From positions 1,471,501 to 1,535,500 of the forward strand of contig NZ_CP072648.1 of assembly GCF_018304825.1 (NCBI RefSeq): 64,000 nt of DNA, given 5' to 3'. This stretch comes from Chloracidobacterium validum. GTDB taxonomy: Bacteria > Acidobacteriota > Blastocatellia > Chloracidobacteriales > Chloracidobacteriaceae. The position numbers and the translations under genes are program-made. The notes beneath the pieces were generated by a model. It searched no databases, was not told where the DNA came from, and saw nothing but the letters and a program-made list of their open reading frames with translations. Positions 1 to 64,000 of this stretch are shown here, piece by piece; the stretch's first letter is position 1; each line of letters opens with the position of its first letter.

Positions 1-699
1 GAACTGCGCCATGTGGCCTGGGCCGCTTCGGCGCGGCGCGGCAAGCTTGTCACCCGGCAGTATCAAATCGAGCGTAGCCAAAGCATCATCCTCATGGTTG
101 ATTGTGGGCGACTGATGACCGCTCGCATCGGCAACTTCACCAAGCTCGATTATGCGGTCAATGCCGCACTGGCCGTGGCTTATGTCGCCGTCGCCGGCGG
201 CGACCAGGCCGGGCTACTGACCTTCACCAGACGGGTGGACGATTTTTTACCTCCCAAACCGGGCGCCGGACAGCTCGGTACGATTCTGGAGTTGCTCCAC
301 GATGTGCAACCGCAGATGCTCGAACCGAGCTATGCGCGGGCATTTGCCCACATCAACCGCTATTGCCGAAGGCGCTCGCTGGTCATCCTGCTGACCGATG
401 TGGTTGACGCCGACGCCTCGTCCGACTTGCTCGCGCACACGGCGTCGCTCATCCCACGCCACTTGCCGTTGATTGTCACCATCGGCGACCGTGACTTGCG
501 GGCGTTCGTCAAGCCAAGACCAGCCTCGCTCGATGACGTTTACGCCCAGTCGGTGGCGGAAGAACTCCTTGCCCAGCGTGAACAGGCATTGAACCGAATC
601 ACTGAACTCGGTGGGCTGGCGCTCGATGTTCCGACCGGGCAGCTTTCACCGGCGCTGGTCAACCGTTACCTTGAGGTCAAAACCCGCGGCCTCATTTGA
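1..699 (+). CDS. DUF58 domain protein, 3' part only
   Basis: The gene enters the window from the left: the frame is open from base 1 (E-L-R-H, then GTG at 13), so 232 C-terminal residues are visible. The block around [19 protein letters not shown] matches the conserved 'R-I-x-W-x-A-x-A-R-x-x-x-L' segment of DUF58 proteins, which precedes a von Willebrand A-like fold. [12 protein letters not shown] supplies the first VWA strand with an Asp, and [13 protein letters not shown] is the later strand with Thr-Asp. DUF58 proteins usually partner with MoxR ATPases; the MoxR gene here lies about 23 kb away at 23.6 kb and is not in the same operon. A different MoxR may lie upstream, outside the window. 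The specific function is unknown. Confidence 0.85.
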
Positions 700-735
700 A
701 GCCCGTGGCCTCGTTGCCGGACGCGGGAAACCGTT

Positions 736-1434
736 TCACCCGCGCACCACCCGGTACTTACTGTAATCCACCTTGAAGCTGCCTTCTGGAATCGCTTGCA
801 GACGAATATTCGTCAGCAGGATCAGCGTGTAGTCACTGCGCGTGTGAAGGATTTGCTTGATCGGGAGCCAAGTCTGGTGAGAGATCCAAACCTCAAGTCG
901 AGTGTACTGGCTTTTTCCCTTTGGACGGAGCAGGAGTTTCGTCGTAAGGTGTCCGTCAAGCGTCTCTTCACCTTCCAGGGATGCATCGAAGTTTTCAGAG
1001 AGTTGACGCGCATCGGTCAGGACGGTGAGCAAACTCGTCGAAGCCGTTTTCTTGGCGATCTCACTTGTCGAACTCACAAATGCCTGATTGAGTGCCGGCT
1101 CAATCAAGATGGCTTCATTCCCATTGACCACGACCGTCTTGGATTGCGGCTCCGTGTAGTCAATACGTAAGCGACGAACCTTGCCCCGGGTGCTGAAACG
1201 GAGCGTTCCAACCTGGCGTGGCTCGCGCACCCCTAACTGTGAGTTGGTGCGCTGGTGCGTCACCGTCGCCTGTAGTCCGCTCAACCGCTGGCTGGCGCCC
1301 TGTAGGTTCTTGATCACCGTCTGTAAGTCAACACCTCCGGCGTGAGCACCACCAGGAAGGCCCACCAGGGCAGCCGCTGCCAAGCCCAGAAACCCGCCAA
1401 CCATCCACTGCCGCCGTCCATACTTCATCATCAT
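736..1434 (-). CDS. lolA: Outer-membrane lipoprotein carrier protein LolA family
   Basis: This is a 232-residue exported protein. The N-terminus has Arg-Arg followed by a hydrophobic stretch (residues about 12-32, ending AHA), a good signal peptide. The mature part is LolA-like: an early helix (VIKNLQGASQRLSGLQATV), then alternating strands such as KVRRLRIDYTEP and ILIEPALNQAFV, and a late strand with LEVWISHQTWLP. LolA carries lipoproteins through the periplasm to the outer membrane. It is the last gene of a minus-strand run that also holds a LolD-like ATPase and an outer lipoprotein. Three consecutive ATG codons open the gene; a GGAG lies just upstream. LolA/LolB-fold proteins diverge strongly, so the exact cargo is uncertain. 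Confidence 0.75.
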   Translation of the reverse strand: MMMKYGRRQWMVGGFLGLAAAALVGLPGGAHAGGVDLQTVIKNLQGASQRLSGLQATVTHQRTNSQLGVREPRQVGTLRFSTRGKVRRLRIDYTEPQSKTVVVNGNEAILIEPALNQAFVSSTSEIAKKTASTSLLTVLTDARQLSENFDASLEGEETLDGHLTTKLLLRPKGKSQYTRLEVWISHQTWLPIKQILHTRSDYTLILLTNIRLQAIPEGSFKVDYSKYRVVRG

Positions 1435-1477
1435 TCCTGCTCCGTCTCACTGAGTCGTTACTAAACACTTGACGCTT

Positions 1478-1837
1478 TTATTCAAACCAAACGTGATAGC
1501 CAGCAATTTGCTGCCCCGATACGTCGTTTACATACTCGAAATGGCGCACGCGAACCGGACGTCGCAACCGGGCTTCACCCACTTTTTCAAGTGCTGCCTG
1601 CAACGTCCTGGTCGGGGCGGCTTGCCCTAGTTCAGCCATGCTGATGAACTCTGGGGAACCAATGTTGCCTAACTGTGATGCCGCCTTCCGCCGTGCAGCC
1701 GGACGCTCATCAAACCAGCTTGATGGAATCAAAAAAATGAAGGCCAGGATCAACACGCATAAAACATCATATTGCCACGAGTTGCGCTCGTAGTTCCACA
1801 AAACAGCAGCTTTGATGGCACGAAAGAGTTGGTTCAT
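1478..1837 (-). CDS. Small single-pass membrane protein of the Lol-like operon
   Basis: This is a 119-residue protein that I cannot assign to a named family. It has an N-terminal amphipathic stretch, one clear membrane segment (about residues 25-40, [13 protein letters not shown]) and a polar C-terminal part that includes [14 protein letters not shown] and ends YHVWFE. The start codon overlaps the stop of the upstream ABC ATPase gene as ATGA (1834-1837), so translation is probably coupled. It sits where a LolC/LolE-type permease might be expected, but one membrane span is far too few for a permease. It may be an accessory subunit of the ATPase or unrelated to it. Confidence 0.7.
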
Positions 1838-2580
1838 GACGTACGACTTGGGTGGTCCGCGATGATTTTGCCGTCGCGCATCGAAATAATCCGCGAGCCA
1901 ACCGCGGCGGCTTCCGGGTTATGCGTAATCATGATCACCGTTTGCCGTAGTTCTTTATTCAGGCGCTGGAGCATGCCCAGGACAATCTGCGAGTTTTCGC
2001 TGTCGAGGTTCCCGGTTGGCTCATCCGCCAACAACAACTTGGGACGATTGATCAGCGCCCGCGCCACGGCAACACGCTGCTGCTCACCACCCGACAACTC
2101 CAGCGGCTTGTGGTGGAGACGCTCTTCGAGATTCAGCAACCGGAGGAGTTCACGGCGATGCGACGGGTCACTGCCATTGATGCTGCGAATCCGCTCGGCA
2201 AGCCGCAAGTTGCCCTCAGCCGAAAGCGTCGGAAACAGGTTGAAACGCTGAAATACGATGCCAATGCTCTGGCGGCGGATGGCAGTGCGCTGCTGGTCGC
2301 TCACCGCCGCGAGGTCCTGCCCATCAATCATGACTGAACCACTGGTCGGCCTCAGTAGCCCACCCAGAATATGGAGCAACGTGGACTTGCCCGACCCGGA
2401 CTGTCCAATGATGGAGACGAACTCCCCCTGGCGCACGGTGAAGTTCAACCCGTCCAACGCCCGTACGGCGACCCGCCCCACTTTGTACACCATCGTGAGG
2501 GATTGCACCGCAACGATGAGCGGAGCAGTGGTATCAGGCTGCGTGGCAGCAGTATCAGACAAGGCTTCAGGGCTGGGCAT
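1834..2580 (-). CDS. ABC transporter ATP-binding protein, LolD/MacB type
   Basis: This is a complete ABC ATPase of 248 residues from the ATG at 2580; an upstream TTG at 2592 is less likely. Walker A is GQSGSGKST (about residues 59-67), the signature is [15 protein letters not shown], and Walker B is [16 protein letters not shown] with an H-loop in [11 protein letters not shown]. The '[10 protein letters not shown]' block is typical of the LolD/MacB/FtsE group, which drives lipoprotein release or export from the inner membrane. It overlaps the lipoprotein gene upstream by 14 bp and the small membrane protein downstream by 4 bp. No permease is encoded here, so it must work with a membrane partner encoded elsewhere. 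Confidence 0.9.
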
Positions 2581-3529
2581 CGAGGTCAACAACTTTCAAA
2601 TTACGATCATTCATCAGCACAAAGACATCATCCGGCAGCAGCTCAGGGTTGACTTCTGGCGACTGGAACGCTACCCGCAGCGCATAGCCCTCAGCCGGGC
2701 GCAAAATCCTCACCCACTCCGGCAGCAGCCGCATCGCCCCGTCTGGCCCGGCGTACCCACCAAACTCCGATACGGTGCTCAACGTGCCATTGTCTTCAAA
2801 CACTTCAAGCCGCGTCAGCGGCGTCCCGGTTCGGGTTCGGTCAAACCAGTAGGCAAACCGTGGACGCCATACCCCAGCTTCGTTTCGCTGCGCAACATAA
2901 AGCAGGTAGTACGTGCGTGTCACCCATCCGGGACGCGATCCGTTACTATCCATTTCATCGCGGCGTGTCTCAAACACTGACCAGCTTACTTCAGGCGTTT
3001 CCGGTGGAACCGGTGGGGGTAACAGGGGCGTGGACAAATGCTGTGGGCGGAGGCTCGCAAAAACGCTGATGTCCTGCTGGCTCGTCTCTGACTGACGCTC
3101 CGGGTTTGACATCGCTAGGCGGTAGGTTTTGTGGTTTGAACCACGGATGAACGACTGCCGATCTGTCGGGTAGAACACGGCAACCGTGAACCGTTCACCA
3201 TCTGACGTCATGTCGGCAAGGGGTCCGAGGAGCGAGGCCTGAACCTGCAAACGAATTGACTCCGGGCGGCGCAGCACCAACGCGCCGCTCGCCGAAGGGT
3301 ACGCCTTGCCGATTCCCCGACCGGAGTCACGGTAATCCGTGAACTGCAACTGCACGGCGGCACGAATGACCCGCGCTTGCTGAAGGTAGGCGATGCGTCC
3401 GGCTAAATCAGCCGCGGCGACCGATGGTTCGAGCGGCAACAGGCGTGGGAGTGTCACGCGCGACGTAATGCATCCAGTTGTGAGCGTCAGCCCAGCGCAC
3501 AACCAAATGATTCGCTGCCACCATGCCAT
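2567..3529 (-). CDS. Outer-membrane lipoprotein, LolB/DUF4292-like
   Basis: This is a 320-residue protein from the ATG at 3529, which has GGAG six bases upstream; a GTG at 3541 is the alternative. The N-terminus is a lipoprotein signal: hydrophobic residues, then LTLTTGC, a good lipobox. The mature part has a run that resembles LolB-like or DUF4292 folds ([20 protein letters not shown], then a strand with [15 protein letters not shown]). A Pro-rich stretch ([13 protein letters not shown]) lies mid-protein. As first gene of a run with a LolD-like ATPase and LolA, it may be the outer-membrane acceptor of that system. The family call is from pattern only. Confidence 0.65.
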
Positions 3530-3565
3530 ACTCGTCTCCACAGAAGCCTCTCCCGCCCCGCGCGC

Positions 3566-4057
3566 TCACACGGGATGGACAACGACTTTCCGCTCGTCCC
3601 CATAGCCGATGCTTTCCGTCCGCACGCTCGGATCGGCAGCGAGCGTCAGGTGAATGATCCGACGCTCAGCCGCACTCAGGGCACTGAACGTGAATGGCTG
3701 ACGATATTTTCTGACTTGCTCCGCCGCCGTGCGCGCCATCATCACTAGTTCTCGCTCCCGATTGGCGCGGTAGCCATTTGCATCGAGACGAACTGACCAG
3801 CGGCCCGGCGCATGGTGAGCAAGAATGCGCTCAACGAGGTGCTCGATGGCATTGAGCACTTCAGCCCCTCGTGCCAACAACAAACCGGCGTCTTCACCCA
3901 TGAAGTTGATCTGCCAGACACCGGCTTGCTCGCTCAGGGTGAAGGTCAGCCGCCATCCACTGTGCTGAATGAGGCCAATCAAAAAATCATTCAGCACGCC
4001 GGTCAAATCATCATCGTCACGAACTGGCGTAAGCTCTGAAAAAAGTGTGTCAGACAT
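3566..4057 (-). CDS. khpB: Jag/KhpB family RNA-binding protein (KH and R3H domains)
   Basis: This is a 163-residue protein. It has a KH-like half in which GEDAGLLLARGAEVLNAIEHL is the usual GKxGxxL-type turn and helix, followed by an R3H half (ANGYRANRERELVMMARTAAEQV, then ALSAAERRIIHLTLAADPSVRTESIG). That combination is the Jag/KhpB/EloR family, an RNA-binding protein normally encoded beside yidC, as here, 77 bp downstream. The N-terminal Jag-N domain of longer homologues is absent. It is the last gene of the rpmH-rnpA-yidD-yidC run. Confidence 0.88.
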   Translation of the reverse strand: MSDTLFSELTPVRDDDDLTGVLNDFLIGLIQHSGWRLTFTLSEQAGVWQINFMGEDAGLLLARGAEVLNAIEHLVERILAHHAPGRWSVRLDANGYRANRERELVMMARTAAEQVRKYRQPFTFSALSAAERRIIHLTLAADPSVRTESIGYGDERKVVVHPV

Positions 4058-4134
4058 CGGCGTTAGATTTGCAGTCGCCGCGTCTCAGCTTGGGCTAGCC
4101 AAGCTTCGCGCCAGCCAAGCGCGGCTCGCTTTGA

Positions 4135-6015
4135 TTATGCCGGGCGGGGATCGAACTTTTTCTTGTTCTTGCCTTTCTCACCCGCAACAGGGCCATCGGC
4201 GGCTGATTTGGCAGCGTCCGAAGCTTGCGCAGTAGGCACTGGCGGCAACATGCGGTTGATGATGAGTTGCTGAGTGATGCCAATCATGTTGCCTGCCATC
4301 CAATAGACCACCAAACCGCTGGGCGCACTCCAGAAAAACAGTGCTGCAAAGACAATCGGCATCACCCACACGATGATCTTGCGCTGCATAGCCAGGGCCG
4401 GGTCTTCAGGTCCCGGTGGCTGGGGCATCAAGTAGCTTTGTCCAATTTGCGTAACGCACAGCACGACCGGCAAGACATGCCACGGGTCAGGCATGGACAA
4501 ATCAGTTAGCCACCCGATAAAGGGGGCTTGCCGCAGGTCAACCGAGAGCTGAAGATAGACATAAATCGCCACAAAGATTGGCAACTGCAACAGCATCGGC
4601 AGACAGCCCATGATCGGCAGGCTTTCCTTCATGAGCTGGATCTGCTCGCGCTGGAGCTCCAGCATGCGTGGGTCGTCCATCTTGACTTTTTGTTCTTGCA
4701 ATCGCTTCAACCGTTCGGCCAGTTCCTTGTGGCGTGGCGCATGGACGGCTGCCTTGCGGAAGGAAACCGCCGTTTTCCAGCGCAGAGGAAACAGCAACAT
4801 GTTGACCACGAAGGTCAGCAAGACGATGGCCCAGCCATAATTCTGCGTCTGGGCATAAAAAAATCGGAGCAGCCAATCCAGTCCGGGAATCAACGGACGG
4901 ACAAAGAACGCCAACCAGCCGTAGTCGTTCAACTCGCGGAGGTCCACATCCAGGCCACGCTCCGTCTTGAGCAGTTTACTCACCGAGGCCAAATACGTGC
5001 GGTCTTTCGGGCCAATGTAGATGACATTGGCGGCGCCGTTGGTGGTTGGCACGTCCAGAAAGGCGTATTCACGCTTGACCTCCCGCCCCTGAAAGCGGGT
5101 CACGGCATCCCGACGACTCAGTTGCACAACACCTGGTGACGGAGGGATAGCCGTAAACGCAAAGTAGTGGTCGGTCAGCGCGCACCAGGCCGTGTTTGGC
5201 TTTGCCAGATACGTTGGCTTGCTCGCGCCGGGCGGCGTGGCATCAATCGAGGTAAACGACAGAAAACTGGCATTGCCGCCGACTACCGTCACCGCCTGCG
5301 GCGGTGTGTGCGTATAGCCGTCGTAATCGGCAAACATCTGATCCCCAAAGTTTGGGCCAACCCGGAATGAAACCGGCAGCGCCGCTTCGTCTTTCGTCAC
5401 ATCGGCCGCAAAGTCAAAGTCATACCGCCCACCACGAATCACATAGCGTTTGACGACTCGGTAACCCGGCTCGCCCACCAGCGTAAACGTCAGCGTAGCC
5501 GTCTCGCCATCCGCTACCGTCAGCACGTCGTCCGTAGGTCCGGCAACTTGGTAGCGGCTTTTGTTGAGATACTGCGTCAACGCGAGATTCTCAGCCAGAA
5601 TGAGTTCAAACGCCGCCCCGAGCTCCGTCGTCGGCGTCCCGGCATCGCCGCGCCGGGAGGTGGTGGTCAGCAGTTCCAGCTCGGACTTACCATCACTTGC
5701 CCGCAGCGCGCGCCCATTGGGTAGCGACTTGATCACAAAGCGCGTGAGCACGCCGCCTTGGCTTGAAAACGTGGCGCGCCACAAGCGGGTTTCCACCGTA
5801 ATGTCACGGGCCGGCTCATCAGATGGCGGCATCGCCGAAAACGCCGACGGCAACTCGCCGGGCGGAGTGTTTTCGGCAGGCGGGGGCGGACTTGCGACGG
5901 ACGCCACGGATTGGTCGCCCGGTGGTGGGAGGGGCGGCGCGAAAAAGTACTGCCAGACCAACATCACGGTCAGCGACAGTGCAAAAGCAAGGGCGATGCG
6001 AGACTTCTCCATCAT
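4135..6015 (-). CDS. yidC: Membrane protein insertase YidC
   Basis: This 626-residue protein inserts and folds inner-membrane proteins, alone or with SecYEG. An N-terminal membrane anchor (about residues 8-26, [18 protein letters not shown]) is followed by a Pro-rich linker, a large periplasmic beta domain (to about residue 350), and then the conserved hydrophobic core. That core begins around [20 protein letters not shown] and continues through [19 protein letters not shown] and [19 protein letters not shown]. The tail is Lys-rich ([14 protein letters not shown]), as in many YidC proteins that touch ribosomes. The start overlaps the yidD stop by 4 bp (ATGA), showing tight coupling. The length suits the Gram-negative type with a large periplasmic domain. 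Confidence 0.97.
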
Positions 6016-6308
6016 CGAGACACAGAGCTACCTTTTGCGCGCGATGACTCACGCGCAACGGTCCGAGGGGTCAGGTCGGGAACCGGGTCGTAACCCCCTT
6101 GACAGAGGGGGTGGCAGCGCGCCAGTCGCCGAAGTCCAAGCCATCCGCCACGCGCCACGCCATACCGAGCAATCGCCTCAGCGGTGTAGCGCGAGCAGGT
6201 GGGCTGGAACCGACAAATCGGCGGCATGAGCGGTGAGATTAAAAATTGATAGGCGCGAATCGCCGCCAAGACAGCTTGTTTCAACATGGTTTTCGACCCG
6301 CCCATCAA
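6012..6308 (-). CDS. yidD: Membrane protein insertion efficiency factor YidD
   Basis: This is a 98-residue protein with the family hallmarks: [24 protein letters not shown] near the start (split here as [15 protein letters not shown] and [11 protein letters not shown]), [23 protein letters not shown], and the conserved cysteines. YidD aids YidC-dependent insertion and is usually encoded between rnpA and yidC, as here. It overlaps rnpA by 4 bp and yidC by 4 bp, so all three are likely translated together. Confidence 0.95.
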
Positions 6309-6763
6309 TCAACCGGTAGCGACGTACGGCTTTCAGTCAACGTGGCAAGCTTTCCCATCAAACGAGCAAACTCTTTCTCAATCAGCCCATACGTCGCCGT
6401 CGTCAGCGGAAACTTGGCGTTCACCACCATATCCCAACTTGCCGGCAGCGTTGCGCGCTGACGCCGAAAAACTTCCCGAATCAGCCGCCGACAGCGATTG
6501 CGCACCACGGCCGACTTGGACAGCTTGCGGCTGGTTGTGATGCCAATTCGCGTCCGGCCGAGTTGATTGGGCACAACGAAAATCGTGAAGAACGAAGAGT
6601 GCAACTGTTTTCCGTGGCGATAGACGCGCTGAAATTCACGGGGAACCAACAGCCGATCCTGTTTCGTGAACCGGCAGGAGACCTGAGTCGCGCCACGGCG
6701 TTCGACATTGGGCGCAACGTCAACGGCCACGGCGTCGGCCACATCGGGGGTCACACTGGGCAC
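6305..6763 (-). CDS. rnpA: Ribonuclease P protein component
   Basis: This is the protein subunit of RNase P, which assists the catalytic RNA in tRNA 5' maturation. The hallmark [15 protein letters not shown] is present, as is an early [18 protein letters not shown] and the strand [13 protein letters not shown]. The chosen start is GTG at 6763, ten bases after the rpmH stop. The first 30 residues (Val/Ala/Asp rich) precede the conserved core, so a later start is possible. The RNA partner is not in this window. Confidence 0.93.
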
Positions 6764-6772
6764 AGATGCGGC

Positions 6773-6922
6773 TCAGAACCCGTAGTGTTTCACGGTCAAG
6801 CGCTTACGCCCCTTTGCGCGCCGGCGCTTGAGAACATTGCGCCCACCCTTGGTTTTCATGCGCTCACGGAAGCCATGCGTTTTGGCCCGTTTACGATTGT
6901 TGGGCTGATATGTGCGCTTCAT
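6773..6922 (-). CDS. rpmH: Large ribosomal subunit protein bL34
   Basis: This short 49-codon gene reads [18 protein letters not shown], then [20 protein letters not shown] and [11 protein letters not shown], the standard L34 sequence with its very high Arg/Lys content. A strong ribosome binding site (AGGAAGGAAGG) lies a few bases upstream. It is the first gene of the rpmH-rnpA-yidD-yidC-khpB run. No dnaA gene or DnaA boxes lie next to it, so the chromosome origin is probably not here. Confidence 0.97.
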
Positions 6923-7010
6923 CCCGATTCCTTCCTTCCTAAAAAGATAGCCCTTCTCAGCGATTAGACCACAGTCACTGGCGAGGCCAAGTGGCTGGGC
7001 AAAGTCGGCA

Positions 7011-7040
7011 AGGGTAGCCGGATTCGCTACCGAGCGTCAA
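7011..7040 (-). promoter_or_regulatory. Candidate sigma-70-type promoter of rpmH operon
   Basis: Read on the minus strand, TTGACG (7040-7035) and TACCCT (7016-7011) are separated by 18 bp, about 90 bp upstream of rpmH. The -35 matches consensus in five of six bases; the -10 is weaker. Position suits a promoter for the L34/RNase P/YidC operon. No experimental support. Confidence 0.45.
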
Positions 7041-7123
7041 GCCACAGCCCTGACAGGAGTTTCCATCCACCCCAGGCGTTTCTTTCCGCTTCCCCGTTGT
7101 TGGCCGGAAGCGATGCACCGAAG

Positions 7124-8608
7124 TCACACCCTGTGCGCGCCAGGCGTCAGCGGGGCGGGGGCCGGCTTTTCAGCGGCTGGCGGCGGCGGTGGCTCAACCG
7201 CACCCGGTTTCCACCAGAAACGAGTTACGTCGTTGAACATGACAAACACCATCAGCAGCATCAGCACAGCAAATCCAGCCTGATTGAACCGCTGCTTGAT
7301 GTCATCGGTCAAGCGCCAGCCAACCCACCCAGCCATGGCATCGAGCGTGAGCAGAAAAATGTGTCCGCCATCCAAGACCGGGATCGGCAGGAGATTGAAA
7401 ATGCCCAGGTTGAGGCTCAATAGCCCCATGATGAAGAAAAGCCCCTCGATGCCACCAAACTTCACGGCATCTCCCGAAGCCTTGGCGATGCCAATCGGAC
7501 CGGCGAGTGTGTCGGATACCTTTCGCTCGCCGCGAAAAATTTGACGGAAAGCCTCACCCGTCAACACGATGAAGCGAATGTTTTCATTGATGGCGTGCTG
7601 GGCCGCGCCAAGCAGCGACTTGCGCTCCTTGGTCAATGCCAGCGGGGGCGGCGGCACAGGGACAAACCCGATGCGGATTTCGCCATCAATCCGTTTTGGC
7701 GTCAGGGATAGCTCAACTTCCTGGCCCTGACGCTCGACTGTCAGCGTTGCCTGGCGGTTTTCATAGGCTTGCAGCGATTGTTTGAACCAGTCGAAGTTTG
7801 GAATTGGCCGCCCATCGAAGGTCAGTAGTTTGTCCTGGGGCTGAAGCCCGGCCTGGGCGGCCGGCGAGTCAGGCTGCACGTTCGCCACCACCGGCAGGGC
7901 GGTTGGAATGTCGCGTGGGAGCAGTCCGGCCTCGCCGACCGTATTGCCAGCGTGTTGGCGCGGCTTGGGCACCAGGGTCAGATCAAGCCGTTGCCCATTC
8001 CGTTCGATGGTGACGGGAACCGGCTTACTATCATTGATGGCCGTGTAGTCCCGAACCTGGCTCCACGTCGGAGACTCAATACCGGCAAACTTGACGATGC
8101 GATCGTTGGGCTGGATTCCAGCCTCCTCTGCCGCCGAACCAAGCGGCACGGCCCCGACCACGGCCGGCTGGCTGAGGTAGGCCGGAGCCTTGAAGAAAAA
8201 CAAGCCGATGGTGAACGGTATGGCGAGCGCCAACGCGATATTCATGGCCGGTCCGGCGACCAGAACCAGAAACTGATGCCACTTCGGGCGCATCAGGTAG
8301 GCGTCTGGATGGCGCTGTTGCGCGGCTTCTTCCTCTGGGTCCATGCCGGTGATTTTGACGTAGCCGCCAAGGGGTATCAGTGATAGCCGGTAGTCGGTTT
8401 CTTTCCACTTGAAGCCAAACAAGCGGGTTCCAAAACCAACGGAAAAAATCTCGACCTTCATGCCAAGCCACTTGGCCGCGGCAAAGTGGCCAAACTCGTG
8501 AATGACAACCGTCGTTCCAAGCACGACAAAAAAGGCGGTCAGCGTGACAAGCGCCTCGCTTGTCAGCCAGCTTGCGCCAAACCAGAGCGCCGCTATCACT
8601 GTGATCAT
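7124..8608 (-). CDS. rseP: Site-2 metalloprotease RseP family (M50)
   Basis: This 494-residue membrane zinc protease cleaves membrane-spanning regulators such as anti-sigma factors and leftover signal peptides. The zinc motif HEFGH lies at residues 37-41 in the first membrane segment. A second metal ligand motif lies in IFNLLPIPVLDGGHIF near the C-terminal membrane segments. Between them are two PDZ-like domains, seen as the paired GIQPNDRIVKFAGI and GLQPQDKLLTFDGRPIP. The C-terminus carries a Pro-rich extension (EPPPPPAAEKPAPAP) beyond the usual end. The gene follows a 200-bp gap after rpmH. No RseA/RpoE-type genes are nearby. Confidence 0.95.
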   Translation of the reverse strand: MITVIAALWFGASWLTSEALVTLTAFFVVLGTTVVIHEFGHFAAAKWLGMKVEIFSVGFGTRLFGFKWKETDYRLSLIPLGGYVKITGMDPEEEAAQQRHPDAYLMRPKWHQFLVLVAGPAMNIALALAIPFTIGLFFFKAPAYLSQPAVVGAVPLGSAAEEAGIQPNDRIVKFAGIESPTWSQVRDYTAINDSKPVPVTIERNGQRLDLTLVPKPRQHAGNTVGEAGLLPRDIPTALPVVANVQPDSPAAQAGLQPQDKLLTFDGRPIPNFDWFKQSLQAYENRQATLTVERQGQEVELSLTPKRIDGEIRIGFVPVPPPPLALTKERKSLLGAAQHAINENIRFIVLTGEAFRQIFRGERKVSDTLAGPIGIAKASGDAVKFGGIEGLFFIMGLLSLNLGIFNLLPIPVLDGGHIFLLTLDAMAGWVGWRLTDDIKQRFNQAGFAVLMLLMVFVMFNDVTRFWWKPGAVEPPPPPAAEKPAPAPLTPGAHRV

Positions 8609-8855
8609 AGAAAAATTTGTGAACCTCCGTGTCGCCTACAGGACACCCGTAATGTAACATAGCGCGTCAGTATTTCCCCAAACGCCTGCCCAGTTGGGAT
8701 CGTTCCGTCAGCTTCGCTTTGCCGTCGCGCTGGACTTGCGACCAACCGAACTCTACGCTAGGGGTTTGGGCGGGTCAGTCGCGCTAGGTCCGGGATGCAA
8801 CCTTTTGGAACATAAGCCCATCCCTTCCCTGTTTCCTGACTTGCCACGTCTTACC

Positions 8856-9473
8856 ATGATTCGACCGAGGTTTACGCTGTTGCTTCCAAAGCGGCCACTT
8901 GCCTGTCTGCTACTGGCTCTGGTTGTCATTCCGGGGCTGGCGGCTTTTCTACCTAGCGGCGCGCAGGAAAAAAGCCCGATGGTTGTCCAAAAGGTTCAGA
9001 AACAGGGTGATCCAGTTGAATTTCTGCTACCGACGCCAGACGGCCCGCCGCTCGATGCCGAGCAGCTACGGGGCAAGGTCAGCTTGTTGTGTTTCGCGGC
9101 CTACGGGTTTCCGCTCATCCGCCCACTGCTGCGCCAGATGCAGGAGGTCTCCAGCAGCTACCCACAAGTCACCCTGTGCCTGGTGCTGACCAACGGGACG
9201 CAACCCCGTGATCGGGATTTCATCAGCGATGCCGACCTGAAGACCTGGCGCGAGCAGCAGCACCTACCCTACCGGTTGGCCCGCGATCCACGGGGAAGCC
9301 TGCTTTTTCGGCGGCTCAACCTCTCGGTCATTCCCAGTTTCGTGATCCTGCGCAAAGATGGCACGGTGGCAGGCACACGCGAGGGACTCGATCCCACGAC
9401 ATCGCTGGTTGAACAACTTCGGGCTGACCTCATTCGGGCCGTACAAGCCGATGACAGCCGCCCACCCGACTAA
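8856..9473 (+). CDS. Exported thioredoxin-fold protein lacking active-site cysteines
   Basis: This is a 205-residue protein from the ATG at 8856. The signal peptide runs through CLLLALVVIPGLAAFLPSGA. The rest has a redoxin pattern: LPTPDGPPLDAEQLRGKVSLL, a strand-helix pair where WCxxC should be (FAAYGFPLIRPLL), and the cis-proline segment LSVIPSFVILRKDGTV near the end. In the active site the two cysteines are replaced by Phe and Ile, so disulfide chemistry is unlikely; one Cys precedes the site (LLCF). It may be a structural or binding relative of the AhpC/TlpA group. It is separated from the ubiB-like gene by a palindromic hairpin. Confidence 0.7.
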   Translation: MIRPRFTLLLPKRPLACLLLALVVIPGLAAFLPSGAQEKSPMVVQKVQKQGDPVEFLLPTPDGPPLDAEQLRGKVSLLCFAAYGFPLIRPLLRQMQEVSSSYPQVTLCLVLTNGTQPRDRDFISDADLKTWREQQHLPYRLARDPRGSLLFRRLNLSVIPSFVILRKDGTVAGTREGLDPTTSLVEQLRADLIRAVQADDSRPPD

Positions 9474-9477
9474 CTTT

Positions 9478-9497
9478 GCGCGAAGCTAACTTCGCGC
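9478..9497 (+). terminator. Perfect hairpin after the thioredoxin-fold gene
   Basis: GCGCGAAG-CTAA-CTTCGCGC forms an 8-bp perfect stem with a 4-base loop, four bases after the stop codon. It lacks a clear U tract, so it may be a Rho-independent terminator without U-run, an mRNA end stabiliser, or chance. Confidence 0.4.
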
Positions 9498-9549
9498 TGA
9501 CTAACGTTGCGGCCCACGCCAGCCATTCCCCTGCTCCCCGCGCCAGACC

Positions 9550-11163
9550 ATGACTGAGCCGCCCCAGATGCCGCCGTTGCCGAAAGAACGTTCGTCAGGC
9601 AGTCAACTGCATTTCTTCTACACGGCCCTGCGCCAGCTTGGGTGGCGCGCGCGGGGACGGCTCTTGCACATCCTATGGCTTGGGCTGGGCTTTGCCCTCC
9701 CCTATGCCATCCGCTCCTTGCGCGTGGGCAGCGCGCAGCCAACGTGGTGGGCGCGCAGCGTGCAGGCGCTCCTGCGCCGCACCGGACGGCCGCCGATTGC
9801 CGATGCCGCCTTTCACGCCGGACAGGCTGAACGCTTGTGCGCCATCCTGATCAAGCTGGGTCCGACCTTCATCAAGATCGGGCAAATGCTTTCCACGCGG
9901 ACTGACTTGCTCCCACTGGCCTACGTGCAGGCGCTCACGGTGCTGCAGGATGCCGTGCCGCCCTTTCCAACCGAGGTGGCTTGGCAGCGCATTGCAGAGG
10001 AGCTAGGCCAGCCGCCGCACGCGCTTTTTCGGCGCATCGAGCCGCGCCCGCTGGCCGCCGCGAGCCTGGGACAAGTCCACCGGGCCCAGTTGCCAGACGG
10101 CACGGACGTCGTTGTCAAAATTCAGCGTCCTAATTTGGCCGAGATTGTCCAGCTCGATTTTCAGGTGCTCAGGGTCGTGGCGGCCTATCTGGAGCGCCGC
10201 CCGACTTGGCTGGCGGGCGTCAAGGGAGCTGATTGGAGCGGCATCGTGGCCGAATTTGAGGCGATGCTGCACGAAGAAATGGACTATGAGCGCGAAATGG
10301 AAAACGCGGCGCAGTTTCGGCGGAACTTTGCCGGTTGGCGCCAGGAAGTTTACCTGCCGCGTATCTACCCGGAGCTATCGAGCCGGCATGTCATCACGAT
10401 GGAATACATTGCCGGCGTCAAGCCAACCGATGCCGAGCGCCTCCGCGCAGCCGGCTTCGACCCGCTCGAGAAAATGACGCTGCTCGTCCGCGCCTACCTC
10501 AAACAACTGCTCGAAGACGGCTTTTTTCATGCCGACCCGCACCCTGGCAACCTGCGCATCATGGCGGACGGCAAGCTTGCGTTTTTTGACTTCGGCATGG
10601 TTGGACGCATTACCGACGAGATGCGCCTTGGCCTCCTCGATGCTTTTTTTCACATCACTGACCGGGATTTGATGGGACTGGTTGGCGACGCCATTGCGCT
10701 GGGCTTTTTGCAACCCGGTTATGACCCGGTGGCATTCCGCGCGGCCGCCGAAGGCATTCTGGCCCAATACAAAGGCAAAAAGCTCTCGCAACTGACCTTC
10801 TCCGAACTCAACGCCACTGTGTCTGGCACGCTTTACGAATACCCGTTTCGCATTCCGGCCAGCTTTACGTTCGTGGTTCGGGCGCTGATGACGCTTGAAG
10901 GCATGGGGCAAAGTCTCAGCCCGACGTTCCATCTCTTTGAAGTGGCGCGCCCCCATGCCAAGGAGTTTCTGCTCAAACGGGCGACGGCTCATGTGCGCGA
11001 CCAAGTGATTGGCAAGCTACTGCGTGGCGAAGAGGTCAAGATTGGATGGGAGAAACTATGGAACGTCGCGCGTTTGGCTTACCGGACATACTTCAAGCGC
11101 CAACCGGCCGCGCTCCCGCCAGCCTCCAACGCCGCTGCGCCATCCGCGGCAACCAACCAGTGA
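9550..11163 (+). CDS. UbiB/ABC1 (AarF) family atypical kinase
   Basis: This is a 537-residue protein of the ABC1/UbiB kinase-like family, which supports quinone biosynthesis or lipid homeostasis. Recognisable blocks are the KxGQ motif in FIKIGQMLSTRTD (about residue 118), LAAASLGQVHRAQL (the Ala-rich loop that replaces the Gly-rich loop), the Lys in VVVKIQRPNL, the catalytic DPHPGNL, and FDFGMVGR replacing DFG. A long helical C-terminal segment follows; the last 20 residues are Ala/Pro-rich. The gene is convergent with hrpB and alone on its strand. ABC1 proteins are distributed widely, and its specific quinone or lipid role is not visible here. Confidence 0.93.
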   Translation: MTEPPQMPPLPKERSSGSQLHFFYTALRQLGWRARGRLLHILWLGLGFALPYAIRSLRVGSAQPTWWARSVQALLRRTGRPPIADAAFHAGQAERLCAILIKLGPTFIKIGQMLSTRTDLLPLAYVQALTVLQDAVPPFPTEVAWQRIAEELGQPPHALFRRIEPRPLAAASLGQVHRAQLPDGTDVVVKIQRPNLAEIVQLDFQVLRVVAAYLERRPTWLAGVKGADWSGIVAEFEAMLHEEMDYEREMENAAQFRRNFAGWRQEVYLPRIYPELSSRHVITMEYIAGVKPTDAERLRAAGFDPLEKMTLLVRAYLKQLLEDGFFHADPHPGNLRIMADGKLAFFDFGMVGRITDEMRLGLLDAFFHITDRDLMGLVGDAIALGFLQPGYDPVAFRAAAEGILAQYKGKKLSQLTFSELNATVSGTLYEYPFRIPASFTFVVRALMTLEGMGQSLSPTFHLFEVARPHAKEFLLKRATAHVRDQVIGKLLRGEEVKIGWEKLWNVARLAYRTYFKRQPAALPPASNAAAPSAATNQ

Positions 11164-11265
11164 GCATCCGCCTAAAGCGTCGGTGTCGCCAACCGTCCGC
11201 CCACAAAAACCATTTGAAAAAACCATTTGGAAGCTTGGACCCACAGCCAAGACGGTGTTTCCACG

Positions 11266-13764
11266 TCACCTTGGGCGCGGCTGACCATCATCGCCAATTT
11301 CAGGAAAAGCATGCTTGGGATAACGCCGGGCAAGTTGCGGGCGCAGCTCGCGGTACGCCCGCTTCCAAAACCCACCGAGATCGGTCGTTACCTGTATGGG
11401 GCGACGATTCGGCGCGAGTAGGTGCAATGTCAACGGCATCCGTCCGCCAGCGATGCGCGGCGTTTCAACCAACCCGAAGAAATCTTGAATCGGGGCGGCA
11501 ACATACGGCAACTGTCCATCCGTGGGATACACAATGGACGTTCGGCGGCGGCCAAACGGCAGGCTCTCCGGCGCAAGCCGGTCAAGTTGCTGGCGCTGTG
11601 CCGGCGTCAGTTGCATCAGCAAGTGCTCGGCTAAACCGCGGGCCAGCAAAACGCGCCTGACCTCTTCCACCGTCCTGCACCCCAGACACAGGGTTGCGGC
11701 GGCAGCCCAGACCGCATCATCGGTGAACGGCTTGAGTCCAGCTTCAGGAACTTGTGCAGCAACAAAGGCCAGCCGGGCTTGAAGGCGCTCCAGTGCCCGC
11801 CCGATGGCGTCGGCTTGCCGAGCATCGGCGCGCAGATGTTCAACCAAAAGCCGAGCGGCCGTTTCCGGCTCAACGGTTGGCAGGACTTGCTCCTCAAGCA
11901 GGACGCCATCATACCGCAGGCGGCGGCGCCGGACGATCCGCCCGTCGGCGCGAAGCTCATGGGTGTCCGTTTCTTCAATCGCGTCAAAAAACAGCTCCAA
12001 CAACCAATCGGATTCAATGCGGCTGGCGAGGCGAATGAGCGTCGTTCCATCGGCTTGGGTTTCGGCATCCAGCGCCAGCGCGAGTTCGGCAGTCGTGACG
12101 ACACTTGACGGCGCAAGTCGGGCTTGTCCACCGCTCGGCAAGACCATCTCACGTTCGCCCTCCACGCGGCGACGCAACCGCCCAACGCGATCTGGGAAAG
12201 CTACCAGCAGGCAGCGTTCCAGCAATGTGTCCCGGTCGGACTGAGCCGGGCGGTCCGACCTCGGCAGCGGTGGTAGTCGCCGCGCCAGTCCCACGAGCTG
12301 CCGTTCGGCGCGGCGCACCCGGGCGACGGTTGCCGGGTCATTGGCCGTTTCAAAGGTGTCCAACAACGCCAAGACATCAGACTCCCCGTACCCGCCCTGC
12401 GGTGTTGGCGCGGCGCGGACATCACGCTCCCCAAGCAAGGCGGCAACCCGGCAGGCTTCCGCCTCGATGCCGTAGCGTTTGCCCTCCACAATTAGGCGCG
12501 CCAAGCGGGGCGTCGTCGGCAACGCCAGCATGGCGCGGCCGATGGGCGTTAGCGCATTCCCTTCGAGCGCCCCAAGCCGATGCAACACCTGCTCCGCCAG
12601 GCCAAGCGCGGCTTCACCCGGCGACTCAAACCATGGAAACGCCGGCCAATCGTGGACGCCGGCCGCCCGTAGCTCCAAAACAGCTTCGGCCAAATCCGTC
12701 CGGTGAATTTCCGGTGTCTCGAAAGCCGGCCGCAAGTTGAAATCCGCTTCGGTGTAAAGCCGTAGGCAATGCCCTGGCCGCGTCCGGCCCGCCCGTCCGG
12801 CTCGCTGGACGGCCGAAGCTTGCGCGACACGACCAGTCGTCGCCTGGGGAAAGCCGGTCCAGGGCGAATGCTCAACCCGCCGAACCAGACCGGAATCAAT
12901 GACGACGGCGATGTTTTCAATCGTAATGGCCGACTCGGCCACGTTTGTCGCCAACACCACCTTGCGGCGCGCGCTGGGCTGCGTGGCGGCATCTTGTTCT
13001 GCCGCCGGCAACGCGGCATGAAGCGCATGCAGCGCCAAATCATGACGCGCTGCCACCGGCGCGCAGGCGCGCAAGCCGGCCCGAATGTCGGCCATCCCCG
13101 GCAGGAAAACCAGCATGTCACCATCTGAGGTCTCCCGCGCAAAGCGTTCGACGGCGGCCGCGACGCGGTGGGACAGTGGTGCGGAGCTTTCCGCTGGGGC
13201 GTGCTCGATGACAACCGGAAACGTCCGACCGGGCACGGCAATCACCGGCGCCTGGTCGAGGAAGGCCGCCACGCGCTCGGCGTCCAGCGTCGCCGACATC
13301 ACGACGAGCTTCAAGTCAGGCCGTGACTGAAGCTGTAACTGGCGAATGCGTGCCAGTGCTAGGTCGGTTGACAAGTGGCGCTCGTGAAACTCGTCAATGA
13401 CCACCAAGCCCGTTCCACGCAAGGTCGGATCAGCGAGCAGACGCCGTGTCAGCAGCCCATCCGTGACAAAGCGCAACCGCGTCGCCGGGCCGGTTCGGTC
13501 GTCGAAGCGCACCGTGTAACCGATGGTCTGGCCGACAGTTTCACCTCGCGCCTGGGCAACGAAGCGGGCCGCCATCCGAGCCGCCAGGCGACGCGGCACG
13601 ACCACGACGATGTCGCCCGCCCCGGCGAGGCCAGCCTCCAGAAAGGCGGCCGGGGCGCGCGTCGTTTTTCCTGCGCCGGGAGCCGCTTGCAAGACAAGCC
13701 GACCGGCCGCGCGCAGGGTTTCCACGATGGTTGGCAGGTAAGCCTCAATCGGAAGCAAGCTCAC
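11266..13764 (-). CDS. hrpB: ATP-dependent RNA helicase HrpB
   Basis: This 832-residue DEAH-box helicase has Walker A APGAGKTT (28-35), the box DEFH (124-127) in place of DEAH, and SAT in VVMSATLDAERV. Motif VI lies in VAQASAVQRAGRAGRTRPG. The C-terminal half has the HrpB-specific region ending in YRELRPQLARRYPKHAFPE, close to the usual C-terminus (about 830 residues), which separates HrpB from HrpA. HrpB function is poorly defined in bacteria; RNA remodelling is likely. It is a single gene, convergent with the ubiB-like gene. Confidence 0.95.
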   Translation of the reverse strand: MSLLPIEAYLPTIVETLRAAGRLVLQAAPGAGKTTRAPAAFLEAGLAGAGDIVVVVPRRLAARMAARFVAQARGETVGQTIGYTVRFDDRTGPATRLRFVTDGLLTRRLLADPTLRGTGLVVIDEFHERHLSTDLALARIRQLQLQSRPDLKLVVMSATLDAERVAAFLDQAPVIAVPGRTFPVVIEHAPAESSAPLSHRVAAAVERFARETSDGDMLVFLPGMADIRAGLRACAPVAARHDLALHALHAALPAAEQDAATQPSARRKVVLATNVAESAITIENIAVVIDSGLVRRVEHSPWTGFPQATTGRVAQASAVQRAGRAGRTRPGHCLRLYTEADFNLRPAFETPEIHRTDLAEAVLELRAAGVHDWPAFPWFESPGEAALGLAEQVLHRLGALEGNALTPIGRAMLALPTTPRLARLIVEGKRYGIEAEACRVAALLGERDVRAAPTPQGGYGESDVLALLDTFETANDPATVARVRRAERQLVGLARRLPPLPRSDRPAQSDRDTLLERCLLVAFPDRVGRLRRRVEGEREMVLPSGGQARLAPSSVVTTAELALALDAETQADGTTLIRLASRIESDWLLELFFDAIEETDTHELRADGRIVRRRRLRYDGVLLEEQVLPTVEPETAARLLVEHLRADARQADAIGRALERLQARLAFVAAQVPEAGLKPFTDDAVWAAAATLCLGCRTVEEVRRVLLARGLAEHLLMQLTPAQRQQLDRLAPESLPFGRRRTSIVYPTDGQLPYVAAPIQDFFGLVETPRIAGGRMPLTLHLLAPNRRPIQVTTDLGGFWKRAYRELRPQLARRYPKHAFPEIGDDGQPRPR

Positions 13765-13881
13765 GGGCAGGGATTGTCACCTCGTTATGGATGCATCTCC
13801 CGCTTTCGGCCGGCATCGTTTCCGGCTATTGTCCGCAGATGCATCACACCTGATTCCATCACTGGAGAGCGTTTGTCGTCC

Positions 13882-16086
13882 ATGTACAGAAAACTCATCG
13901 CCGGAGGCTTGGCGCTTGCCTTGTCTTCCGGTTGGCTCATTGCCCCCACGCGGGCAGAAGAAGGCATGTGGCTGCCGGATACGGTCAGCACCCTCCCGCT
14001 CGCCAAAATGCGCGCCAAAGGGTTTACCCTCAAGCCCGAAGATATTTACAACCCCAACGGGCCAAGCCTCAAGGATGCGATTGTCATCATTGACGGCGGC
14101 ACTGGCGAGTTTGTCTCACCGGAGGGGCTTGTGCTCACCAACCATCACGTTGCGTTTGACGGCATCGCCAGTCTGAGCACGCCGGAAAAAGACTACGTCG
14201 CCAACGGCTTCGTGGCCAAAAATCGGTCGGAAGAACTGCCGACACCAGGCTACACCGTCCAGGTGCTCGACATCATCAAGGATGTCACCTCGGAAATCCT
14301 CGCCGGCGTGACGCCCGACATGCCGGCGGCCGAGCGGGAAAAACAAATCGCTGCCAATCGCAAAAAGGTCGTTGACGCCCAGGCACAACCAAATCGCCAG
14401 GCCCAGGTCGTCGAGATGAACAGCGGCCTGCAATTTTACCTCTATGTCTATGACGTGTTCCCGGATGTGCGGATGGTCTATGCCCCACCCAAGGACATCG
14501 GCTACTACGGCGGCGACCCGGACAACTTCGAGTGGCCGCGCCACTGTGGAGATTTCACCTTTTTCCGAGTCTATGCCAACAAGGACAACCGTCCGGCGGC
14601 TTACGCCAAGGACAACGTTCCCTATCGTCCGAAGAAGCATCTGACCATTTCGATGTCTGGCTACAAGGAAGGCGACTTCACGATGGTGATGGGCTACCCC
14701 GGACGGACGAACCGTTACCGTGAAGCCTCGTCCGTCGAAACCAATGAGCGCATTCAGATTCCGCTGTTGATTGACTTCTTTTCCGGTCAGATTGCGGCGC
14801 TGGAAGAAGCGGCCAAAGCCGACCGCAAGACGGCATTGGCCCTGGCGTCGCAGATTTTTGGTCTGAGCAACTCACTCAAAGCCTACCAGGGCGCGCAGCG
14901 GACGCTGCGCCGGGTGCAGTTCCTCGAACGCCGTCGCAAGGAGGAGGCCGCGCTGGCGCAATTCATTGCCAGTACCCCAGATAACCAGGCCAAGTACGGC
15001 ACTGTCATTTCGCAGTTGACCACGCTCAACGAGGAATATCGTCCATTTGTGGCAACGGACTTTCTGTTGCCACGGATACCCGGCTTCGTCAGTCAAGTCG
15101 CCGGCGTCGCCAATCTCGCTGTTGCCCGTGCCGTGGACGCCGAAAAGCCAGCCGGTGAGCGAAATGCCCAGTTGGAAGCTCAGGCCAATCGGGTCAAAGC
15201 CTTTGTCCCGACACTCTTCCGGGAGCGCAACCTAGCGCTCGAACGACAACGGCTGGTCGCGCTCTTCGAGTTGGCCGACAAGCAGCCGCAAGGCGCGCGC
15301 GTCGCGTTTCTCGACAAACAGTTTGAAGGCAAAACCGGCGACGCACGCGCGGCTGCCCAACGGGAACTCGCCCAGCGCATCATCGAGTCGCCCTACTACG
15401 ACACGCCAGGGCGGCTTCAAGTGCTGTTTGAGCTGTCGGCAGCGCAGATCAAAAGCCTCGATGACCCAGGCCTCAACTTCTTGCTCGCGCTCGCGCCAGA
15501 GGCGGAGGCGTCCCGCAAGCGCGGCGAACGCTACAACACGGAAGTCAGCCCCCTGCGCGCGCGCTACATTGCGGCACTGGCCGCCAGTCGCGGCAATCAA
15601 CCGTTCTACCCAGACGCCAACCGGACGCTGCGGTTTACCTACGGCGAGGTCAAGGGCTACACGCCCAAGGATGGGGCGACGTATCGCTACTACACGACGC
15701 TCTTCGGCGTTGTCGAAAAGGATCGTGGCGTTGATCCATTCGCCGCGCCCAAGGCCGTCATTGACTTGCACCGGCGGAAAGACCACGGGCGCTATGCTGA
15801 ACCCCGTTTCGGCGACGTGCCCGTGAATTTCCTCTCGACCAATGACATCATTGGCGGTAATTCGGGAAGCCCGATTCTCAACGGGCGGGGTGAGATCATC
15901 GGCGTCGTCTTCGATGGGAACTTTGAAGGGCTGGGCAATGACTTTCTCTATGACTACGACGCGCAACGGACGATTAGCGTGGATATCCGCTATGTGCTGT
16001 TTTTGACCGAGAAAATGGCCGGCGCGGATTACCTGTTCAAGGAAATGACGTTCGCCCCGGCAAGCAACGCCGCGCCGCGCCGGTAA
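13882..16086 (+). CDS. Exported S46 family serine peptidase (dipeptidyl-peptidase 7/11 type)
   Basis: This is a 734-residue protein from the ATG at 13882. A signal peptide covers residues 1-25 (GGLALALSSGWLIAPTRA). The S46 hallmarks are present: MWLPDTV near the mature N-terminus, the catalytic His in LTNHHVAFDG (residues about 85-94), the Asp block GGDPDNFEWPRH, and the Ser in IIGGNSGSPILNGRGEI. S46 enzymes remove dipeptides from oligopeptides in the periplasm and help asaccharolytic or heterotrophic growth on protein. The gene is followed by another serine peptidase gene (S55), 57 bp downstream. Confidence 0.95.
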   Translation: MYRKLIAGGLALALSSGWLIAPTRAEEGMWLPDTVSTLPLAKMRAKGFTLKPEDIYNPNGPSLKDAIVIIDGGTGEFVSPEGLVLTNHHVAFDGIASLSTPEKDYVANGFVAKNRSEELPTPGYTVQVLDIIKDVTSEILAGVTPDMPAAEREKQIAANRKKVVDAQAQPNRQAQVVEMNSGLQFYLYVYDVFPDVRMVYAPPKDIGYYGGDPDNFEWPRHCGDFTFFRVYANKDNRPAAYAKDNVPYRPKKHLTISMSGYKEGDFTMVMGYPGRTNRYREASSVETNERIQIPLLIDFFSGQIAALEEAAKADRKTALALASQIFGLSNSLKAYQGAQRTLRRVQFLERRRKEEAALAQFIASTPDNQAKYGTVISQLTTLNEEYRPFVATDFLLPRIPGFVSQVAGVANLAVARAVDAEKPAGERNAQLEAQANRVKAFVPTLFRERNLALERQRLVALFELADKQPQGARVAFLDKQFEGKTGDARAAAQRELAQRIIESPYYDTPGRLQVLFELSAAQIKSLDDPGLNFLLALAPEAEASRKRGERYNTEVSPLRARYIAALAASRGNQPFYPDANRTLRFTYGEVKGYTPKDGATYRYYTTLFGVVEKDRGVDPFAAPKAVIDLHRRKDHGRYAEPRFGDVPVNFLSTNDIIGGNSGSPILNGRGEIIGVVFDGNFEGLGNDFLYDYDAQRTISVDIRYVLFLTEKMAGADYLFKEMTFAPASNAAPRR

Positions 16087-16143
16087 GCTCGGCGTGGTGG
16101 CCCAGGCAAGTACCTGATGGCTGCATAGATGATGGAGGTTGGC

Positions 16144-18027
16144 ATGATGATGAGGCGTACCGTGTGGCAGGGACTGTGTTGGTTGGTCTATGTCGTCCTG
16201 ACCGGCGGCCTTGGACTGGGGCATGAATCTGGTCGCGGAACGCCCGTAGCGCACAACGCGGTGACGGACGCGACCCGCTCCGCGTTGCGCATCACGGCCG
16301 ATGATCCGCGTTTCTTTCCCCTCTCGGCCATTCGTCCCGGACTGGTGGGCGTTGGCCGGACGGTGTTTCAAGGCGACCGCGTCGAGGAATTTGGCGTTGA
16401 AGTGCTTGGGATTTTACCCGGCACGCCTAACCCCAAACAGTCGTTTGTCGTCGCGCGCCTGACCGGCTCAAACGTCGAACGAACGCTGGTCTTTGCCGGC
16501 ATGAGCGGCAGTCCGGTCTTTATCGAGGGCAAGCTGGTTGGGGCAGTATCAGCGGCCTTTGCCTTTGCCAAGGAGCCGATTGCCCTCATCATGCCGATCG
16601 CCCACATGATTGAAGTGTTTGCCGAAAGCGACCAACCATCGCTGGCGCGGCAAACGAATCCCAATGCGCCAATTCCGGTTGACGCGGCGGCAGCGGCCCA
16701 TCTGCCTGGACTGCGCGACGTTTGGCGGGACGGTGGGGCTTTTCTACCGATTGCGACGCCGCTGGCCGCGGCTGGATTCCCGATGGATGTGCTGACTCCC
16801 TTCAGCCCGACCTTCGAGCGGATGGGATTCCGCGTGGTCAGTGGCGGCAGCGCCCCGGCCCAGCCGGCGGCGCTGGGTTCCATTACGCCGGAAACCCTTG
16901 CCCCAGGGCGTACGGTATCCGTTGACCTCATGCGTGGCGATTTCGGCCTGAGCGCATCCGGGACGGTGACTTGGCGCGAGGGCGATGACATTCTGGCCTT
17001 TGGCCATCCCTTCTTCAGTCCGGGCGGGATTGGTGGCGTCAGTTTCCCGATGTCAGAAGGTGAGGTCGTGACGGTCATTCCCAACGTCGGCAACTCCTTC
17101 AAGTTGACGGTTCCCAAAGCCCCGGTCGGCGCGATGACCCAGGATCGGTCGGCCGCTATCCGTGGGCGACTCGGCGTTGCGGCCCCGATGATTCCCGTGA
17201 CGGTCGAAGTCAAAAGTGCCTTGGGCGCGGCGCGGCGGTATCACTTTGAAATTGTCGAAGATGCCTTCCTCTCGCCCATTCTGGCGAACATCGGCGTTGC
17301 CGCCAGCCTGACGACGACCGAACGGAGCATTGGCGAAGCGACACTCCGCGCGGAGGGCCGAATTGAGCTGGACGGCGCCGCGCCCATTCGCTTTGCCCGC
17401 TCGATTGCGTCAAATTTCAGTCCGGCGACCGGCGTCGGCATCAGCGTGGCACAACCCCTGGCGACGCTGCTCAACAGTGGACTTGCCCAGGGCAAAGTGC
17501 GCGCCATTCATGTCACCGTGACGGCGCGTGACGCACGCCTCAATGCGGCGCTTGAAGGTCTATGGGCGGATCGGCTGCGGGTGCAACGGGGTGAGACCAT
17601 CCACTTGACCCTCCTGGCGCGCAATGCTTCGGGTCAGACCCTGGTCGAGCGCGTTGCGGTGACCATTCCGGCGGATGCCCGGCCCGGCCCGGTTACGCTG
17701 CTGGTTGGCGATGGGCGCGCCATGGACACGCTCGACCCGATGAGCATTGGAAACGCCCAAACCCTCGGACAACTCGCGGCGGCGCTCAATCGCCTGCATC
17801 GGCCGGATCGGCTGTACGTTCGGCTGTATCGCAGTGAATCCGGGGCCGTCATCGGCGATGAAGCCATGCCGGCGCTCCCGGCATCCTACTTGGCGACGGT
17901 GAGCAGCTCACGCATCCGCACGGAAGGGCGCGCGCTGACGACCCTGACGCTCCTGAAACAGGAACTCCCCCCTGGCGAATGTGATGTGAGCGGTCGCCAG
18001 CAGCTCGACCTTGAAATCTTGCCGTAG
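16144..18027 (+). CDS. Exported SpoIVB-type (S55) serine peptidase domain protein
   Basis: This is a 627-residue protein. The start is ATG 16144 (the first of three consecutive ATGs), five bases after GGAGG; an upstream in-frame ATG at 16129 is possible. A hydrophobic signal follows (GLCWLVYVVLTGGLGL). The S55 domain reads IRPGLVGVGRTVFQG, then FAGMSGSPVFIEGKLVGAV, with the likely catalytic Ser in GMSGSP. IALIMPIAHMIEVF and GDDILAFGHPFFSPGG match the later conserved blocks of SpoIVB-domain proteins. In sporulating Firmicutes SpoIVB signals across the forespore membrane; in non-sporulators such as Acidobacteriota its relatives are secreted proteins of unknown substrate. The second half is beta-rich and unassigned. 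Confidence 0.85.
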   Translation: MMMRRTVWQGLCWLVYVVLTGGLGLGHESGRGTPVAHNAVTDATRSALRITADDPRFFPLSAIRPGLVGVGRTVFQGDRVEEFGVEVLGILPGTPNPKQSFVVARLTGSNVERTLVFAGMSGSPVFIEGKLVGAVSAAFAFAKEPIALIMPIAHMIEVFAESDQPSLARQTNPNAPIPVDAAAAAHLPGLRDVWRDGGAFLPIATPLAAAGFPMDVLTPFSPTFERMGFRVVSGGSAPAQPAALGSITPETLAPGRTVSVDLMRGDFGLSASGTVTWREGDDILAFGHPFFSPGGIGGVSFPMSEGEVVTVIPNVGNSFKLTVPKAPVGAMTQDRSAAIRGRLGVAAPMIPVTVEVKSALGAARRYHFEIVEDAFLSPILANIGVAASLTTTERSIGEATLRAEGRIELDGAAPIRFARSIASNFSPATGVGISVAQPLATLLNSGLAQGKVRAIHVTVTARDARLNAALEGLWADRLRVQRGETIHLTLLARNASGQTLVERVAVTIPADARPGPVTLLVGDGRAMDTLDPMSIGNAQTLGQLAAALNRLHRPDRLYVRLYRSESGAVIGDEAMPALPASYLATVSSSRIRTEGRALTTLTLLKQELPPGECDVSGRQQLDLEILP

Positions 18028-18098
18028 CCATCCTGGCGCGCTGCGTGGGTTCCCGCCCTTGGGGAGGCGCACCAAAACTGATACGGAGGAAACCATCG

Positions 18099-20763
18099 GT
18101 GTCCACGGCAGCGACTCCGATGATGCGCCAATACCTGGCCATCAAGTCTCAGCACCCCGGCACGCTGCTTTTTTTTCCGGCTGGGCGATTTTTATGAACT
18201 GTTCTTTGACGACGCGCACATCGCGTCCCGGGAACTCGACCTTACGCTCACGGCCCGTCACAAGGACACCGCGCAGCCCGTTCCGATGTGTGGCGTGCCG
18301 CATCATGCGGCGGCCGGCTACATCGCGCGGTTGGTCGAGCGCGGATACCGCGTCGCCATTTGTGATCAAACCGAAGAAGCCACCGGCAAGACCAAGCTCG
18401 TCGAGCGCGCCGTCGTGCGCATCGTCACGCCCGGCACATCCATCGAAGACCAACTCCTGACCGGGGCTGAAAATCGCTTTTTGGCCGCCGTGGCCGGGAG
18501 CGCCCAAACCACGGCCGTGGCCTTTCTCGATGTCACGACGGGCGAGTTTTCCGTGACCGAAATCCGTGGGGACGGTCACTTGGCGTCGGGCCTGAATCTG
18601 CTGGAGCGACTGGCGCCGCGCGAAGTTCTCGCACCACAGTCCTTTGCCCCGTTGCTGGCCCCGGCCTTTCCAGCGCCCCCGTCCGATGACGCAGCCACGC
18701 GCCATCGGGACGCTCAGCCCCCGCGCTTTTCGGCAGTCCTCACGCTGGCCGAAGACTGGCGGTTCGCGGTGGACGCCGGCCAGGCGTTGCTCCTCAACCA
18801 TTTCGGCGTCTCGTCACTGGCCGGCTTTGGTCTGGAAGGAAAAAGTCACGCAATCGGCGTAGCCGCGGCGGTTTTGCGATACGTCCGCGAAACGCAGATG
18901 AATGATGCGCGTCATGTGACGAGTATTACCTGGTTTGAAACGACTGCGACACTTGAGCTGGACACGCTGACGCTCAAAAACCTTGAAGTCGTCGAAGGAA
19001 CGGCCGGTGGCAAGCATGATTCGCTGTTTGCCACGCTTGACGCGACCGTGACCAACATGGGTGGACGCCTGCTCAGGCAGTGGCTTCTGCGGCCGTCACT
19101 TGAGTTGCCGGTTATCGAAGCGCGTCTGGATGCGGTCACTGAGCTGCATCAGAACCCAATGCGGCGCGATGCCTTCCGGCAACGGCTACGGGCGATTCAG
19201 GACATCGAGCGATTGGTTGGACGCCTTTCACTCAACGTTGCCACGCCACGGGATGTCGCGGCGCTGCGCGCAAGCTGCGCCCACCTTCCGGCCCTCAAGC
19301 AACAGCTTCTGGAATGCTCGGCTTCGCTCCTGCTGACGCTTGGCGAATCGCTCGATGCATGCGCTGACCTGCGCGAACGCATCGAGGCGACCATCGTTGA
19401 AACGCCGCCGATCAAAATAGATGAGGGGCAAGTGATTCGGGCCGGCTTCAACGCCGAACTCGATGAGCTGCGCCACATACGGCACGACGCCAGCGGAGCG
19501 ATGGCGTCCATCGAACAGCGTGAGCGCACGCGCACCGGGATTGCTTCGCTCAAGATTCGTTTCAACAACGTCTTTGGCTACTACATCGAGGTCACGAAAG
19601 CGAATCTCAAGCACGTTCCGGCCGACTATGAGCGCAAGCAAACCATCGCCAATGGTGAACGCTACACGACGCCGGAACTCAAGCAGCTCGAAGCGCGACT
19701 GCGCGACGCCGAACTGCGGCTGATTGCGCTTGAGACCCAGATTTTTCAGGAACTGCGCGCCTTTCTCGTCGAACATGCGCCACGCCTCCAGGCGGCGGCG
19801 CGCGTCGTTGGACTGCTTGACGCGCTGGCCAGCCTGGCCGAGGTTGCTGCCCAGCGGCGCTACGTTCGCCCGGAACTGCACGCCGATGACGAACTGCTGG
19901 TTGAAGATGGACGGCATCCGGTTGTTGAAACCAACGTCGCCCGGTTCGTTCCCAACGATGTGCGCCTGAACAACTCGACCGACCGGCTGCTCATCATCAC
20001 GGGACCGAACATGGGCGGCAAGAGCGTGTATCTGCGCCAGGTTGGTCTCATCGTGTTGATGGCGCACATTGGCTCGTTCGTTCCGGCTCGACGGGCGCGC
20101 ATTCCGCTGGTGGATCGCATCTTCACCCGGATTGGAGCTGCCGACAACGTGGCCCGTGGGCGCTCGACCTTCATGGTCGAGATGACCGAAACCGCCTACA
20201 TCTTGAACACCGCAACGCCGCGCAGTCTGGTTTTGCTCGATGAGATTGGACGCGGAACCTCGACCTTCGATGGGCTGTCGCTGGCTTGGGCGGTGTGCGA
20301 ATACCTCCACGACGACGCGCGGCACTCGGCCAAGACGCTCTTTGCCACGCACTATCACGAGCTTGTTGAACTGGCGCGCGTCCTGCCCGGTGTCTGCAAC
20401 GTGCAGTTGGCCGTTTCTGAACAAGCCGGCGACATTGTTTTCCTGCACCGTGTCATTCCGGGCAGTGCCAGCAAGTCCTACGGGATTGAGGTTGGGCGAC
20501 TGGCCGGACTCCCCGCGTCGGTGATTCAGCGCGCCCGCGAAATTTTGAATAACCTCGAAGCCAATGAACTCGACGTGCTCGGCAAGCCGAAACTGGCGCG
20601 GCACCTGCCATCCCGCCGGGGCAAAGCGCACCGTGACCAGCCAACCCTGTTTGAAGCGGTCAATGAAACCGTGATTGAAGAACTGCGGGCGTTGGATATT
20701 GGCGAGCTGACGCCGGAGATGGCGCTCCTGGTCCTGCGTCGCTTGCGGGAGCGGCTCATGTAG
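18099..20763 (+). CDS. mutS: DNA mismatch repair protein MutS, interrupted by a frameshift
   Basis: The gene needs a frameshift to be read. It starts at GTG 18099 (AGGA eight bases upstream) as VSTAATPMMRQYLAIKSQHP, then GTLLFF. At a run of eight T (18169-18176) the frame is lost; the first frame stops at 18195. With seven T the reading continues as RLGDFYELFFDDAH into the frame open to 20763 (887 residues in all). The Phe-x-Glu mismatch reader (FYE) lies just after the slip. Downstream blocks are intact: VTKANLKHVPADYERKQ, Walker A GPNMGGKS, DEIGRGTSTFDGLS. MutS starts mismatch repair by binding mispairs. The rest of the gene is intact, so the frameshift is either recent, a slippage site, or a sequencing error. 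No mutL is in view. Confidence 0.93.
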
Positions 20764-20847
20764 CCTGTCCCTTCAGCCCTGGCGGCCCGGCCCCGAACCC
20801 GAAGGTATCAGACACGTCCCAAGTCGGGGATGCTCCAAGCCGGTGGC

Positions 20848-20876
20848 TTGACAGGCTATGGCCAGGCATCTATGTT
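20848..20876 (+). promoter_or_regulatory. Near-consensus promoter for the TPR/cdsA run
   Basis: TTGACA (20848-20853, perfect) and TATGTT (20871-20876) are 17 bp apart, about 40 bp upstream of the start at 20917. This is the closest match to a sigma-70-type promoter that I see in the window. Confidence 0.6.
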
Positions 20877-20916
20877 GCGCAACTTGACCTTTTATTTTTG
20901 AGTAAGGATTCGTCTG

Positions 20917-21810
20917 ATGGCGATTGGTGTCAAGCTCACAACCACCCGCAACAAGAGAAAAGCTGAAGCGAAGGCGGCGGCAGCCCAGGCAGCCCAGGCT
21001 GCGGCGACGCCCCCGATGACGCCGGAACGAGAGGCGTTGCTGCGCCCACCGGCTTTTGACCTGTTTCTACAGCGCGTGCGCCAGTCGGTCGAAGAAACCG
21101 AGCTGCCGCTGGCCAAAATTGGGCTTGCCATCCTGATTGTGGCCGTCCTCTCCGGCGGGGCCTATTGGTGGTATAGCTACAATCAAGCCAAGGGCGAGCA
21201 AGCCTTTGCGGAAGCCCTGGCCCTCTACAACGCCGAGGTCAAAGAGCCACCGAAAGAAGGTGAACCAACCAAGGAAGATGACCCACCAGTCGCGGGCAAG
21301 AAAATCTATACGGATGAGAAAACCAAGTACACCGAAGCCGCAACGGCTTTCGACAAAGCCGCTGGCTATGCTTCACAGAGCTTCATGAGCCGTTACTATG
21401 CCGCCCTGAGCCGCCTCAAGCTCGATCCGGCCCAGGGCATCAAGGAACTGCGTGACCTTTCCGTCACGCCCGGCGCCGTCGGCCAACTGGCGACGCTGGC
21501 CCTGGCTGACGCCGTTGCGGCGGAAGGCAAGATTGACGAGGCAATCGAGCATTACAAGCAACTCCGTGAAAAACGAGAGCAAGCCGGGGCAAACGCTGTT
21601 GTCTCGCCAGAAGTCATTGCTTTCGCGCTCGGAAAGCTCTACGAAGCCAAGCAGGACCCAGCGGCAGCGGCTAAAGAGTACATGATCGCCGCCAAATCGC
21701 GGAGCGTGGCGCTGATTGGACAACAGGCTTACCAACGATTGGCAGCCATCGATCCAGAGCTGGCCCGCCAGCTTCCCGAACCAAAGCTGGGTGACGACGA
21801 TTCCTTCTAA
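20917..21810 (+). CDS. Membrane-anchored TPR-like protein
   Basis: This is a 297-residue protein. An Ala/Lys-rich N-terminal cytoplasmic part (KAEAKAAAAQAAQAAA) is followed by one membrane span (about residues 68-86, IGLAILIVAVLSGGAYWWY) and an outside part with helical TPR-like repeats (about 120-290: AATAFDKAAGYASQ, EGKIDEAIEHYKQLREK, DPAAAAKEYMIAAK). The layout resembles YfgM-type proteins, which dock at the Sec translocon or BamB. A near-consensus promoter lies just upstream; cdsA follows 29 bp later. The exact role is unknown. Confidence 0.75.
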   Translation: MAIGVKLTTTRNKRKAEAKAAAAQAAQAAATPPMTPEREALLRPPAFDLFLQRVRQSVEETELPLAKIGLAILIVAVLSGGAYWWYSYNQAKGEQAFAEALALYNAEVKEPPKEGEPTKEDDPPVAGKKIYTDEKTKYTEAATAFDKAAGYASQSFMSRYYAALSRLKLDPAQGIKELRDLSVTPGAVGQLATLALADAVAAEGKIDEAIEHYKQLREKREQAGANAVVSPEVIAFALGKLYEAKQDPAAAAKEYMIAAKSRSVALIGQQAYQRLAAIDPELARQLPEPKLGDDDSF

Positions 21811-21839
21811 GGCGCTCGCCTCAGTGCAGTGCCGCGCAC

Positions 21840-22661
21840 ATGTCCAATCTCGTCTGGCGCGTCATCACGGCGCTTGTTGCACTGCCGTTACTGTTTTGGA
21901 GCATCTGGCTGCCAACGCCATGGCTCTTCGTAGCCATTGTTGTCCTAGCCACGCTCCTTGGCCTGGTTGAGTACTTTCATCTGGCTGAAAAACTTGGGTT
22001 TGTCCCCTTTGTCGTAATCGGTATCTGTGGCGTACTCGGTGTCCATGGCCTGTTTTACCTGCGCGCCATCGAGTTTCTCCCGGCACTGCTGGGACTGCTG
22101 CTGGGCGCGGCCATGGTGCAGGGTGTTCTCACCGAACGGGATTTCAAGAAGTCGCTTCCCTCCCATGCCGCAACCCTCCACGGCGTCGTCTATGTCGGCG
22201 TCCTGTGCGGCTTTTTGATCGGACTCAAGCGACTTGAGCCGACCGAACTCGGAAGCCGTTTCCTGACCTTCTTCTTCGTGGTCATCATGGCTGGTGACAT
22301 TACGGCCTACTTTGTTGGTCGCGCGTTTGGCCGCCATAAGCTGGCGCCGCTGGTGAGTCCGGGCAAGACGATTGAGGGCGCAATTGGAAACGTTCTAGGG
22401 AGTTTGGCGGCAGCCGCCGTCGTTCACTATTGGTTTTTTCCGGCGCTTCCCCTGGCGCATGCCATTCCCCTGGCCATCGTGATGAACATCATCGGACAAA
22501 TGGGCGACCTCTATGAATCGCTCCTCAAGCGTGGCGCCGGAGCCAAAGACGCGGCGGCGGTGCTGCCGGGCCATGGCGGGCTGCTCGACCGACTTGACAG
22601 TTTGCTCTTCAACGCGCCGGTGCTTTATTACTATGCGCAGTACGGACTGCCGCCCAGCTAG
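21840..22661 (+). CDS. cdsA: Phosphatidate cytidylyltransferase
   Basis: This 273-residue polytopic membrane enzyme makes CDP-diacylglycerol from CTP and phosphatidic acid, the branch point of phospholipid synthesis. The family signature is seen as VSPGKTIEGAIGN and the C-terminal block SLLKRGAGAKDAAAVLPGHGG followed by LLDRLDSLLFNAPVLYYYA. Several hydrophobic spans precede it. The start at 21840 lies 29 bp after the preceding TPR gene. In many bacteria cdsA is next to uppS and dxr; here it is not. Confidence 0.95.
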   Translation: MSNLVWRVITALVALPLLFWSIWLPTPWLFVAIVVLATLLGLVEYFHLAEKLGFVPFVVIGICGVLGVHGLFYLRAIEFLPALLGLLLGAAMVQGVLTERDFKKSLPSHAATLHGVVYVGVLCGFLIGLKRLEPTELGSRFLTFFFVVIMAGDITAYFVGRAFGRHKLAPLVSPGKTIEGAIGNVLGSLAAAAVVHYWFFPALPLAHAIPLAIVMNIIGQMGDLYESLLKRGAGAKDAAAVLPGHGGLLDRLDSLLFNAPVLYYYAQYGLPPS

Positions 22662-22739
22662 GACTTGGGACGGCGCGTGCCGCTACGACTCTCAGCGTCA
22701 GAAGGGCCGGCTCCCAGCGCCAGGTCCCGTGGGTATGCG

Positions 22740-23573
22740 ATGAAACCATCCACCGCCGTGGCACTTGCCATTGCCTGTCTCGTGACCGGCTTCTTCATTG
22801 GCTTTGCTTACACCAACAGTCGCAACCGGGAGTTTATTCGGGAGCAAGCCGAAAAAGCCCGGGCTGAAGCCTTTTCAGCAAGTGGTCGTCCGGGTGGAGT
22901 TCCGGCCGGCGATTCCCCTGACGACGCCATTCACCGCAACCCGAATGTCGAAACGGCCATTGCGGAAGCCGCCAGCAAGCGAGGTGACTTTGATACCCAG
23001 ACGAAGCTGGGCTTTTTCCTGGCCGAGAATGGCCGGATTCCCGAAGCGCGTGAGTGCTTTGAAGCCGCCGTCAAGCTTCGCCCCGAAGACTGGCAGGCGC
23101 TGGCGATCCTGGGACGGTTGCTTGCGGCAGAGTCCAAGTATCCAGAAGCCATTGCCCGCTTTGAGGCGGCTTACAAGCTCCAGCCCAACAATGGTCAGGT
23201 TGTCGTCGGGTTGGCCAATGCGCTCTTTGACGCCAAGCGTTATGAGGACGCCCAGAAGTGGTACGAAAAGGCTCTCACCTTCATGCCCAAGGATGTCAAT
23301 GTCATTACCGACCTCGGACTGACCTATTACTTCCGACGCCCGCAGCAGTTGGACAAGGCCATGGATTACTTCAAGCAATCACTCAGTATTGACCCGAATC
23401 ATACGCTGACGATTCAGAACTACGCGGTTGCCTTGCTCGACGCCAATCGCCCGGAAGAAGCCAAGCCGCTCGTCGCCAAGCTCGAACAACTTGCGCCGCA
23501 AAACGACATGCTGCCGGCTATCAAGCAACGCCTTGCCCAGGCCAATGTCACCGGAAACATCCCACCGCACTAG
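22740..23573 (+). CDS. Membrane-anchored TPR protein
   Basis: This is a 277-residue protein from the ATG at 22740. One membrane span near the N-terminus (TAVALAIACLVTGFFIGFAY, about residues 5-24) is followed by a charged linker and then TPR repeats: LGFFLAENGRIPEARECFEA, LRPEDWQALAILGRLLAAES, KYPEAIARFEAAYKLQP, RYEDAQKWYEKALTFMP and a last one around LDKAMDYFKQSLSIDPN. TPR arrays bind partners; none is identifiable. The gene ends 16 bp before the stop of the convergent moxR. Confidence 0.8.
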   Translation: MKPSTAVALAIACLVTGFFIGFAYTNSRNREFIREQAEKARAEAFSASGRPGGVPAGDSPDDAIHRNPNVETAIAEAASKRGDFDTQTKLGFFLAENGRIPEARECFEAAVKLRPEDWQALAILGRLLAAESKYPEAIARFEAAYKLQPNNGQVVVGLANALFDAKRYEDAQKWYEKALTFMPKDVNVITDLGLTYYFRRPQQLDKAMDYFKQSLSIDPNHTLTIQNYAVALLDANRPEEAKPLVAKLEQLAPQNDMLPAIKQRLAQANVTGNIPPH

Positions 23574-23589
23574 CAGGTCAGGCTGAACA

Positions 23590-24549
23590 CTAACGCGGCA
23601 CGGGCGTTCGCCGAACAATCTCAGCAATCACTTCGTCCGGGGTGATACCGTCAATTTGGGCCTCCGAGCGCAGCACGACCCGGTGGCGCAGCGCGGGCGC
23701 AGCGATGGCTTTGACATCATCGGGCGTCACGAAGGTTCGCCCGGCCATAGCGGCCTGCACTTTCGCCGTCAGCAACAGCGCCACGGCCGCCCGCGGACTC
23801 GCTCCCCAAGTCAGATTGAGCGCCGCCGGCGGACGAGTGCCCCGCACGATGTCCACGATGTAGCGCCGAATACCTTCCTCCGTCGTCACATCCCGGACGG
23901 CCGCGCGGCAGTGGAGGACAACGCTCAAATCCGTTAGGCACTCCAGCGGCACGGCATCGAGCCGGCGCGCGTTGAAGCCCAGGTTCCAGTTGGAAACGAC
24001 CTGAAGTTCTTCCTCCAGCGATGGATAATCCACAATGATCTTCAGCAAAAACCGGTCAAGCTGAGCTTCAGGCAGCGGATAGGTTCCCTCATACTCAATC
24101 GGATTTTGCGTTGCCAGCACCATGAACAGCGGCGACATGCGGTGCGTCTCGCCATCCACCGTCACCTGCCGCTCCTCCATGGCCTCAAGCAAAGCCGCCT
24201 GCGTTTTAGGTGGCGTTCGATTGATTTCATCCGCCAGCAGCAAGTCAGTAAAAACCGGCCCCCGGCGAAAGGTAAAAAGCCCGGTCGCGGTGTTATACAC
24301 ATTCGTTCCGGTCACATCCGCCGGCATTAAGTCGGGGGTGAACTGAATCCGGTTGAAGTCCGCGCCAATCACGCGCGCCAGGGTTTTGACAAGCAGGGTC
24401 TTGGCCGTCCCAGGCGGACCTTCCAGCAGGACATGTCCTTCGGCAAACAACCCAATCAGAATCTGGTCAATAATGGCATCCTGGCCAACGATGACGAGAT
24501 GCAGTTGCCGCCGAATGAAATCCGCAACATCCTGCACAGATGGTTCCAT
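23590..24549 (-). CDS. MoxR family AAA+ ATPase
   Basis: This is a 319-residue AAA+ protein from the ATG at 24549 (AGGA upstream; an earlier in-frame start at 24570 is less likely). Walker A GPPGTAKT lies at 44-51, Walker B is [21 protein letters not shown], and the sensor-type [25 protein letters not shown] follows (written in parts here: [19 protein letters not shown]). A C-terminal lid helix bundle ends in [15 protein letters not shown]. MoxR ATPases act as chaperones that insert cofactors or assemble metal proteins, usually with a DUF58 partner. The giant TPR gene precedes it on the same strand 53 bp upstream, suggesting a joint transcript. Confidence 0.94.
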
Positions 24550-24602
24550 AAAACGAGGCTTCCTTTCCAACCGGGTACCGACCTACCTAGTTAACCATCC
24601 CG

Positions 24603-27600
24603 CTAGCGAAGCGTGCCAAGCGTATCAGTGAAATCGAGGTCACTCGTCGGCGTCAGACCAAAGAGGGTTTTGAGTGCTGGTTGCTGGTCGAGCCGCTGCC
24701 GAGCTTCGGCCAACAGCCGTTCGGCTTCCTCCACCGTCGCTTTCGTGTCGGCTATCCCACGCAGCGCCTGAGCAAAGCGCAACGCGGATGGCTCATCCCG
24801 CTGCGCCAACGCCACGGCGGAAAGCCGTACCAACAACGCTCGCTGTGCGGTCTGTCGCGCCGTTGCAGCCTCGCGGGCAGCAGACTCATACGCAACCGCT
24901 GGCGGCGTCCCCACCGGCTGGGTGTAAGCAAAGTTCAACGAAACAGTATCCACGGCACTTTCGGGAGAAAGGACTTGGACATTACTTGCCAGCGCCAATG
25001 CCAAAGCGGCTTGATTGGAGGCCAGGGCCGCGCGAATGACGTTCTCACGGTCAGATGAGCGGCTTTCGCGGAGGGCGCGCACATACACCTTTGCCGCTTC
25101 ACCGGGTCGGTTCGTGCGCTCCAGAAAATTTCCCAAAGCGAGTTGCGCCGTGGTGGCATAGGGTAGCTGGGCGGCCTGCTCGAATGTTTTTTGCGCTTCG
25201 GTCGTCCGTCCCAGAGCATCCTGCAAGGTTGCCAGGACAGTCAGGTTTTCCGCGTCAACGGATGTGGATTTGCCAACCCAGGTTTCGCCAACGGATGGCT
25301 GTCGGCGCACAATGGCTACTAGCTGTTCCAGGCCGCGGGCGCGTTCTTCCGTGGATAGTCGCCGGTCCAGCGCCACGTCATACAGGTGGGTAGCCGCTGC
25401 CGCAATGTCGCCGGTACGCGCCAGCATCCGCGCCAGCTCGATCCGGTTTTCGGCATCGCCCGGAAACCGCTTGTAAAGCTGCTGACGCCACTGGAGGGCC
25501 GAAGCATAAGCGCCATACGTTGCCGCCAGCGCAGCGGCGTCACCAAGTGTTTGCGTCTGTGGGTCGCGTGCGACCAGCCGCGTAAGCTGCTGGAGCGCGG
25601 CATCCGTTTCCTGACGCATGAACTGGGTTTCGATTCGTCCCAGCGCGGTTGCCAAGCTGCTGTCCTGAACCGATTGCAAGCGATAGTACGTTTCCAAAAA
25701 AGCCAGGGCGGCCCCGGCTTGTCCCTCATTCAGTAGCAGGTAGTAGGCATGCCGCGCCCGTTGGCCGGCGTCATCGCTGCTCGGTTCGGCGTCATTAGTG
25801 GTTTCCTGCGACTCGGCGACGAAACGTTGCAGTCGTTCGACGGCGGCCGGGAGGCGGTCGCTGCGGATGTCCACCACGGACTGCGCCATCACCAGCCACT
25901 CCGGCGCAACCGCGAAATCCTCCGGCTTGGAAACGTAGAGGTCGGGGGGCGCATCCTCACGCATCCGCCCAAACAATGTTTCACGCAGGGTCGCCATGCC
26001 CCGCAGTTCCCGTTCAGCCTCGGTATAAGCTTTTGAAGCCACCAACGCCGCCGCCCATGCTTGCTGCACCTGTGATAGTGCGCCGGCCAATGTCTCGCCG
26101 TTGAATGAATCTTCAGTGTAAAGCTCGTAGTCGCCGCGCGAGTAAGCATTGAGAATTTGGTTGGCTAGCTGCTCGTTCACCAGCCGGTAACAGGCCGTCC
26201 GCATCCGCACCGGCAAGGCATCGGTCAACGTCAGGCGCAGTCCCAGCCGTGTGTCGTCCGGCACCGCCGCGATCACCCGGAGGAACAACGGCACAATGAC
26301 GGCCTCGGCGGCCGGACGCTCGCGGGCCAACGTGGTTAGCAAGCCCACCAACGGTTCGTAAGCGTCTTCATCCGCGCGCTCACGAAGTTTGCCGATCAGA
26401 AACGCTTCGACCGGCGGCAGGGCGTCATTGAGCAGTCCATACCCCGCCATCACCGACAGAAAGGTGAGGTGGGCCTCTAGCGCCCCACGCCGGTTATCAA
26501 GTATCCGCCGCCAAGTCCCCAGCGCTGCGGGTTGGTTGCCCATCTCATAGAGCGCCGCGCCTTCGGCGGCGAGGGCTTCTGGGTTTTCCGGCGCCAGCTC
26601 ACGCGCCAGACGAGCATGCTCAAGGGCTTCTGGGTAACGCTTGCGCGCCCGCAGAAAGTTTGAGAGCGCCGTTTGCGCTTCTGCTGAACGCGGCGCGGCC
26701 TCAGTTTCAGCTACCAAAAAACGCAGCGCGTCGGCTGCCCGCGCGTCATCGAGCGTCAACCAGATGCCGTAGTTGCGAGCGGTACGGAACCAGTCCTCGC
26801 CAATGACTTCACCCGCCGGATCAGGTTTCCGATTGGCTTGTTCACCAATCGGCCGGAGTCCGAGCACTTGCCGGTACATCGCCTCCACTTCTGGGGACTG
26901 GTTGCGGAAGTAGAGTTCGAGCTGCGCCAGCCGCGCCTTTTGCCAGGCAGCCGGTTGTCCGGCATTTTCAATGGCCAACCGCGCCAGCTCTTTTTCGCGC
27001 ACATAGACGAAAAAGTTGATGACCTGTAACTGATAGGGCGAATAGCTCGCGGCCAGCCGCTGAAGCGCCGCCCGGTCGCCCTGCTGATGAAGTAACTGTA
27101 AAAGGCGCGTCACGAGCGGCTGCTCGTCGGAAACCAGTGCCCCGGTGCGTTGTCGGTAATACTGCTCCAGAACGCTTTTCTCAGCCGCCACGTCGCCAAC
27201 GTTGCGGCAGAAATCGGCGCGCGCCGCAACGAAATCAAAGCTTCCCGGGAAACGGTCACGCGCTTCCTCCTCCGCCAACAGCTTGAGCGCGGCCGTGGTA
27301 TCCAAGCGCGCCTGATAAAACGCCAGTAACCCACGGAGCGCGTTGACGTAGCCGGGGTCGGTGGCCGACCGACGGGCTGCCTGGGCGGCGTCCTTGGCGC
27401 GGATCAGCGCCGTTTCATACGCGCGGTAGAGGGAGGCATTGGCGGCAAGTGCGGTCAGCCGTTGGAAGTCGGGCGAGTTGACCACGGCGCGCATCAGGCG
27501 CTGCGCCAGTGCGTTGTCTAGTTCGGCAAGCTGGGCGGCCGTGGCATAGTCACGCACCAGCTTGGGGAAGCGCGCCGGACGAACGGTGGCGTCAAGAAGG

Positions 27601-30600
27601 TCGCGCCCACGGCTGGTCATCGAGGTTTGCGGCGCTTTGGCCAACGCCGCTGCGAGGGTTTCGAGCTTCCCAAGCGCGGCGACGGCCGATTCACGATACA
27701 CGACCGTCCGCAGCCAGCGCGTGACATCCTCTTCACCAAAGACTTCTGAACCTGGTGACTTCATGACGCGCCCGAAGCCTTCGTCATAAAAGCCACCGGC
27801 TTCAGCCACGAAGCCGGCCGTGAGGAGCGCCTCGGCGGCTGAAAAGTAAACTTGCGCGGACAACTGCTTGCGCTTCGAGAATGACTCCCGCAGGGCAGCG
27901 ACAGCCTGGTCGGGCTTGCCCTGTTCGAGATACACGTCGGCGGTTGCCGTGGCCCACACTGGGTTTTGCGGATCGAGTTCGGATGCGCGTTTGAGCGTGG
28001 CGAGGGCTTCGTCGTAGCGTCCGGCCTGACGGTAAGCGACCGCCAGCGCCTGCCTGAAGTCACCGCGTTGGGGTTCGTTGACAACGGCCCTGGCATATTG
28101 CGCCGCCACGCCTCCAAGATCGCCCTGAAACCGATAGATTTCGGCCAGGACGACATTCCAGCGATAGTTGCGATCAGCCTTCGTAGCTAAATCACTGTAG
28201 TAGCGGACAAGGCGCTCCAGCAGATTATGCTGCTCGGCGTACTGCAAAGCCGTTCGCAACCGCGCCAAGTCTTCCGGCTCACGGTTGATCAGCTCGATGT
28301 GCTGGTCAACCGCCTCGCCATGACGCCCCAGGCGCGTCAAAACGCGGATGTAGCCCCCGCGCAGTTGAGCCTCGTCAGCTCCGGCGGCCAGCGTGGCCAG
28401 CCCCTGCTTGTAGAGCGCCGCTAAGTCGGCATCCCGCTTGGTGTCACCCAGCAAGTCGGCGAGTTGGGTGAAGGCTTCGGTATCGGTTGGATTCGCCGCG
28501 TACCATTCCCGCAACGTGGCTTCCGCATTCGCCACCTGGCCAGCTTCGCGCTGCCGCTTGGCCAACTGGAGCGTGAGCGTCCGGCGATAATCCCCAACGG
28601 CAAGGCTCCGCGATGCCTGGGCCAGCGTCACAGCTTTGTCAATCGCGCCAAGTCGCCCGTAAAAGCTGCCAACCTCCTGCGCCACCCCAAGGTTATTGGG
28701 GTAATCGCGGGCAAGGCTGTCGAGCGTCCGCAGGGCATCCTCCCGCTGGTTGCGGTTTTCAAAAAAGGATGCCAGTTGAAGCCGATACTTGATGTTTTCG
28801 CGTTCATCACGCGCCAGCGTCACCAGCCGCTCCAGCACCCGACGCTCATCGGCAGCGCGCCCGGCACGGCGAAACTCATCACGAACAACGTCCAGAAATG
28901 GAAGTTCCGTACGCTGGGCAGCTTCGCGCGCCAGGAGGTCGAATCCGGCGTCGCGTTGCTCGGACTGCTTCAGGTAGCTGAAGTAACCCAGTACGAGGTC
29001 TGGGTTGTTTTGCTTGGCCAGTCGCGCCCGGAAGGTAGCTTCGATGCGGGCGGCGCCATCTTTCCGCCGGGACAAGGTTGCCAGCCGCGCAATGACCTGC
29101 TCGCGTTCTGGGCCGGCGGTGGTCAGCGCCGCCACATATTCCGCCAGCGCCAGGTCACGCTGCTGCCGCTCTTCGTAAAGTGCGCCAAGCTGATAGGCGT
29201 ACAGCGTGTCATCCCGCAGCCGCTCGCGCAGCACGCGGAGTGTCTGAATCGCGTCATCGTAGCGGTAGTAGTCCCAGTACAGTGTGGCCAGCTCAAGGTA
29301 AGCCTCTGGATTGCCCGGCGCGCGTTGGATAAGTTGCTCCCAGTAGGCTTTCGCGCCCTCCCAGTCGCCGACCTCGGCCCGGACTTCGCCGGCCAGCGTC
29401 GGGAAGCGGCTTTCCGTTGGATAGACTTTGGACAGTCCTGCCCACACGCTGGCGGCTTCATCGCGCGCGGTTGGCAACACTGGCGCCAGCGAGCGCAGTA
29501 ACGTTGCCAGCCGTTCGCTGTAATAGGCATCCCCAGGGTACTTCGCGGCCAGCTCCCGATAGGCTTCGATGGCTTCCTCATGCCGCGAGAGCCAGAGCGC
29601 GGCGTCGGCGGCAAATTGCCGATAGCTCGCGCTGGGTTGTGCCTTGGCCGTTTCGTAGCTCGCAGCCAAACGGTTCTTTTCGGAAAGATAGGCGAGATAT
29701 TCGTTGCGCAGGGTCGGGTCGGCGAAATAGTACTGCCCGGCCAGCCGCGTCCAGTCCATCATGCGGTTCGTCGCCCGGTAGTAGGTCAGTAACCCGCGCA
29801 CGAAAAACAAGTTGGTGGGAAAGCGGTCATGGGCAAACCGGAAAAGCTGCAAGTACAACCGCGCGTCGTTGTTGTTTTCGCCAAGTTGAACGTCCGCGAA
29901 GAACGCCTGAAGGTAAGCGGCCAGGTCTTCGTCATCGAGCGCGGCGACAAGTTGCTTCGAGTATTCGGCAAACGCAGCCTGGCGCTCGTTCCGCACAAAC
30001 CACCGCGCCAGGCGATGCCGCCAAGTGTTGTCGCCGAAGCGTTGCACTGCCTGCCGATACGCCCGCAGTTGCTCGTCCACTAGGCTTTGCTGCCCTAGCC
30101 ACCGCAGCAAACGCTCATACAACCCCTCCTCACGCGGATGCTTTTTGATTTCACCGTAGAGAAAGGCCAGCGTCGGATTGGGGACTGGTTTAGCGGCCGG
30201 AGCGCCAGCGGCGGACTCATTGGCGTTTTGGGATTCGGCGGCAAAGCTGGCGATGACGCGCTCCAAAACCGAAGCATAGGTTATGGTTTCTCTTGGCTCG
30301 ACCGTCCGGCCGAGGTAGTCGCTTGGGTAATCGTAAAACTGGAAGTCGTCCTGGTCGTCGCTCTCGTTGGCGTCGGTTGGGTCATAGATGCGGTAGGAAG
30401 ACGCCGTCAGCTCAGCCGAGCCGGATGGCAACGCCTCTGGGGTGAACACCCAGCGCCGCGCCGAAACCGGCATCAGTGCCTTTCCACGGGGGTGTTGCGC
30501 CGCCAACCGGTCGAGCAGCGCCACCAGTCGTTTGCGCTCGTCTGCTCGTCGCCCCAGCCGCGCTTCGGCTTCCGCCGTCTGCAAGGCAATCTCGGCAGCG

Positions 30601-32207
30601 TTTGACGCGGTCGGAAAGTCCCGCACAAACGCATCGCCAAGTTTGATGACGGTTTCATATTCGCCCATTGCCGAAAAGGCTTGAAGCAGCCTGGACTGGA
30701 GCGCCGGGAGCTGCGCCGACTGAGGGTATTCTGTCTGAAGCGCGGTAAAAAAGCGGTAGGCCAGCGCCCGGTTGAAGTATGCCGTTGCCGAACGGTTTGC
30801 CCGATCATATTCACGCGGGATGTTGTTGCCGGCCAGAATGAGCGACAGCACACCGTTGAGAAAGCCCGCGCCCTGGTCAACTTGGGCAATATCGGCGTAA
30901 AGCGACAGGTCGCCCGCGCTCAGTGTGACGCCGACATCACCGGCATCGAGCAGCGCGGCGGCCAGTCTGGCCAGCGTTGCCTCCCGCTCCGGCGAACCTG
31001 GAGTAGCCCCACCTGTGGCGTGCAGCGAATAGAGAAACCGGGCAGCCAAGTCGTACTGCCCGATGTTCATGCCCATGGTGGCGGCGCGGTCGAGTTCATC
31101 GCGTGACCAACCGGTTTGCGCGCGGCGTTTCTCCAGGTCCATCAGGGTCTGGGCCGCGGCTGACAGGTTTCCCTCATAGGCCAGCACATTGAACAACCTG
31201 GCAGCCGTATCGAAGTCGGTGGCTCCCTTGCGGAAACGCTCTTGAAGCTGGCGACGGTAAGTTCGGTAGCGACCATATCGCCGGAGGAACTCATACCAAT
31301 CCCGAACGACCACCCGCGGCCACAGCGGGTCAAAAGCTCGGTCATAGACGGCAATGGCGGCGTCGCGTTCTCCGCGCCTGTCATACAGGCTTGCCCGTCG
31401 TTTGAGAAAATAGGCAGCTTCATCGGGATACTTTGGCTGCCACTCGTCAAGCGCGCGGAGCGCGTCATCGAACTTTGACGTTGCCTCCAACCGCTCCAGG
31501 TAACGCTTCAGGAAGGTTAGGTCTTCAGGGTATCGCTCGATGAGTTGCCGATAAAAAGCCGTGACATCAATGCCGCGCAGGGCATGGTTTTGCGCCAACG
31601 CCGCCAGGCGATCGGCAATGGCCTGGCGCTCGACAGGCGACGGCACGAGCAGCGCCAGACGTTGAAGCGTACGGGCTTCCTCGGCGTAGAGACCGCGTCC
31701 ATGCTGGAAAGCCGCCAGACGGCGCAGCCCATCGGCTCCTTCAGGACGCAAGTTGGCATAGCGGGTCATCAGTTGGATGGCCTTGGGCGTGTTGCCCAGG
31801 TATTCGTTCAGACGCGCGCCATAGCGGAGCAGGCGCACGTCAGCCGGATATTTGGCCTGCAACGCCGCAATGGCCGCTTCGGCTTCCACGAATGGCAGGG
31901 GAACAAATGTCGTGCCACCAAAAAACGTCTCGGTGCGGTAGAGCGCATCCCGCAACTCGGCTGGCGTTGCCCGGCTGGCGTCAGTTGTCGGCTGGGCCGC
32001 CGGAGTTGTCGGCTGGGCCGCCGGCGGCTTGGACGGAGCTGGCTTTTGTGTGGGCGAACCAGGCGGTTTCGACTGCGCCGCCACCAGCCGGTATGGAGTC
32101 GGCCAGTGTGGAGCCGTCAACGTGAAAACCAATGCGGCAAGCGCGAACGCGCGCGCAAAGGGCAAAGGCCGCCAACCGGCTTGCCGAGCGTGACACAAAC
32201 GATTCAT
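24603..32207 (-). CDS. Giant exported TPR protein (2534 residues)
   Basis: This is a 2534-residue protein from ATG 32207; a longer start at 32351 is possible but the signal-like segment starts after it. An N-terminal Arg-rich stretch precedes FARAFALAALVFTLTAPHW, a signal peptide or anchor. A Pro/Ala/Thr/Lys linker (AQPTTPAAQPTT) comes next, then almost the whole remaining chain is TPR-like helix pairs, e.g. KFDDALRALDEWQPKYPDE, DYRRTLTLQLAKRQREAGQ, GRYDEALATLKRASELDPQ, RYPEALEHARLARELAPEN. This suggests a large superhelical scaffold in the periplasm. I find no enzymatic motif. It ends FGLTPTSDLDFTDTLGTLR. Its transcript probably continues into moxR. No close family is recognised. Confidence 0.85.
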   Translation of the reverse strand: MNRLCHARQAGWRPLPFARAFALAALVFTLTAPHWPTPYRLVAAQSKPPGSPTQKPAPSKPPAAQPTTPAAQPTTDASRATPAELRDALYRTETFFGGTTFVPLPFVEAEAAIAALQAKYPADVRLLRYGARLNEYLGNTPKAIQLMTRYANLRPEGADGLRRLAAFQHGRGLYAEEARTLQRLALLVPSPVERQAIADRLAALAQNHALRGIDVTAFYRQLIERYPEDLTFLKRYLERLEATSKFDDALRALDEWQPKYPDEAAYFLKRRASLYDRRGERDAAIAVYDRAFDPLWPRVVVRDWYEFLRRYGRYRTYRRQLQERFRKGATDFDTAARLFNVLAYEGNLSAAAQTLMDLEKRRAQTGWSRDELDRAATMGMNIGQYDLAARFLYSLHATGGATPGSPEREATLARLAAALLDAGDVGVTLSAGDLSLYADIAQVDQGAGFLNGVLSLILAGNNIPREYDRANRSATAYFNRALAYRFFTALQTEYPQSAQLPALQSRLLQAFSAMGEYETVIKLGDAFVRDFPTASNAAEIALQTAEAEARLGRRADERKRLVALLDRLAAQHPRGKALMPVSARRWVFTPEALPSGSAELTASSYRIYDPTDANESDDQDDFQFYDYPSDYLGRTVEPRETITYASVLERVIASFAAESQNANESAAGAPAAKPVPNPTLAFLYGEIKKHPREEGLYERLLRWLGQQSLVDEQLRAYRQAVQRFGDNTWRHRLARWFVRNERQAAFAEYSKQLVAALDDEDLAAYLQAFFADVQLGENNNDARLYLQLFRFAHDRFPTNLFFVRGLLTYYRATNRMMDWTRLAGQYYFADPTLRNEYLAYLSEKNRLAASYETAKAQPSASYRQFAADAALWLSRHEEAIEAYRELAAKYPGDAYYSERLATLLRSLAPVLPTARDEAASVWAGLSKVYPTESRFPTLAGEVRAEVGDWEGAKAYWEQLIQRAPGNPEAYLELATLYWDYYRYDDAIQTLRVLRERLRDDTLYAYQLGALYEERQQRDLALAEYVAALTTAGPEREQVIARLATLSRRKDGAARIEATFRARLAKQNNPDLVLGYFSYLKQSEQRDAGFDLLAREAAQRTELPFLDVVRDEFRRAGRAADERRVLERLVTLARDERENIKYRLQLASFFENRNQREDALRTLDSLARDYPNNLGVAQEVGSFYGRLGAIDKAVTLAQASRSLAVGDYRRTLTLQLAKRQREAGQVANAEATLREWYAANPTDTEAFTQLADLLGDTKRDADLAALYKQGLATLAAGADEAQLRGGYIRVLTRLGRHGEAVDQHIELINREPEDLARLRTALQYAEQHNLLERLVRYYSDLATKADRNYRWNVVLAEIYRFQGDLGGVAAQYARAVVNEPQRGDFRQALAVAYRQAGRYDEALATLKRASELDPQNPVWATATADVYLEQGKPDQAVAALRESFSKRKQLSAQVYFSAAEALLTAGFVAEAGGFYDEGFGRVMKSPGSEVFGEEDVTRWLRTVVYRESAVAALGKLETLAAALAKAPQTSMTSRGRDLLDATVRPARFPKLVRDYATAAQLAELDNALAQRLMRAVVNSPDFQRLTALAANASLYRAYETALIRAKDAAQAARRSATDPGYVNALRGLLAFYQARLDTTAALKLLAEEEARDRFPGSFDFVAARADFCRNVGDVAAEKSVLEQYYRQRTGALVSDEQPLVTRLLQLLHQQGDRAALQRLAASYSPYQLQVINFFVYVREKELARLAIENAGQPAAWQKARLAQLELYFRNQSPEVEAMYRQVLGLRPIGEQANRKPDPAGEVIGEDWFRTARNYGIWLTLDDARAADALRFLVAETEAAPRSAEAQTALSNFLRARKRYPEALEHARLARELAPENPEALAAEGAALYEMGNQPAALGTWRRILDNRRGALEAHLTFLSVMAGYGLLNDALPPVEAFLIGKLRERADEDAYEPLVGLLTTLARERPAAEAVIVPLFLRVIAAVPDDTRLGLRLTLTDALPVRMRTACYRLVNEQLANQILNAYSRGDYELYTEDSFNGETLAGALSQVQQAWAAALVASKAYTEAERELRGMATLRETLFGRMREDAPPDLYVSKPEDFAVAPEWLVMAQSVVDIRSDRLPAAVERLQRFVAESQETTNDAEPSSDDAGQRARHAYYLLLNEGQAGAALAFLETYYRLQSVQDSSLATALGRIETQFMRQETDAALQQLTRLVARDPQTQTLGDAAALAATYGAYASALQWRQQLYKRFPGDAENRIELARMLARTGDIAAAATHLYDVALDRRLSTEERARGLEQLVAIVRRQPSVGETWVGKSTSVDAENLTVLATLQDALGRTTEAQKTFEQAAQLPYATTAQLALGNFLERTNRPGEAAKVYVRALRESRSSDRENVIRAALASNQAALALALASNVQVLSPESAVDTVSLNFAYTQPVGTPPAVAYESAAREAATARQTAQRALLVRLSAVALAQRDEPSALRFAQALRGIADTKATVEEAERLLAEARQRLDQQPALKTLFGLTPTSDLDFTDTLGTLR
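31984..32025 (-). repeat. Two tandem 21-bp copies in the giant TPR gene linker
   Basis: The sequences 31984-32004 and 32005-32025 are near-identical 21-bp units that encode AAQPTTP then AAQPTTD in the Pro/Thr linker behind the signal peptide. Such units can expand or shrink by replication slippage. Confidence 0.8.
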
Positions 32208-32300
32208 GGGAGGCGCACCCCATTGAGTTAGCAGTCGGGCACCTGCTGAACGCGATGTTGAAAGCACGCCGGTATTTTGCTGGAATGACTTGCGAGAAGC

Positions 32301-32336
32301 AAAAGAAAAGCGGCGCGCAGTCAACCTGCCGCCGCT
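32301..32336 (-). terminator. Rho-independent terminator of the aspartyl-protease gene
   Basis: On the minus strand a stem of AGCGGCG and CGCCGCT (7 bp, extended by GCAG/CTGC with one bulge) is followed directly by a TTTTCTTTT run. It lies about 75 bp after the stop of the gene at 32411 and before the giant TPR gene, so the two are probably separate transcripts. Confidence 0.75.
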
Positions 32337-32410
32337 CAAGAAGCTTTTCAAGATGGTTGATGGAGACTTTGAAGCCAGCTCTGAGCAAGCTGGTTCAAGA
32401 AGCTGGTTGT

Positions 32411-34105
32411 TCAGGGACGTGGTGGATCGCTGCTGGCCGTTGGCGGCACATCCATCTGGCGCTTGACGATGCCGTTTGGCGTTGGCGTCAACGCAATCCG
32501 CTGGTGGCGAAAATCAATCTCGATTCGACAGTGCGTGAGGAAATCCCCGCCTAAAATACCGCTCTGCTCGAAACCAGACGACTCGTTCAACCGGCGCATG
32601 TCAATCACCGGCATCCGCACATCTGTTCGCACCAAGTCATAAATGCGGAGAGCATTGACCTGAAGCACCGGCACTTTCTCCGCGGCTCCGGCAGCGCCGA
32701 CAATCCGCACGCTCTGGTTGGAGAGAATTTTCGATTGCCAGTTGTGGCGTTCAACGACCGACTGATCAACGACCGAGGCGCTCGCTCCCGAATCCAGAAT
32801 AAAGTTCAGGATTTGCCCGTCATCGAGTTGTGTTTCCAGGCTGATGAGTCCGCTTTCCGTGACGCGGAAAGGCAAGCGCGTTGTTCCCTGGCTAACGGCT
32901 GGTTCCGCCCCATCCTTGAGCGTGCCCTCCCGGGGCGCATAGCGCAAGCCTAGCAAGTGCTGTGGATAGTCCAGTGTGATGGCAAAGTCAGATAACGTTG
33001 AAAGCCCGATGAACCCGTCCACACGGCTGCCATTTTCTGTGACGCTTTGAATATCTCGAAGATAGACCGGCACCGTGCCCAGCTTGATGGGTCCAATTTC
33101 GAGCGACTTGAGCACGCCATACACGATGGGAAACATCCCGTTCCCCCCAACCGCGCGCGCATAGCCACCCGCCGCCACGGAGCGAACACCAATTTTGGCT
33201 GCCGTTTCATTGGAAATCACGCAAGAACTGGCACCGGTGTCCAGAACGAAGTTGAACGGGCCCTTGCCATTGATCCGTACGTTGATGTGCGGACGCCGCC
33301 CCCGTAACTCGAAGGGAATAAACGCTTCGGCTTTTTCCTGAACGACGTTGATGCGCGACGTTCCAAGGTAGGTATAAAAACGGATGACACCCTCGATGCG
33401 TTCCCGGCGCTCGACGTCGGTCTTGGGTGCAAGACGCAGAAAGTTTCGCAAAGATTCGGCCGCAAAGTAGAAATTCTCCAACCGCGAGGCAATGCGGGCG
33501 GCAAGCAGGTAATAATCTGGTTCTTCCGGGCTTTCGTTGATGGCCGTGCTGATAAGCTGGGCTGCCAAGGCAAGTTGATTCTCATAGCAAGCCAGCTCGG
33601 CAATGCCGGCAATGGCAATCGGATTGTCGCGCTTGATGGCCAAAGCCGCCTTCAGGGACTCAAAACCGTCCCGAAACAAACCGGCCCGAACGAGCGCCAG
33701 TCCTGAAAGCGCCAGGGCGTCACTATGCTTCGATGGTAGTTGAAGCAACGGACGCAGTTCTTCATAAGCCGCAGCATGCTGCCGATTCTTGATGAGGACG
33801 TAAGCCAACCCGCAGCGAACCGTGGGCGCATTGGCGTCTAGCGCCAACGCTTGGCGGTAGGTCTGCTCCGCCGCTTCAAGCTCGCCGTTCCGCATCAACT
33901 TTCGCCCTTGCTTCACCAGGCTATTGACTTGGCTGCTCACTTGGCGTTGCGCACCCGGTGATTCATCTCCGCTCGCCGATGCTGGGTATCCCCAAGCTTG
34001 GGGGTTCAGTCCAACCGTGACAAGCGCCAAGCAGAGACTGACTGAGAAACAAACTCGCTTCTCAGTCCTTACCAGCAATCGGGTAGTCAAGAACCGAAGC
34101 CGCAT
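32411..34105 (-). CDS. Exported TPR protein with two aspartyl-protease (retropepsin-like) motifs
   Basis: This is a 564-residue protein with a strong ribosome binding site (GGGAGGA). A signal segment (VCFSVSLCLALVTVGL, about residues 18-33) is followed by TPR-like helices (LIKNRQHAAAYEELRPLL, LFRDGFESLKAALAIKRDNP) to about residue 220. The rest has two aspartyl-protease half-domains. One carries NFVLDTGASSCVIS (DTGAS at 289-293), the other NFILDSGASASVVD (DSGAS at 438-442). Each is followed by a Gly-rich flap-like stretch (GFIGLSTLSDFAITLD, GILGGDFLTHCRIEID). Two Asp motifs in one chain give a pepsin-like pseudo-dimer from retropepsin-type halves. Activity is not proven. A Rho-independent terminator follows. 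Confidence 0.85.
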   Translation of the reverse strand: MRLRFLTTRLLVRTEKRVCFSVSLCLALVTVGLNPQAWGYPASASGDESPGAQRQVSSQVNSLVKQGRKLMRNGELEAAEQTYRQALALDANAPTVRCGLAYVLIKNRQHAAAYEELRPLLQLPSKHSDALALSGLALVRAGLFRDGFESLKAALAIKRDNPIAIAGIAELACYENQLALAAQLISTAINESPEEPDYYLLAARIASRLENFYFAAESLRNFLRLAPKTDVERRERIEGVIRFYTYLGTSRINVVQEKAEAFIPFELRGRRPHINVRINGKGPFNFVLDTGASSCVISNETAAKIGVRSVAAGGYARAVGGNGMFPIVYGVLKSLEIGPIKLGTVPVYLRDIQSVTENGSRVDGFIGLSTLSDFAITLDYPQHLLGLRYAPREGTLKDGAEPAVSQGTTRLPFRVTESGLISLETQLDDGQILNFILDSGASASVVDQSVVERHNWQSKILSNQSVRIVGAAGAAEKVPVLQVNALRIYDLVRTDVRMPVIDMRRLNESSGFEQSGILGGDFLTHCRIEIDFRHQRIALTPTPNGIVKRQMDVPPTASSDPPRP

Positions 34106-34589
34106 GACTTATCCTCCCGTGGGTAAGCAGATGAGACAAATCCGTGCAGGCAAACGCATCACCAGGGGGAAGCGATGGTTTACACACCTAACAAGAGTGG
34201 AGAGGGTCAAAGCCGAGGGTGTCGGACGTCGAATGTCTTCTAGCCCAAAAGCCTTAGTGGGCGAAAAAACCTGAGTGGGCGAAAAAAGAAGAGAAACTAA
34301 TCGTACTACCGGCTACTTTATGTTGCGTGGTGCTACTATAACTCAACTATCTCCTAGGTGCAAAACCTCTGTCAGACAAACCCGCGCCCGAAAATCGTGG
34401 CTTTCCTGGTGAGAGAATCTAGGCAGGGCTGAGACGGCATTTCCGGAAACGTGAGCCACCCAACACTTTTATACGAAACAATCCAGACTGCGGCTCAACC
34501 GGAATTCTTGTTTACCCACCAAGCTTGGATGGCTACGATGTAACCATCTTACGACGTATTGGGCTGCTCGATACTATCCACCGCTAGCC
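34106..34589. other. Divergent intergenic region with a short direct repeat
   Basis: This 484-bp gap separates two divergent genes. It holds the strong RBS of the minus-strand aspartyl-protease gene at its left edge. AGTGGGCGAAAAAA occurs twice, at 34256-34269 and 34274-34287 (18-bp period). No convincing promoter, tRNA or riboswitch is seen; A/T-rich patches (CTACTATAACT near 34330) could hold a promoter. I find no credible coding frame. Confidence 0.6.
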
Positions 34590-35633
34590 ATGAAAATCAT
34601 CTGCCCTGAATGTCAAACCGAAGCCGCGCCGGGCATGAAGTTTTGCCGGAACTGCGGCGAGAAATTACCAGAGAACGGGACTCCGTCAGATTCGGCAGCA
34701 ACCGTCATCGGCACAGCCTTGCCTCCGCCCGACAGTGTCCAGACGGTTGTCAACGCTGCCGTTGCGCCGCCAAAACCGCCACCAGATGCGCTCAAAACCG
34801 TGGTCGGGCAGGCAATCACGCCGCCCAACCCCTCGCCAGATGCCCTCAAAACGGTGGTTGGGCAGGCGGTCATGCCACCCAAACCCTCACCAGACGCCCT
34901 CAAAACCGTAGTTGGGCAGGCAGTCACGCCGCCCAAACCCTCACCAGATGCCCTCAAAACCGTGGTCGGGCAGGCGGTCACACCGCCTACCCCCGCGCCC
35001 GAAGCTCTCAAGGCCGTAGGCGGGGCGTCTGCACCCAGCTCGTTAGGTGAAGCTCCGCAGGCAGTTCGGCCAACGCCGGAAAGCACGTCTGTGGCACATG
35101 GGGAGGATTCCGCCGACCGGAGCGGCAATCGTTTCGTTTACTTTATTCTGGTGCTGGCCGTTCTTGGCTTTCTGGCCGGGCTGGCCATATTTCTGACGGT
35201 TTATGTCTTTGGTGAAAAGCCCAATCCGGTTCCGGCAGCGACCAAAATCGGCACGGAGATTCTGGATTCCTCCATTACGCGGCTTGAGCTGTGCAGCTTT
35301 CGGACACTTCCAAATGAGCCGGATTCGTTTGATGCGCAAACTGTCGCCAATACGTTCCCGCCTGGCATTCGGGCCGTTGCCGTCCGAGTAACCGGACAGC
35401 CCCCAGTGAACGGTGATTACCGGATTGTTTGGCGACGACTTGAGTCACCGGCACCGTTGATGGCGCAGTCCATCCAATCCTTCACAGACACGCAACAGGC
35501 GGTTCGGTTGCTGTATCAGCCAGACGGCAAGCCACTCCCAGCCGGGAACTATGCGGTTGAAATCCAAGACAGTGACCGCCCGTTGGCGCGCGCCTATTTC
35601 ACCATTGGCAGCGCAGCCAACCAACCGACATAG
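34590..35633 (+). CDS. Zinc-ribbon membrane protein with 18-residue repeats
   Basis: This is a 347-residue protein in three parts. First, a zinc ribbon (CPEC at 5-8 and CRNC at 19-22). Second, five tandem 18-residue units of the form PSPDALKTVVGQAVTPPK (about 45-134) plus a partial sixth, then a disordered linker. Third, one membrane span (about 182-207, FVYFILVLAVLGFLAGLAIF) and an outer C-terminal domain of about 140 residues, with pieces such as VAVRVTGQPPVNGDYRIVWR and AGNYAVEIQDSDRPLARAYF, that looks beta-rich. The zinc ribbon would be cytoplasmic. Function unknown. It stands alone on the plus strand and ends 26 bp before the convergent CDF gene. Confidence 0.8.
   Translation: MKIICPECQTEAAPGMKFCRNCGEKLPENGTPSDSAATVIGTALPPPDSVQTVVNAAVAPPKPPPDALKTVVGQAITPPNPSPDALKTVVGQAVMPPKPSPDALKTVVGQAVTPPKPSPDALKTVVGQAVTPPTPAPEALKAVGGASAPSSLGEAPQAVRPTPESTSVAHGEDSADRSGNRFVYFILVLAVLGFLAGLAIFLTVYVFGEKPNPVPAATKIGTEILDSSITRLELCSFRTLPNEPDSFDAQTVANTFPPGIRAVAVRVTGQPPVNGDYRIVWRRLESPAPLMAQSIQSFTDTQQAVRLLYQPDGKPLPAGNYAVEIQDSDRPLARAYFTIGSAANQPT
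34722..34991 (+). repeat. Five tandem 54-bp units inside the zinc-ribbon gene
   Basis: Five consecutive 54-bp units encode the 18-residue repeat (PxPDALKTVVGQA-type). The first is degenerate (PPPDSVQTVVNAAVAPPK) and the next four are nearly the same at DNA level; a partial unit follows to about 35024. Tandem in-frame repeats of this kind change copy number by slippage. Confidence 0.85.
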
Positions 35634-35658
35634 GCCTTGTGGAAGACTACCGACTGAT

Positions 35659-36297
35659 TCAGGAGTTCGCCGAGGGGCGCTGACTTGCCGCAGCGCGTAA
35701 CTCACCGACGGATGAAACGAGAACCCGGCTGGCTGAGTGAAGCAAGAGCAAAACTAGTCCGCTGGCGATAATCAGGTCTGGCCACGCCCGGCCGGTCAGC
35801 CACACCAACCCGGCCGCGGCCAGCACGGAGATATTGGCGGCGACGTCATTGCGGGAACACTCCCAAACAGAACTCATATTGATGTCTTCCTGCCGGTGCT
35901 GCCAGAGCAACCATAAGCAAGTACCGTTTGCAGCGAGACCAAGCAGGCTGAACAATCCCATCACTTCAAACAGTGGGACGGCCGGAGAGATGAGGCGCTG
36001 GACGATTTGCGCCCCAACCCCAACCGCCGCGAGGAAAATCAGGCCGCCCTTGAACAGAGCCACCCAGGCTTTGGCGGTTCGATCCCGCGACACCACATAG
36101 AGACTCAGTCCGTAGGTCAGGGCATCCCCCAGATTGTCCAGGCTATCGGCCAACAGGGCGGTCGAGCGCCCGTACAGCGCCGCTCCCGCAATGACACCAA
36201 ACATCACCGCATTGATGGCGAGTGTGATTTGCAGCGTCCGGCGCTGGCGACCGCGCAGTGTTTCAATGGCGACTTCGTGATTACAGCAGCTTGCCAT
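35659..36297 (-). CDS. CDF-type cation transporter, short form
   Basis: This is a 212-residue membrane protein from ATG 36297; a TTG further upstream is unlikely. It begins with a short Cys/His segment (MASCCNHEV) and carries the CDF metal-site block LADSLDNLGDALTYGLSLY and a second one, SRNDVAANISVLAAAG. Membrane spans are seen at LAINAVMFGVIAGAALY, GGLIFLAAVGVGAQIV, LFSLLGLAANGTCLWLL and others. It lacks the cytoplasmic C-terminal domain of most CDF exporters, which is known for some short members. Likely substrates are Zn2+, Cd2+ or Co2+. It starts one base after the stop of the arsA-like gene, so both form one unit. Confidence 0.88.
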   Translation of the reverse strand: MASCCNHEVAIETLRGRQRRTLQITLAINAVMFGVIAGAALYGRSTALLADSLDNLGDALTYGLSLYVVSRDRTAKAWVALFKGGLIFLAAVGVGAQIVQRLISPAVPLFEVMGLFSLLGLAANGTCLWLLWQHRQEDINMSSVWECSRNDVAANISVLAAAGLVWLTGRAWPDLIIASGLVLLLLHSASRVLVSSVGELRAAASQRPSANS

Positions 36298-36298
36298 A

Positions 36299-37423
36299 TC
36301 AAGCAAAGGTAATGGTCAGGGTGTCGCCGCTGTAATCGGCCCCAACGGCTTCTTTACTCCGCACTTCCGGCGGCAGCGCAATGTTGCGCTTGAAGTGTCC
36401 GATTTCAAGTACAAGCTCGCCAGCTCGGGTCACCAAGTCAAGCCGTTCCAACTCAAGATTGGGCAACTTCAGCTTGAGGGCCGACTGTCCATCCGAACCC
36501 GGTTCAAGCGTCATCAGTGGCGCCGGTGCGCTGTGTTCAAGTGGGTCCTGGGTTTTGAAAATCTGCTCGGCCAGAGTGGTGAGCGCCGAAAGACCGATGA
36601 GGGCTTCCGCTTGCTCCGGAATCTCGATGACCGGCAGCCCGTCCGCCTTGCGCTTGAGGAGCGCCATGCCTTCCTTCTGGACCGGCGACTGTGCATTGAC
36701 GCGATTGACAAAGACCCGATCAACCGGACATTCGTAAAGATAGTGATACGTTGCAAGTCGAAAGCCATCCGTCACGGCCAGCGGTTCTGGTTGGGTTACG
36801 AGTCGGTGGGAAGTCACCTCTGGATTGACCAGCGCTGCCCGCATTTCGCTCACCCGCTTGCTCACCTCCGGGAGCATGTCCATTGGGTTTCGGCTTGGGA
36901 ACAGCGCCTGCATGACCGGCGTCGCCAACAGCGACAGGCGGCGGTACCAGGTTTCAACGCTTGAAAGCAACCACTTGAGGCCTTCCGGCCCGGCCAGCAG
37001 GGTCATCATCCCGGCCGTCGGTGGCGTATCCACCACGACCACGTCATAGCTTCCCTCGCTGATCGCACGCCAAATTTCGGTCATGGTCGTCAGCTCTTCA
37101 AGCGCCGGAAACAGGACGACTTCCTGCACATAAGCCGATTTGCCCGTGCCAATTCCGCGCAAAATCGTGGCGACATAGTCCTGCACCTGCGACCACTGCG
37201 CGCGCATTTCCATCATGGCGCTGACTTCGCGCGCATCCAGATTGGGAGCAATCGAGGTTGGGGCGTGCCCGATTGAAGTTCCGATGACATCGCCGAGATT
37301 GTGTCCGGCGGTGACGCTCATCAGTAGCGTCTTGTGGCCGCGGGCCGCGCAGGCGAGCGCGGTGGCCACTGACAGCGTGGTTTTCCCGACGCCGCCCTTG
37401 CCAAAATACGTCACGATCCGCAT
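36299..37423 (-). CDS. ArsA/GET3-like ATPase with HSP20-like C-terminal domain
   Basis: This is a 374-residue protein from the ATG at 37423, with AAAGGA upstream. The deviant P-loop GKGGVGKTT (8-16) is classical for ArsA/MinD-type ATPases. Other blocks are DVVVVDTPPTAGMM (switch II) and the late VDRVFVNRVNAQSP. The last 80 residues (LKLPNLELERLDLVTRAGEL and LVLEIGHFKRNIALPPEV, in parts) look like the small heat-shock (HSP20-like) domain that many bacterial ArsA homologues carry. It is paired with the CDF transporter gene one base downstream. There is no arsB/arsR here, so a role in tail-anchored or membrane-protein handling, or another metal role, is as likely as arsenite export. Confidence 0.88.
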   Translation of the reverse strand: MRIVTYFGKGGVGKTTLSVATALACAARGHKTLLMSVTAGHNLGDVIGTSIGHAPTSIAPNLDAREVSAMMEMRAQWSQVQDYVATILRGIGTGKSAYVQEVVLFPALEELTTMTEIWRAISEGSYDVVVVDTPPTAGMMTLLAGPEGLKWLLSSVETWYRRLSLLATPVMQALFPSRNPMDMLPEVSKRVSEMRAALVNPEVTSHRLVTQPEPLAVTDGFRLATYHYLYECPVDRVFVNRVNAQSPVQKEGMALLKRKADGLPVIEIPEQAEALIGLSALTTLAEQIFKTQDPLEHSAPAPLMTLEPGSDGQSALKLKLPNLELERLDLVTRAGELVLEIGHFKRNIALPPEVRSKEAVGADYSGDTLTITFA

Positions 37424-37531
37424 AGGTTTTCCTTTGAGAAAAAGACGGTGGTGATCCTTTTCAACGATATGCCGACCAGAGATTGAATGCCACACCAAGG
37501 CGCAGCCTAGTGGACTGCCCCACCAGTCGCC

Positions 37532-39691
37532 CTACGCTTGCCACTGCACGCCAAGCACCGTGACATCATCCCGCTGGGCAGCCTCTTGACGGTACTGCTC
37601 AAACGTTTGAACCAACTCGGCTTGCTGAACGGCCGGGGGCAGCGCGGCAAGCCGTTCGAGCAGCGCACGGAAACGATTGGTCCCGAAGTTTCGGGAAGCA
37701 AGTACGCCGTTTTGATCCGTGAAGCCATCACTGGCAAGGTAAAAAGCGCGAATGGTGCTGAGTTGGGCTGACCATTCCAAGAAAGCCCGACGTTGTCCGC
37801 GCCGGTCGCCACCAATGCTGCGGCGCGTGCCTTTGATTTCCTGCAAAGCGCCATCCATCGGCACGACATACAGCGGGCGGCGCGCTCCGGCAAAGATCAG
37901 GCGCGCGGTGCCGTGCTCGATGTAACAAAGGGCGACTTCCATGCCATCGTCGGTTGCCGCCGGGCTGTTTTGCTCCTGCCGCAGGGCGCGGCGAACTGCT
38001 AGGTCAAGGCGTTCAAGCAAAAGTCCTGGCGCGGGCGTGTCCACGACCAGCCGGTTGAGCAGGTCAATGCCGATGAGCGCCATGAAGGCTCCGGGAACCC
38101 CGTGACCGGTACAGTCACCGACGCCCACATATACGCCGTGGGCGGTGTGGTGAATCCAGTAAAAATCACCACTGACGATGTCACGCGGAAGAAAGAAAAC
38201 AAATGCCCCACAGCCGCCGATCCGCGCCAGGTCATCGGCTCCCGGCAACAACGCCTGCTGGATGCGTTGCGCGTAGGTCAGGCTGGCGGTGAGTTCGACT
38301 TGCTTTTGCTCAAGCGCATCGCGCTGCTGCGCGATCACTGCCGTCCGTTGCCGGACCTTGTCTTCGAGATTGTGGTTTAGGGCATCGAGTTCACCGTACA
38401 CACGGGCAAAACGGTTAGCCAGCGACAGGGCCATCGAGAGCAAAATCGCTCCCAAACCAACGTGGGCAAGCGAAACCGTGGCATAGAGACCCAGTCGCAC
38501 GCCCAGGATGTCGTTCAGGCTGCAAGCGACTGAGATCAGGAGTCCGATGCCGATGGTTCGCGCTTCTGGGTTGCCCCGTCTGGCTTCGACAACGACCAGT
38601 ATCACTGACAGGAGCGGAAACAACAACGCCAACAACACCCGCGGCGTCGAGGTCAAAAGCGAAAACGTCACCCCTGGAATGATGACCACCGTGATGGCTG
38701 ACAGCGTGAGCAACCACAGGTAAGCCTTGACGAACCACCCCATCTTCCGCCCAAAGAGTGTCCAGAGAAAGCAAGCCTGCGGCACAAGGAAAATAGCTAT
38801 CGTAAAGCTGTTGAGCCGCCACAGCGTCACGTAATCAATCCACTCCGAAGCCCACCAGCGGGCGCCGGCACCGTACCAGTTGAGACCAAACAGGATGGCA
38901 AAGAGACCAAACCAGAAGTATTCCCGCTGTGAACGGCGACGCAAAAAGAAGAGCAAGTGAAAAAACCCGGCCAGCAGAAAAACGAGCGCAAGCACCAAAT
39001 CACCTACCTGCGCTTGCTTGCGTTCCGCGATGGCCAGGTGGACCGCCTGCCCAACCTGCGTCGCATTTCCGAGCAGAAAAAGCCCGCCCTCAAAACCGCC
39101 ACCCTGGGGAGTTCGGCGCATACTCGCCGGGAGTTGCCAAAAACGGATGGCAATGACCAGCGGCTGGTCCGGCACGATGACCTCAGCCGGCACGAAGAAG
39201 TACTGTGGATGGGGAATGGCAAAAGCATCGGTGGCAGCCCAACGCCCGAAGCGCCCGACCAAGTGACCATTCACAAAGACTTCATAACTTGCCCAGTCCA
39301 CACCGGCGAGCGCCAACCCCAGCCCGGTGCCCGAACCGGGGGCGGCCGGCGGTAACGGCACGGTTCGGCGGTACCAGGCCACGCCGGCATACCCGCGATA
39401 GCCTTGCTTACCCCACGACTGCGCAACGCTGATCTGGGGCCAAGGGATGTCATCCCAGGACGACATTGCCCAACGCAGGTCGTCGCCGGTTTGAAATCGC
39501 CACCGTCCATCCAGTGATATTGGTTGCTCTAACCGTAAGCTGCGCGCAAGATGCTCTGGCGAGAACGACTCGAGTGCGAACACGCTGCCCTGTGAAGACA
39601 GCCAGCCCAACCAGAGCCAGATCATCCACCGGCCGCAGCGCAACCAATCACCTGAAATCAGACTGTGGTATGTCGAGCGCGCGGTTATCAT
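37532..39691 (-). CDS. Membrane SpoIIE-type serine phosphatase with sugar-binding-like ectodomain
   Basis: This is a 719-residue sensor-like protein. The N-terminal segment (WMIWLWLGWLSSQGSVFA) is a signal. An outside domain (about 45-210) resembles the galactose-binding-like N-terminal domain of GH2 enzymes (ISLDGRWRFQTGDD, VAWYRRTVPLPP, GVDWASYEVFVNGHLVGRFG). Seven membrane-like spans follow (e.g. VLALVFLLAGFFHLLFFL, YLWLLTLSAITVVIIPGV), of the 7TMR-DISM type. A coiled coil (LDALNHNLEDKVRQRTAVIA) leads to the C-terminal SpoIIE/PP2C phosphatase (DIVSGDFYWIHHT, VGDCTGHGVPGAFMALIG, YLASDGFTDQNG). It likely senses a small outside ligand and controls a partner-switching sigma or anti-sigma pathway. 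No such partner genes are seen nearby. Confidence 0.88.
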   Translation of the reverse strand: MITARSTYHSLISGDWLRCGRWMIWLWLGWLSSQGSVFALESFSPEHLARSLRLEQPISLDGRWRFQTGDDLRWAMSSWDDIPWPQISVAQSWGKQGYRGYAGVAWYRRTVPLPPAAPGSGTGLGLALAGVDWASYEVFVNGHLVGRFGRWAATDAFAIPHPQYFFVPAEVIVPDQPLVIAIRFWQLPASMRRTPQGGGFEGGLFLLGNATQVGQAVHLAIAERKQAQVGDLVLALVFLLAGFFHLLFFLRRRSQREYFWFGLFAILFGLNWYGAGARWWASEWIDYVTLWRLNSFTIAIFLVPQACFLWTLFGRKMGWFVKAYLWLLTLSAITVVIIPGVTFSLLTSTPRVLLALLFPLLSVILVVVEARRGNPEARTIGIGLLISVACSLNDILGVRLGLYATVSLAHVGLGAILLSMALSLANRFARVYGELDALNHNLEDKVRQRTAVIAQQRDALEQKQVELTASLTYAQRIQQALLPGADDLARIGGCGAFVFFLPRDIVSGDFYWIHHTAHGVYVGVGDCTGHGVPGAFMALIGIDLLNRLVVDTPAPGLLLERLDLAVRRALRQEQNSPAATDDGMEVALCYIEHGTARLIFAGARRPLYVVPMDGALQEIKGTRRSIGGDRRGQRRAFLEWSAQLSTIRAFYLASDGFTDQNGVLASRNFGTNRFRALLERLAALPPAVQQAELVQTFEQYRQEAAQRDDVTVLGVQWQA

Positions 39692-39745
39692 TGTGAAAGC
39701 AAGCTAGCCGGTTGCACACCCGTCTGTAAGCGAGTCAACGCACGG

Positions 39746-40570
39746 ATGCCTTCCCTTGCCGTCGTCATCATTGCCCGGAATGAAGCAGCTCGGTTACCCG
39801 CCGCGCTCGACTCGGTGGACTGGGCCGACGAGCGAATCGTTGTGGTGGACGCTTCGACGACAGACGACACGGCTGAGGTCGCGGCTTCACATGGCGCGCG
39901 CGCTGTTTTACATCCCTTCACTGGCTACGCGGCTCAACGCAACTTCGGCGACACGCTCACCACTTGCGACTGGGTCTTTTGCCTGGATGCCGATGAGCGG
40001 GCAACGCCCCAGCTACGTGACGTTATTGGTCAGGCTTTGCGCGCACCGTCTCCCTATACGGCTTTCACGGTCCGCCGCCGCAATCGTTACCTGGGTCACT
40101 GGGTACGACACGGCGGCTGGTATCCAGACCGGCAACTACGTCTTTACCGGCGTGGTGCGGGAGTGTGGCGCGGTGAGTTCATCCATGAATCTTTCAAAGC
40201 GGAGGGTTCGGTCGGGCATCTCGATGGGGACATTGACCATGAGGCTATCACTTCCCTTGCCGACCACCAGTCCAAAATGAACCGCTATACCGACCTGGCC
40301 GCCCAGGCGCTACGGGCTTCGGGAACGTCCATACCACTCTGGAAGCTGTTGCTTTGGCCACCGGCAACATTTTTCAAAACATACCTCCTGAAGCGCGGCT
40401 GCCTCGATGGGTTTGCCGGCTTGTGTATTGCCTGGTTCGCCGCGCACTACGTGTTTCTAAAATATGCCAAAGCGCGGACTCTCGCCGCGCCAAACGACGG
40501 TGTACACTCGACTAACGATGCAGCGGGTGAACAGGGGCGCGAAAAACGCCGCTCGCCGGTGCTACACTAG
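39746..40570 (+). CDS. Family 2 glycosyltransferase (WaaE/KdtX-like)
   Basis: This is a 274-residue protein from the ATG at 39746. It starts MPSLAVVIIARNEAARLPAA, the GT2 N-terminus, with the donor Asp in IVVVDASTTDDTAEVA and the DxD-type metal motif in WVFCLDADERATPQL. A later block HESFKAEGSVGHLDG and the hydrophobic tail (ATFFKTYLLKRGCLDGFAGL) resemble WaaE/KdtX-type LPS-core transferases (adding glucose or a heptose to KDO-core). The C-terminal 20 residues vary. It is divergent from the SpoIIE gene and followed by the Uma2 pair. Confidence 0.9.
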   Translation: MPSLAVVIIARNEAARLPAALDSVDWADERIVVVDASTTDDTAEVAASHGARAVLHPFTGYAAQRNFGDTLTTCDWVFCLDADERATPQLRDVIGQALRAPSPYTAFTVRRRNRYLGHWVRHGGWYPDRQLRLYRRGAGVWRGEFIHESFKAEGSVGHLDGDIDHEAITSLADHQSKMNRYTDLAAQALRASGTSIPLWKLLLWPPATFFKTYLLKRGCLDGFAGLCIAWFAAHYVFLKYAKARTLAAPNDGVHSTNDAAGEQGREKRRSPVLH

Positions 40571-40605
40571 GCACGACCGCCGCCTGCTTGAAAGGGGAAA
40601 CCGGT

Positions 40606-41433
40606 ATGCCGATTTTATCCGAGTTGGCGCTTCCGACCATGGATGACCTCCCCAGCGAGTTTGAAGGAGAGGAAGCCTTGCCTGACGAGTTTCACGCTTT
40701 CCTGGCTTACTTGCTCATCGAGACCTTCCGTCCCCCCAAGTTCCTCCCCGACCGCTACTTCTCGGCACTCGACATGTATCTCTACTACCAGGCGCAGCCG
40801 ACCTTGCACGGGCTGCGTCCCGACTGGTTTGGCGTCGTGGATGTGCCGCTGCTGCGCGAGGGGCGGCAGCGGACGAGCTTCGTGGTGTGGGAGGAAAAGG
40901 CCACGCCGCTCATCATCGTGGAGGCGCTTTCGCCCGGCACGACGCGGAATGACCTTGGCCGGGGGGCGTTGCCGGCGCAGGACAGCCCGACGAAGTGGGA
41001 GGTGTATGAGCAGCATTTGAAAGTACCGTACTACGTGACGGTGAATCACCATCGGCGGCCGGCGGAGGTGCGGTTTTTCCGGCACGATGGGGTTGGGTTG
41101 CGGGAGGTGACGAGTGGGGAGGGGCGGCTGTGGTTGCCGGAAGCCGGGTTGGGGATCGGGATTTGGCGCGGGCGGTTCAAGCGGCTGGAGGGAGATTGGG
41201 TGAGGTTTTACGATGCGGAGGGACGGTGGCTACCGACGGACGAGGAGCGGGCGGCGGCGGAACAGGCGGCAAAGGAGCGCGAACGAGCAGAGAAAGAACT
41301 GGCTTGGCGGCAAGCCGAGCAGGAGCGATTGGCGAAGGAAGCGGCTCTAGCGCGCGAGCAACAAGAACGAGCTGAGAAAGAACGCCTGGCGGCGAAGCTC
41401 CGCACGCTGGGCATTGACCCAGAAACCCCGTGA
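40606..41433 (+). CDS. Uma2-type (DUF820) nuclease-like protein, copy 1
   Basis: This is a 275-residue protein from ATG 40606 (AAAGGGG upstream). The Uma2 fold (PD-(D/E)xK superfamily) is visible in the N-terminal helix, the Asp-containing LRPDWFGVVDVPLL, the Glu motif PLIIVEALSPGTTRND and the Lys-containing SPTKWEVYEQHLKVPYYV. After about residue 195 the chain becomes a coiled coil (ERAAAEQAAKERERAEKE and more). Uma2 proteins are widespread in cyanobacteria and Acidobacteriota; their true role is unknown. Its second copy lies 864 bp downstream. Confidence 0.85.
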   Translation: MPILSELALPTMDDLPSEFEGEEALPDEFHAFLAYLLIETFRPPKFLPDRYFSALDMYLYYQAQPTLHGLRPDWFGVVDVPLLREGRQRTSFVVWEEKATPLIIVEALSPGTTRNDLGRGALPAQDSPTKWEVYEQHLKVPYYVTVNHHRRPAEVRFFRHDGVGLREVTSGEGRLWLPEAGLGIGIWRGRFKRLEGDWVRFYDAEGRWLPTDEERAAAEQAAKERERAEKELAWRQAEQERLAKEAALAREQQERAEKERLAAKLRTLGIDPETP

Positions 41434-41469
41434 ATCAAACGCAAGCCCTAAAATCAAGGAGCACTCACC

Positions 41470-42315
41470 ATGCCTGCCTTATCTGAGTTGGCGCTGCCGA
41501 CCATGGATGACCTCCCCAGCGAGTTTGAAGGAGAGGAAGCCTTGCCCGACGAGTTTCACGCTTTCCTGGCTTACTTGCTCATCGAGACCTTCCGTCCCCC
41601 CAAGTTCCTCCCCGACCGCTACTTCTCGGCACTCGACATGTATCTCTACTACCAGGCGCAGCCGACCTTGCACGGGCTGCGTCCCGACTGGTTTGGCGTC
41701 GTGGACGTGCCGCTGCTGCGCGATGGGCGGCAGCGGACAAGCTTCGTGGTGTGGGAGGAAAAGGCCACGCCGCTCATCATCGTGGAGGCGCTTTCGCCCG
41801 GCACGACGCGGAATGACCTTGGCCGGGGGGCGTTGCCGGCGCAGGACGGCCCGACGAAGTGGGAGGTGTATGAGCGGCATTTGAAAGTACCGTACTACGT
41901 GACGGTGAATCATCATCGGCGGCCGGCGGAGGTGCGGTTTTTCCGGCACGATGGGGTTGGGTTGCGGGAGGTGACGAGTGGGGAGGGGCGGCTGTGGCTG
42001 CCGGAAGCCGGGTTGGGGATTGGGGTTTGGCGTGGGCGGTTCAAGCGGTTGGAGGGGGACTGGGTGAGGTTTTACGACGCGGAGGGACGGTGGCTACCGA
42101 CGGACGAGGAGCGGGCGGCGGCGGAGCAGGCGGCAAAGGAACGGGAGCGCGCGGAGAAAGAACGCGAGCGTGCCGAGAAAGAGGCAGCCTGGCGGCAAGC
42201 CGAACGGGAGCGCGCCGAGAAAGAGCGTGAGCGTGCCGAGAAAGAGCGTGAGCGTGCCGAGAAGGAACGCCTAGCGGCAAAGCTTCGCGCCCTGGGTGTT
42301 GACCCGATGGACTGA
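41470..42315 (+). CDS. Uma2-type (DUF820) nuclease-like protein, copy 2
   Basis: This is a 281-residue protein nearly identical to copy 1 in its first 215 residues. Only about a dozen substitutions are seen, e.g. PILSEL versus PALSEL near the start and REGRQ versus RDGRQ. It has its own binding site (AAGGAG). Its coiled-coil tail differs in length and unit number (repeats such as ERAEKER) through 21-bp units between about 42143 and 42270. The same catalytic motifs (Asp, Glu, Lys) are kept. This is a recent tandem duplicate, but both copies seem intact. Confidence 0.85.
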   Translation: MPALSELALPTMDDLPSEFEGEEALPDEFHAFLAYLLIETFRPPKFLPDRYFSALDMYLYYQAQPTLHGLRPDWFGVVDVPLLRDGRQRTSFVVWEEKATPLIIVEALSPGTTRNDLGRGALPAQDGPTKWEVYERHLKVPYYVTVNHHRRPAEVRFFRHDGVGLREVTSGEGRLWLPEAGLGIGVWRGRFKRLEGDWVRFYDAEGRWLPTDEERAAAEQAAKERERAEKERERAEKEAAWRQAERERAEKERERAEKERERAEKERLAAKLRALGVDPMD

Positions 42316-42338
42316 TGACAGCCAACTGTTCGGAGACA

Positions 42339-43940
42339 TCACTGGCGGGTGCGCCCAGCCGATGAATGGCGGCGCAGCACGGTAAACGTTCCCCGCTCGG
42401 AGACCCACACGGTGGAAAAGGCTTCATATCCTTCCGGACGCTGCTGAAGCTTCACGTCCAGCGCATCGCCGCGCCCGACAACCAGCCAGTCCACCGTCGC
42501 CGGGATGGACGACGCCAGCCCATGCCAGGACTGGCTGCCTTCGTGAACCACCTGAGCATAAGACAACCCACCTTCGGCAATGACCGACGACAACTCTCCG
42601 GCGAAAAGCGCGACCTTGGAAGTGATGGACTGAGACCGTAAAAACTGCGCCAGCGCGTGGCGTTCACGACCAATCGGCGCAAACTGTACCCGGTAGGCTT
42701 CTTGAAACACGGAAAGCTGATACACCCCATCCCGTAGCAGCCACACCGACTGCCCTAGGCAAAGCGAGCCGCCCAAGAGCACGACCTTCCATCGCCAATC
42801 AGGAAAACGCTGCTGGAGTGCGGCGACACTCACGGCAACCCCAAGTCCAAGTACCGGAAGCGCCCCCAAGCCATAGCGATTGTTCAAAAAGAGCGGATAG
42901 ATCTGGATATTGCCCGAATACAGGCTGTAGCCAGTAAACAGCGGCGGTAGCGCCAAGAGTGCCAGCACAATCGCTGTCGCCCCCATCCGGCAGCGGTTTT
43001 GCGCGACATTGCGGGCTTGTGCGACATTGACGATGACGGTTCCGAAACCAACGAGGCCAAGCGCCGTCGTCATTGGCGTCGCGCAGATGACAACGGTGAC
43101 GCCCAACACGATTCCAGCATAGAGCGGATGCCCAACGACGAAACTCAAGTAGCTCAACGCCTCCCGGTGGCGCGTGAAGTAGCCACGGGCTGAATAGAGG
43201 CCATCGAGGAACTCCAGCGGTCGTCCATAAATCGCCCAGTTATGCCACAACCAATACACGACACCGCTGCCGGCAATCCCCAACCAGACTCCGCCATCCA
43301 CGAGCCGTAACCAGCCGCGATGTGGCGTTCGCCAGGCCACAATCACGAGACCAGCCGGGAGTAAAACCCAGCCTTCGTAGCGGGTGAGGATGGCCAACAA
43401 CCCCCAGAAGGCAGCCCTGATGAGCAGGGCGCGCCGCGGCTCGACCATCCAGCGATGCAGATACCAGGCATTCCCAAGCAAAACGGCTAGAAACAGCGGC
43501 TCGGTCAGTGGCGTGGTCTGCACGTATAGCAGCGAAGGATTGAGTACGAAAGCCAGCCAACCAACGGCGGCGGCCATTCGGGATTGGGTGAGGTCAGCCG
43601 CCAAATGAAAGAGGAACGTGGCCGCAACAACAAAAGAGACCAGTGAAACCAAGCTTCCGGCAAGCCCCGTCCGCCACAGCCGATCGGAGGCTGTCAGCGG
43701 CGCGGCCAAGACGTGTGGCAGAGGAAGCCATGGACTCCCCAGTTGGATGTACCGCTCCCACAGGGATGCGCCGGGCGGCGCATCCACCAGTTTGCGGGCA
43801 ATTGCCAAGTGCGCTTGCCCATCGCCATACAGGTTATGCCACCCAGCAGCATACACCCCAACCAGGGTAAGTCCACCGACGAGCAACGAAGCAAGTGCAA
43901 TACCCCACGTTGTGTCAGACCGTCCGCTGACGCCGGACAC
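42339..43940 (-). CDS. Polytopic membrane protein, GT-C/GT39-like
   Basis: This is a 533-residue membrane protein if the GTG at 43940 is the start. The frame stays open to 44054, but that extra Ser/Arg/Pro-rich N-terminus overlaps a small gene with a far better ribosome binding site. Hydrophobic spans recur throughout (GIALASLLVGGLTLVGVYAAG, in part; VLNPSLLYVQTTPLTEPLFL; LLPAGLVIVAW; LGLVGFGTVIVNV). GDGQAHLAIARKLVDAPPG near the first loop resembles the acidic first loop of GT-C enzymes, which use lipid-linked sugars. The tail (from about residue 420) is soluble, with SITSKVALFAGELSS. It probably transfers a sugar to a lipid or protein outside the membrane. The exact family is unsure. Confidence 0.7.
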   Translation of the reverse strand: MSGVSGRSDTTWGIALASLLVGGLTLVGVYAAGWHNLYGDGQAHLAIARKLVDAPPGASLWERYIQLGSPWLPLPHVLAAPLTASDRLWRTGLAGSLVSLVSFVVAATFLFHLAADLTQSRMAAAVGWLAFVLNPSLLYVQTTPLTEPLFLAVLLGNAWYLHRWMVEPRRALLIRAAFWGLLAILTRYEGWVLLPAGLVIVAWRTPHRGWLRLVDGGVWLGIAGSGVVYWLWHNWAIYGRPLEFLDGLYSARGYFTRHREALSYLSFVVGHPLYAGIVLGVTVVICATPMTTALGLVGFGTVIVNVAQARNVAQNRCRMGATAIVLALLALPPLFTGYSLYSGNIQIYPLFLNNRYGLGALPVLGLGVAVSVAALQQRFPDWRWKVVLLGGSLCLGQSVWLLRDGVYQLSVFQEAYRVQFAPIGRERHALAQFLRSQSITSKVALFAGELSSVIAEGGLSYAQVVHEGSQSWHGLASSIPATVDWLVVGRGDALDVKLQQRPEGYEAFSTVWVSERGTFTVLRRHSSAGRTRQ

Positions 43941-44133
43941 ACTCCCAGTCGAAGACCTGCCGGGCACGTACGTTTTCAGTTGCCACGGCCAGTGCCGAGA
44001 CCAAGTCATCCTCGAACATACTGGGCTGGAACGTTGGGGTTGAGTGTCGGTCACGCCGGACCATGCGCCGCACGGGCTTGGGGGTAGGTGAAGTAGGGGA
44101 TTTCAACGCATCGGGCACAAACTTAGTCGTCAT
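43915..44133 (-). CDS. Small hypothetical protein coupled to the GT-C-like gene
   Basis: This 72-residue gene starts at ATG 44133, right behind AAGGAGGAAATAATC, one of the best ribosome binding sites in the window. It reads MTTKFVPDALKSPTSPTPKP, then a basic piece (RRMVRRDRHS) and an acidic helix (FEDDLVSALAVATENVRAR). I recognise no family. Its end overlaps the likely start of the membrane gene downstream, suggesting coupled translation. It competes with the extended frame of that gene; the ribosome binding site is the main reason to trust it. Confidence 0.55.
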   Translation of the reverse strand: MTTKFVPDALKSPTSPTPKPVRRMVRRDRHSTPTFQPSMFEDDLVSALAVATENVRARQVFDWECVRRQRTV

Positions 44134-44526
44134 GATTATTTCCTCCTTACCGACATCGCGCACTGTACGCCACGGCGGTCGTGAGGAAACCACCGCGCGT
44201 CAGGGCGCAGAAAAGGGCGATGGGGCAGGTCGCGTGTAAATGGCGGGAATCCTCCGTGAGGCGCAAGAAATGGCGACTGGCTCAATCAGCCGCCCACTAT
44301 GGTAGGCCGCTCCAACCAAACCGGCAAGCGCTTCAGAGTCGTGGTGGATCAGGAGCCAGCCAGGCGCGGGCCAGACCGCATTGCCGTCTTCTGAACTGAT
44401 GACTCCAGCAGCCGTGGCACGCTACCTTGACCCTTCATCAGCGTGGTGTTAGCTTCGCCGTCTTTGATGCACGGGGTTGCCGTTAGATTTTTTGGGTTCA
44501 CGTTTTTGATTTGCAAAGGTTGCTGC
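44134..44526 (+). other. Leader region upstream of gcvT
   Basis: This 393-bp stretch precedes the glycine-cleavage genes. I looked for a glycine riboswitch but see no typical tandem aptamer sequence. A candidate promoter lies at 44427-44455. No convincing protein frame or tRNA is present. Confidence 0.5.
44427..44455 (+). promoter_or_regulatory. Candidate promoter of the gcvT-gcvH-gcvPA run
   Basis: TTGACC (44427-44432) and TAGCTT (44450-44455) are 17 bp apart and about 70 bp upstream of the gcvT start. The -35 is good and the -10 weak. Confidence 0.35.
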
Positions 44527-45621
44527 GTGTCTTCTGAACTCCGCCAGTCACCACTCGATGCCCTACACCGTTCGCTTGGCGCAAAAATGGTGCCGTTTGC
44601 CGGTTGGGTCATGCCGGTTGAGTACGGCGGACTCGTCGGTGAACACCTGGCCGTGCGGATGGCTGTCGGCCTGTTTGATGTCAGCCACATGGGCGAAATT
44701 CTTGTTCAGGGACGCGATGCCCTGCGCTTCATCCAGCACACGACCTGCAATGACGCCGCCCGGCTGGTGGATGGTCAAGCACAGTATTCAGGACTTCTAA
44801 CCGAACAAGGCACGTTCGTGGACGACATTCTCGTGCACCGCTTTGCCGAGGACACCTACTTCCTCTGTGTCAACGCGGCAAATACCACCAAAGACGCGGA
44901 CTGGCTCACGCGGCAGGCGACCGGGTTTGATGTCAACGTACGTGATGTTAGCGCCGAGTATGCGCAACTCGCCGTGCAGGGCCCCCGCGCCGTCGCCTTG
45001 GTGCAGTCGCTGACGGTAGAAGACATCACGAGTCTTGGTTATTACCGATTTCGACGCGACGTCGTCGTGGCCGGCGTGCCAACGCTGGTGGCGCGGACAG
45101 GCTACACTGGCGAAGATGGCTTTGAACTGTACTGCGCGCCGGGTGATGCCGCGCGGCTCTGGACGGCCCTGACTGAAGCCGGAAACCCAACGCCCTGCGG
45201 ACTCGGTGCGCGCAACACGCTCCGTTTGGAAGCGAAAATGGCGCTCTACGGCCATGACATTGATGACACCACGACGCCGCTCGAAGCCGACCTTGGCTGG
45301 ATGTGCAAACTCAGCAAAGGGGACTTTCTCGGACGTGGCGCCCTTCAGCAACAAAAAGAAAGCGGGCTGACGCGCAAGCTGGTCGGCTTTGAGGTTGAAG
45401 ACCGCGTTCCAGTGCGCGACGGCTACCCACTGGTCGCCGATGGACAGGAACTGGGGCGCGTCACATCGGGCAGCCCATCCCCGTTTCTCAAGAAAAATAT
45501 CGGACTGGCGTATCTTCCGATTGACAAAACGGCGGTCGGGACGCAAGTGTTTGCCGTGGTACGTGGACGCGAAGTTCCCTGCCGTATCGTCCCAACTCCT
45601 TTTTACGCGCGTCCCAAATAA
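44527..45621 (+). CDS. gcvT: Glycine cleavage system T protein (aminomethyltransferase)
   Basis: This 364-residue protein moves the methylene of glycine-derived aminomethyl-lipoyl-GcvH to tetrahydrofolate. The start is GTG 44527, seven bases after AAAGG; earlier in-frame residues are not conserved-looking. Typical blocks are HRSLGAKMVPFAGWVMPVEY, VGLFDVSHMGEI, VARTGYTGEDGFELYC and the late GRVTSGSPSPFLKKNIGLAY. The gene is followed 35 bp later by gcvH. The length is typical. Confidence 0.96.
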   Translation: MSSELRQSPLDALHRSLGAKMVPFAGWVMPVEYGGLVGEHLAVRMAVGLFDVSHMGEILVQGRDALRFIQHTTCNDAARLVDGQAQYSGLLTEQGTFVDDILVHRFAEDTYFLCVNAANTTKDADWLTRQATGFDVNVRDVSAEYAQLAVQGPRAVALVQSLTVEDITSLGYYRFRRDVVVAGVPTLVARTGYTGEDGFELYCAPGDAARLWTALTEAGNPTPCGLGARNTLRLEAKMALYGHDIDDTTTPLEADLGWMCKLSKGDFLGRGALQQQKESGLTRKLVGFEVEDRVPVRDGYPLVADGQELGRVTSGSPSPFLKKNIGLAYLPIDKTAVGTQVFAVVRGREVPCRIVPTPFYARPK

Positions 45622-45656
45622 ACACGGCGCGCCAACCATCCTGGCGAGGGTTTTTC

Positions 45657-46043
45657 ATGGCGAACTATCCCGACGACTTGCAATACACCAAAGACCACGA
45701 ATGGATCCGCATCACGGGTGACACCGGGCGGGTCGGCATTACGTTTTACGCCCAGGAATCACTGGGCGACGTTGTTTATGTGGACCTTCCAAAGGTCGGC
45801 ACCACGGTCAAGGCCAATGAACCGTTTGGCTCGGTCGAATCGGTCAAGGCCGTGAGCGAGCTGTTCTCCCCAGTTTCTGGCGAAGTTATCGAGATCAACG
45901 CCAAACTCGCCGACGCGCCTGAACTCGTCAACTCGTCGCCATACGACGAAGGCTGGATGATTGTCATCAAGCTCTCTCAAACCAGCGAAGTGGACGCGCT
46001 ACTGAGCGCGGCCGAATACGAAGACTTCATCAACGAGAAATGA
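45657..46043 (+). CDS. gcvH: Glycine cleavage system H protein
   Basis: This 128-residue lipoyl carrier shuttles the aminomethyl group between GcvP, GcvT and the lipoamide dehydrogenase. It shows the standard layout: YTKDHEWIRITGDTGRVGIT, then GDVVYVDLPKVG, and the lipoylation site in FGSVESVKAVSELFSPVSG, where the Lys is modified. It lies between gcvT and gcvPA. Confidence 0.97.
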   Translation: MANYPDDLQYTKDHEWIRITGDTGRVGITFYAQESLGDVVYVDLPKVGTTVKANEPFGSVESVKAVSELFSPVSGEVIEINAKLADAPELVNSSPYDEGWMIVIKLSQTSEVDALLSAAEYEDFINEK

Positions 46044-46105
46044 CGCGCTCCGGCGACCAGCCCACGCCCCCATCGGCTCGTCGCCCATAGCGTCTCCCGT
46101 GACCC

Positions 46106-47449
46106 ATGCGCTACATACCCAACGCAACGCCGGACCAGCAGGCGGACATGCTTGCCACGCTTGGCGTGTCCACGATTGATGAACTGTTCCGGGGCATTCC
46201 TGACGAACTCAAGCTCAAGCGCCCGTTAAATCTTCCGCCCATGGCGAGCGAGGCGGAACTCACGAGCCTTTTTGAACGGCTGGCCGGGCAAAATAAGCGC
46301 CCGCAGGCGTCGTTTCTCGGCGCGGGCGTTTACGATCACGCGCGACCGCTCATCATTGACACGCTCGTGTCCCGGTCGGAGTTTTATACGAGCTACACGC
46401 CTTACCAGCCGGAAATCAACCAGGGAACACTCCAGGCGATTTTCGAGTACCAAACCTTCATCTGCCAACTGACCGGGTTGGATGTCTCCAATGCTTCGAT
46501 GTATGACGGCGCGACCTCGCTGGCCGAAGCCCTGTTGATGGCCGCGCGGCTGACGAACCGCTATCGGGTCGTCCTGTCGGAAGGCATTCATCCCGAATAC
46601 CGGGCCGTGTGTGAGACCTATGCGCGCCGGGCCGGGATCGAACTGGTCTATGTGCCCTTGGCCGAAGACGGCACGACGGCGTCGGTGGAAGCGCTGGTCA
46701 ATGATGCGACAGCCTGCGTGGCCCTCCAGTCCCCGAACTTTTTTGGCTGCATCGAGGATGTCGCGCCGGTGGCGGCCGTCGCCAAACGGCATCAGGCGCT
46801 CACGGTAGCCACGGTTGCGGAGGCGCTGTCACTTGGTTTGCTGACCCCACCCGGTGAAGCTGGGGCCGATATTGTCGTTGGCGAAGGGCAATCGTTTGGC
46901 GTGCCGCCGTCCTTTGGCGGGCCGCACCTTGGTTTTTTTGCGGCTCGTGACAGGTTCGCTCGCCAGATGCCGGGCCGTCTCATCGGACAGGCCTTCGACG
47001 CGGAAGGCAACCGGGGTTTTGTCATCACCCTGGCCACGCGCGAGCAGCACATCCGCCGCGAAAAGGCAACCTCAAACATCTGTAGCAACGAAGGCCTCTG
47101 CGCGCTGGTTGCCAGCATCTTTCTAGCGACGGTGGGACGGCGCGGCCTACAGGAATTGGCACTGCGCAACCTTCAAAAAACGGCGTACCTGAAGAGCGTT
47201 CTCACCACGCTCCCCGGCTTCGGGCTACGCTACGCCGCGCCCGTGTTCAATGAGTTTGTCCTGACGACGCCGGTTCCGGCGGCCCAGATCGTGGATGAAT
47301 TCCTGGCCGAAGACATCCTGGCCGGACTGCCGCTGTCGCGCTACTTTCCAGAGCGCACCCACGAGCTACTGGTCTGCGCCACCGAAAACACAACCCGCGC
47401 AGCCATGGATGACTTCGCCAGGAAGCTGGCGCGCTTCGGTGCTGGCTGA
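46106..47449 (+). CDS. gcvPA: Glycine dehydrogenase (decarboxylating) subunit 1
   Basis: This 447-residue protein is the N-terminal half of split P protein, which decarboxylates glycine with PLP as part of a two-subunit enzyme. Matching blocks are RYIPNATPDQQADMLATLGV, FTSYTPYQPEINQGTLQAIF (written here from position 46381, as YTSYTPYQPEINQG) and GEGQSFGVPPSFGGPHLGFF. The PLP lysine lies in the partner subunit, GcvPB, which is not in this window; it must be encoded elsewhere. hisC follows after five bases. Confidence 0.95.
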   Translation: MRYIPNATPDQQADMLATLGVSTIDELFRGIPDELKLKRPLNLPPMASEAELTSLFERLAGQNKRPQASFLGAGVYDHARPLIIDTLVSRSEFYTSYTPYQPEINQGTLQAIFEYQTFICQLTGLDVSNASMYDGATSLAEALLMAARLTNRYRVVLSEGIHPEYRAVCETYARRAGIELVYVPLAEDGTTASVEALVNDATACVALQSPNFFGCIEDVAPVAAVAKRHQALTVATVAEALSLGLLTPPGEAGADIVVGEGQSFGVPPSFGGPHLGFFAARDRFARQMPGRLIGQAFDAEGNRGFVITLATREQHIRREKATSNICSNEGLCALVASIFLATVGRRGLQELALRNLQKTAYLKSVLTTLPGFGLRYAAPVFNEFVLTTPVPAAQIVDEFLAEDILAGLPLSRYFPERTHELLVCATENTTRAAMDDFARKLARFGAG

Positions 47450-47454
47450 CGGCA

Positions 47455-48558
47455 ATGCGAACATTGGACGACCTCATCAAGCCGTCGGTGCGGCGGCTAG
47501 CAGCCTACACGCTGACGCCGCACCGCGTCCCTATCAAGCTCAATCAAAACGAAAACCCCTTTGGCGTTCCGTCGGCGATTGTCACGGAGACGCTCCGCCG
47601 CATCGCCGGACGGGATTGGGCGCGGTATCCCGACTTTGTCCCAACCGACTTGCAGGCAGTGCTGGCGCACTTTGCCGGCTGGCGGCCAGATGGGGTCGTC
47701 GTCGGCAACGGTTCAAACGAGATCATCCAGGCCCTGCTGACGATTTTGGTCAGCCCTGGCGTGGCGGTCATCCTCAGCGAACCCACCTTCACGGTCTATC
47801 GCCTCATGGTCGAAGTGCTGGGTGGAACGGTCGTCAACGTCCCTCCACGAGCGGATTTCAGCTACGACGTTCCGGCAATGCTCGATGCCGCGCGCCGCAC
47901 CCAGGCCGCCGCCATGATTCTTTGCTCACCTAACAACCCAACTGGTGTGACCGTTGCCGAACCGGAGTTGCGGGCGGTGTTGTCCGGTTTCGATGGTCTG
48001 GTCATGCTGGATGAGGCCTACCATGAGTTTTGCAACCAGAACTTTGTTCCCTTACTGGCCGACTTTCCACGGCTGGTTGTGCTGCGGACCTTCTCCAAAG
48101 CCATGGCGATGGCAGGGGTGCGGATCGGGTACGGGCTGGTCGCGCCTGAACTGGCGGCAGAACTCACCAAAGCCAAGTTGCCCTACAACGTGAACTTCTT
48201 TTCTCTGGTCGCCGCGCAGGTCGCTGTCGAGCTATATGATACGGAGCTGCGTCCACTGGTTGAGCAGATTCTCCAGGAACGTGAACGGCTGACGGCGGCC
48301 ATGTCCGACGTGACGTGGGTCAGGCTGCTCCCGAGTCACGCCAACTTTCACCTGCTGCATACGCCCCAGGTCACCCCGCACCGTCTCTTCGAGGCGCTGC
48401 TCGGTCGCGGCATCCTCATTCGCGATGTGAGCCGGTATCCGTTGTTGGGCGAATATGTGCGCTTCAACATCGGAACGCCCGACGAAAACAACGCTTTGCT
48501 AGACTTCTTCGCCAGTACCCACCCGGACGACTTCGACGAACGACGCAGGGGTGAGTGA
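47455..48558 (+). CDS. hisC: Histidinol-phosphate aminotransferase
   Basis: This 367-residue PLP enzyme converts imidazole-acetol phosphate to histidinol phosphate in histidine synthesis. The N-terminal part VPIKLNQNENPFGVPSAI and NPTGVTVAEPEL, the Asp in MLDEAYHEF and the PLP Lys in RTFSKAMAMAGVRIGYG are typical of the HisC/aspartate aminotransferase fold type I. It begins five bases after gcvPA and its stop overlaps the start of pxpC (GTGA). No other his genes are nearby; broader activity on aromatic or other amino acids cannot be excluded. Confidence 0.9.
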   Translation: MRTLDDLIKPSVRRLAAYTLTPHRVPIKLNQNENPFGVPSAIVTETLRRIAGRDWARYPDFVPTDLQAVLAHFAGWRPDGVVVGNGSNEIIQALLTILVSPGVAVILSEPTFTVYRLMVEVLGGTVVNVPPRADFSYDVPAMLDAARRTQAAAMILCSPNNPTGVTVAEPELRAVLSGFDGLVMLDEAYHEFCNQNFVPLLADFPRLVVLRTFSKAMAMAGVRIGYGLVAPELAAELTKAKLPYNVNFFSLVAAQVAVELYDTELRPLVEQILQERERLTAAMSDVTWVRLLPSHANFHLLHTPQVTPHRLFEALLGRGILIRDVSRYPLLGEYVRFNIGTPDENNALLDFFASTHPDDFDERRRGE

Positions 48559-49565
48559 CAACCTTGAGCCTTCGCGTGGTAGAAGCCGGGTTCTACGCCA
48601 CCGTACAGGACACCGGCCGCGCTGGATTTCAGCGCTTGGGCATCCATCGGAGCGGGGTGCTCGACTGGCTGGCCCCGGCGCTCCTCAACACATTGCTGGG
48701 CAACCCACTGCGTGCTGCGGTGGTCGAAATGCACTTTCCGGCCCCGCGTCTGCGGTTTGAGCAAGCGGCGGTCTTAGCCATCGGTGGGGCGGACTTTTGC
48801 CCGATGCTTGATGGCCGACCGCTGGCCAACTGGCGGCAATATCGTGCTGAACCTGGGCAAACCCTGACTTTCCGCGAACCGCGCCGGGGACGCTGGGCGT
48901 ACTTGGCCGTTGCCGGTGGACTGGCCACGCCACGTTGGTTGGGAAGCGCCAGCATGACGCCCTTTGCTGGGCTAGTCGGGGTCCTGGGCCGCCCGCTTGA
49001 GGCCGGAGACGAGCTACCGCTGCCAACGCTGGCGCGGCTCGGAGACAACCGGCTGGCGTTGTCGCCGACGGTTCTTCCTCGATACACCTCCGATGAAAAC
49101 TGCCCGATTCGGATTGTGCCAAGCGCGGAATTCCACAATCTCGACGACGCCAGCCAAGCGCGCCTACTGAGCGAAACGTTTGTCGTTGGCGCAGACTCAA
49201 ACCGTATGGCCACCCGCTTGGAAGGCGTTGTGCTGCGCTTGACCGAACCGATTGAACTAGTGTCTTCGGCCGTTGCGCCGGGCGTGATTCAGCTTCCGCC
49301 GGACGGTCGCCCCACAGTGTTGCTGTCCGACGCCCAAACGACCGGGGGTTATCCGCGCATTGCGCACATCATCACGGCCGACCTGCCCGCCTTCGCGCAG
49401 CGCCGGCTTGGTCAAACCGTGCGTTTCACGCGCACGACGCAACTCGAAGCCGAACACGCCACCAGCAACCTGCGGCAAACGCTGCGGCGGCTTGCGGCGG
49501 CGGTTGCCGTCACCGGTGCAGCACATACAATCCAAAAACCAGCAGGTGCGCCGGCCACAAGATGA
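48555..49565 (+). CDS. pxpC: 5-oxoprolinase subunit C / KipA family
   Basis: This 336-residue protein belongs to the PxpC/KipA (allophanate hydrolase subunit 2-like) family. Signs are LRVVEAGFYATVQDTGRAGF and RLGIHRSGVLDWLAPALLNT at the start, then MHFPAPRLRFEQAAVLAIGG, and the late PTVLLSDAQTTGGYPRIAHI. With PxpA and PxpB it cleaves 5-oxoproline (pyroglutamate) to glutamate using ATP. The partner subunits are not in the window. Its 3' end overlaps the convergent DUF979 gene by 56 bp. The DUF969/DUF979 pair beyond it probably imports 5-oxoproline. Confidence 0.9.
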   Translation: MTTLSLRVVEAGFYATVQDTGRAGFQRLGIHRSGVLDWLAPALLNTLLGNPLRAAVVEMHFPAPRLRFEQAAVLAIGGADFCPMLDGRPLANWRQYRAEPGQTLTFREPRRGRWAYLAVAGGLATPRWLGSASMTPFAGLVGVLGRPLEAGDELPLPTLARLGDNRLALSPTVLPRYTSDENCPIRIVPSAEFHNLDDASQARLLSETFVVGADSNRMATRLEGVVLRLTEPIELVSSAVAPGVIQLPPDGRPTVLLSDAQTTGGYPRIAHIITADLPAFAQRRLGQTVRFTRTTQLEAEHATSNLRQTLRRLAAAVAVTGAAHTIQKPAGAPATR

Positions 49566-50475
49566 CGGCCAAGCGCCACTGCATCCGCAGGACGGCATAG
49601 TTGTCTGCCAATCCATACAGCCCCACGGGCAGCAGATTGAAGTTTGCCGCCATCGGCGTGCAGAGCGTGCCGCAACTGCCGGCCGTGAGGCCGAGTATGG
49701 CAACCAAAGCCGGGTCCAGCCCAAACGGAGCGATGACGAGCGGGATGCCAATGCCGGTCGTGATGACCGAAAAAGCCGCGAAGGAGTTGCCGACCAGCGC
49801 CGTGAAAAGCGTCATGCCCAGAAAGTACGCCGCGGCCGCGCCCCAGACGTTGCCGGCTGGCACGACCCGGCCAACGGCATCCGACAGCAGCGCGCCGACA
49901 CCGGCCGCCGTAAAGAGCAGTCCCAACGACGCCAGAAGTTGCGGCAGCAGGTGCAGCGGGCCAATGGCTTCGGTCAACTCGCATCCGGCGTCAAGCGCCG
50001 TCGAAAGGGGAAAGCGTCCGGCCACCAGCGCCACGCCAACGGCGACGACGCCCCCCAGCGCCAAACCAATGACCGCGCCCCGTCCGACATCGCCCCCGGC
50101 CAGCGCCGTCAGGCCGGCGACGCCGAAGGTGATCGCCGGAATCGTCAGGACGGGCCACAGCGCGCGGCTTCCTGGCTCTGCCGAGTGGGTGCCTGGCAAG
50201 GGCGTTGCCTGCCAGCGAACGCCACCGGCAGCCTCGATGCCGACCAGCCCCACGACCAGCACGCCGTCTATCCAGTAGGGCAGCCACGCCCCGCATCCAA
50301 ACAAGACGCCCAGCGTGAACCAATAGGCGACGGCCGGCCAGCGGCGGACGCGGCAGCGGTCGAGCGCGATACGAATCGCATAGCTCCACAACAAACCGCC
50401 GATGAGCGCAAAGGCGACGTCGAATGTCGCCGGATGGGCAATGACGCGGGCCAGGCGCGACAGACCTTCAGCCAT
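49510..50475 (-). CDS. DUF979 family membrane transporter subunit
   Basis: This 321-residue protein (ATG 50475) has many membrane spans (e.g. VAFALIGGLLWSYAIRIAL, GVVAVGVALVAG, TAAGVGALLSD, FLGMTLFTALVGNSFAAFSV). The block GLTAGSCGTLCTPMAANFNLL is conserved in DUF979. The gene overlaps the upstream DUF969 gene by 8 bp. DUF969/DUF979 pairs are usually found with pyroglutamyl peptidase or 5-oxoprolinase genes, so 5-oxoproline transport is likely. Confidence 0.88.
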   Translation of the reverse strand: MAEGLSRLARVIAHPATFDVAFALIGGLLWSYAIRIALDRCRVRRWPAVAYWFTLGVLFGCGAWLPYWIDGVLVVGLVGIEAAGGVRWQATPLPGTHSAEPGSRALWPVLTIPAITFGVAGLTALAGGDVGRGAVIGLALGGVVAVGVALVAGRFPLSTALDAGCELTEAIGPLHLLPQLLASLGLLFTAAGVGALLSDAVGRVVPAGNVWGAAAAYFLGMTLFTALVGNSFAAFSVITTGIGIPLVIAPFGLDPALVAILGLTAGSCGTLCTPMAANFNLLPVGLYGLADNYAVLRMQWRLAVILWPAHLLVFGLYVLHR

Positions 50476-51184
50476 GGCGGTCGGCCTCACCCTCGGCGGA
50501 CTGGGCGCGACTGAGTCGCCGCTCCAGCCAAAAAAACTGCACGGCCCCCACGCCAAGCGACACGGCGACAATTGGAATCGCACAGAGGGAAAGTTTCACG
50601 ACATCCACCGGATACCCCGCGCCGCTCATCACGCCGGCGACAAGCAAGCAACCGGCGGACGCCGGAAAGAGGTTTTGACCGAAAAAGTTTCCGTAATTTT
50701 CTGCTGCCGCCACGGCCGCCTTGGCGTCAGCTTCACTGGACGCCGTCGGGCGCGGCAAGACGGCCGTTGCCATTGGCGCGACAATCGGACGACCAAAGGT
50801 AACATGGCCTTGCAGTCGCAACCCCAGCGCCCCCATGACCACCCGCGCCAGATGAAACCCAACGAGCACCCGCGCCAGTGAAACACTGGCGAGCTGTCCC
50901 ATGAAGCGCGCCATGGCTGCGTGCAACCCCATGCGTTCAGCGAGACCAATCGCCGGTAATGTCAGCAAATAAAGCGTGATGACCCGATTCTCGACGAAAG
51001 CCTTGCCGAGCGTATCCAGCATGCCTGGACGCGCACTGCCAATGAGCGGCATCCCAGCCAGCCAAGCAGTGATGAAGCCGGCGCCGAGGACAACCGGACC
51101 GGTCGGCCAGCGCCGCGCCAGACCGACGACCAACATCACGACGCCAAGCAACTTCCAAGCCGGCCAGGCAAGCCATGCGTCCAT
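50468..51184 (-). CDS. DUF969 family membrane transporter subunit
   Basis: This 238-residue protein shows the DUF969 hallmark AENYGNFFGQNLFPASAGCL and several spans (LLGVVMLVVGLA, VITLYLLTLPAIGLAERMG, LSLCAIPIVAVSLGVGAVQF). It precedes and overlaps DUF979. It follows pckG on the same strand after 60 bp, but a joint transcript is not sure. Confidence 0.9.
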   Translation of the reverse strand: MDAWLAWPAWKLLGVVMLVVGLARRWPTGPVVLGAGFITAWLAGMPLIGSARPGMLDTLGKAFVENRVITLYLLTLPAIGLAERMGLHAAMARFMGQLASVSLARVLVGFHLARVVMGALGLRLQGHVTFGRPIVAPMATAVLPRPTASSEADAKAAVAAAENYGNFFGQNLFPASAGCLLVAGVMSGAGYPVDVVKLSLCAIPIVAVSLGVGAVQFFWLERRLSRAQSAEGEADRHG

Positions 51185-51244
51185 AGGCGCTGTTTTCAGT
51201 TCAGGTCACGAGCAGCGGTCAGTGACCACCACACGAAGGTTTGC

Positions 51245-53134
51245 CTAAGTTGCTGGCTCTTCCACATACCGCTCAGGAATAAGTTCCCACTTCTCTGGAG
51301 AACGCCACAGGCTCGATAGAATCAGTTCGCGCATCAGCATGAATTCCTTGGGTAGCCGGTCGTACAATTTTTCAAATAATTCTTCGTGTGAAAGAATCTC
51401 CTGCTTCCAGGCCTCGCGGTCAACTTCCATCAGCTTATTGAACTGTTCCCTGGTTATTTCCAGTCCTGTGAGGTCAATATCCTCGTATCTCGGCATCCAT
51501 CCCAGCGGAGATTCAAGCGCGGAAGTCTTTCCATTGACTCGGTCAATAATCCACTTTAGGACGCGCATGTTTTCGCCAAAGCCCGGCCACAGAAACTTTC
51601 CGTTTTCGTCTTTCCTGAACCAATTGGTGCCAAAAATGCGTGGCGGCACTGGAACGTTTCGCCCAATCTGGAGCCAGTGATTGAAGTAATCACCCATGTG
51701 ATACCCACAGAAGGGCAGCATCGCAAAGGGATCGCGGCGAACTTGTCCAATTTTGCCAAATGCTGCGGCCGTCATCTCCGAACCAATCGTGGCCGCAAGA
51801 TATACACCGAAATTCCAGTTCACGGCTTGGTACACGAGCGGGACGTTGCTGGCGCGGCGGCCGCCGAAGATGAAAGCTGAGATGCGTACACCTTTGGGAT
51901 TTTCCCAGTCCTCGTCAATGGATGGACACTGCGCGGCGGCCACGGTAAATCGCGCGTTTGGGTGAGCAGCAGTTTTGCCGGTTTCTTTGGCTAGTTGTGG
52001 CGTCCAGACCTGGCCTTGCCAGTCCAGGCATTCGGCAGGTGGCTCACCGTCCATCCCTTCCCACCAGACATCCCCATCCGGGGTGAGGGCCACATTGGTG
52101 AAGATGGTATTCGCCTTGATTGCCTCCATCATGTTCGGGTTCGTCTGATAGGAAGTCCCCGGAGCAACGCCAAAAAACCCGGCTTCGGGATTGATGGCGC
52201 GCAGTTCGCCGTTTTCATCGGGTCTAATCCAGGCGATGTCATCCCCGACGGTCGTGACTTTCCACCCATCGAATGTTTTTGGTGGAATCAGCATGGCGAA
52301 GTTTGTTTTGCCGCAGGCGCTTGGGAAGGCCGCCGCCACATAATTTTTTGTGCCTTCGGGCGACTCAACCCCCATGATGAGCATGTGTTCGGCCAGCCAG
52401 CCTTCATCGCGCCCCATCACCGATGCAATCCGCAGGGCAAAGCATTTTTTGCCAAGCAGCGCATTGCCGCCGTACCCTGATCCATACGACCAGATGACAC
52501 GTTCTTCAGGAAAATGCACAATGTATTTTTCTTTTGGATTGCACGGCCAGGGCACGTCTTCTCGACCTTCCTGAAGCGGTGCGCCGATACTGTGTAAACA
52601 CTTCACATATTCGCCAGTTTCGCCCAATATGTCCCAAACAGCTTTGCCCATTCTCGTCATGATTTTCATATTGACGACAACATAGGGCGAGTCAGTTAGC
52701 TCAATTCCAATTTGTGAGATTTTTGAGCCAAGTGGTCCCATGCTGAATGGAATTACGTAGAGTGTTCGGCCGCGCATGCACCCATCATAGAGTCTTGTCA
52801 GGGTTGCTTTCATTTCTTTTGGATCGACCCAGTTATTTGTCGGGCCAGCATCCTGCCTACGACGGGAGCAAATATAAGTCCGGTCTTCCACGCGGGCCAC
52901 ATCGCTTGGATCCGACCAGGCTAAAAATGAGTTTGGGCGTTTCTCAGGGTTGAGGCGCTTGAATGTGCCGGTACGCACCATCAACTCGCAAAGTTCATCA
53001 TATTCTTCCTGTGAGCCATCGCAGAATCGCACATTATCAGGCTTACAGAGTTCTACGACTTCACGAAGCCAAATCTTGAAATCGCCATTTCGTACATAGC
53101 TTGGAACTTCAACTTGAGACATGACGCTTATCAC
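51245..53134 (-). CDS. pckG: Phosphoenolpyruvate carboxykinase, GTP-dependent
   Basis: This 629-residue enzyme converts oxaloacetate and GTP to PEP, CO2 and GDP, the first step of gluconeogenesis. The start is GTG 53134, nine bases after AAGGAG; an internal ATG at 53122 is less well placed. GTP-type motifs are seen: the kinase-1 loop [49 protein letters not shown], and [20 protein letters not shown]. By eye its codon use looks more A/T-rich than neighbouring genes, especially from 52.5 to 53.1 kb, so gene transfer is possible. It adjoins the relic integron on its right. Confidence 0.97.
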
Positions 53135-53178
53135 TACTGATAACTCCTTCTTGGTTTGTTTACCCTAATAATCTATTT

Positions 53179-53297
53179 CGAGCTAAGCTGCCCGCGGAGG
53201 CAGGGTCCGCAAGACCGGGCTGCGATGATGCGCTATGTGCCTCGGCCCGATCTTACAGCGCCTGCCGTAGCGAGTCAGCTTGAGCGAGGGGTTAGGC
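53179..53297 (-). other. attC-like recombination site 1
   Basis: Read on the minus strand it starts with the core GCCTAAC (53297-53291) and ends near GCTTAGC (53187-53181). The ends pair as an imperfect palindrome: GCTCAAGCTG against CAGCTTAGC with one unpaired C, then a second unpaired A. That is the attC pattern of integron gene cassettes. It closes the BrnT/CopG cassette. Confidence 0.7.
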
Positions 53298-53561
53298 GTC
53301 GCTTCGCGCCTGACGTACTTGTGGAGGAAACTTGCGATGAAGGTTTGGTACGGCATGCCTTCCTCAAGCGCCTTCGCCTGGATGTCTAGAAGGTCCACCG
53401 AAGAGAGGCGGATGTTCACGCGCTTATCCTTGATCGCGGATCGCGGTAGCGCGTGCCGCGGCCCGCAGGCGCTGAAGTTCAGCCTTGCCAGTACTGGGCT
53501 TGAGCTTGCCGGCTTCGTAGGCTTCGAGGACCTCAAGCTCGTAGGGATCCAACTTAGACAT
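53183..53561 (-). pseudogene. CopG-family antitoxin, broken by a 7-bp duplication
   Basis: The frame starts at ATG 53561 as MSKLDPYELEVLEAYEAGKL, then ELQRLRAAARATAI, and stops early at RDQG. A tandem copy of a 7-base unit (GATCGCG, 53432-53438 and 53439-53445) shifts the frame. Removing one copy restores ATAIKDKRVNIRLSSVDLL and EEGMPYQTFIASFLHKYV, the CopG-type antitoxin C-terminus. The restored frame then runs into the attC site, giving the typical attC-encoded peptide (PNPSLKLTRYGRR). The antitoxin start overlaps the toxin stop by 8 bp. Confidence 0.7.
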
Positions 53562-53849
53562 CGTCTGCCTCCTGCGCGATGAAGTCGCGCGTAACTTTCC
53601 GGATGGGGATGATTGTCTTCAGGAAGAAGTGGTCATCTCCCTCAACGAAGGGTACCAAGTGGCGTATCCGAAGACTTCCACGACCATGATTTTCTGCCGA
53701 GGGTACTTCTTCTGATTCGGATGCGGCACAACATTGAGCAATGCTCCGGCTTTAACGGCAACGGTGACATCTTCAAAGGAGATTCCGCGTTCAGCCTTCA
53801 GAAGGTCGTTCTTGTCTGGCGGCCACCTAAACGGCTTCATGGCCAGCAT
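53554..53849 (-). pseudogene. BrnT-like toxin, frameshifted
   Basis: From ATG 53849 or 53840 the frame reads MKPFRWPPDKNDLLKAERGI, FEDVTVAVKAG and NQKKYPRQKIMVVEVFGYA, then shifts and stops. Adding one base after GCC restores LVPFVEGDDHFFLKTIIPIR followed by KVTRDFIAQEADDV and a stop that overlaps the antitoxin start. The pattern (KxERGISFE, NxxKYPxQKI, YLVPFVE, FLKTIIP) is that of BrnT-like RNase toxins paired with CopG-type antitoxins. Both genes of this pair are frameshifted, so the pair looks inactive unless sequencing errors explain it. Confidence 0.7.
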
Positions 53850-53912
53850 GTTAGCAGAGCGTGTGCCGTTTGTCTTCAACGGCGGTGGGCTGCCAAGACG
53901 TGCGCCTTGCAA

Positions 53913-54011
53913 CGCCTGACGCTCGCATTGAGCGGCGGCCGACGAGCGTAGCGAGGAGGGCACCGCAAGCAAGGCGCGCTTGCAGCCGTCCGCTCGAACG
54001 CAGGGTTAGAG
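53913..54011 (-). other. attC-like recombination site 2
   Basis: On the minus strand a CTCTAAC-type core (54011-54005) opens it and a GTCAGGC-type core (53920-53914) closes it. The arms GCGTTCGAGCGGACGGC and GCCGCCGCTCAATGC pair with two unpaired bases (C and A) and one G-U pair. The unpaired A in CGGACGGC recurs in site 3. It closes the cassette of the 153-residue membrane protein. Confidence 0.72.
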
Positions 54012-54033
54012 CGCGGCGATAGAGGACCGCTAC

Positions 54034-54495
54034 TCACGTCGGCGGACCCACGGAACCAGTGTTTGAGGTCGGGGCGCTGCCGGAGCTTACATCTGCCAAC
54101 TGCTGAATATGCTTTTCGGGGCTTACCGCGTTAAACCTGAGGTGAGTAATGCTTACTTCGATCTCGGGCAATTCAAGTTCCTTCAGGAGCGACTCACGCA
54201 GCAGCAGCAATAACGCGCTGGTTGATGCGTAGTTATTCTTGCTCATTTCCTGTGTAAAGGAAACCGCTAAGCGAACCTGTTCGGGCGAACCCAACAACAA
54301 CTGAATATCTGCTATTGCCGACTCAATATCATTCCAGGTTTCGCGCGGATCCCTAGGATTCGATCCCTTCTCTAGCCTTCTATACGCTTCAAGAAGGTAC
54401 TTCGTGACCTGCTCTCGCCGTCGATTACCAAGATCTCGCCTTGCGGAAAAGTGATGCGCCACAAACCAGCCTATGACGGCGACGAGTGCCGGCAT
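54034..54495 (-). CDS. Hypothetical membrane-anchored protein of an integron-type cassette
   Basis: This 153-residue protein starts at ATG 54495; the hydrophobic N-terminus seems to extend a few residues further upstream (DWKFGVSLS in frame), but no start codon is seen there. One membrane anchor (ALVAVIGWFVAHHFSAR) is followed by a cytoplasmic helical domain (RRREQVTKYLLEAYRRLEKG, IADIQLLLGSPEQVRLA). I recognise a common cassette-type hypothetical but no function. It lies between two attC-like sites as a single cassette. Confidence 0.6.
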   Translation of the reverse strand: MPALVAVIGWFVAHHFSARRDLGNRRREQVTKYLLEAYRRLEKGSNPRDPRETWNDIESAIADIQLLLGSPEQVRLAVSFTQEMSKNNYASTSALLLLLRESLLKELELPEIEVSITHLRFNAVSPEKHIQQLADVSSGSAPTSNTGSVGPPT

Positions 54496-54533
54496 AGAAA
54501 GACTAACTCCGAACTTCCAGTCCCTGTGTGGGG

Positions 54534-54606
54534 ACTCTGACGAATGAGCTCACCGGCGGCAATGGAGCGTAGCGGAAGTGCCGTCCGGTGCAGCGCCTTG
54601 TTAGCA
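54534..54606 (-). other. attC-like recombination site 3
   Basis: On the minus strand TGCTAAC (54606-54600) opens it and a GTCAGAG-like core (54541-54535) closes it. GCTGCACCGGACGGCA pairs with TGCCGCCGGTGAGC, with unpaired G and A on one arm. At 73 bp it is the most compact and cleanest of the three sites. It closes the HicB/HicA cassette. Confidence 0.75.
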
Positions 54607-54609
54607 AAT

Positions 54610-54830
54610 TTATACTTTCTCCAGAAAATCATCTACCGTTATTCTTGCTTGTTTCAATATATGTGATAATGTTGACCTCTTTATAGGCTTATGTGTCGGA
54701 ACTGTGATCTTTAAGATTTCATTTCCAAGATGTTTTTGTAGCCTGATATGAGAACCTTTTTGTCTAACTATCACCCACCCATCCCTTTGTAACGTCTTAG
54801 CGACCTTGTCATAATTCAGACTTGACTCAT
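54610..54830 (-). pseudogene. hicA: HicA-type toxin lacking an in-frame start
   Basis: The frame from about 54828 to 54610 reads ESSLNYDKVAKTLQRDGWVI, VRQKGSHIRLQKHLGNEI, then LKITVPTHKPIKRSTLSHIL and ARITVDDFLEKV: a complete HicA. But the only ATG near its start (54830, overlapping the hicB stop) is out of frame by one base, and no in-frame ATG/GTG follows. One inserted base after ATGAG would repair it. It would cleave mRNA if expressed. It is probably disabled or miscalled. Confidence 0.75.
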
Positions 54831-55030
54831 ATTGCTAACTCTACTTCTTCTATTTGGGGAAGTGCTAAGATATCGTCTTCTACTGATTCTAAATAAAGTT
54901 CAATCGCCTCTCGAATATTTTTTAATGCCTCTTCTTTTGTATTACCCTCTGAAATACACCCTGGCAAAGAAGGGACTATGACTGTATATCCTCCTTCTTC
55001 ACTTGGTTCCAGATATACCTTGATTTTCAT
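54827..55030 (-). CDS. hicB: HicB-type antitoxin
   Basis: This 67-residue protein starts MKIKVYLEPSEEGGYTVIVP and has SLPGCISEGNTKEEALKNI, then REAIELYLESVEDD, the full HicB fold (short form without a C-terminal DNA-binding helix). The binding site AGGAGGAAGGT lies just before the start. HicB proteins inhibit HicA toxins; here hicB comes first and hicA follows, an order seen in some hicBA pairs. The gene is A/T-rich compared with the window, as expected of a captured cassette. Confidence 0.88.
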   Translation of the reverse strand: MKIKVYLEPSEEGGYTVIVPSLPGCISEGNTKEEALKNIREAIELYLESVEDDILALPQIEEVELAI

Positions 55031-55247
55031 ACCTTCCTCCTATTTATATTGCTAACCGGTGATTAAAGTACACGATTAAGCTACATCGGTAGTGCATTCG
55101 CAAGTTTGCAATGATAAACGGCAAAAACAACCCATATTCAGCCCCTGCCGGTCATCTGAATGTGCAGATATTACCCTCCAGATCACAATTTAGTCAACTT
55201 ATATCAAGTTTCCCTAAGCCCGGTGGGAGCCTCGGATAACATACAGT
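55031..55247. other. Probable attI-type leader of the relic integron
   Basis: This 217-bp gap separates the first cassette and the recombinase fragment. A GTTAGCA core (minus strand, 55056-55050) lies 19 bp upstream of hicB, exactly where the left end of an integrated cassette would be. The rest is A/T-rich and could hold attI and the cassette promoter. No promoter is certain. Confidence 0.5.
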
Positions 55248-55478
55248 TTGCTAAGGATAACAGCAGGGATCCTCAGGAGTAGTTTCCCAAAGGTTAGTCC
55301 CAGATTTGATGACGTGCTGAGACCCAAGCAGATCCCATTAGCACGATGGTCCGAATGTCGGAAGTGGGTGCGCTTCTACCTGCATTTCTGTAACAAGTAC
55401 GAGTACCAACCTGAAGCTCCTGGGCGTGTATCGCCTTTCATTGCCAAGCTGGCTTCTAGGGGACAAACGGTGGAATAA
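55248..55478 (+). pseudogene. Fragment of a tyrosine recombinase (integron-integrase-like N-terminus)
   Basis: A 76-codon frame opening with TTG at 55248 contains VLRPKQIPLARWSECRKWVR, then FYLHFCNKYEYQPEAPGRVS and PFIAKLASRGQTVE, ending in a stop. The pattern of aromatic and basic residues looks like the SAM-like core-binding domain that begins tyrosine recombinases of integron type. The catalytic domain (R-H-R-Y) is missing entirely. It points away from the cassettes, as intI does in integrons. This is pattern recognition only; homology needs a profile search. Confidence 0.5.
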
Positions 55479-55484
55479 GCGGTC

Positions 55485-55640
55485 GTGAACAAGCCGGGAG
55501 TCTGTCCGGCGCTCATGGAGCAACTGAAAGATGGTGACTCGAATGTTCGCCAAGCAGCCGTCGCGGGTCTCGCGCCCTGTGCGCGTCAACCCGAAATCCT
55601 GAGCAGGCCGCTTGGCAACGACAGCAAGAAGGTTCGATAA
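55485..55640 (+). pseudogene. HEAT-repeat fragment
   Basis: A short frame of 51 residues in the same frame as the recombinase fragment contains ALMEQLKDGDSNVRQAAVAG and LAPCARQPEILSRPLG. This has the look of a single HEAT-type repeat (D-x-x-x-V-R-x-A-A). It is too short to be a full gene and probably a remnant of a larger protein. Confidence 0.45.
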
Positions 55641-55934
55641 GACACTCGTACTCGCTTATCGAGTTTTAAGTGGTGGTATCCGGGGCTTGGTCGGCAAGCC
55701 GCGCCAACGCGCCCCTGGCATCGCTGAACGGTCGTCAGCTTCTACAGCCTCCCCAAGCGCCGCCGCAGCCACCGCAACCTGCCTTTCTTCCACCGCGTTC
55801 CATTGCCAATGCTTGTCTGCGAACCCGAAACCGGTTCACGCCTGCCGCGCTCTGGATGACCCTATCCATCGTAGTACAGCGCCACCACCGGGTACATCGG
55901 CAGCCGAGTCGCGTAAGGTAGAACACCAGAACGG
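55641..55934. other. Non-coding remnant region
   Basis: About 290 bp between the HEAT fragment and the SpoIID gene. Frames are open by chance on both strands (Pro/Ala/Ser-rich) but I see no real gene. Composition rises back to that of the main chromosome. Confidence 0.5.
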
Positions 55935-58271
55935 TCAGGGGTAAAGTCGGGTCAGCGCAATTCCGGCGTAAAAGTGCTTCAGAATCTGCTCGTGGGTATA
56001 GCCTTCAACCGCCAGTCCATACGCGCCGACTTGGCACATGCCGACACCGTGGCCCCAGCCCCGCCCAATAAGGCGGACGCCGGTTAGTTGCCCTGTGGCG
56101 TCGCGTTCGTGCTGAATGACAAACAAGGTCTCGCGCACCCCCAGAGCCGAGCGAATTTTGAGGCCGGTGACAACGTTTGCCCCATTGGTTCCACCAATCT
56201 GCAACCGCGCGACGCGCCCGGAATCTCCACGCGCCAGCGCCGTCAGCTCACGGATGTCCCCGACGTTGATGCCGACCTTGGCCAGTTGCGCCCGGAGTTC
56301 GGCCGCCGTCAGCCGGACATCCCACCAGGAAAACTGCGACGTACGGTCACTGGTCGCGCCATTCATCACCGGCGTTACTTCCAAATAACGCACCCGGTTG
56401 TCCTGGTCGGCATAGACACGCACGGTTTCTCCACCAATCAACTCAACGCGCTCAACCGGCAGGCATTCACCACCAAAGTTACGAAACAAGTGAACGTCCG
56501 GGGCAAGTGTCCAGCGGTGCTCCTCTTTGCCCTTACCCATTCGCAGCGTGAGCGCCGTGCCGTCGTACGGGCGGGCCGTCCCACTTTGCAGTGACGGCAC
56601 GCCTCGCCCCACCAGTGAGCGGGCAATGAGGCTCAATGCCACACCGCGCGTCAGCGGTTGGTCGCTCATCGCCAGCCAAGTTGGCGGGAGGATTTGTTCC
56701 CGCATAAGGTAAGCGAGCGCCGGTTGGTCTGATGGGCGGAACTGCTCGGCGACCGGCCCGAGCCAGTACCGTGCGTCTTCCGGCGTCACCAGCCGACTCG
56801 GTGCTTCTGTACCGTAGAGCGCGGCCATGAGCGCCGGGACAAACCCGCCCAACCGGAGTATGTTGCCGGCCGGGCGTTCAGGTTCGCGGTTCTGCGCCAA
56901 GCGCGCTGTCAGGTTGAGCCAAAGCGTTACTTCCCGGACGGTCGCAGGGGCGGTCACATAGTCGCGGCGTGGTGGCTCTGGAAGGGTAAAACCCGCCAGA
57001 CGCAACAGTATCCATTCCCGTGCCAGTCGTTGTAATGCCGGATCGCGCCAGTGTTCGACAGGACTGGTCGAAGTTACCCAGCGCGCAGTCCGCGCCTGGG
57101 GCGCAACCAAAACACTTTTCAAGTAAGGCTGGGGCGAGCCGAAGACGTATTCCGAGCTTTCCGTTCGTCCACCGGATGTTGAAGTGTATAGCGCATCAAT
57201 CGGCTCGCCTTGGTAAGTGGCCACGATGCCTCGTGTTTCCAGCACAGCGCGGTCAGAGAGCGGATGTTCCGAGCCTCGCCCGCGATAGACCTGCGAGGCG
57301 GCCGTCGGGAGCAAGTCATACCCTTCGGCGGCGTACTTGCCACGATTTTTGAGGGCATAGGTGCGGGCGGCAATCGCCTGGGCCTTGAGGGCTTCCAGAT
57401 GGGAAAACACCGTTGGCGACAGCTCATTCGGCACCACACCGCGTAAGTAGGCTTCAAGCGGCACGACATTGACGACCGTGAGCCGTCCGCGTCGGTTGAG
57501 AAAGACTTCAATTCGTCCTCGGTAGGCTTGCCCGGAAAACTTCAGTGGCGCGCGGTCTTCATCCAGCGCGACCAAGGCACAGGCATCAGCATCGCGGAGG
57601 AGGGATTCACCGCCTTCGGCAGTCACCCCCAAGCGTGGGGTCAGGGCGCGAGATGGCGCGGCCAGCCCATCGCGGGTGACGACCGGACGGCGAAAACCCG
57701 CATCCACGACACTGACCATGAGCGCATCGGCGTCTTCCGGGGCAGCGCAGTCACCCACGAGGACGACATAGGTCTGGTTGCGCGCGTCATAGCGGGTGGT
57801 GATGGGCCCGGTAACGCGCTCGCGCAGCCGGTTGGCGGCGGCTTCCGCCTCAGCGCGGTTTTTGAACGAAGCTGCTTCAACGCGGTAGCGTTCTGGGCTT
57901 TTCGGCGGACTGACCTCGAGTTGCACAGTTGCCTTGCGCGCGTTGACCGGCACGGCGGTCGCAGTAGCCGGGTCGTAGCGCGCCATCTCACCGTCACAGG
58001 TAATGGTCGCAAAATCGGCACTGGTCGCCAGCGCGATCCGAATCTCCGGTTCTGGAACAGACGCCGGTGCGACCGGTGCGGGCGATTCGGGAACCCGCCG
58101 CGGACGGGTCACTTGCGCCATCGTGGACAAGCCTCCGATGACCAGCCACAGGACGAGCCAGCCGCCCGCCATCCACGGCTTGGAATGCGACGGCAAATCC
58201 ACCACCCGACCAACTGAAACGGTGTCCGGCGCGAGCTGAAAACGCGCCGACGACTGCGCACCTAAGCTCAT
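55935..58271 (-). CDS. SpoIID/LytB-domain protein with SPOR domain
   Basis: This 778-residue exported protein has a hydrophobic segment (WMAGGWLVLWLVIGGLSTMA, about 33-52), a SPOR-like part (RYRVEAASFKNRAEAEAAAN, YVVLVGDCAAPEDADALM) and the SpoIID core: VVPLEAYLRGVVPNELSP with its Glu, ALKAQAIAARTYALKNR, and YTSTSGGRTESSEYVFGSP. The last residues GWGHGVGMCQVGAYGLAV and QILKHFYAGIALTRLYP are the usual SpoIID end. SpoIID relatives are lytic transglycosylases that cleave denuded glycan strands. Just upstream, TACGTGA occurs twice in tandem (58282-58295), a possible operator. Confidence 0.9.
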   Translation of the reverse strand: MSLGAQSSARFQLAPDTVSVGRVVDLPSHSKPWMAGGWLVLWLVIGGLSTMAQVTRPRRVPESPAPVAPASVPEPEIRIALATSADFATITCDGEMARYDPATATAVPVNARKATVQLEVSPPKSPERYRVEAASFKNRAEAEAAANRLRERVTGPITTRYDARNQTYVVLVGDCAAPEDADALMVSVVDAGFRRPVVTRDGLAAPSRALTPRLGVTAEGGESLLRDADACALVALDEDRAPLKFSGQAYRGRIEVFLNRRGRLTVVNVVPLEAYLRGVVPNELSPTVFSHLEALKAQAIAARTYALKNRGKYAAEGYDLLPTAASQVYRGRGSEHPLSDRAVLETRGIVATYQGEPIDALYTSTSGGRTESSEYVFGSPQPYLKSVLVAPQARTARWVTSTSPVEHWRDPALQRLAREWILLRLAGFTLPEPPRRDYVTAPATVREVTLWLNLTARLAQNREPERPAGNILRLGGFVPALMAALYGTEAPSRLVTPEDARYWLGPVAEQFRPSDQPALAYLMREQILPPTWLAMSDQPLTRGVALSLIARSLVGRGVPSLQSGTARPYDGTALTLRMGKGKEEHRWTLAPDVHLFRNFGGECLPVERVELIGGETVRVYADQDNRVRYLEVTPVMNGATSDRTSQFSWWDVRLTAAELRAQLAKVGINVGDIRELTALARGDSGRVARLQIGGTNGANVVTGLKIRSALGVRETLFVIQHERDATGQLTGVRLIGRGWGHGVGMCQVGAYGLAVEGYTHEQILKHFYAGIALTRLYP

Positions 58272-58432
58272 ACTGAGAGATTACGTGATACGTGACACCC
58301 GATGAAAGCCAAAGCCAGCTCAGGCCCGGCTTGCCACCATCCGCGACCGCGCCACCGGGCTGACCGACACCGTCTCCCCAGAAAGGCACAGCGGCGCTCA
58401 TCGGGATCAGGCGTTCCCCAAACCGTTGCGCC

Positions 58433-59488
58433 TCAACCGGCCAGGACGGCCGCAATGGCCGACGTCACCTCGCCGACAGTTATTCGCCGGATGCACTCCG
58501 GTTCTGGAAAAGCATGGCACAGCGGGCCGGCGCAGGGGACGCAGGGCAGCCGATGCCGGACGACTTGGTGAGGCGCGTTCGTCCAGGGCGACCAGACCCG
58601 GTCATTTGACGAACCAAAGATGACGACCAGCGGGCGCTCAAAGGCTGCGGCGATATGTGCCGGGCCGCTGTCGTTCCCGACGAACAGCGCGCTTCCGGCA
58701 ATGACGGCCATGGTTTCCGACAACGGCAAGTCGGTCAAAAACACGGCTCCTGGCACCGCTGGGAGGGACTGGCGGATGGCGTTGGCAACGGCTTCTTCAC
58801 CGGGGCCGACAATGACGACCGGCTGCAACCCACGGCGCGCCAGATGGGCCATCGTCTCGGCAAAATGGCTTGCCGCCCACTGCTTGCTCGGAAAAGCGGC
58901 TGCCGGGTGGACAACGGCATAAGGACCGCTGACCCCCGCTTGACGCAGTCGAGCTGCCACGGCCGCCCGCGCTTTTGGCGCGCAGTAGAGCTTCGTCCGG
59001 GGAAGTGGCGTCGGGAGCGGCACGCCAACCATCTTCAGCAAGCCAAGTTGCTGTTCGACGCAGTGAATCGTTGGCTTTTGCCAAATTTCGGTTGGCGGGG
59101 GCGCAACCTGCGTCAGCAGCCAGCGCGTATTCGGCAAGGCGTAGCCGACCCGCTGCGGGATGCCGGCAAGACGCATCAGCCAGGCGGCGGTCGTGCCGCC
59201 GTGGAGGTTGAAGGCAATGTCAAACTTTCCGGCGCGCAGCACGCCAATCGAGCGCGCCCGCTCGCCCAGCCCCACCAGTCCCCGCCGCGCCCGTGGAATG
59301 ACGAGCAGCTCATCCACCAGCGGATGCGGTTCGAGAAGCGGCGCGGCAAGCGGTTCGGTCACAACCGCAATCGGCAAGTTGGGCCGCCACGCCTTGAGGG
59401 CGCTGAGCAAGGGCGTCATCAAGACCGTATCGCCAATCGAACGCAGCCGAACTAAAACCGGTCGGTCACAAGACAAGGGCATAACCAT
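58433..59488 (-). CDS. Family 9 glycosyltransferase (heptosyltransferase-like)
   Basis: This 351-residue enzyme belongs to the ADP-heptose:LPS heptosyltransferase family. Signature blocks are RLRSIGDTVLMTPLLSALKA, FNLHGGTTAAWLMRLAGI, VVHPAAAFPSKQWAASHFAE and the C-terminal LFVGNDSGPAHIAAAFERPL with VVIFGSSNDRVWSPW. It probably adds a heptose or similar sugar to the LPS inner core. It is upstream of the SpoIID gene on the complementary orientation? No: it reads minus like SpoIID, with 161 bp between them. Confidence 0.92.
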   Translation of the reverse strand: MVMPLSCDRPVLVRLRSIGDTVLMTPLLSALKAWRPNLPIAVVTEPLAAPLLEPHPLVDELLVIPRARRGLVGLGERARSIGVLRAGKFDIAFNLHGGTTAAWLMRLAGIPQRVGYALPNTRWLLTQVAPPPTEIWQKPTIHCVEQQLGLLKMVGVPLPTPLPRTKLYCAPKARAAVAARLRQAGVSGPYAVVHPAAAFPSKQWAASHFAETMAHLARRGLQPVVIVGPGEEAVANAIRQSLPAVPGAVFLTDLPLSETMAVIAGSALFVGNDSGPAHIAAAFERPLVVIFGSSNDRVWSPWTNAPHQVVRHRLPCVPCAGPLCHAFPEPECIRRITVGEVTSAIAAVLAG

Positions 59489-59542
59489 TGGCGCTGCCTG
59501 CGGTTAGGTGTAGCCTTCCCCAATATCGGCAGTGAAGTACAC

Positions 59543-61075
59543 GTGGCCGACCAGCTTTTCAAGTCGGGAACACCGACGCTAGGCAGTTGGATGTCAAGCT
59601 CAGACCCTACGCCCAACGTTGCGCCACCATCCACCCTGACGGGCCAGCCCAACCCACAGCGGGGGACGGTTGACCGTCCAACTGGACGGCGCAAACCAAT
59701 CCAGCCAAAGCAGCGTTGGCGCTGGCTGTTGTCAGTGCTGGCGCTGCTCATCCTCTCTGACTACCCTGCGCCGGCGCAACGCCGTGAACCAGCCCCGCCC
59801 CGTCAACCGTCCGTTTCGCTTGCTCAACCACAGGACTTCGTCACCGAGCAAACCATTGCTGGCGTCAAGACACTGGTCAAACGGCGTCCGGGCAGCCAGA
59901 CGGTGGCCGTCGGCTTGTTTTTCGCCGGCGGCGCCAGCCAGACCAGCCCTCAGCAAGCCGGGATTGAAGCGCTCACGCTGGCCGTGGCGACGGAAGCCAG
60001 CCGCCGCTTCCCACGCGAAACCTTGCGACAGGAAACCGCACGGCTCGGGGCCGGACTGAGCTACGTTGTCACCTACGACTACTCAGCCCTCACCCTGGCC
60101 ACGACCCAAAAAACCTTTGAAACAGCCTGGAACCTGTTCGCGGATGTCGTGCGCCATCCTCGCTTTGAGGCTGAAGACGTCGTGCTCACGCGCGAACGGC
60201 TGCTGGCTTCCCTGCTCGATGACGAGGATGACCCGGAAGCCATCCTTCAGCAAACCCAGGCCAACGCCATTTATCGCCACCACCCCTACGCTGCCGCGCC
60301 ACGGGGCACCACGGAGACCCTGACACGGCTTGGCGCGACTGACCTGCGCGCCCATTACGCCAAGCTCCTTACGACGAAACGCCTCTTGCTCGTGGTGGTC
60401 GGCGATGTCAGCCCAGATCGCATTGCCAAACGCGCGGCCAGGCTCTTTGCCGGACTCCCGGCCGGCACGGCAGCGCGGAGCGTCCCACCCCTGTCGTGGG
60501 AGCCGGCAGACGTGGTCATCGCGGCACGCCCCCTTCCAACCGACTACGTTCAGGGCGTCTATACGGCACCCGCCCTCACCGCGCCCGACTTCCCGGCACT
60601 GCGCTTGGCAGCAGCGATTCTGCGCGACCGGGTTTTTGAAGAAGTCCGGGTCAAGCGCAACTTATCCTACGCGCCGACGGCCTTTTTGAGCGCCCAGGGG
60701 GCGAACGTCGGCGGCGTGTATGTCTCGGCGGTGGATGCCAGACAAGCCGTTACCGTCATGCTCGATGAGATTGAACGACTCAAAAGCGAACTCGTCGAGC
60801 CAAGTGAGTTGCGCGCCACGGTGGCCCAGTTCCTCACGACCTACCATCTGGCCGAGGAAACCAACAGCGGACAAGTCAGCGCGCTCGCCCTCTATGAACT
60901 GCTCGGCGGCGGGTGGCGACAGGCGTTCGTGTCGCTCGACCGGTTGCAGTCAGTGACGCCAGAGCAAGTTCGGGACGCGGCGCGGCGCTACATGACGAAC
61001 TTGCGCTTCACGGCGGTCGGAGAGGAAGCCCGCGTCCGTCGGCTGTTGAGTAACCCTGGCCCGAGCGCCGAATAG
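59543..61075 (+). CDS. M16-family peptidase-like protein without the zinc motif
   Basis: This 510-residue protein (start GTG 59543 or ATG 59591) has a disordered Pro/Ser N-terminus, one hydrophobic segment (WLLSVLALLILSDY, about 61-74) and an M16 domain pair. The HxxEH zinc motif expected after GVQH is replaced: QQAGIEALTLAVATEASRRF has no His. The rest follows the M16 pattern (GAGLSYVVTYDYSALTLATT, FADVVRHPRFEAEDVVLTRE, VRVKRNLSYAPTAFLSAQGA). Such inactive partners form heterodimers with an active M16 subunit; none is next to it. It may be an outer-membrane or periplasmic partner of a missing active peptidase. Confidence 0.88.
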   Translation: MADQLFKSGTPTLGSWMSSSDPTPNVAPPSTLTGQPNPQRGTVDRPTGRRKPIQPKQRWRWLLSVLALLILSDYPAPAQRREPAPPRQPSVSLAQPQDFVTEQTIAGVKTLVKRRPGSQTVAVGLFFAGGASQTSPQQAGIEALTLAVATEASRRFPRETLRQETARLGAGLSYVVTYDYSALTLATTQKTFETAWNLFADVVRHPRFEAEDVVLTRERLLASLLDDEDDPEAILQQTQANAIYRHHPYAAAPRGTTETLTRLGATDLRAHYAKLLTTKRLLLVVVGDVSPDRIAKRAARLFAGLPAGTAARSVPPLSWEPADVVIAARPLPTDYVQGVYTAPALTAPDFPALRLAAAILRDRVFEEVRVKRNLSYAPTAFLSAQGANVGGVYVSAVDARQAVTVMLDEIERLKSELVEPSELRATVAQFLTTYHLAEETNSGQVSALALYELLGGGWRQAFVSLDRLQSVTPEQVRDAARRYMTNLRFTAVGEEARVRRLLSNPGPSAE

Positions 61076-61127
61076 GTGGCTGCCCTCTAGGCCGCTAGGG
61101 GGTTCTCGCCTTTGACGTTGTCGGCAC

Positions 61128-61155
61128 TTGCCCTTTTGTCGCACTTGTTTATACT
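61128..61155 (+). promoter_or_regulatory. Candidate promoter of the rimP-nusA-infB operon
   Basis: TTGCCC (61128-61133) and TATACT (61150-61155) are 16 bp apart, about 30 bp upstream of the rimP frame. The -10 matches consensus in five of six bases. Confidence 0.5.
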
Positions 61156-61190
61156 GAACGACTTATTTTGGGCGCGCACGCGGGCGTGTC

Positions 61191-61817
61191 GTGATGGCCG
61201 GCGCCATTCGACACGCCCAACTGGTAGGCGCGCGGCAACGGGAGACACCGGTCAGCCGGTTGATGTTAGCACTGAGGGACCAAGCGTTGGATATTGCCGA
61301 AACCATCGAACACCTTGTGACGCAGGATGGGTTCGAGTTCGTTGTTTGTGAGATGAAGGGCACCGGGCGGCGGCGCCTGCTGCGGGTTATTGTTGATCAC
61401 CCCAACGGTATTACGCTTGATCAGTGCGCCGCGCTGAGTCGGCGGATTGGCGACCATCTCGATGCGCTCGACGCCGTGCCGACCGCCTACACACTGGAAG
61501 TTTCGTCACCCGGTGTCGAACGTGGACTTTATCGGTTGACCGATTACCGACGCTTCGTGGGGCATCGCGTGCGCGTGCGCACGGCGACAACGCTTGACGG
61601 TAAGCGCGTTTTTCGCGGAAGGCTCCAGGAAGTTCGGGAGAGCGGTCCACCAGTGATTGTTTTGGCGGGTGACACCGGCGCGGAAGTGCCGATTGCGTTT
61701 TCCAATATTGCGCAGGCGCAACTCGAAGTCACGGACACCGATCTCTTCCGGGTAGCCGAAGAAAAACGCGCTGCCCGCGAGGGATTACGCGAGGGGACAG
61801 TGGATACCGCGCCATAA
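61191..61817 (+). CDS. rimP: Ribosome maturation factor RimP
   Basis: This 208-residue protein helps assemble the 30S subunit. Core blocks are TIEHLVTQDGFEFVVCEMKG, LLRVIVDHPNGITLDQCAAL, and AYTLEVSSPGVERGLYRLTD with FVGHRVRVRTAT. The ATG at 61263 begins right before the conserved part (LALRDQALDIAE), so the true start may be there (184 residues). It is the first gene of rimP-nusA-infB, the usual order. Confidence 0.95.
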   Translation: MMAGAIRHAQLVGARQRETPVSRLMLALRDQALDIAETIEHLVTQDGFEFVVCEMKGTGRRRLLRVIVDHPNGITLDQCAALSRRIGDHLDALDAVPTAYTLEVSSPGVERGLYRLTDYRRFVGHRVRVRTATTLDGKRVFRGRLQEVRESGPPVIVLAGDTGAEVPIAFSNIAQAQLEVTDTDLFRVAEEKRAAREGLREGTVDTAP

Positions 61818-61841
61818 ACGGGTCCAGGAGGCAAGTCAGTC

Positions 61842-63401
61842 ATGTCATTGCTGTCAGAGCAAATTCAATCCATCAGTCGGGACAAAAACATTGACCCGCG
61901 CATCATCATCGAAGCCCTGCAAGACGCGGTCACAGCGGCGGCCCGGCGGCATTTCAAGTCCAACGAGAATCTCATCGCAATCTACAGCGAAGAAAGCCAC
62001 CGCATGGAACTCTACGCGGCCAAGCGCGTCACCGACGTGGTGGTTTCACCAGAGACGGAAGTTTCTCTGGAAGAAGCCCTGCAAGCCGATGAAACGGCCG
62101 AGGTGGGCGACGTCCTGTATGAGCCACGGCAAGACCGCTTCGAGGAACTCGGCCGCATCGCGGCCCAGACGGCCAAGCAGATCATCGTCCAGAAGGTGCG
62201 GGAAGCCGAACGCGAAAACATCTACAACGAATACATTGGGCGGGTGAATGAGATTGTTCACGGCGTCGTCAAGCGGTTTGAGCGCGGCAACATCATTCTC
62301 GACATCGGGCGGATCGAAGTGCTCCTCCCCCGCTCCGAGCAGTCCCCGGCGGAATCCTTTAGCCAAAACGACCGGGTGCGCGTCGTGATTTCACAGGTCA
62401 CGAAGGACGCCAAGGGGCCGCAGGTTCACGTATCACGCACCAGCCCAGAACTCCTCAAGCGCCTGTTCGAGATGGAAGTCCCGGAAATCTATGACGGAAC
62501 GGTTTCGATCAAGGCCGCCGCGCGCGAACCCGGTGAACGGGCGAAAGTCGGGGTTGCCTCGAACGACCCCGATGTGGACCCAGTTGGCGCGTGCGTCGGG
62601 ATGAAAGGCTCGCGGGTGCAAGCCGTCATCCGTGAGCTGCGCGGCGAAAAGATTGACATCATTCCCTGGTCTGAAGACCCCGTGGTGTTTGCCGCCAACG
62701 CACTGTCGCCGGCCAAAGTCAGTCGCGTCCAGATTACCGATTTCACCAACCAACGCCTCGAAGTCATCGTCGAGGAATCCCAACTCAGCCTGGCCATCGG
62801 CAAACGCGGGCAAAATGTGCGCCTGGCGTCCAAGCTGGTCGGGTGGAACATTGACATTCGCAGCGATGCCGAAATGAAGCGCGAAGTCGCCAGCCAATTC
62901 CAATCGCTTTTGTCGCGGCCGGATGTCCCGCTGACTGACCTGGATGTCATCAATCCAGCTTATGCCCAGTACTTGAGCAAAGCTGGCATCGCTACCATTG
63001 AAGAGTTGGCGCAGGCCAACGTCAATGACGTCGCCAGTATTCTCGATGTGAGCTTCGATGAGGCAGTCGCCATCATCGAGCAAGCCGGCCGGCTGTTACC
63101 GGCCGCTGCAACCACGGATGCCGCAACCGCACACGCCGCAGATGAAACCGCGGCTGACGAAACCAGGGCTGACGAGACCACGGATGCAGCACTGGGCGCG
63201 GCGGCCACCCCGGAAGCTCAGTCACCGGAACACGCCAGCGCCGCTGACACCGCCACACCGGAAGCAAGCGTCAACGAGACGGCTTCAGACCAGATCATGT
63301 CAGCCCAGATCATGGTGGACGAGGCGGCTTCGGCTACCCCGGTTTCAGCCCCGGACGCCCTTGTGGCGACGGACGACCTGACGTCGGCGACTCAGTCTTG
63401 A
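61842..63401 (+). CDS. nusA: Transcription termination/antitermination protein NusA
   Basis: This 519-residue RNA polymerase factor has the N-terminal domain (ISRDKNIDPRIIIEALQDAV), an S1 domain (VNEIVHGVVKRFERGNIILD), KH domains (GACVGMKGSRVQAVIRELRG, QLSLAIGKRGQNVRLASKLV) and a helix-hairpin-helix-like part (LSKAGIATIEELAQANVNDV). After about residue 425 the tail is Ala/Thr/Asp/Glu-rich and low in complexity (AATTDAATAHAADETAADET), probably disordered. It lies 24 bp after rimP and 76 bp before infB. Confidence 0.97.
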   Translation: MSLLSEQIQSISRDKNIDPRIIIEALQDAVTAAARRHFKSNENLIAIYSEESHRMELYAAKRVTDVVVSPETEVSLEEALQADETAEVGDVLYEPRQDRFEELGRIAAQTAKQIIVQKVREAERENIYNEYIGRVNEIVHGVVKRFERGNIILDIGRIEVLLPRSEQSPAESFSQNDRVRVVISQVTKDAKGPQVHVSRTSPELLKRLFEMEVPEIYDGTVSIKAAAREPGERAKVGVASNDPDVDPVGACVGMKGSRVQAVIRELRGEKIDIIPWSEDPVVFAANALSPAKVSRVQITDFTNQRLEVIVEESQLSLAIGKRGQNVRLASKLVGWNIDIRSDAEMKREVASQFQSLLSRPDVPLTDLDVINPAYAQYLSKAGIATIEELAQANVNDVASILDVSFDEAVAIIEQAGRLLPAAATTDAATAHAADETAADETRADETTDAALGAAATPEAQSPEHASAADTATPEASVNETASDQIMSAQIMVDEAASATPVSAPDALVATDDLTSATQS

Positions 63402-63477
63402 GCCTGGCCGGGGGCCGGCCTGAGACGGATGGCACTGGAACCGATGGGTAGGATACACGGGAGGGTTTGGATCACTT

Positions 63478-64000
63478 ATGACGCCGACGAAAATCAGAAT
63501 TTACGAGCTTGCCAAGGAACTCAAGGTAGATAGCAAGCGGGTCATCGAAGACTTGCAGCGGATGGGCATTGCCGGGAGCTATGTCCCTTCAAGCAGCATT
63601 GACCAAGCCATTGCCGAACGGGTGCGCGAGCGCTACAACCCCAACCGTGTATCCATCGCCAACACTCCGCCGCCAGCGCCCAAGCTGCGGAAGCTTCCGC
63701 CTGGCACGGTCATACCGAGTCTGCCGGTGCCCCCGGCTTCCACCGAAGCCACCCCACCAGTGACGAGCAAGCCAACCACGACGGTCACGGGCATCCGCCT
63801 GATCAAAAAGCTACCAGAGCCAAGCCTGGCCACCGACGGACCAACCAGTGCGACCTTGCCGACCAGCGCGCCAGAAACCGTCCCCCCAGCCGCGCCCACG
63901 ACCGTCGAGCCATCCGAGCCATCCCTGCGGGTCGTGCCGCTTCCCAGTCCGCGAACAGAGCCAGCGCCATCGGTGCAAGCGACGGCCGCGGAGTCGAAGT
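63478..64000 (+). CDS. infB: Translation initiation factor IF-2, N-terminal part
   Basis: The gene runs off the right edge. It starts at ATG 63478 as MTPTKIRIYELAKELKVDSK, then RVIEDLQRMGIAGSYVPSSS, the IF2-N domain, followed by a long Pro/Thr/Ala linker as in large IF-2 forms. The G domain lies beyond the window. A GGGAGGG lies about 14 bases upstream. IF-2 brings initiator tRNA to the 30S subunit. Confidence 0.95.
   Translation, partial: MTPTKIRIYELAKELKVDSKRVIEDLQRMGIAGSYVPSSSIDQAIAERVRERYNPNRVSIANTPPPAPKLRKLPPGTVIPSLPVPPASTEATPPVTSKPTTTVTGIRLIKKLPEPSLATDGPTSATLPTSAPETVPPAAPTTVEPSEPSLRVVPLPSPRTEPAPSVQATAAESK

Follow-up and report, generated by a model that had tools for sequence, protein, structure and literature searches.

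An extra base at a run of eight T splits mutS in the deposited genome of Chloracidobacterium validum and is probably a consensus error

The window analysed here, a stretch of 64,000 nucleotides of the Chloracidobacterium validum genome (contig NZ_CP072648.1, positions 1,471,501 to 1,535,500), carries mutS on its forward strand, and positions given below without a contig label count from its first letter. The gene opens with a GTG (18099–18101) nine bases downstream of GGAGG (18085–18089), the likely ribosome binding site, and AGGA or GAGG stands 5′ of the start in relatives. From this start, a 5′ piece of 32 codons (18099–18197) runs to a TGA at 18195–18197 and matches the Pfam profile MutS_I at positions 1–26 (E = 2.6e-6). 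The remainder of the gene (18178–20763) lies in another frame, extends over 861 codons with no internal stop (18178–20760) to a stop codon at 20761–20763, and matches MutS_I at 22–112 followed by MutS_II, III, IV and V. Domains I to V are present in order, across two pieces, and a profile search of the whole genome likewise returned MutS_I as two adjoining pieces. No single open reading frame spans the whole gene and takes in the Phe-x-Glu motif, the mismatch reader of MutS; the frame changes at a run of eight T (18169–18176), as judged from the letters and from alignment with genus relatives. No other mononucleotide run in mutS (18099–20763) reaches six bases, and this one falls within the first 26 positions of domain I, 5′ of the mismatch reader and of every other domain; the Phe-Tyr-Glu codons stand just 3′ of it in the downstream frame (18190–18198), in a motif, GDFYE, that also occurs in a relative. 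A preliminary description had reported the GTG start with its ribosome binding site, the loss of frame at the run and a Phe-x-Glu right after it, all of which the letters and open reading frames bear out; the 820 residues that it gave for the part after the run are to be replaced by 861 codons, 825 being the length from the first ATG at 18286. Scans of 17950–18300 for consensus promoters and terminators found none.

The longest open reading frame with a start codon that remains in the mutS frame encodes 825 amino acids (18286–20763), matches MutS_I at 58–112 only and omits the mismatch reader. Because this first start leaves out Phe-x-Glu, plain initiation on the deposited mutS would yield no active MutS. 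A restart of translation with the reader retained was ruled out, since ATG 18286 is the first in-frame ATG, GTG or TTG, and a second MutS1 as a back-up was ruled out by the single locus that PF01624 has in the genome (3,659,143 bases in two contigs). MutL_C lies in an open frame of 671 codons and, with that frame open and no second MutS1 found, loss of mutS would matter. These features would suit a genuine and recent null allele, in which a replication slip in the T run made the sequenced clone of strain BV2-C a mismatch-repair mutator that was fixed or was drifting in culture or in the mat: the only run of its length in the gene lies 5′ of the reader, the first remaining start leaves the reader out, and the profile search showed no other MutS1. 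Real mutS null alleles do rise in nature, which counts against an error in the record, and we regard this reading as possible, if rather less than probable. A second match to MutS_V (C1:227013–227555) lies in a frame of 836 codons that gave no match to MutS_I and probably encodes MutS2. Upstream in the window, an open reading frame of 903 amino acids (13375–16086) encodes what we take from its motifs to be a secreted S46-type dipeptidyl peptidase; over approximately its first 125 residues the match to the related genome G001 is weak and lies in a different frame, and the true start is therefore probably downstream of the one called.

In all six of the six other genomes of the genus, the mutS frame is intact at the aligned site, and MutS_I spans positions 1–112 in open frames of 890–914 codons. 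The longest T run at the aligned place is five or six in each of them, after C or G; the codon before the Phe codons is CTC, CTG or TTG in these relatives versus CTT in the window, and the continuous T run of the window stems from that synonymous change. The preliminary description had held that seven T would rejoin the two pieces, and seven T do restore the frame, but this is not the sole one-base reading, as a surplus C after an in-frame run of eight T fits the mutS frame equally well. The surplus base may be T or C because the second Phe codon, which precedes CGN, is TTC in some relatives and TTT in others (TTC CGG and TTT CGG both occur, and G005 has TTT CGT); a surplus T seems likelier, solely owing to the long run.

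To place the run in a wider context, 116 other mutS loci were read on both strands, comprising the six from the genus, 30 from the class among the matches listed and the best 80 of at least 579 relatives; at least 149 of 162 class genomes match MutS_I by profile search. Seven of these 116 genes, a set that is non-random and biased to intact genes because the class and wider members were ranked by similarity, carry T7 or T8 within the 27 bases that lead up to Gly-Asp-Phe-Tyr-Glu, and all seven are in frame, reading Leu/Ile-Leu-Phe-Phe-Arg; the class member L177, for example, has CTG CTT TTT TTC CGG. In the long open reading frames of a 1.2-Mb sample of the C. validum genome, CTT makes up 13.7% of Leu codons and TTT 54.9% of Phe codons. 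Judged from these sequences, a conserved T-rich motif and codon choice best account for the run, which is ordinary in itself; selection against A/T runs is described, in a survey of 108 bacterial genomes, as apparent once they reach nine bases in a large share of these genomes (PMC1088944). Profile matches also place MutS_I in two frames in G070 (C10:58377–58708) and G072 (C94:40130–40457), both of genus g34 and two of eight class genomes with weaker best MutS_I matches that were inspected again. Their split lies near profile position 50, elsewhere than the T run, with a TAA in the first piece of G072 and an A5 run near the split position in the g34 relative L171; these splits could be errors or a recurrent break.

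The preliminary description had offered three options, namely a read error, a natural mutator allele and a slippage switch acting through DNA or RNA polymerase; the first two stand, with the error favoured, and the switch found no positive support. As a DNA-level switch, slippage between tract lengths would toggle mismatch repair within a population and make the mutation rate heritable and reversible. Eight T in mutS do form a slippable tract, and one study proposes mononucleotide and trinucleotide repeats in mutS or mutL of more than 100 species as such switches (PMC2955026), with coding homopolymers of MSH6 and MSH3 said to toggle in tumours (PMC11250277). However, the tract is not conserved in position: the comparison of tract length with relatives that the preliminary description had proposed returned T5–T6 rather than T8 in six of six other genus genomes, and T7–T8 elsewhere reflects codon choice, with all seven genes in frame. 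Neither a mixture of tract lengths nor a revertant nor another strain of the species came to light. We therefore consider a switch of this kind very unlikely.

Slippage in expression is, in our judgement, more improbable still. Here some full-length MutS would arise from the deposited sequence because RNA polymerase omits a U or because the ribosome shifts +1 from UUU to UUC, where Phe-tRNA could re-pair. Sites of programmed transcriptional realignment frequently consist of at least eight identical bases (PMC3711429), and in Buchnera longer homopolymers show more deletions of one base, but the repair needed at this locus is an RNA deletion, which the source for Buchnera reports as rare in E. 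coli homopolymers (PMC5574713). A minus-one ribosomal slip would go in the wrong direction. RNA structure after the T run did not exceed chance (z = 0.05), which together with the lack of conservation of the run in the genus speaks against this route. Conserved or programmed frameshifting was ruled out on the same two grounds, namely genus relatives without the run and no RNA fold that stands out. A frame transition and slippery run conserved together in homologues, as transcriptional slippage would leave them, were not found, the seven T7–T8 genes among the 116 mutS genes being in frame.

Any real lesion would have to be recent. For the 580–581 codons that follow the run, the window and the six relatives differ with a dN/dS of 0.091–0.142, and values among the relatives are 0.101–0.144 except for the nearly identical pair G001–G006 (0.045). 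Against G001, all 861 codons give 0.119, the 74th percentile of 449 gene pairs with a median of 0.082. Comparison with the six relatives thus gave no sign of decay or relaxed selection in mutS after the run, and no second lesion was found in the 861 codons. Since mutS is without relaxed selection, a long-standing mutator is unlikely, which weighs against the null allele in its older forms; the lack of relaxed selection is explained as well by a consensus error.

A mutator would be expected to give an excess of homopolymer frame breaks, and a consensus prone to errors would look alike. When genes of G001 (1.6 Mb) were compared with 1.2 Mb of the C. validum genome (447 genes, 187,665 residues, of which only 13 relative genes fall inside the window), 18 candidate frame breaks emerged, and all 18 were aligned as DNA. 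In two of them, evenly conserved coding sequence has clearly gained a single base: the T8 of mutS and a T7 at C1:1545771–1545777 (locus L017), about 10 kb past the window, which has one T beyond the frame in a gene that, by its look, is presumably glycosyltransferase-like and whose relative in G001 is unbroken there. The other 16, sorted by eye, sit where genes start or end, in rRNA (which we assigned by look) or elsewhere outside coding DNA, or in diverged stretches broken by multiple gaps; two is a count of clear breaks and no ceiling, because stretches of this last sort (for example, C1:1607158, 2346165, 1625454, 1596572 and 2218945) were left unclassed. The reverse comparison, of 519 genes, yielded seven candidates, all aligned, with one clear break in G001; this one, at G001 C1:2291270, is a one-base loss towards the 3′ end of the counterpart of a 329-codon open reading frame in the C. 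validum genome.

Breaks like the two clear ones in C. validum can result either from errors in a long-read consensus or from loss of mismatch repair. For the null allele, a second gene with an extra T in a T run is what loss of mismatch repair would also give, but apart from this gene and mutS no clear break of one base showed up in the 447 genes, and consensus errors account for that as well. Against an error, the assembly appears generally clean (two clear breaks in 447 genes versus one in 519 for G001). Moreover, 40 coding runs of at least seven bases, nine of them with eight or more and 31 with seven, fall within matches that keep the frame at an identity of 60% or above, in a set made without a coverage limit and so not identical to the 447-gene set; set against them are two broken runs, one in each length class. 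The assembly thus handles most runs of this kind correctly, a point against an error. One study further reports that errors at long runs are mainly deletions and not surplus bases, but in nanopore assemblies (PMC12007338).

The explanation that we nevertheless regard as probable is that the deposited consensus has the length of a homopolymer wrong and that mutS is most likely ordinary and intact in the living strain. The codons for Leu-Leu-Phe-Phe-Arg in that intact gene would happen to be T-rich, and the consensus would have gained one base there, a surplus base that would be absent from the DNA of the cell. For an error count the six of six genus genomes in frame at this site, the absence of decay or a second lesion in the rest of mutS and the fact that both clear breaks consist of one extra T in a T run. 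C. validum was described from strain BV2-C (PMC12816986), and the published account of that strain's genome names PacBio Sequel sequencing with assembly by Canu 1.8 and Circlator and leaves polishing unmentioned (PMC8245765); we infer that the genome of the window is that of BV2-C, and the sequencing method hangs on that match. With the strain so assigned, the locus combines a one-base difference at a run, intact near relatives and a long-read-only assembly, the pattern of a homopolymer error. Where homology confirms a frame break in a single genome, PMC3711429 expects a sequencing error and not a genuine indel. As a whole, the evidence fits an assembly error, which we favour, or a recent natural mutator allele, without separating the two, and the weights attached here to the four readings are a matter of judgement, reached without calculation.

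What follows for users of the genome differs with the reading. Should the surplus base be an error, an intact mutS lies concealed behind the record, which then gives no ground for calling the strain deficient in mismatch repair; should the allele be real, the strain of C. validum that was sequenced would be a mutator through loss of mismatch repair, a point of importance for its culture and for genome comparison. Among the papers listed for Chloracidobacterium and mutS, none concerns a Chloracidobacterium genome by its title and no account of this frame break came up, and the main text of the species description does not contain the word mutS (PMC12816986).

Several known systems resemble this locus in part. 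The singletons of the GeneTack survey (PMC3711429) share with it a break confirmed by homology in one genome with near relatives intact, whereas here the T8 lies in a gene whose loss itself raises the mutation rate. In Vibrio splendidus, a small frameshift left as a scar in mutS would give a mutator, as it would here, but that system has a mobile element in mutS acting as a switch and measured hypermutation (PMC5296598), whereas the lesion described above is known from sequence alone. The Salmonella mutL and mutS switches likewise place a slippable repeat inside a mismatch-repair gene, and the same work, with tests in Salmonella, proposed mutS and mutL repeats including mononucleotide runs of six or more as spontaneous mutability switches (PMC2955026); those switches involve a three-copy 6-bp repeat in mutL and others in tested strains, in contrast to a mononucleotide run that is unconserved in its genus. 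A switch at C. validum mutS, even if real, would be a further case of a kind already proposed. In colorectal cancer, MSH6 and MSH3 are MutS homologues in which slippage at a coding homopolymer of eight breaks the frame, as at this run, but there frameshift and reversion are reported in subclones (PMC11250277), whereas here there is one consensus; a true switch would be the bacterial counterpart of these tumour toggles in a hot-spring phototroph, although nothing found here requires it.
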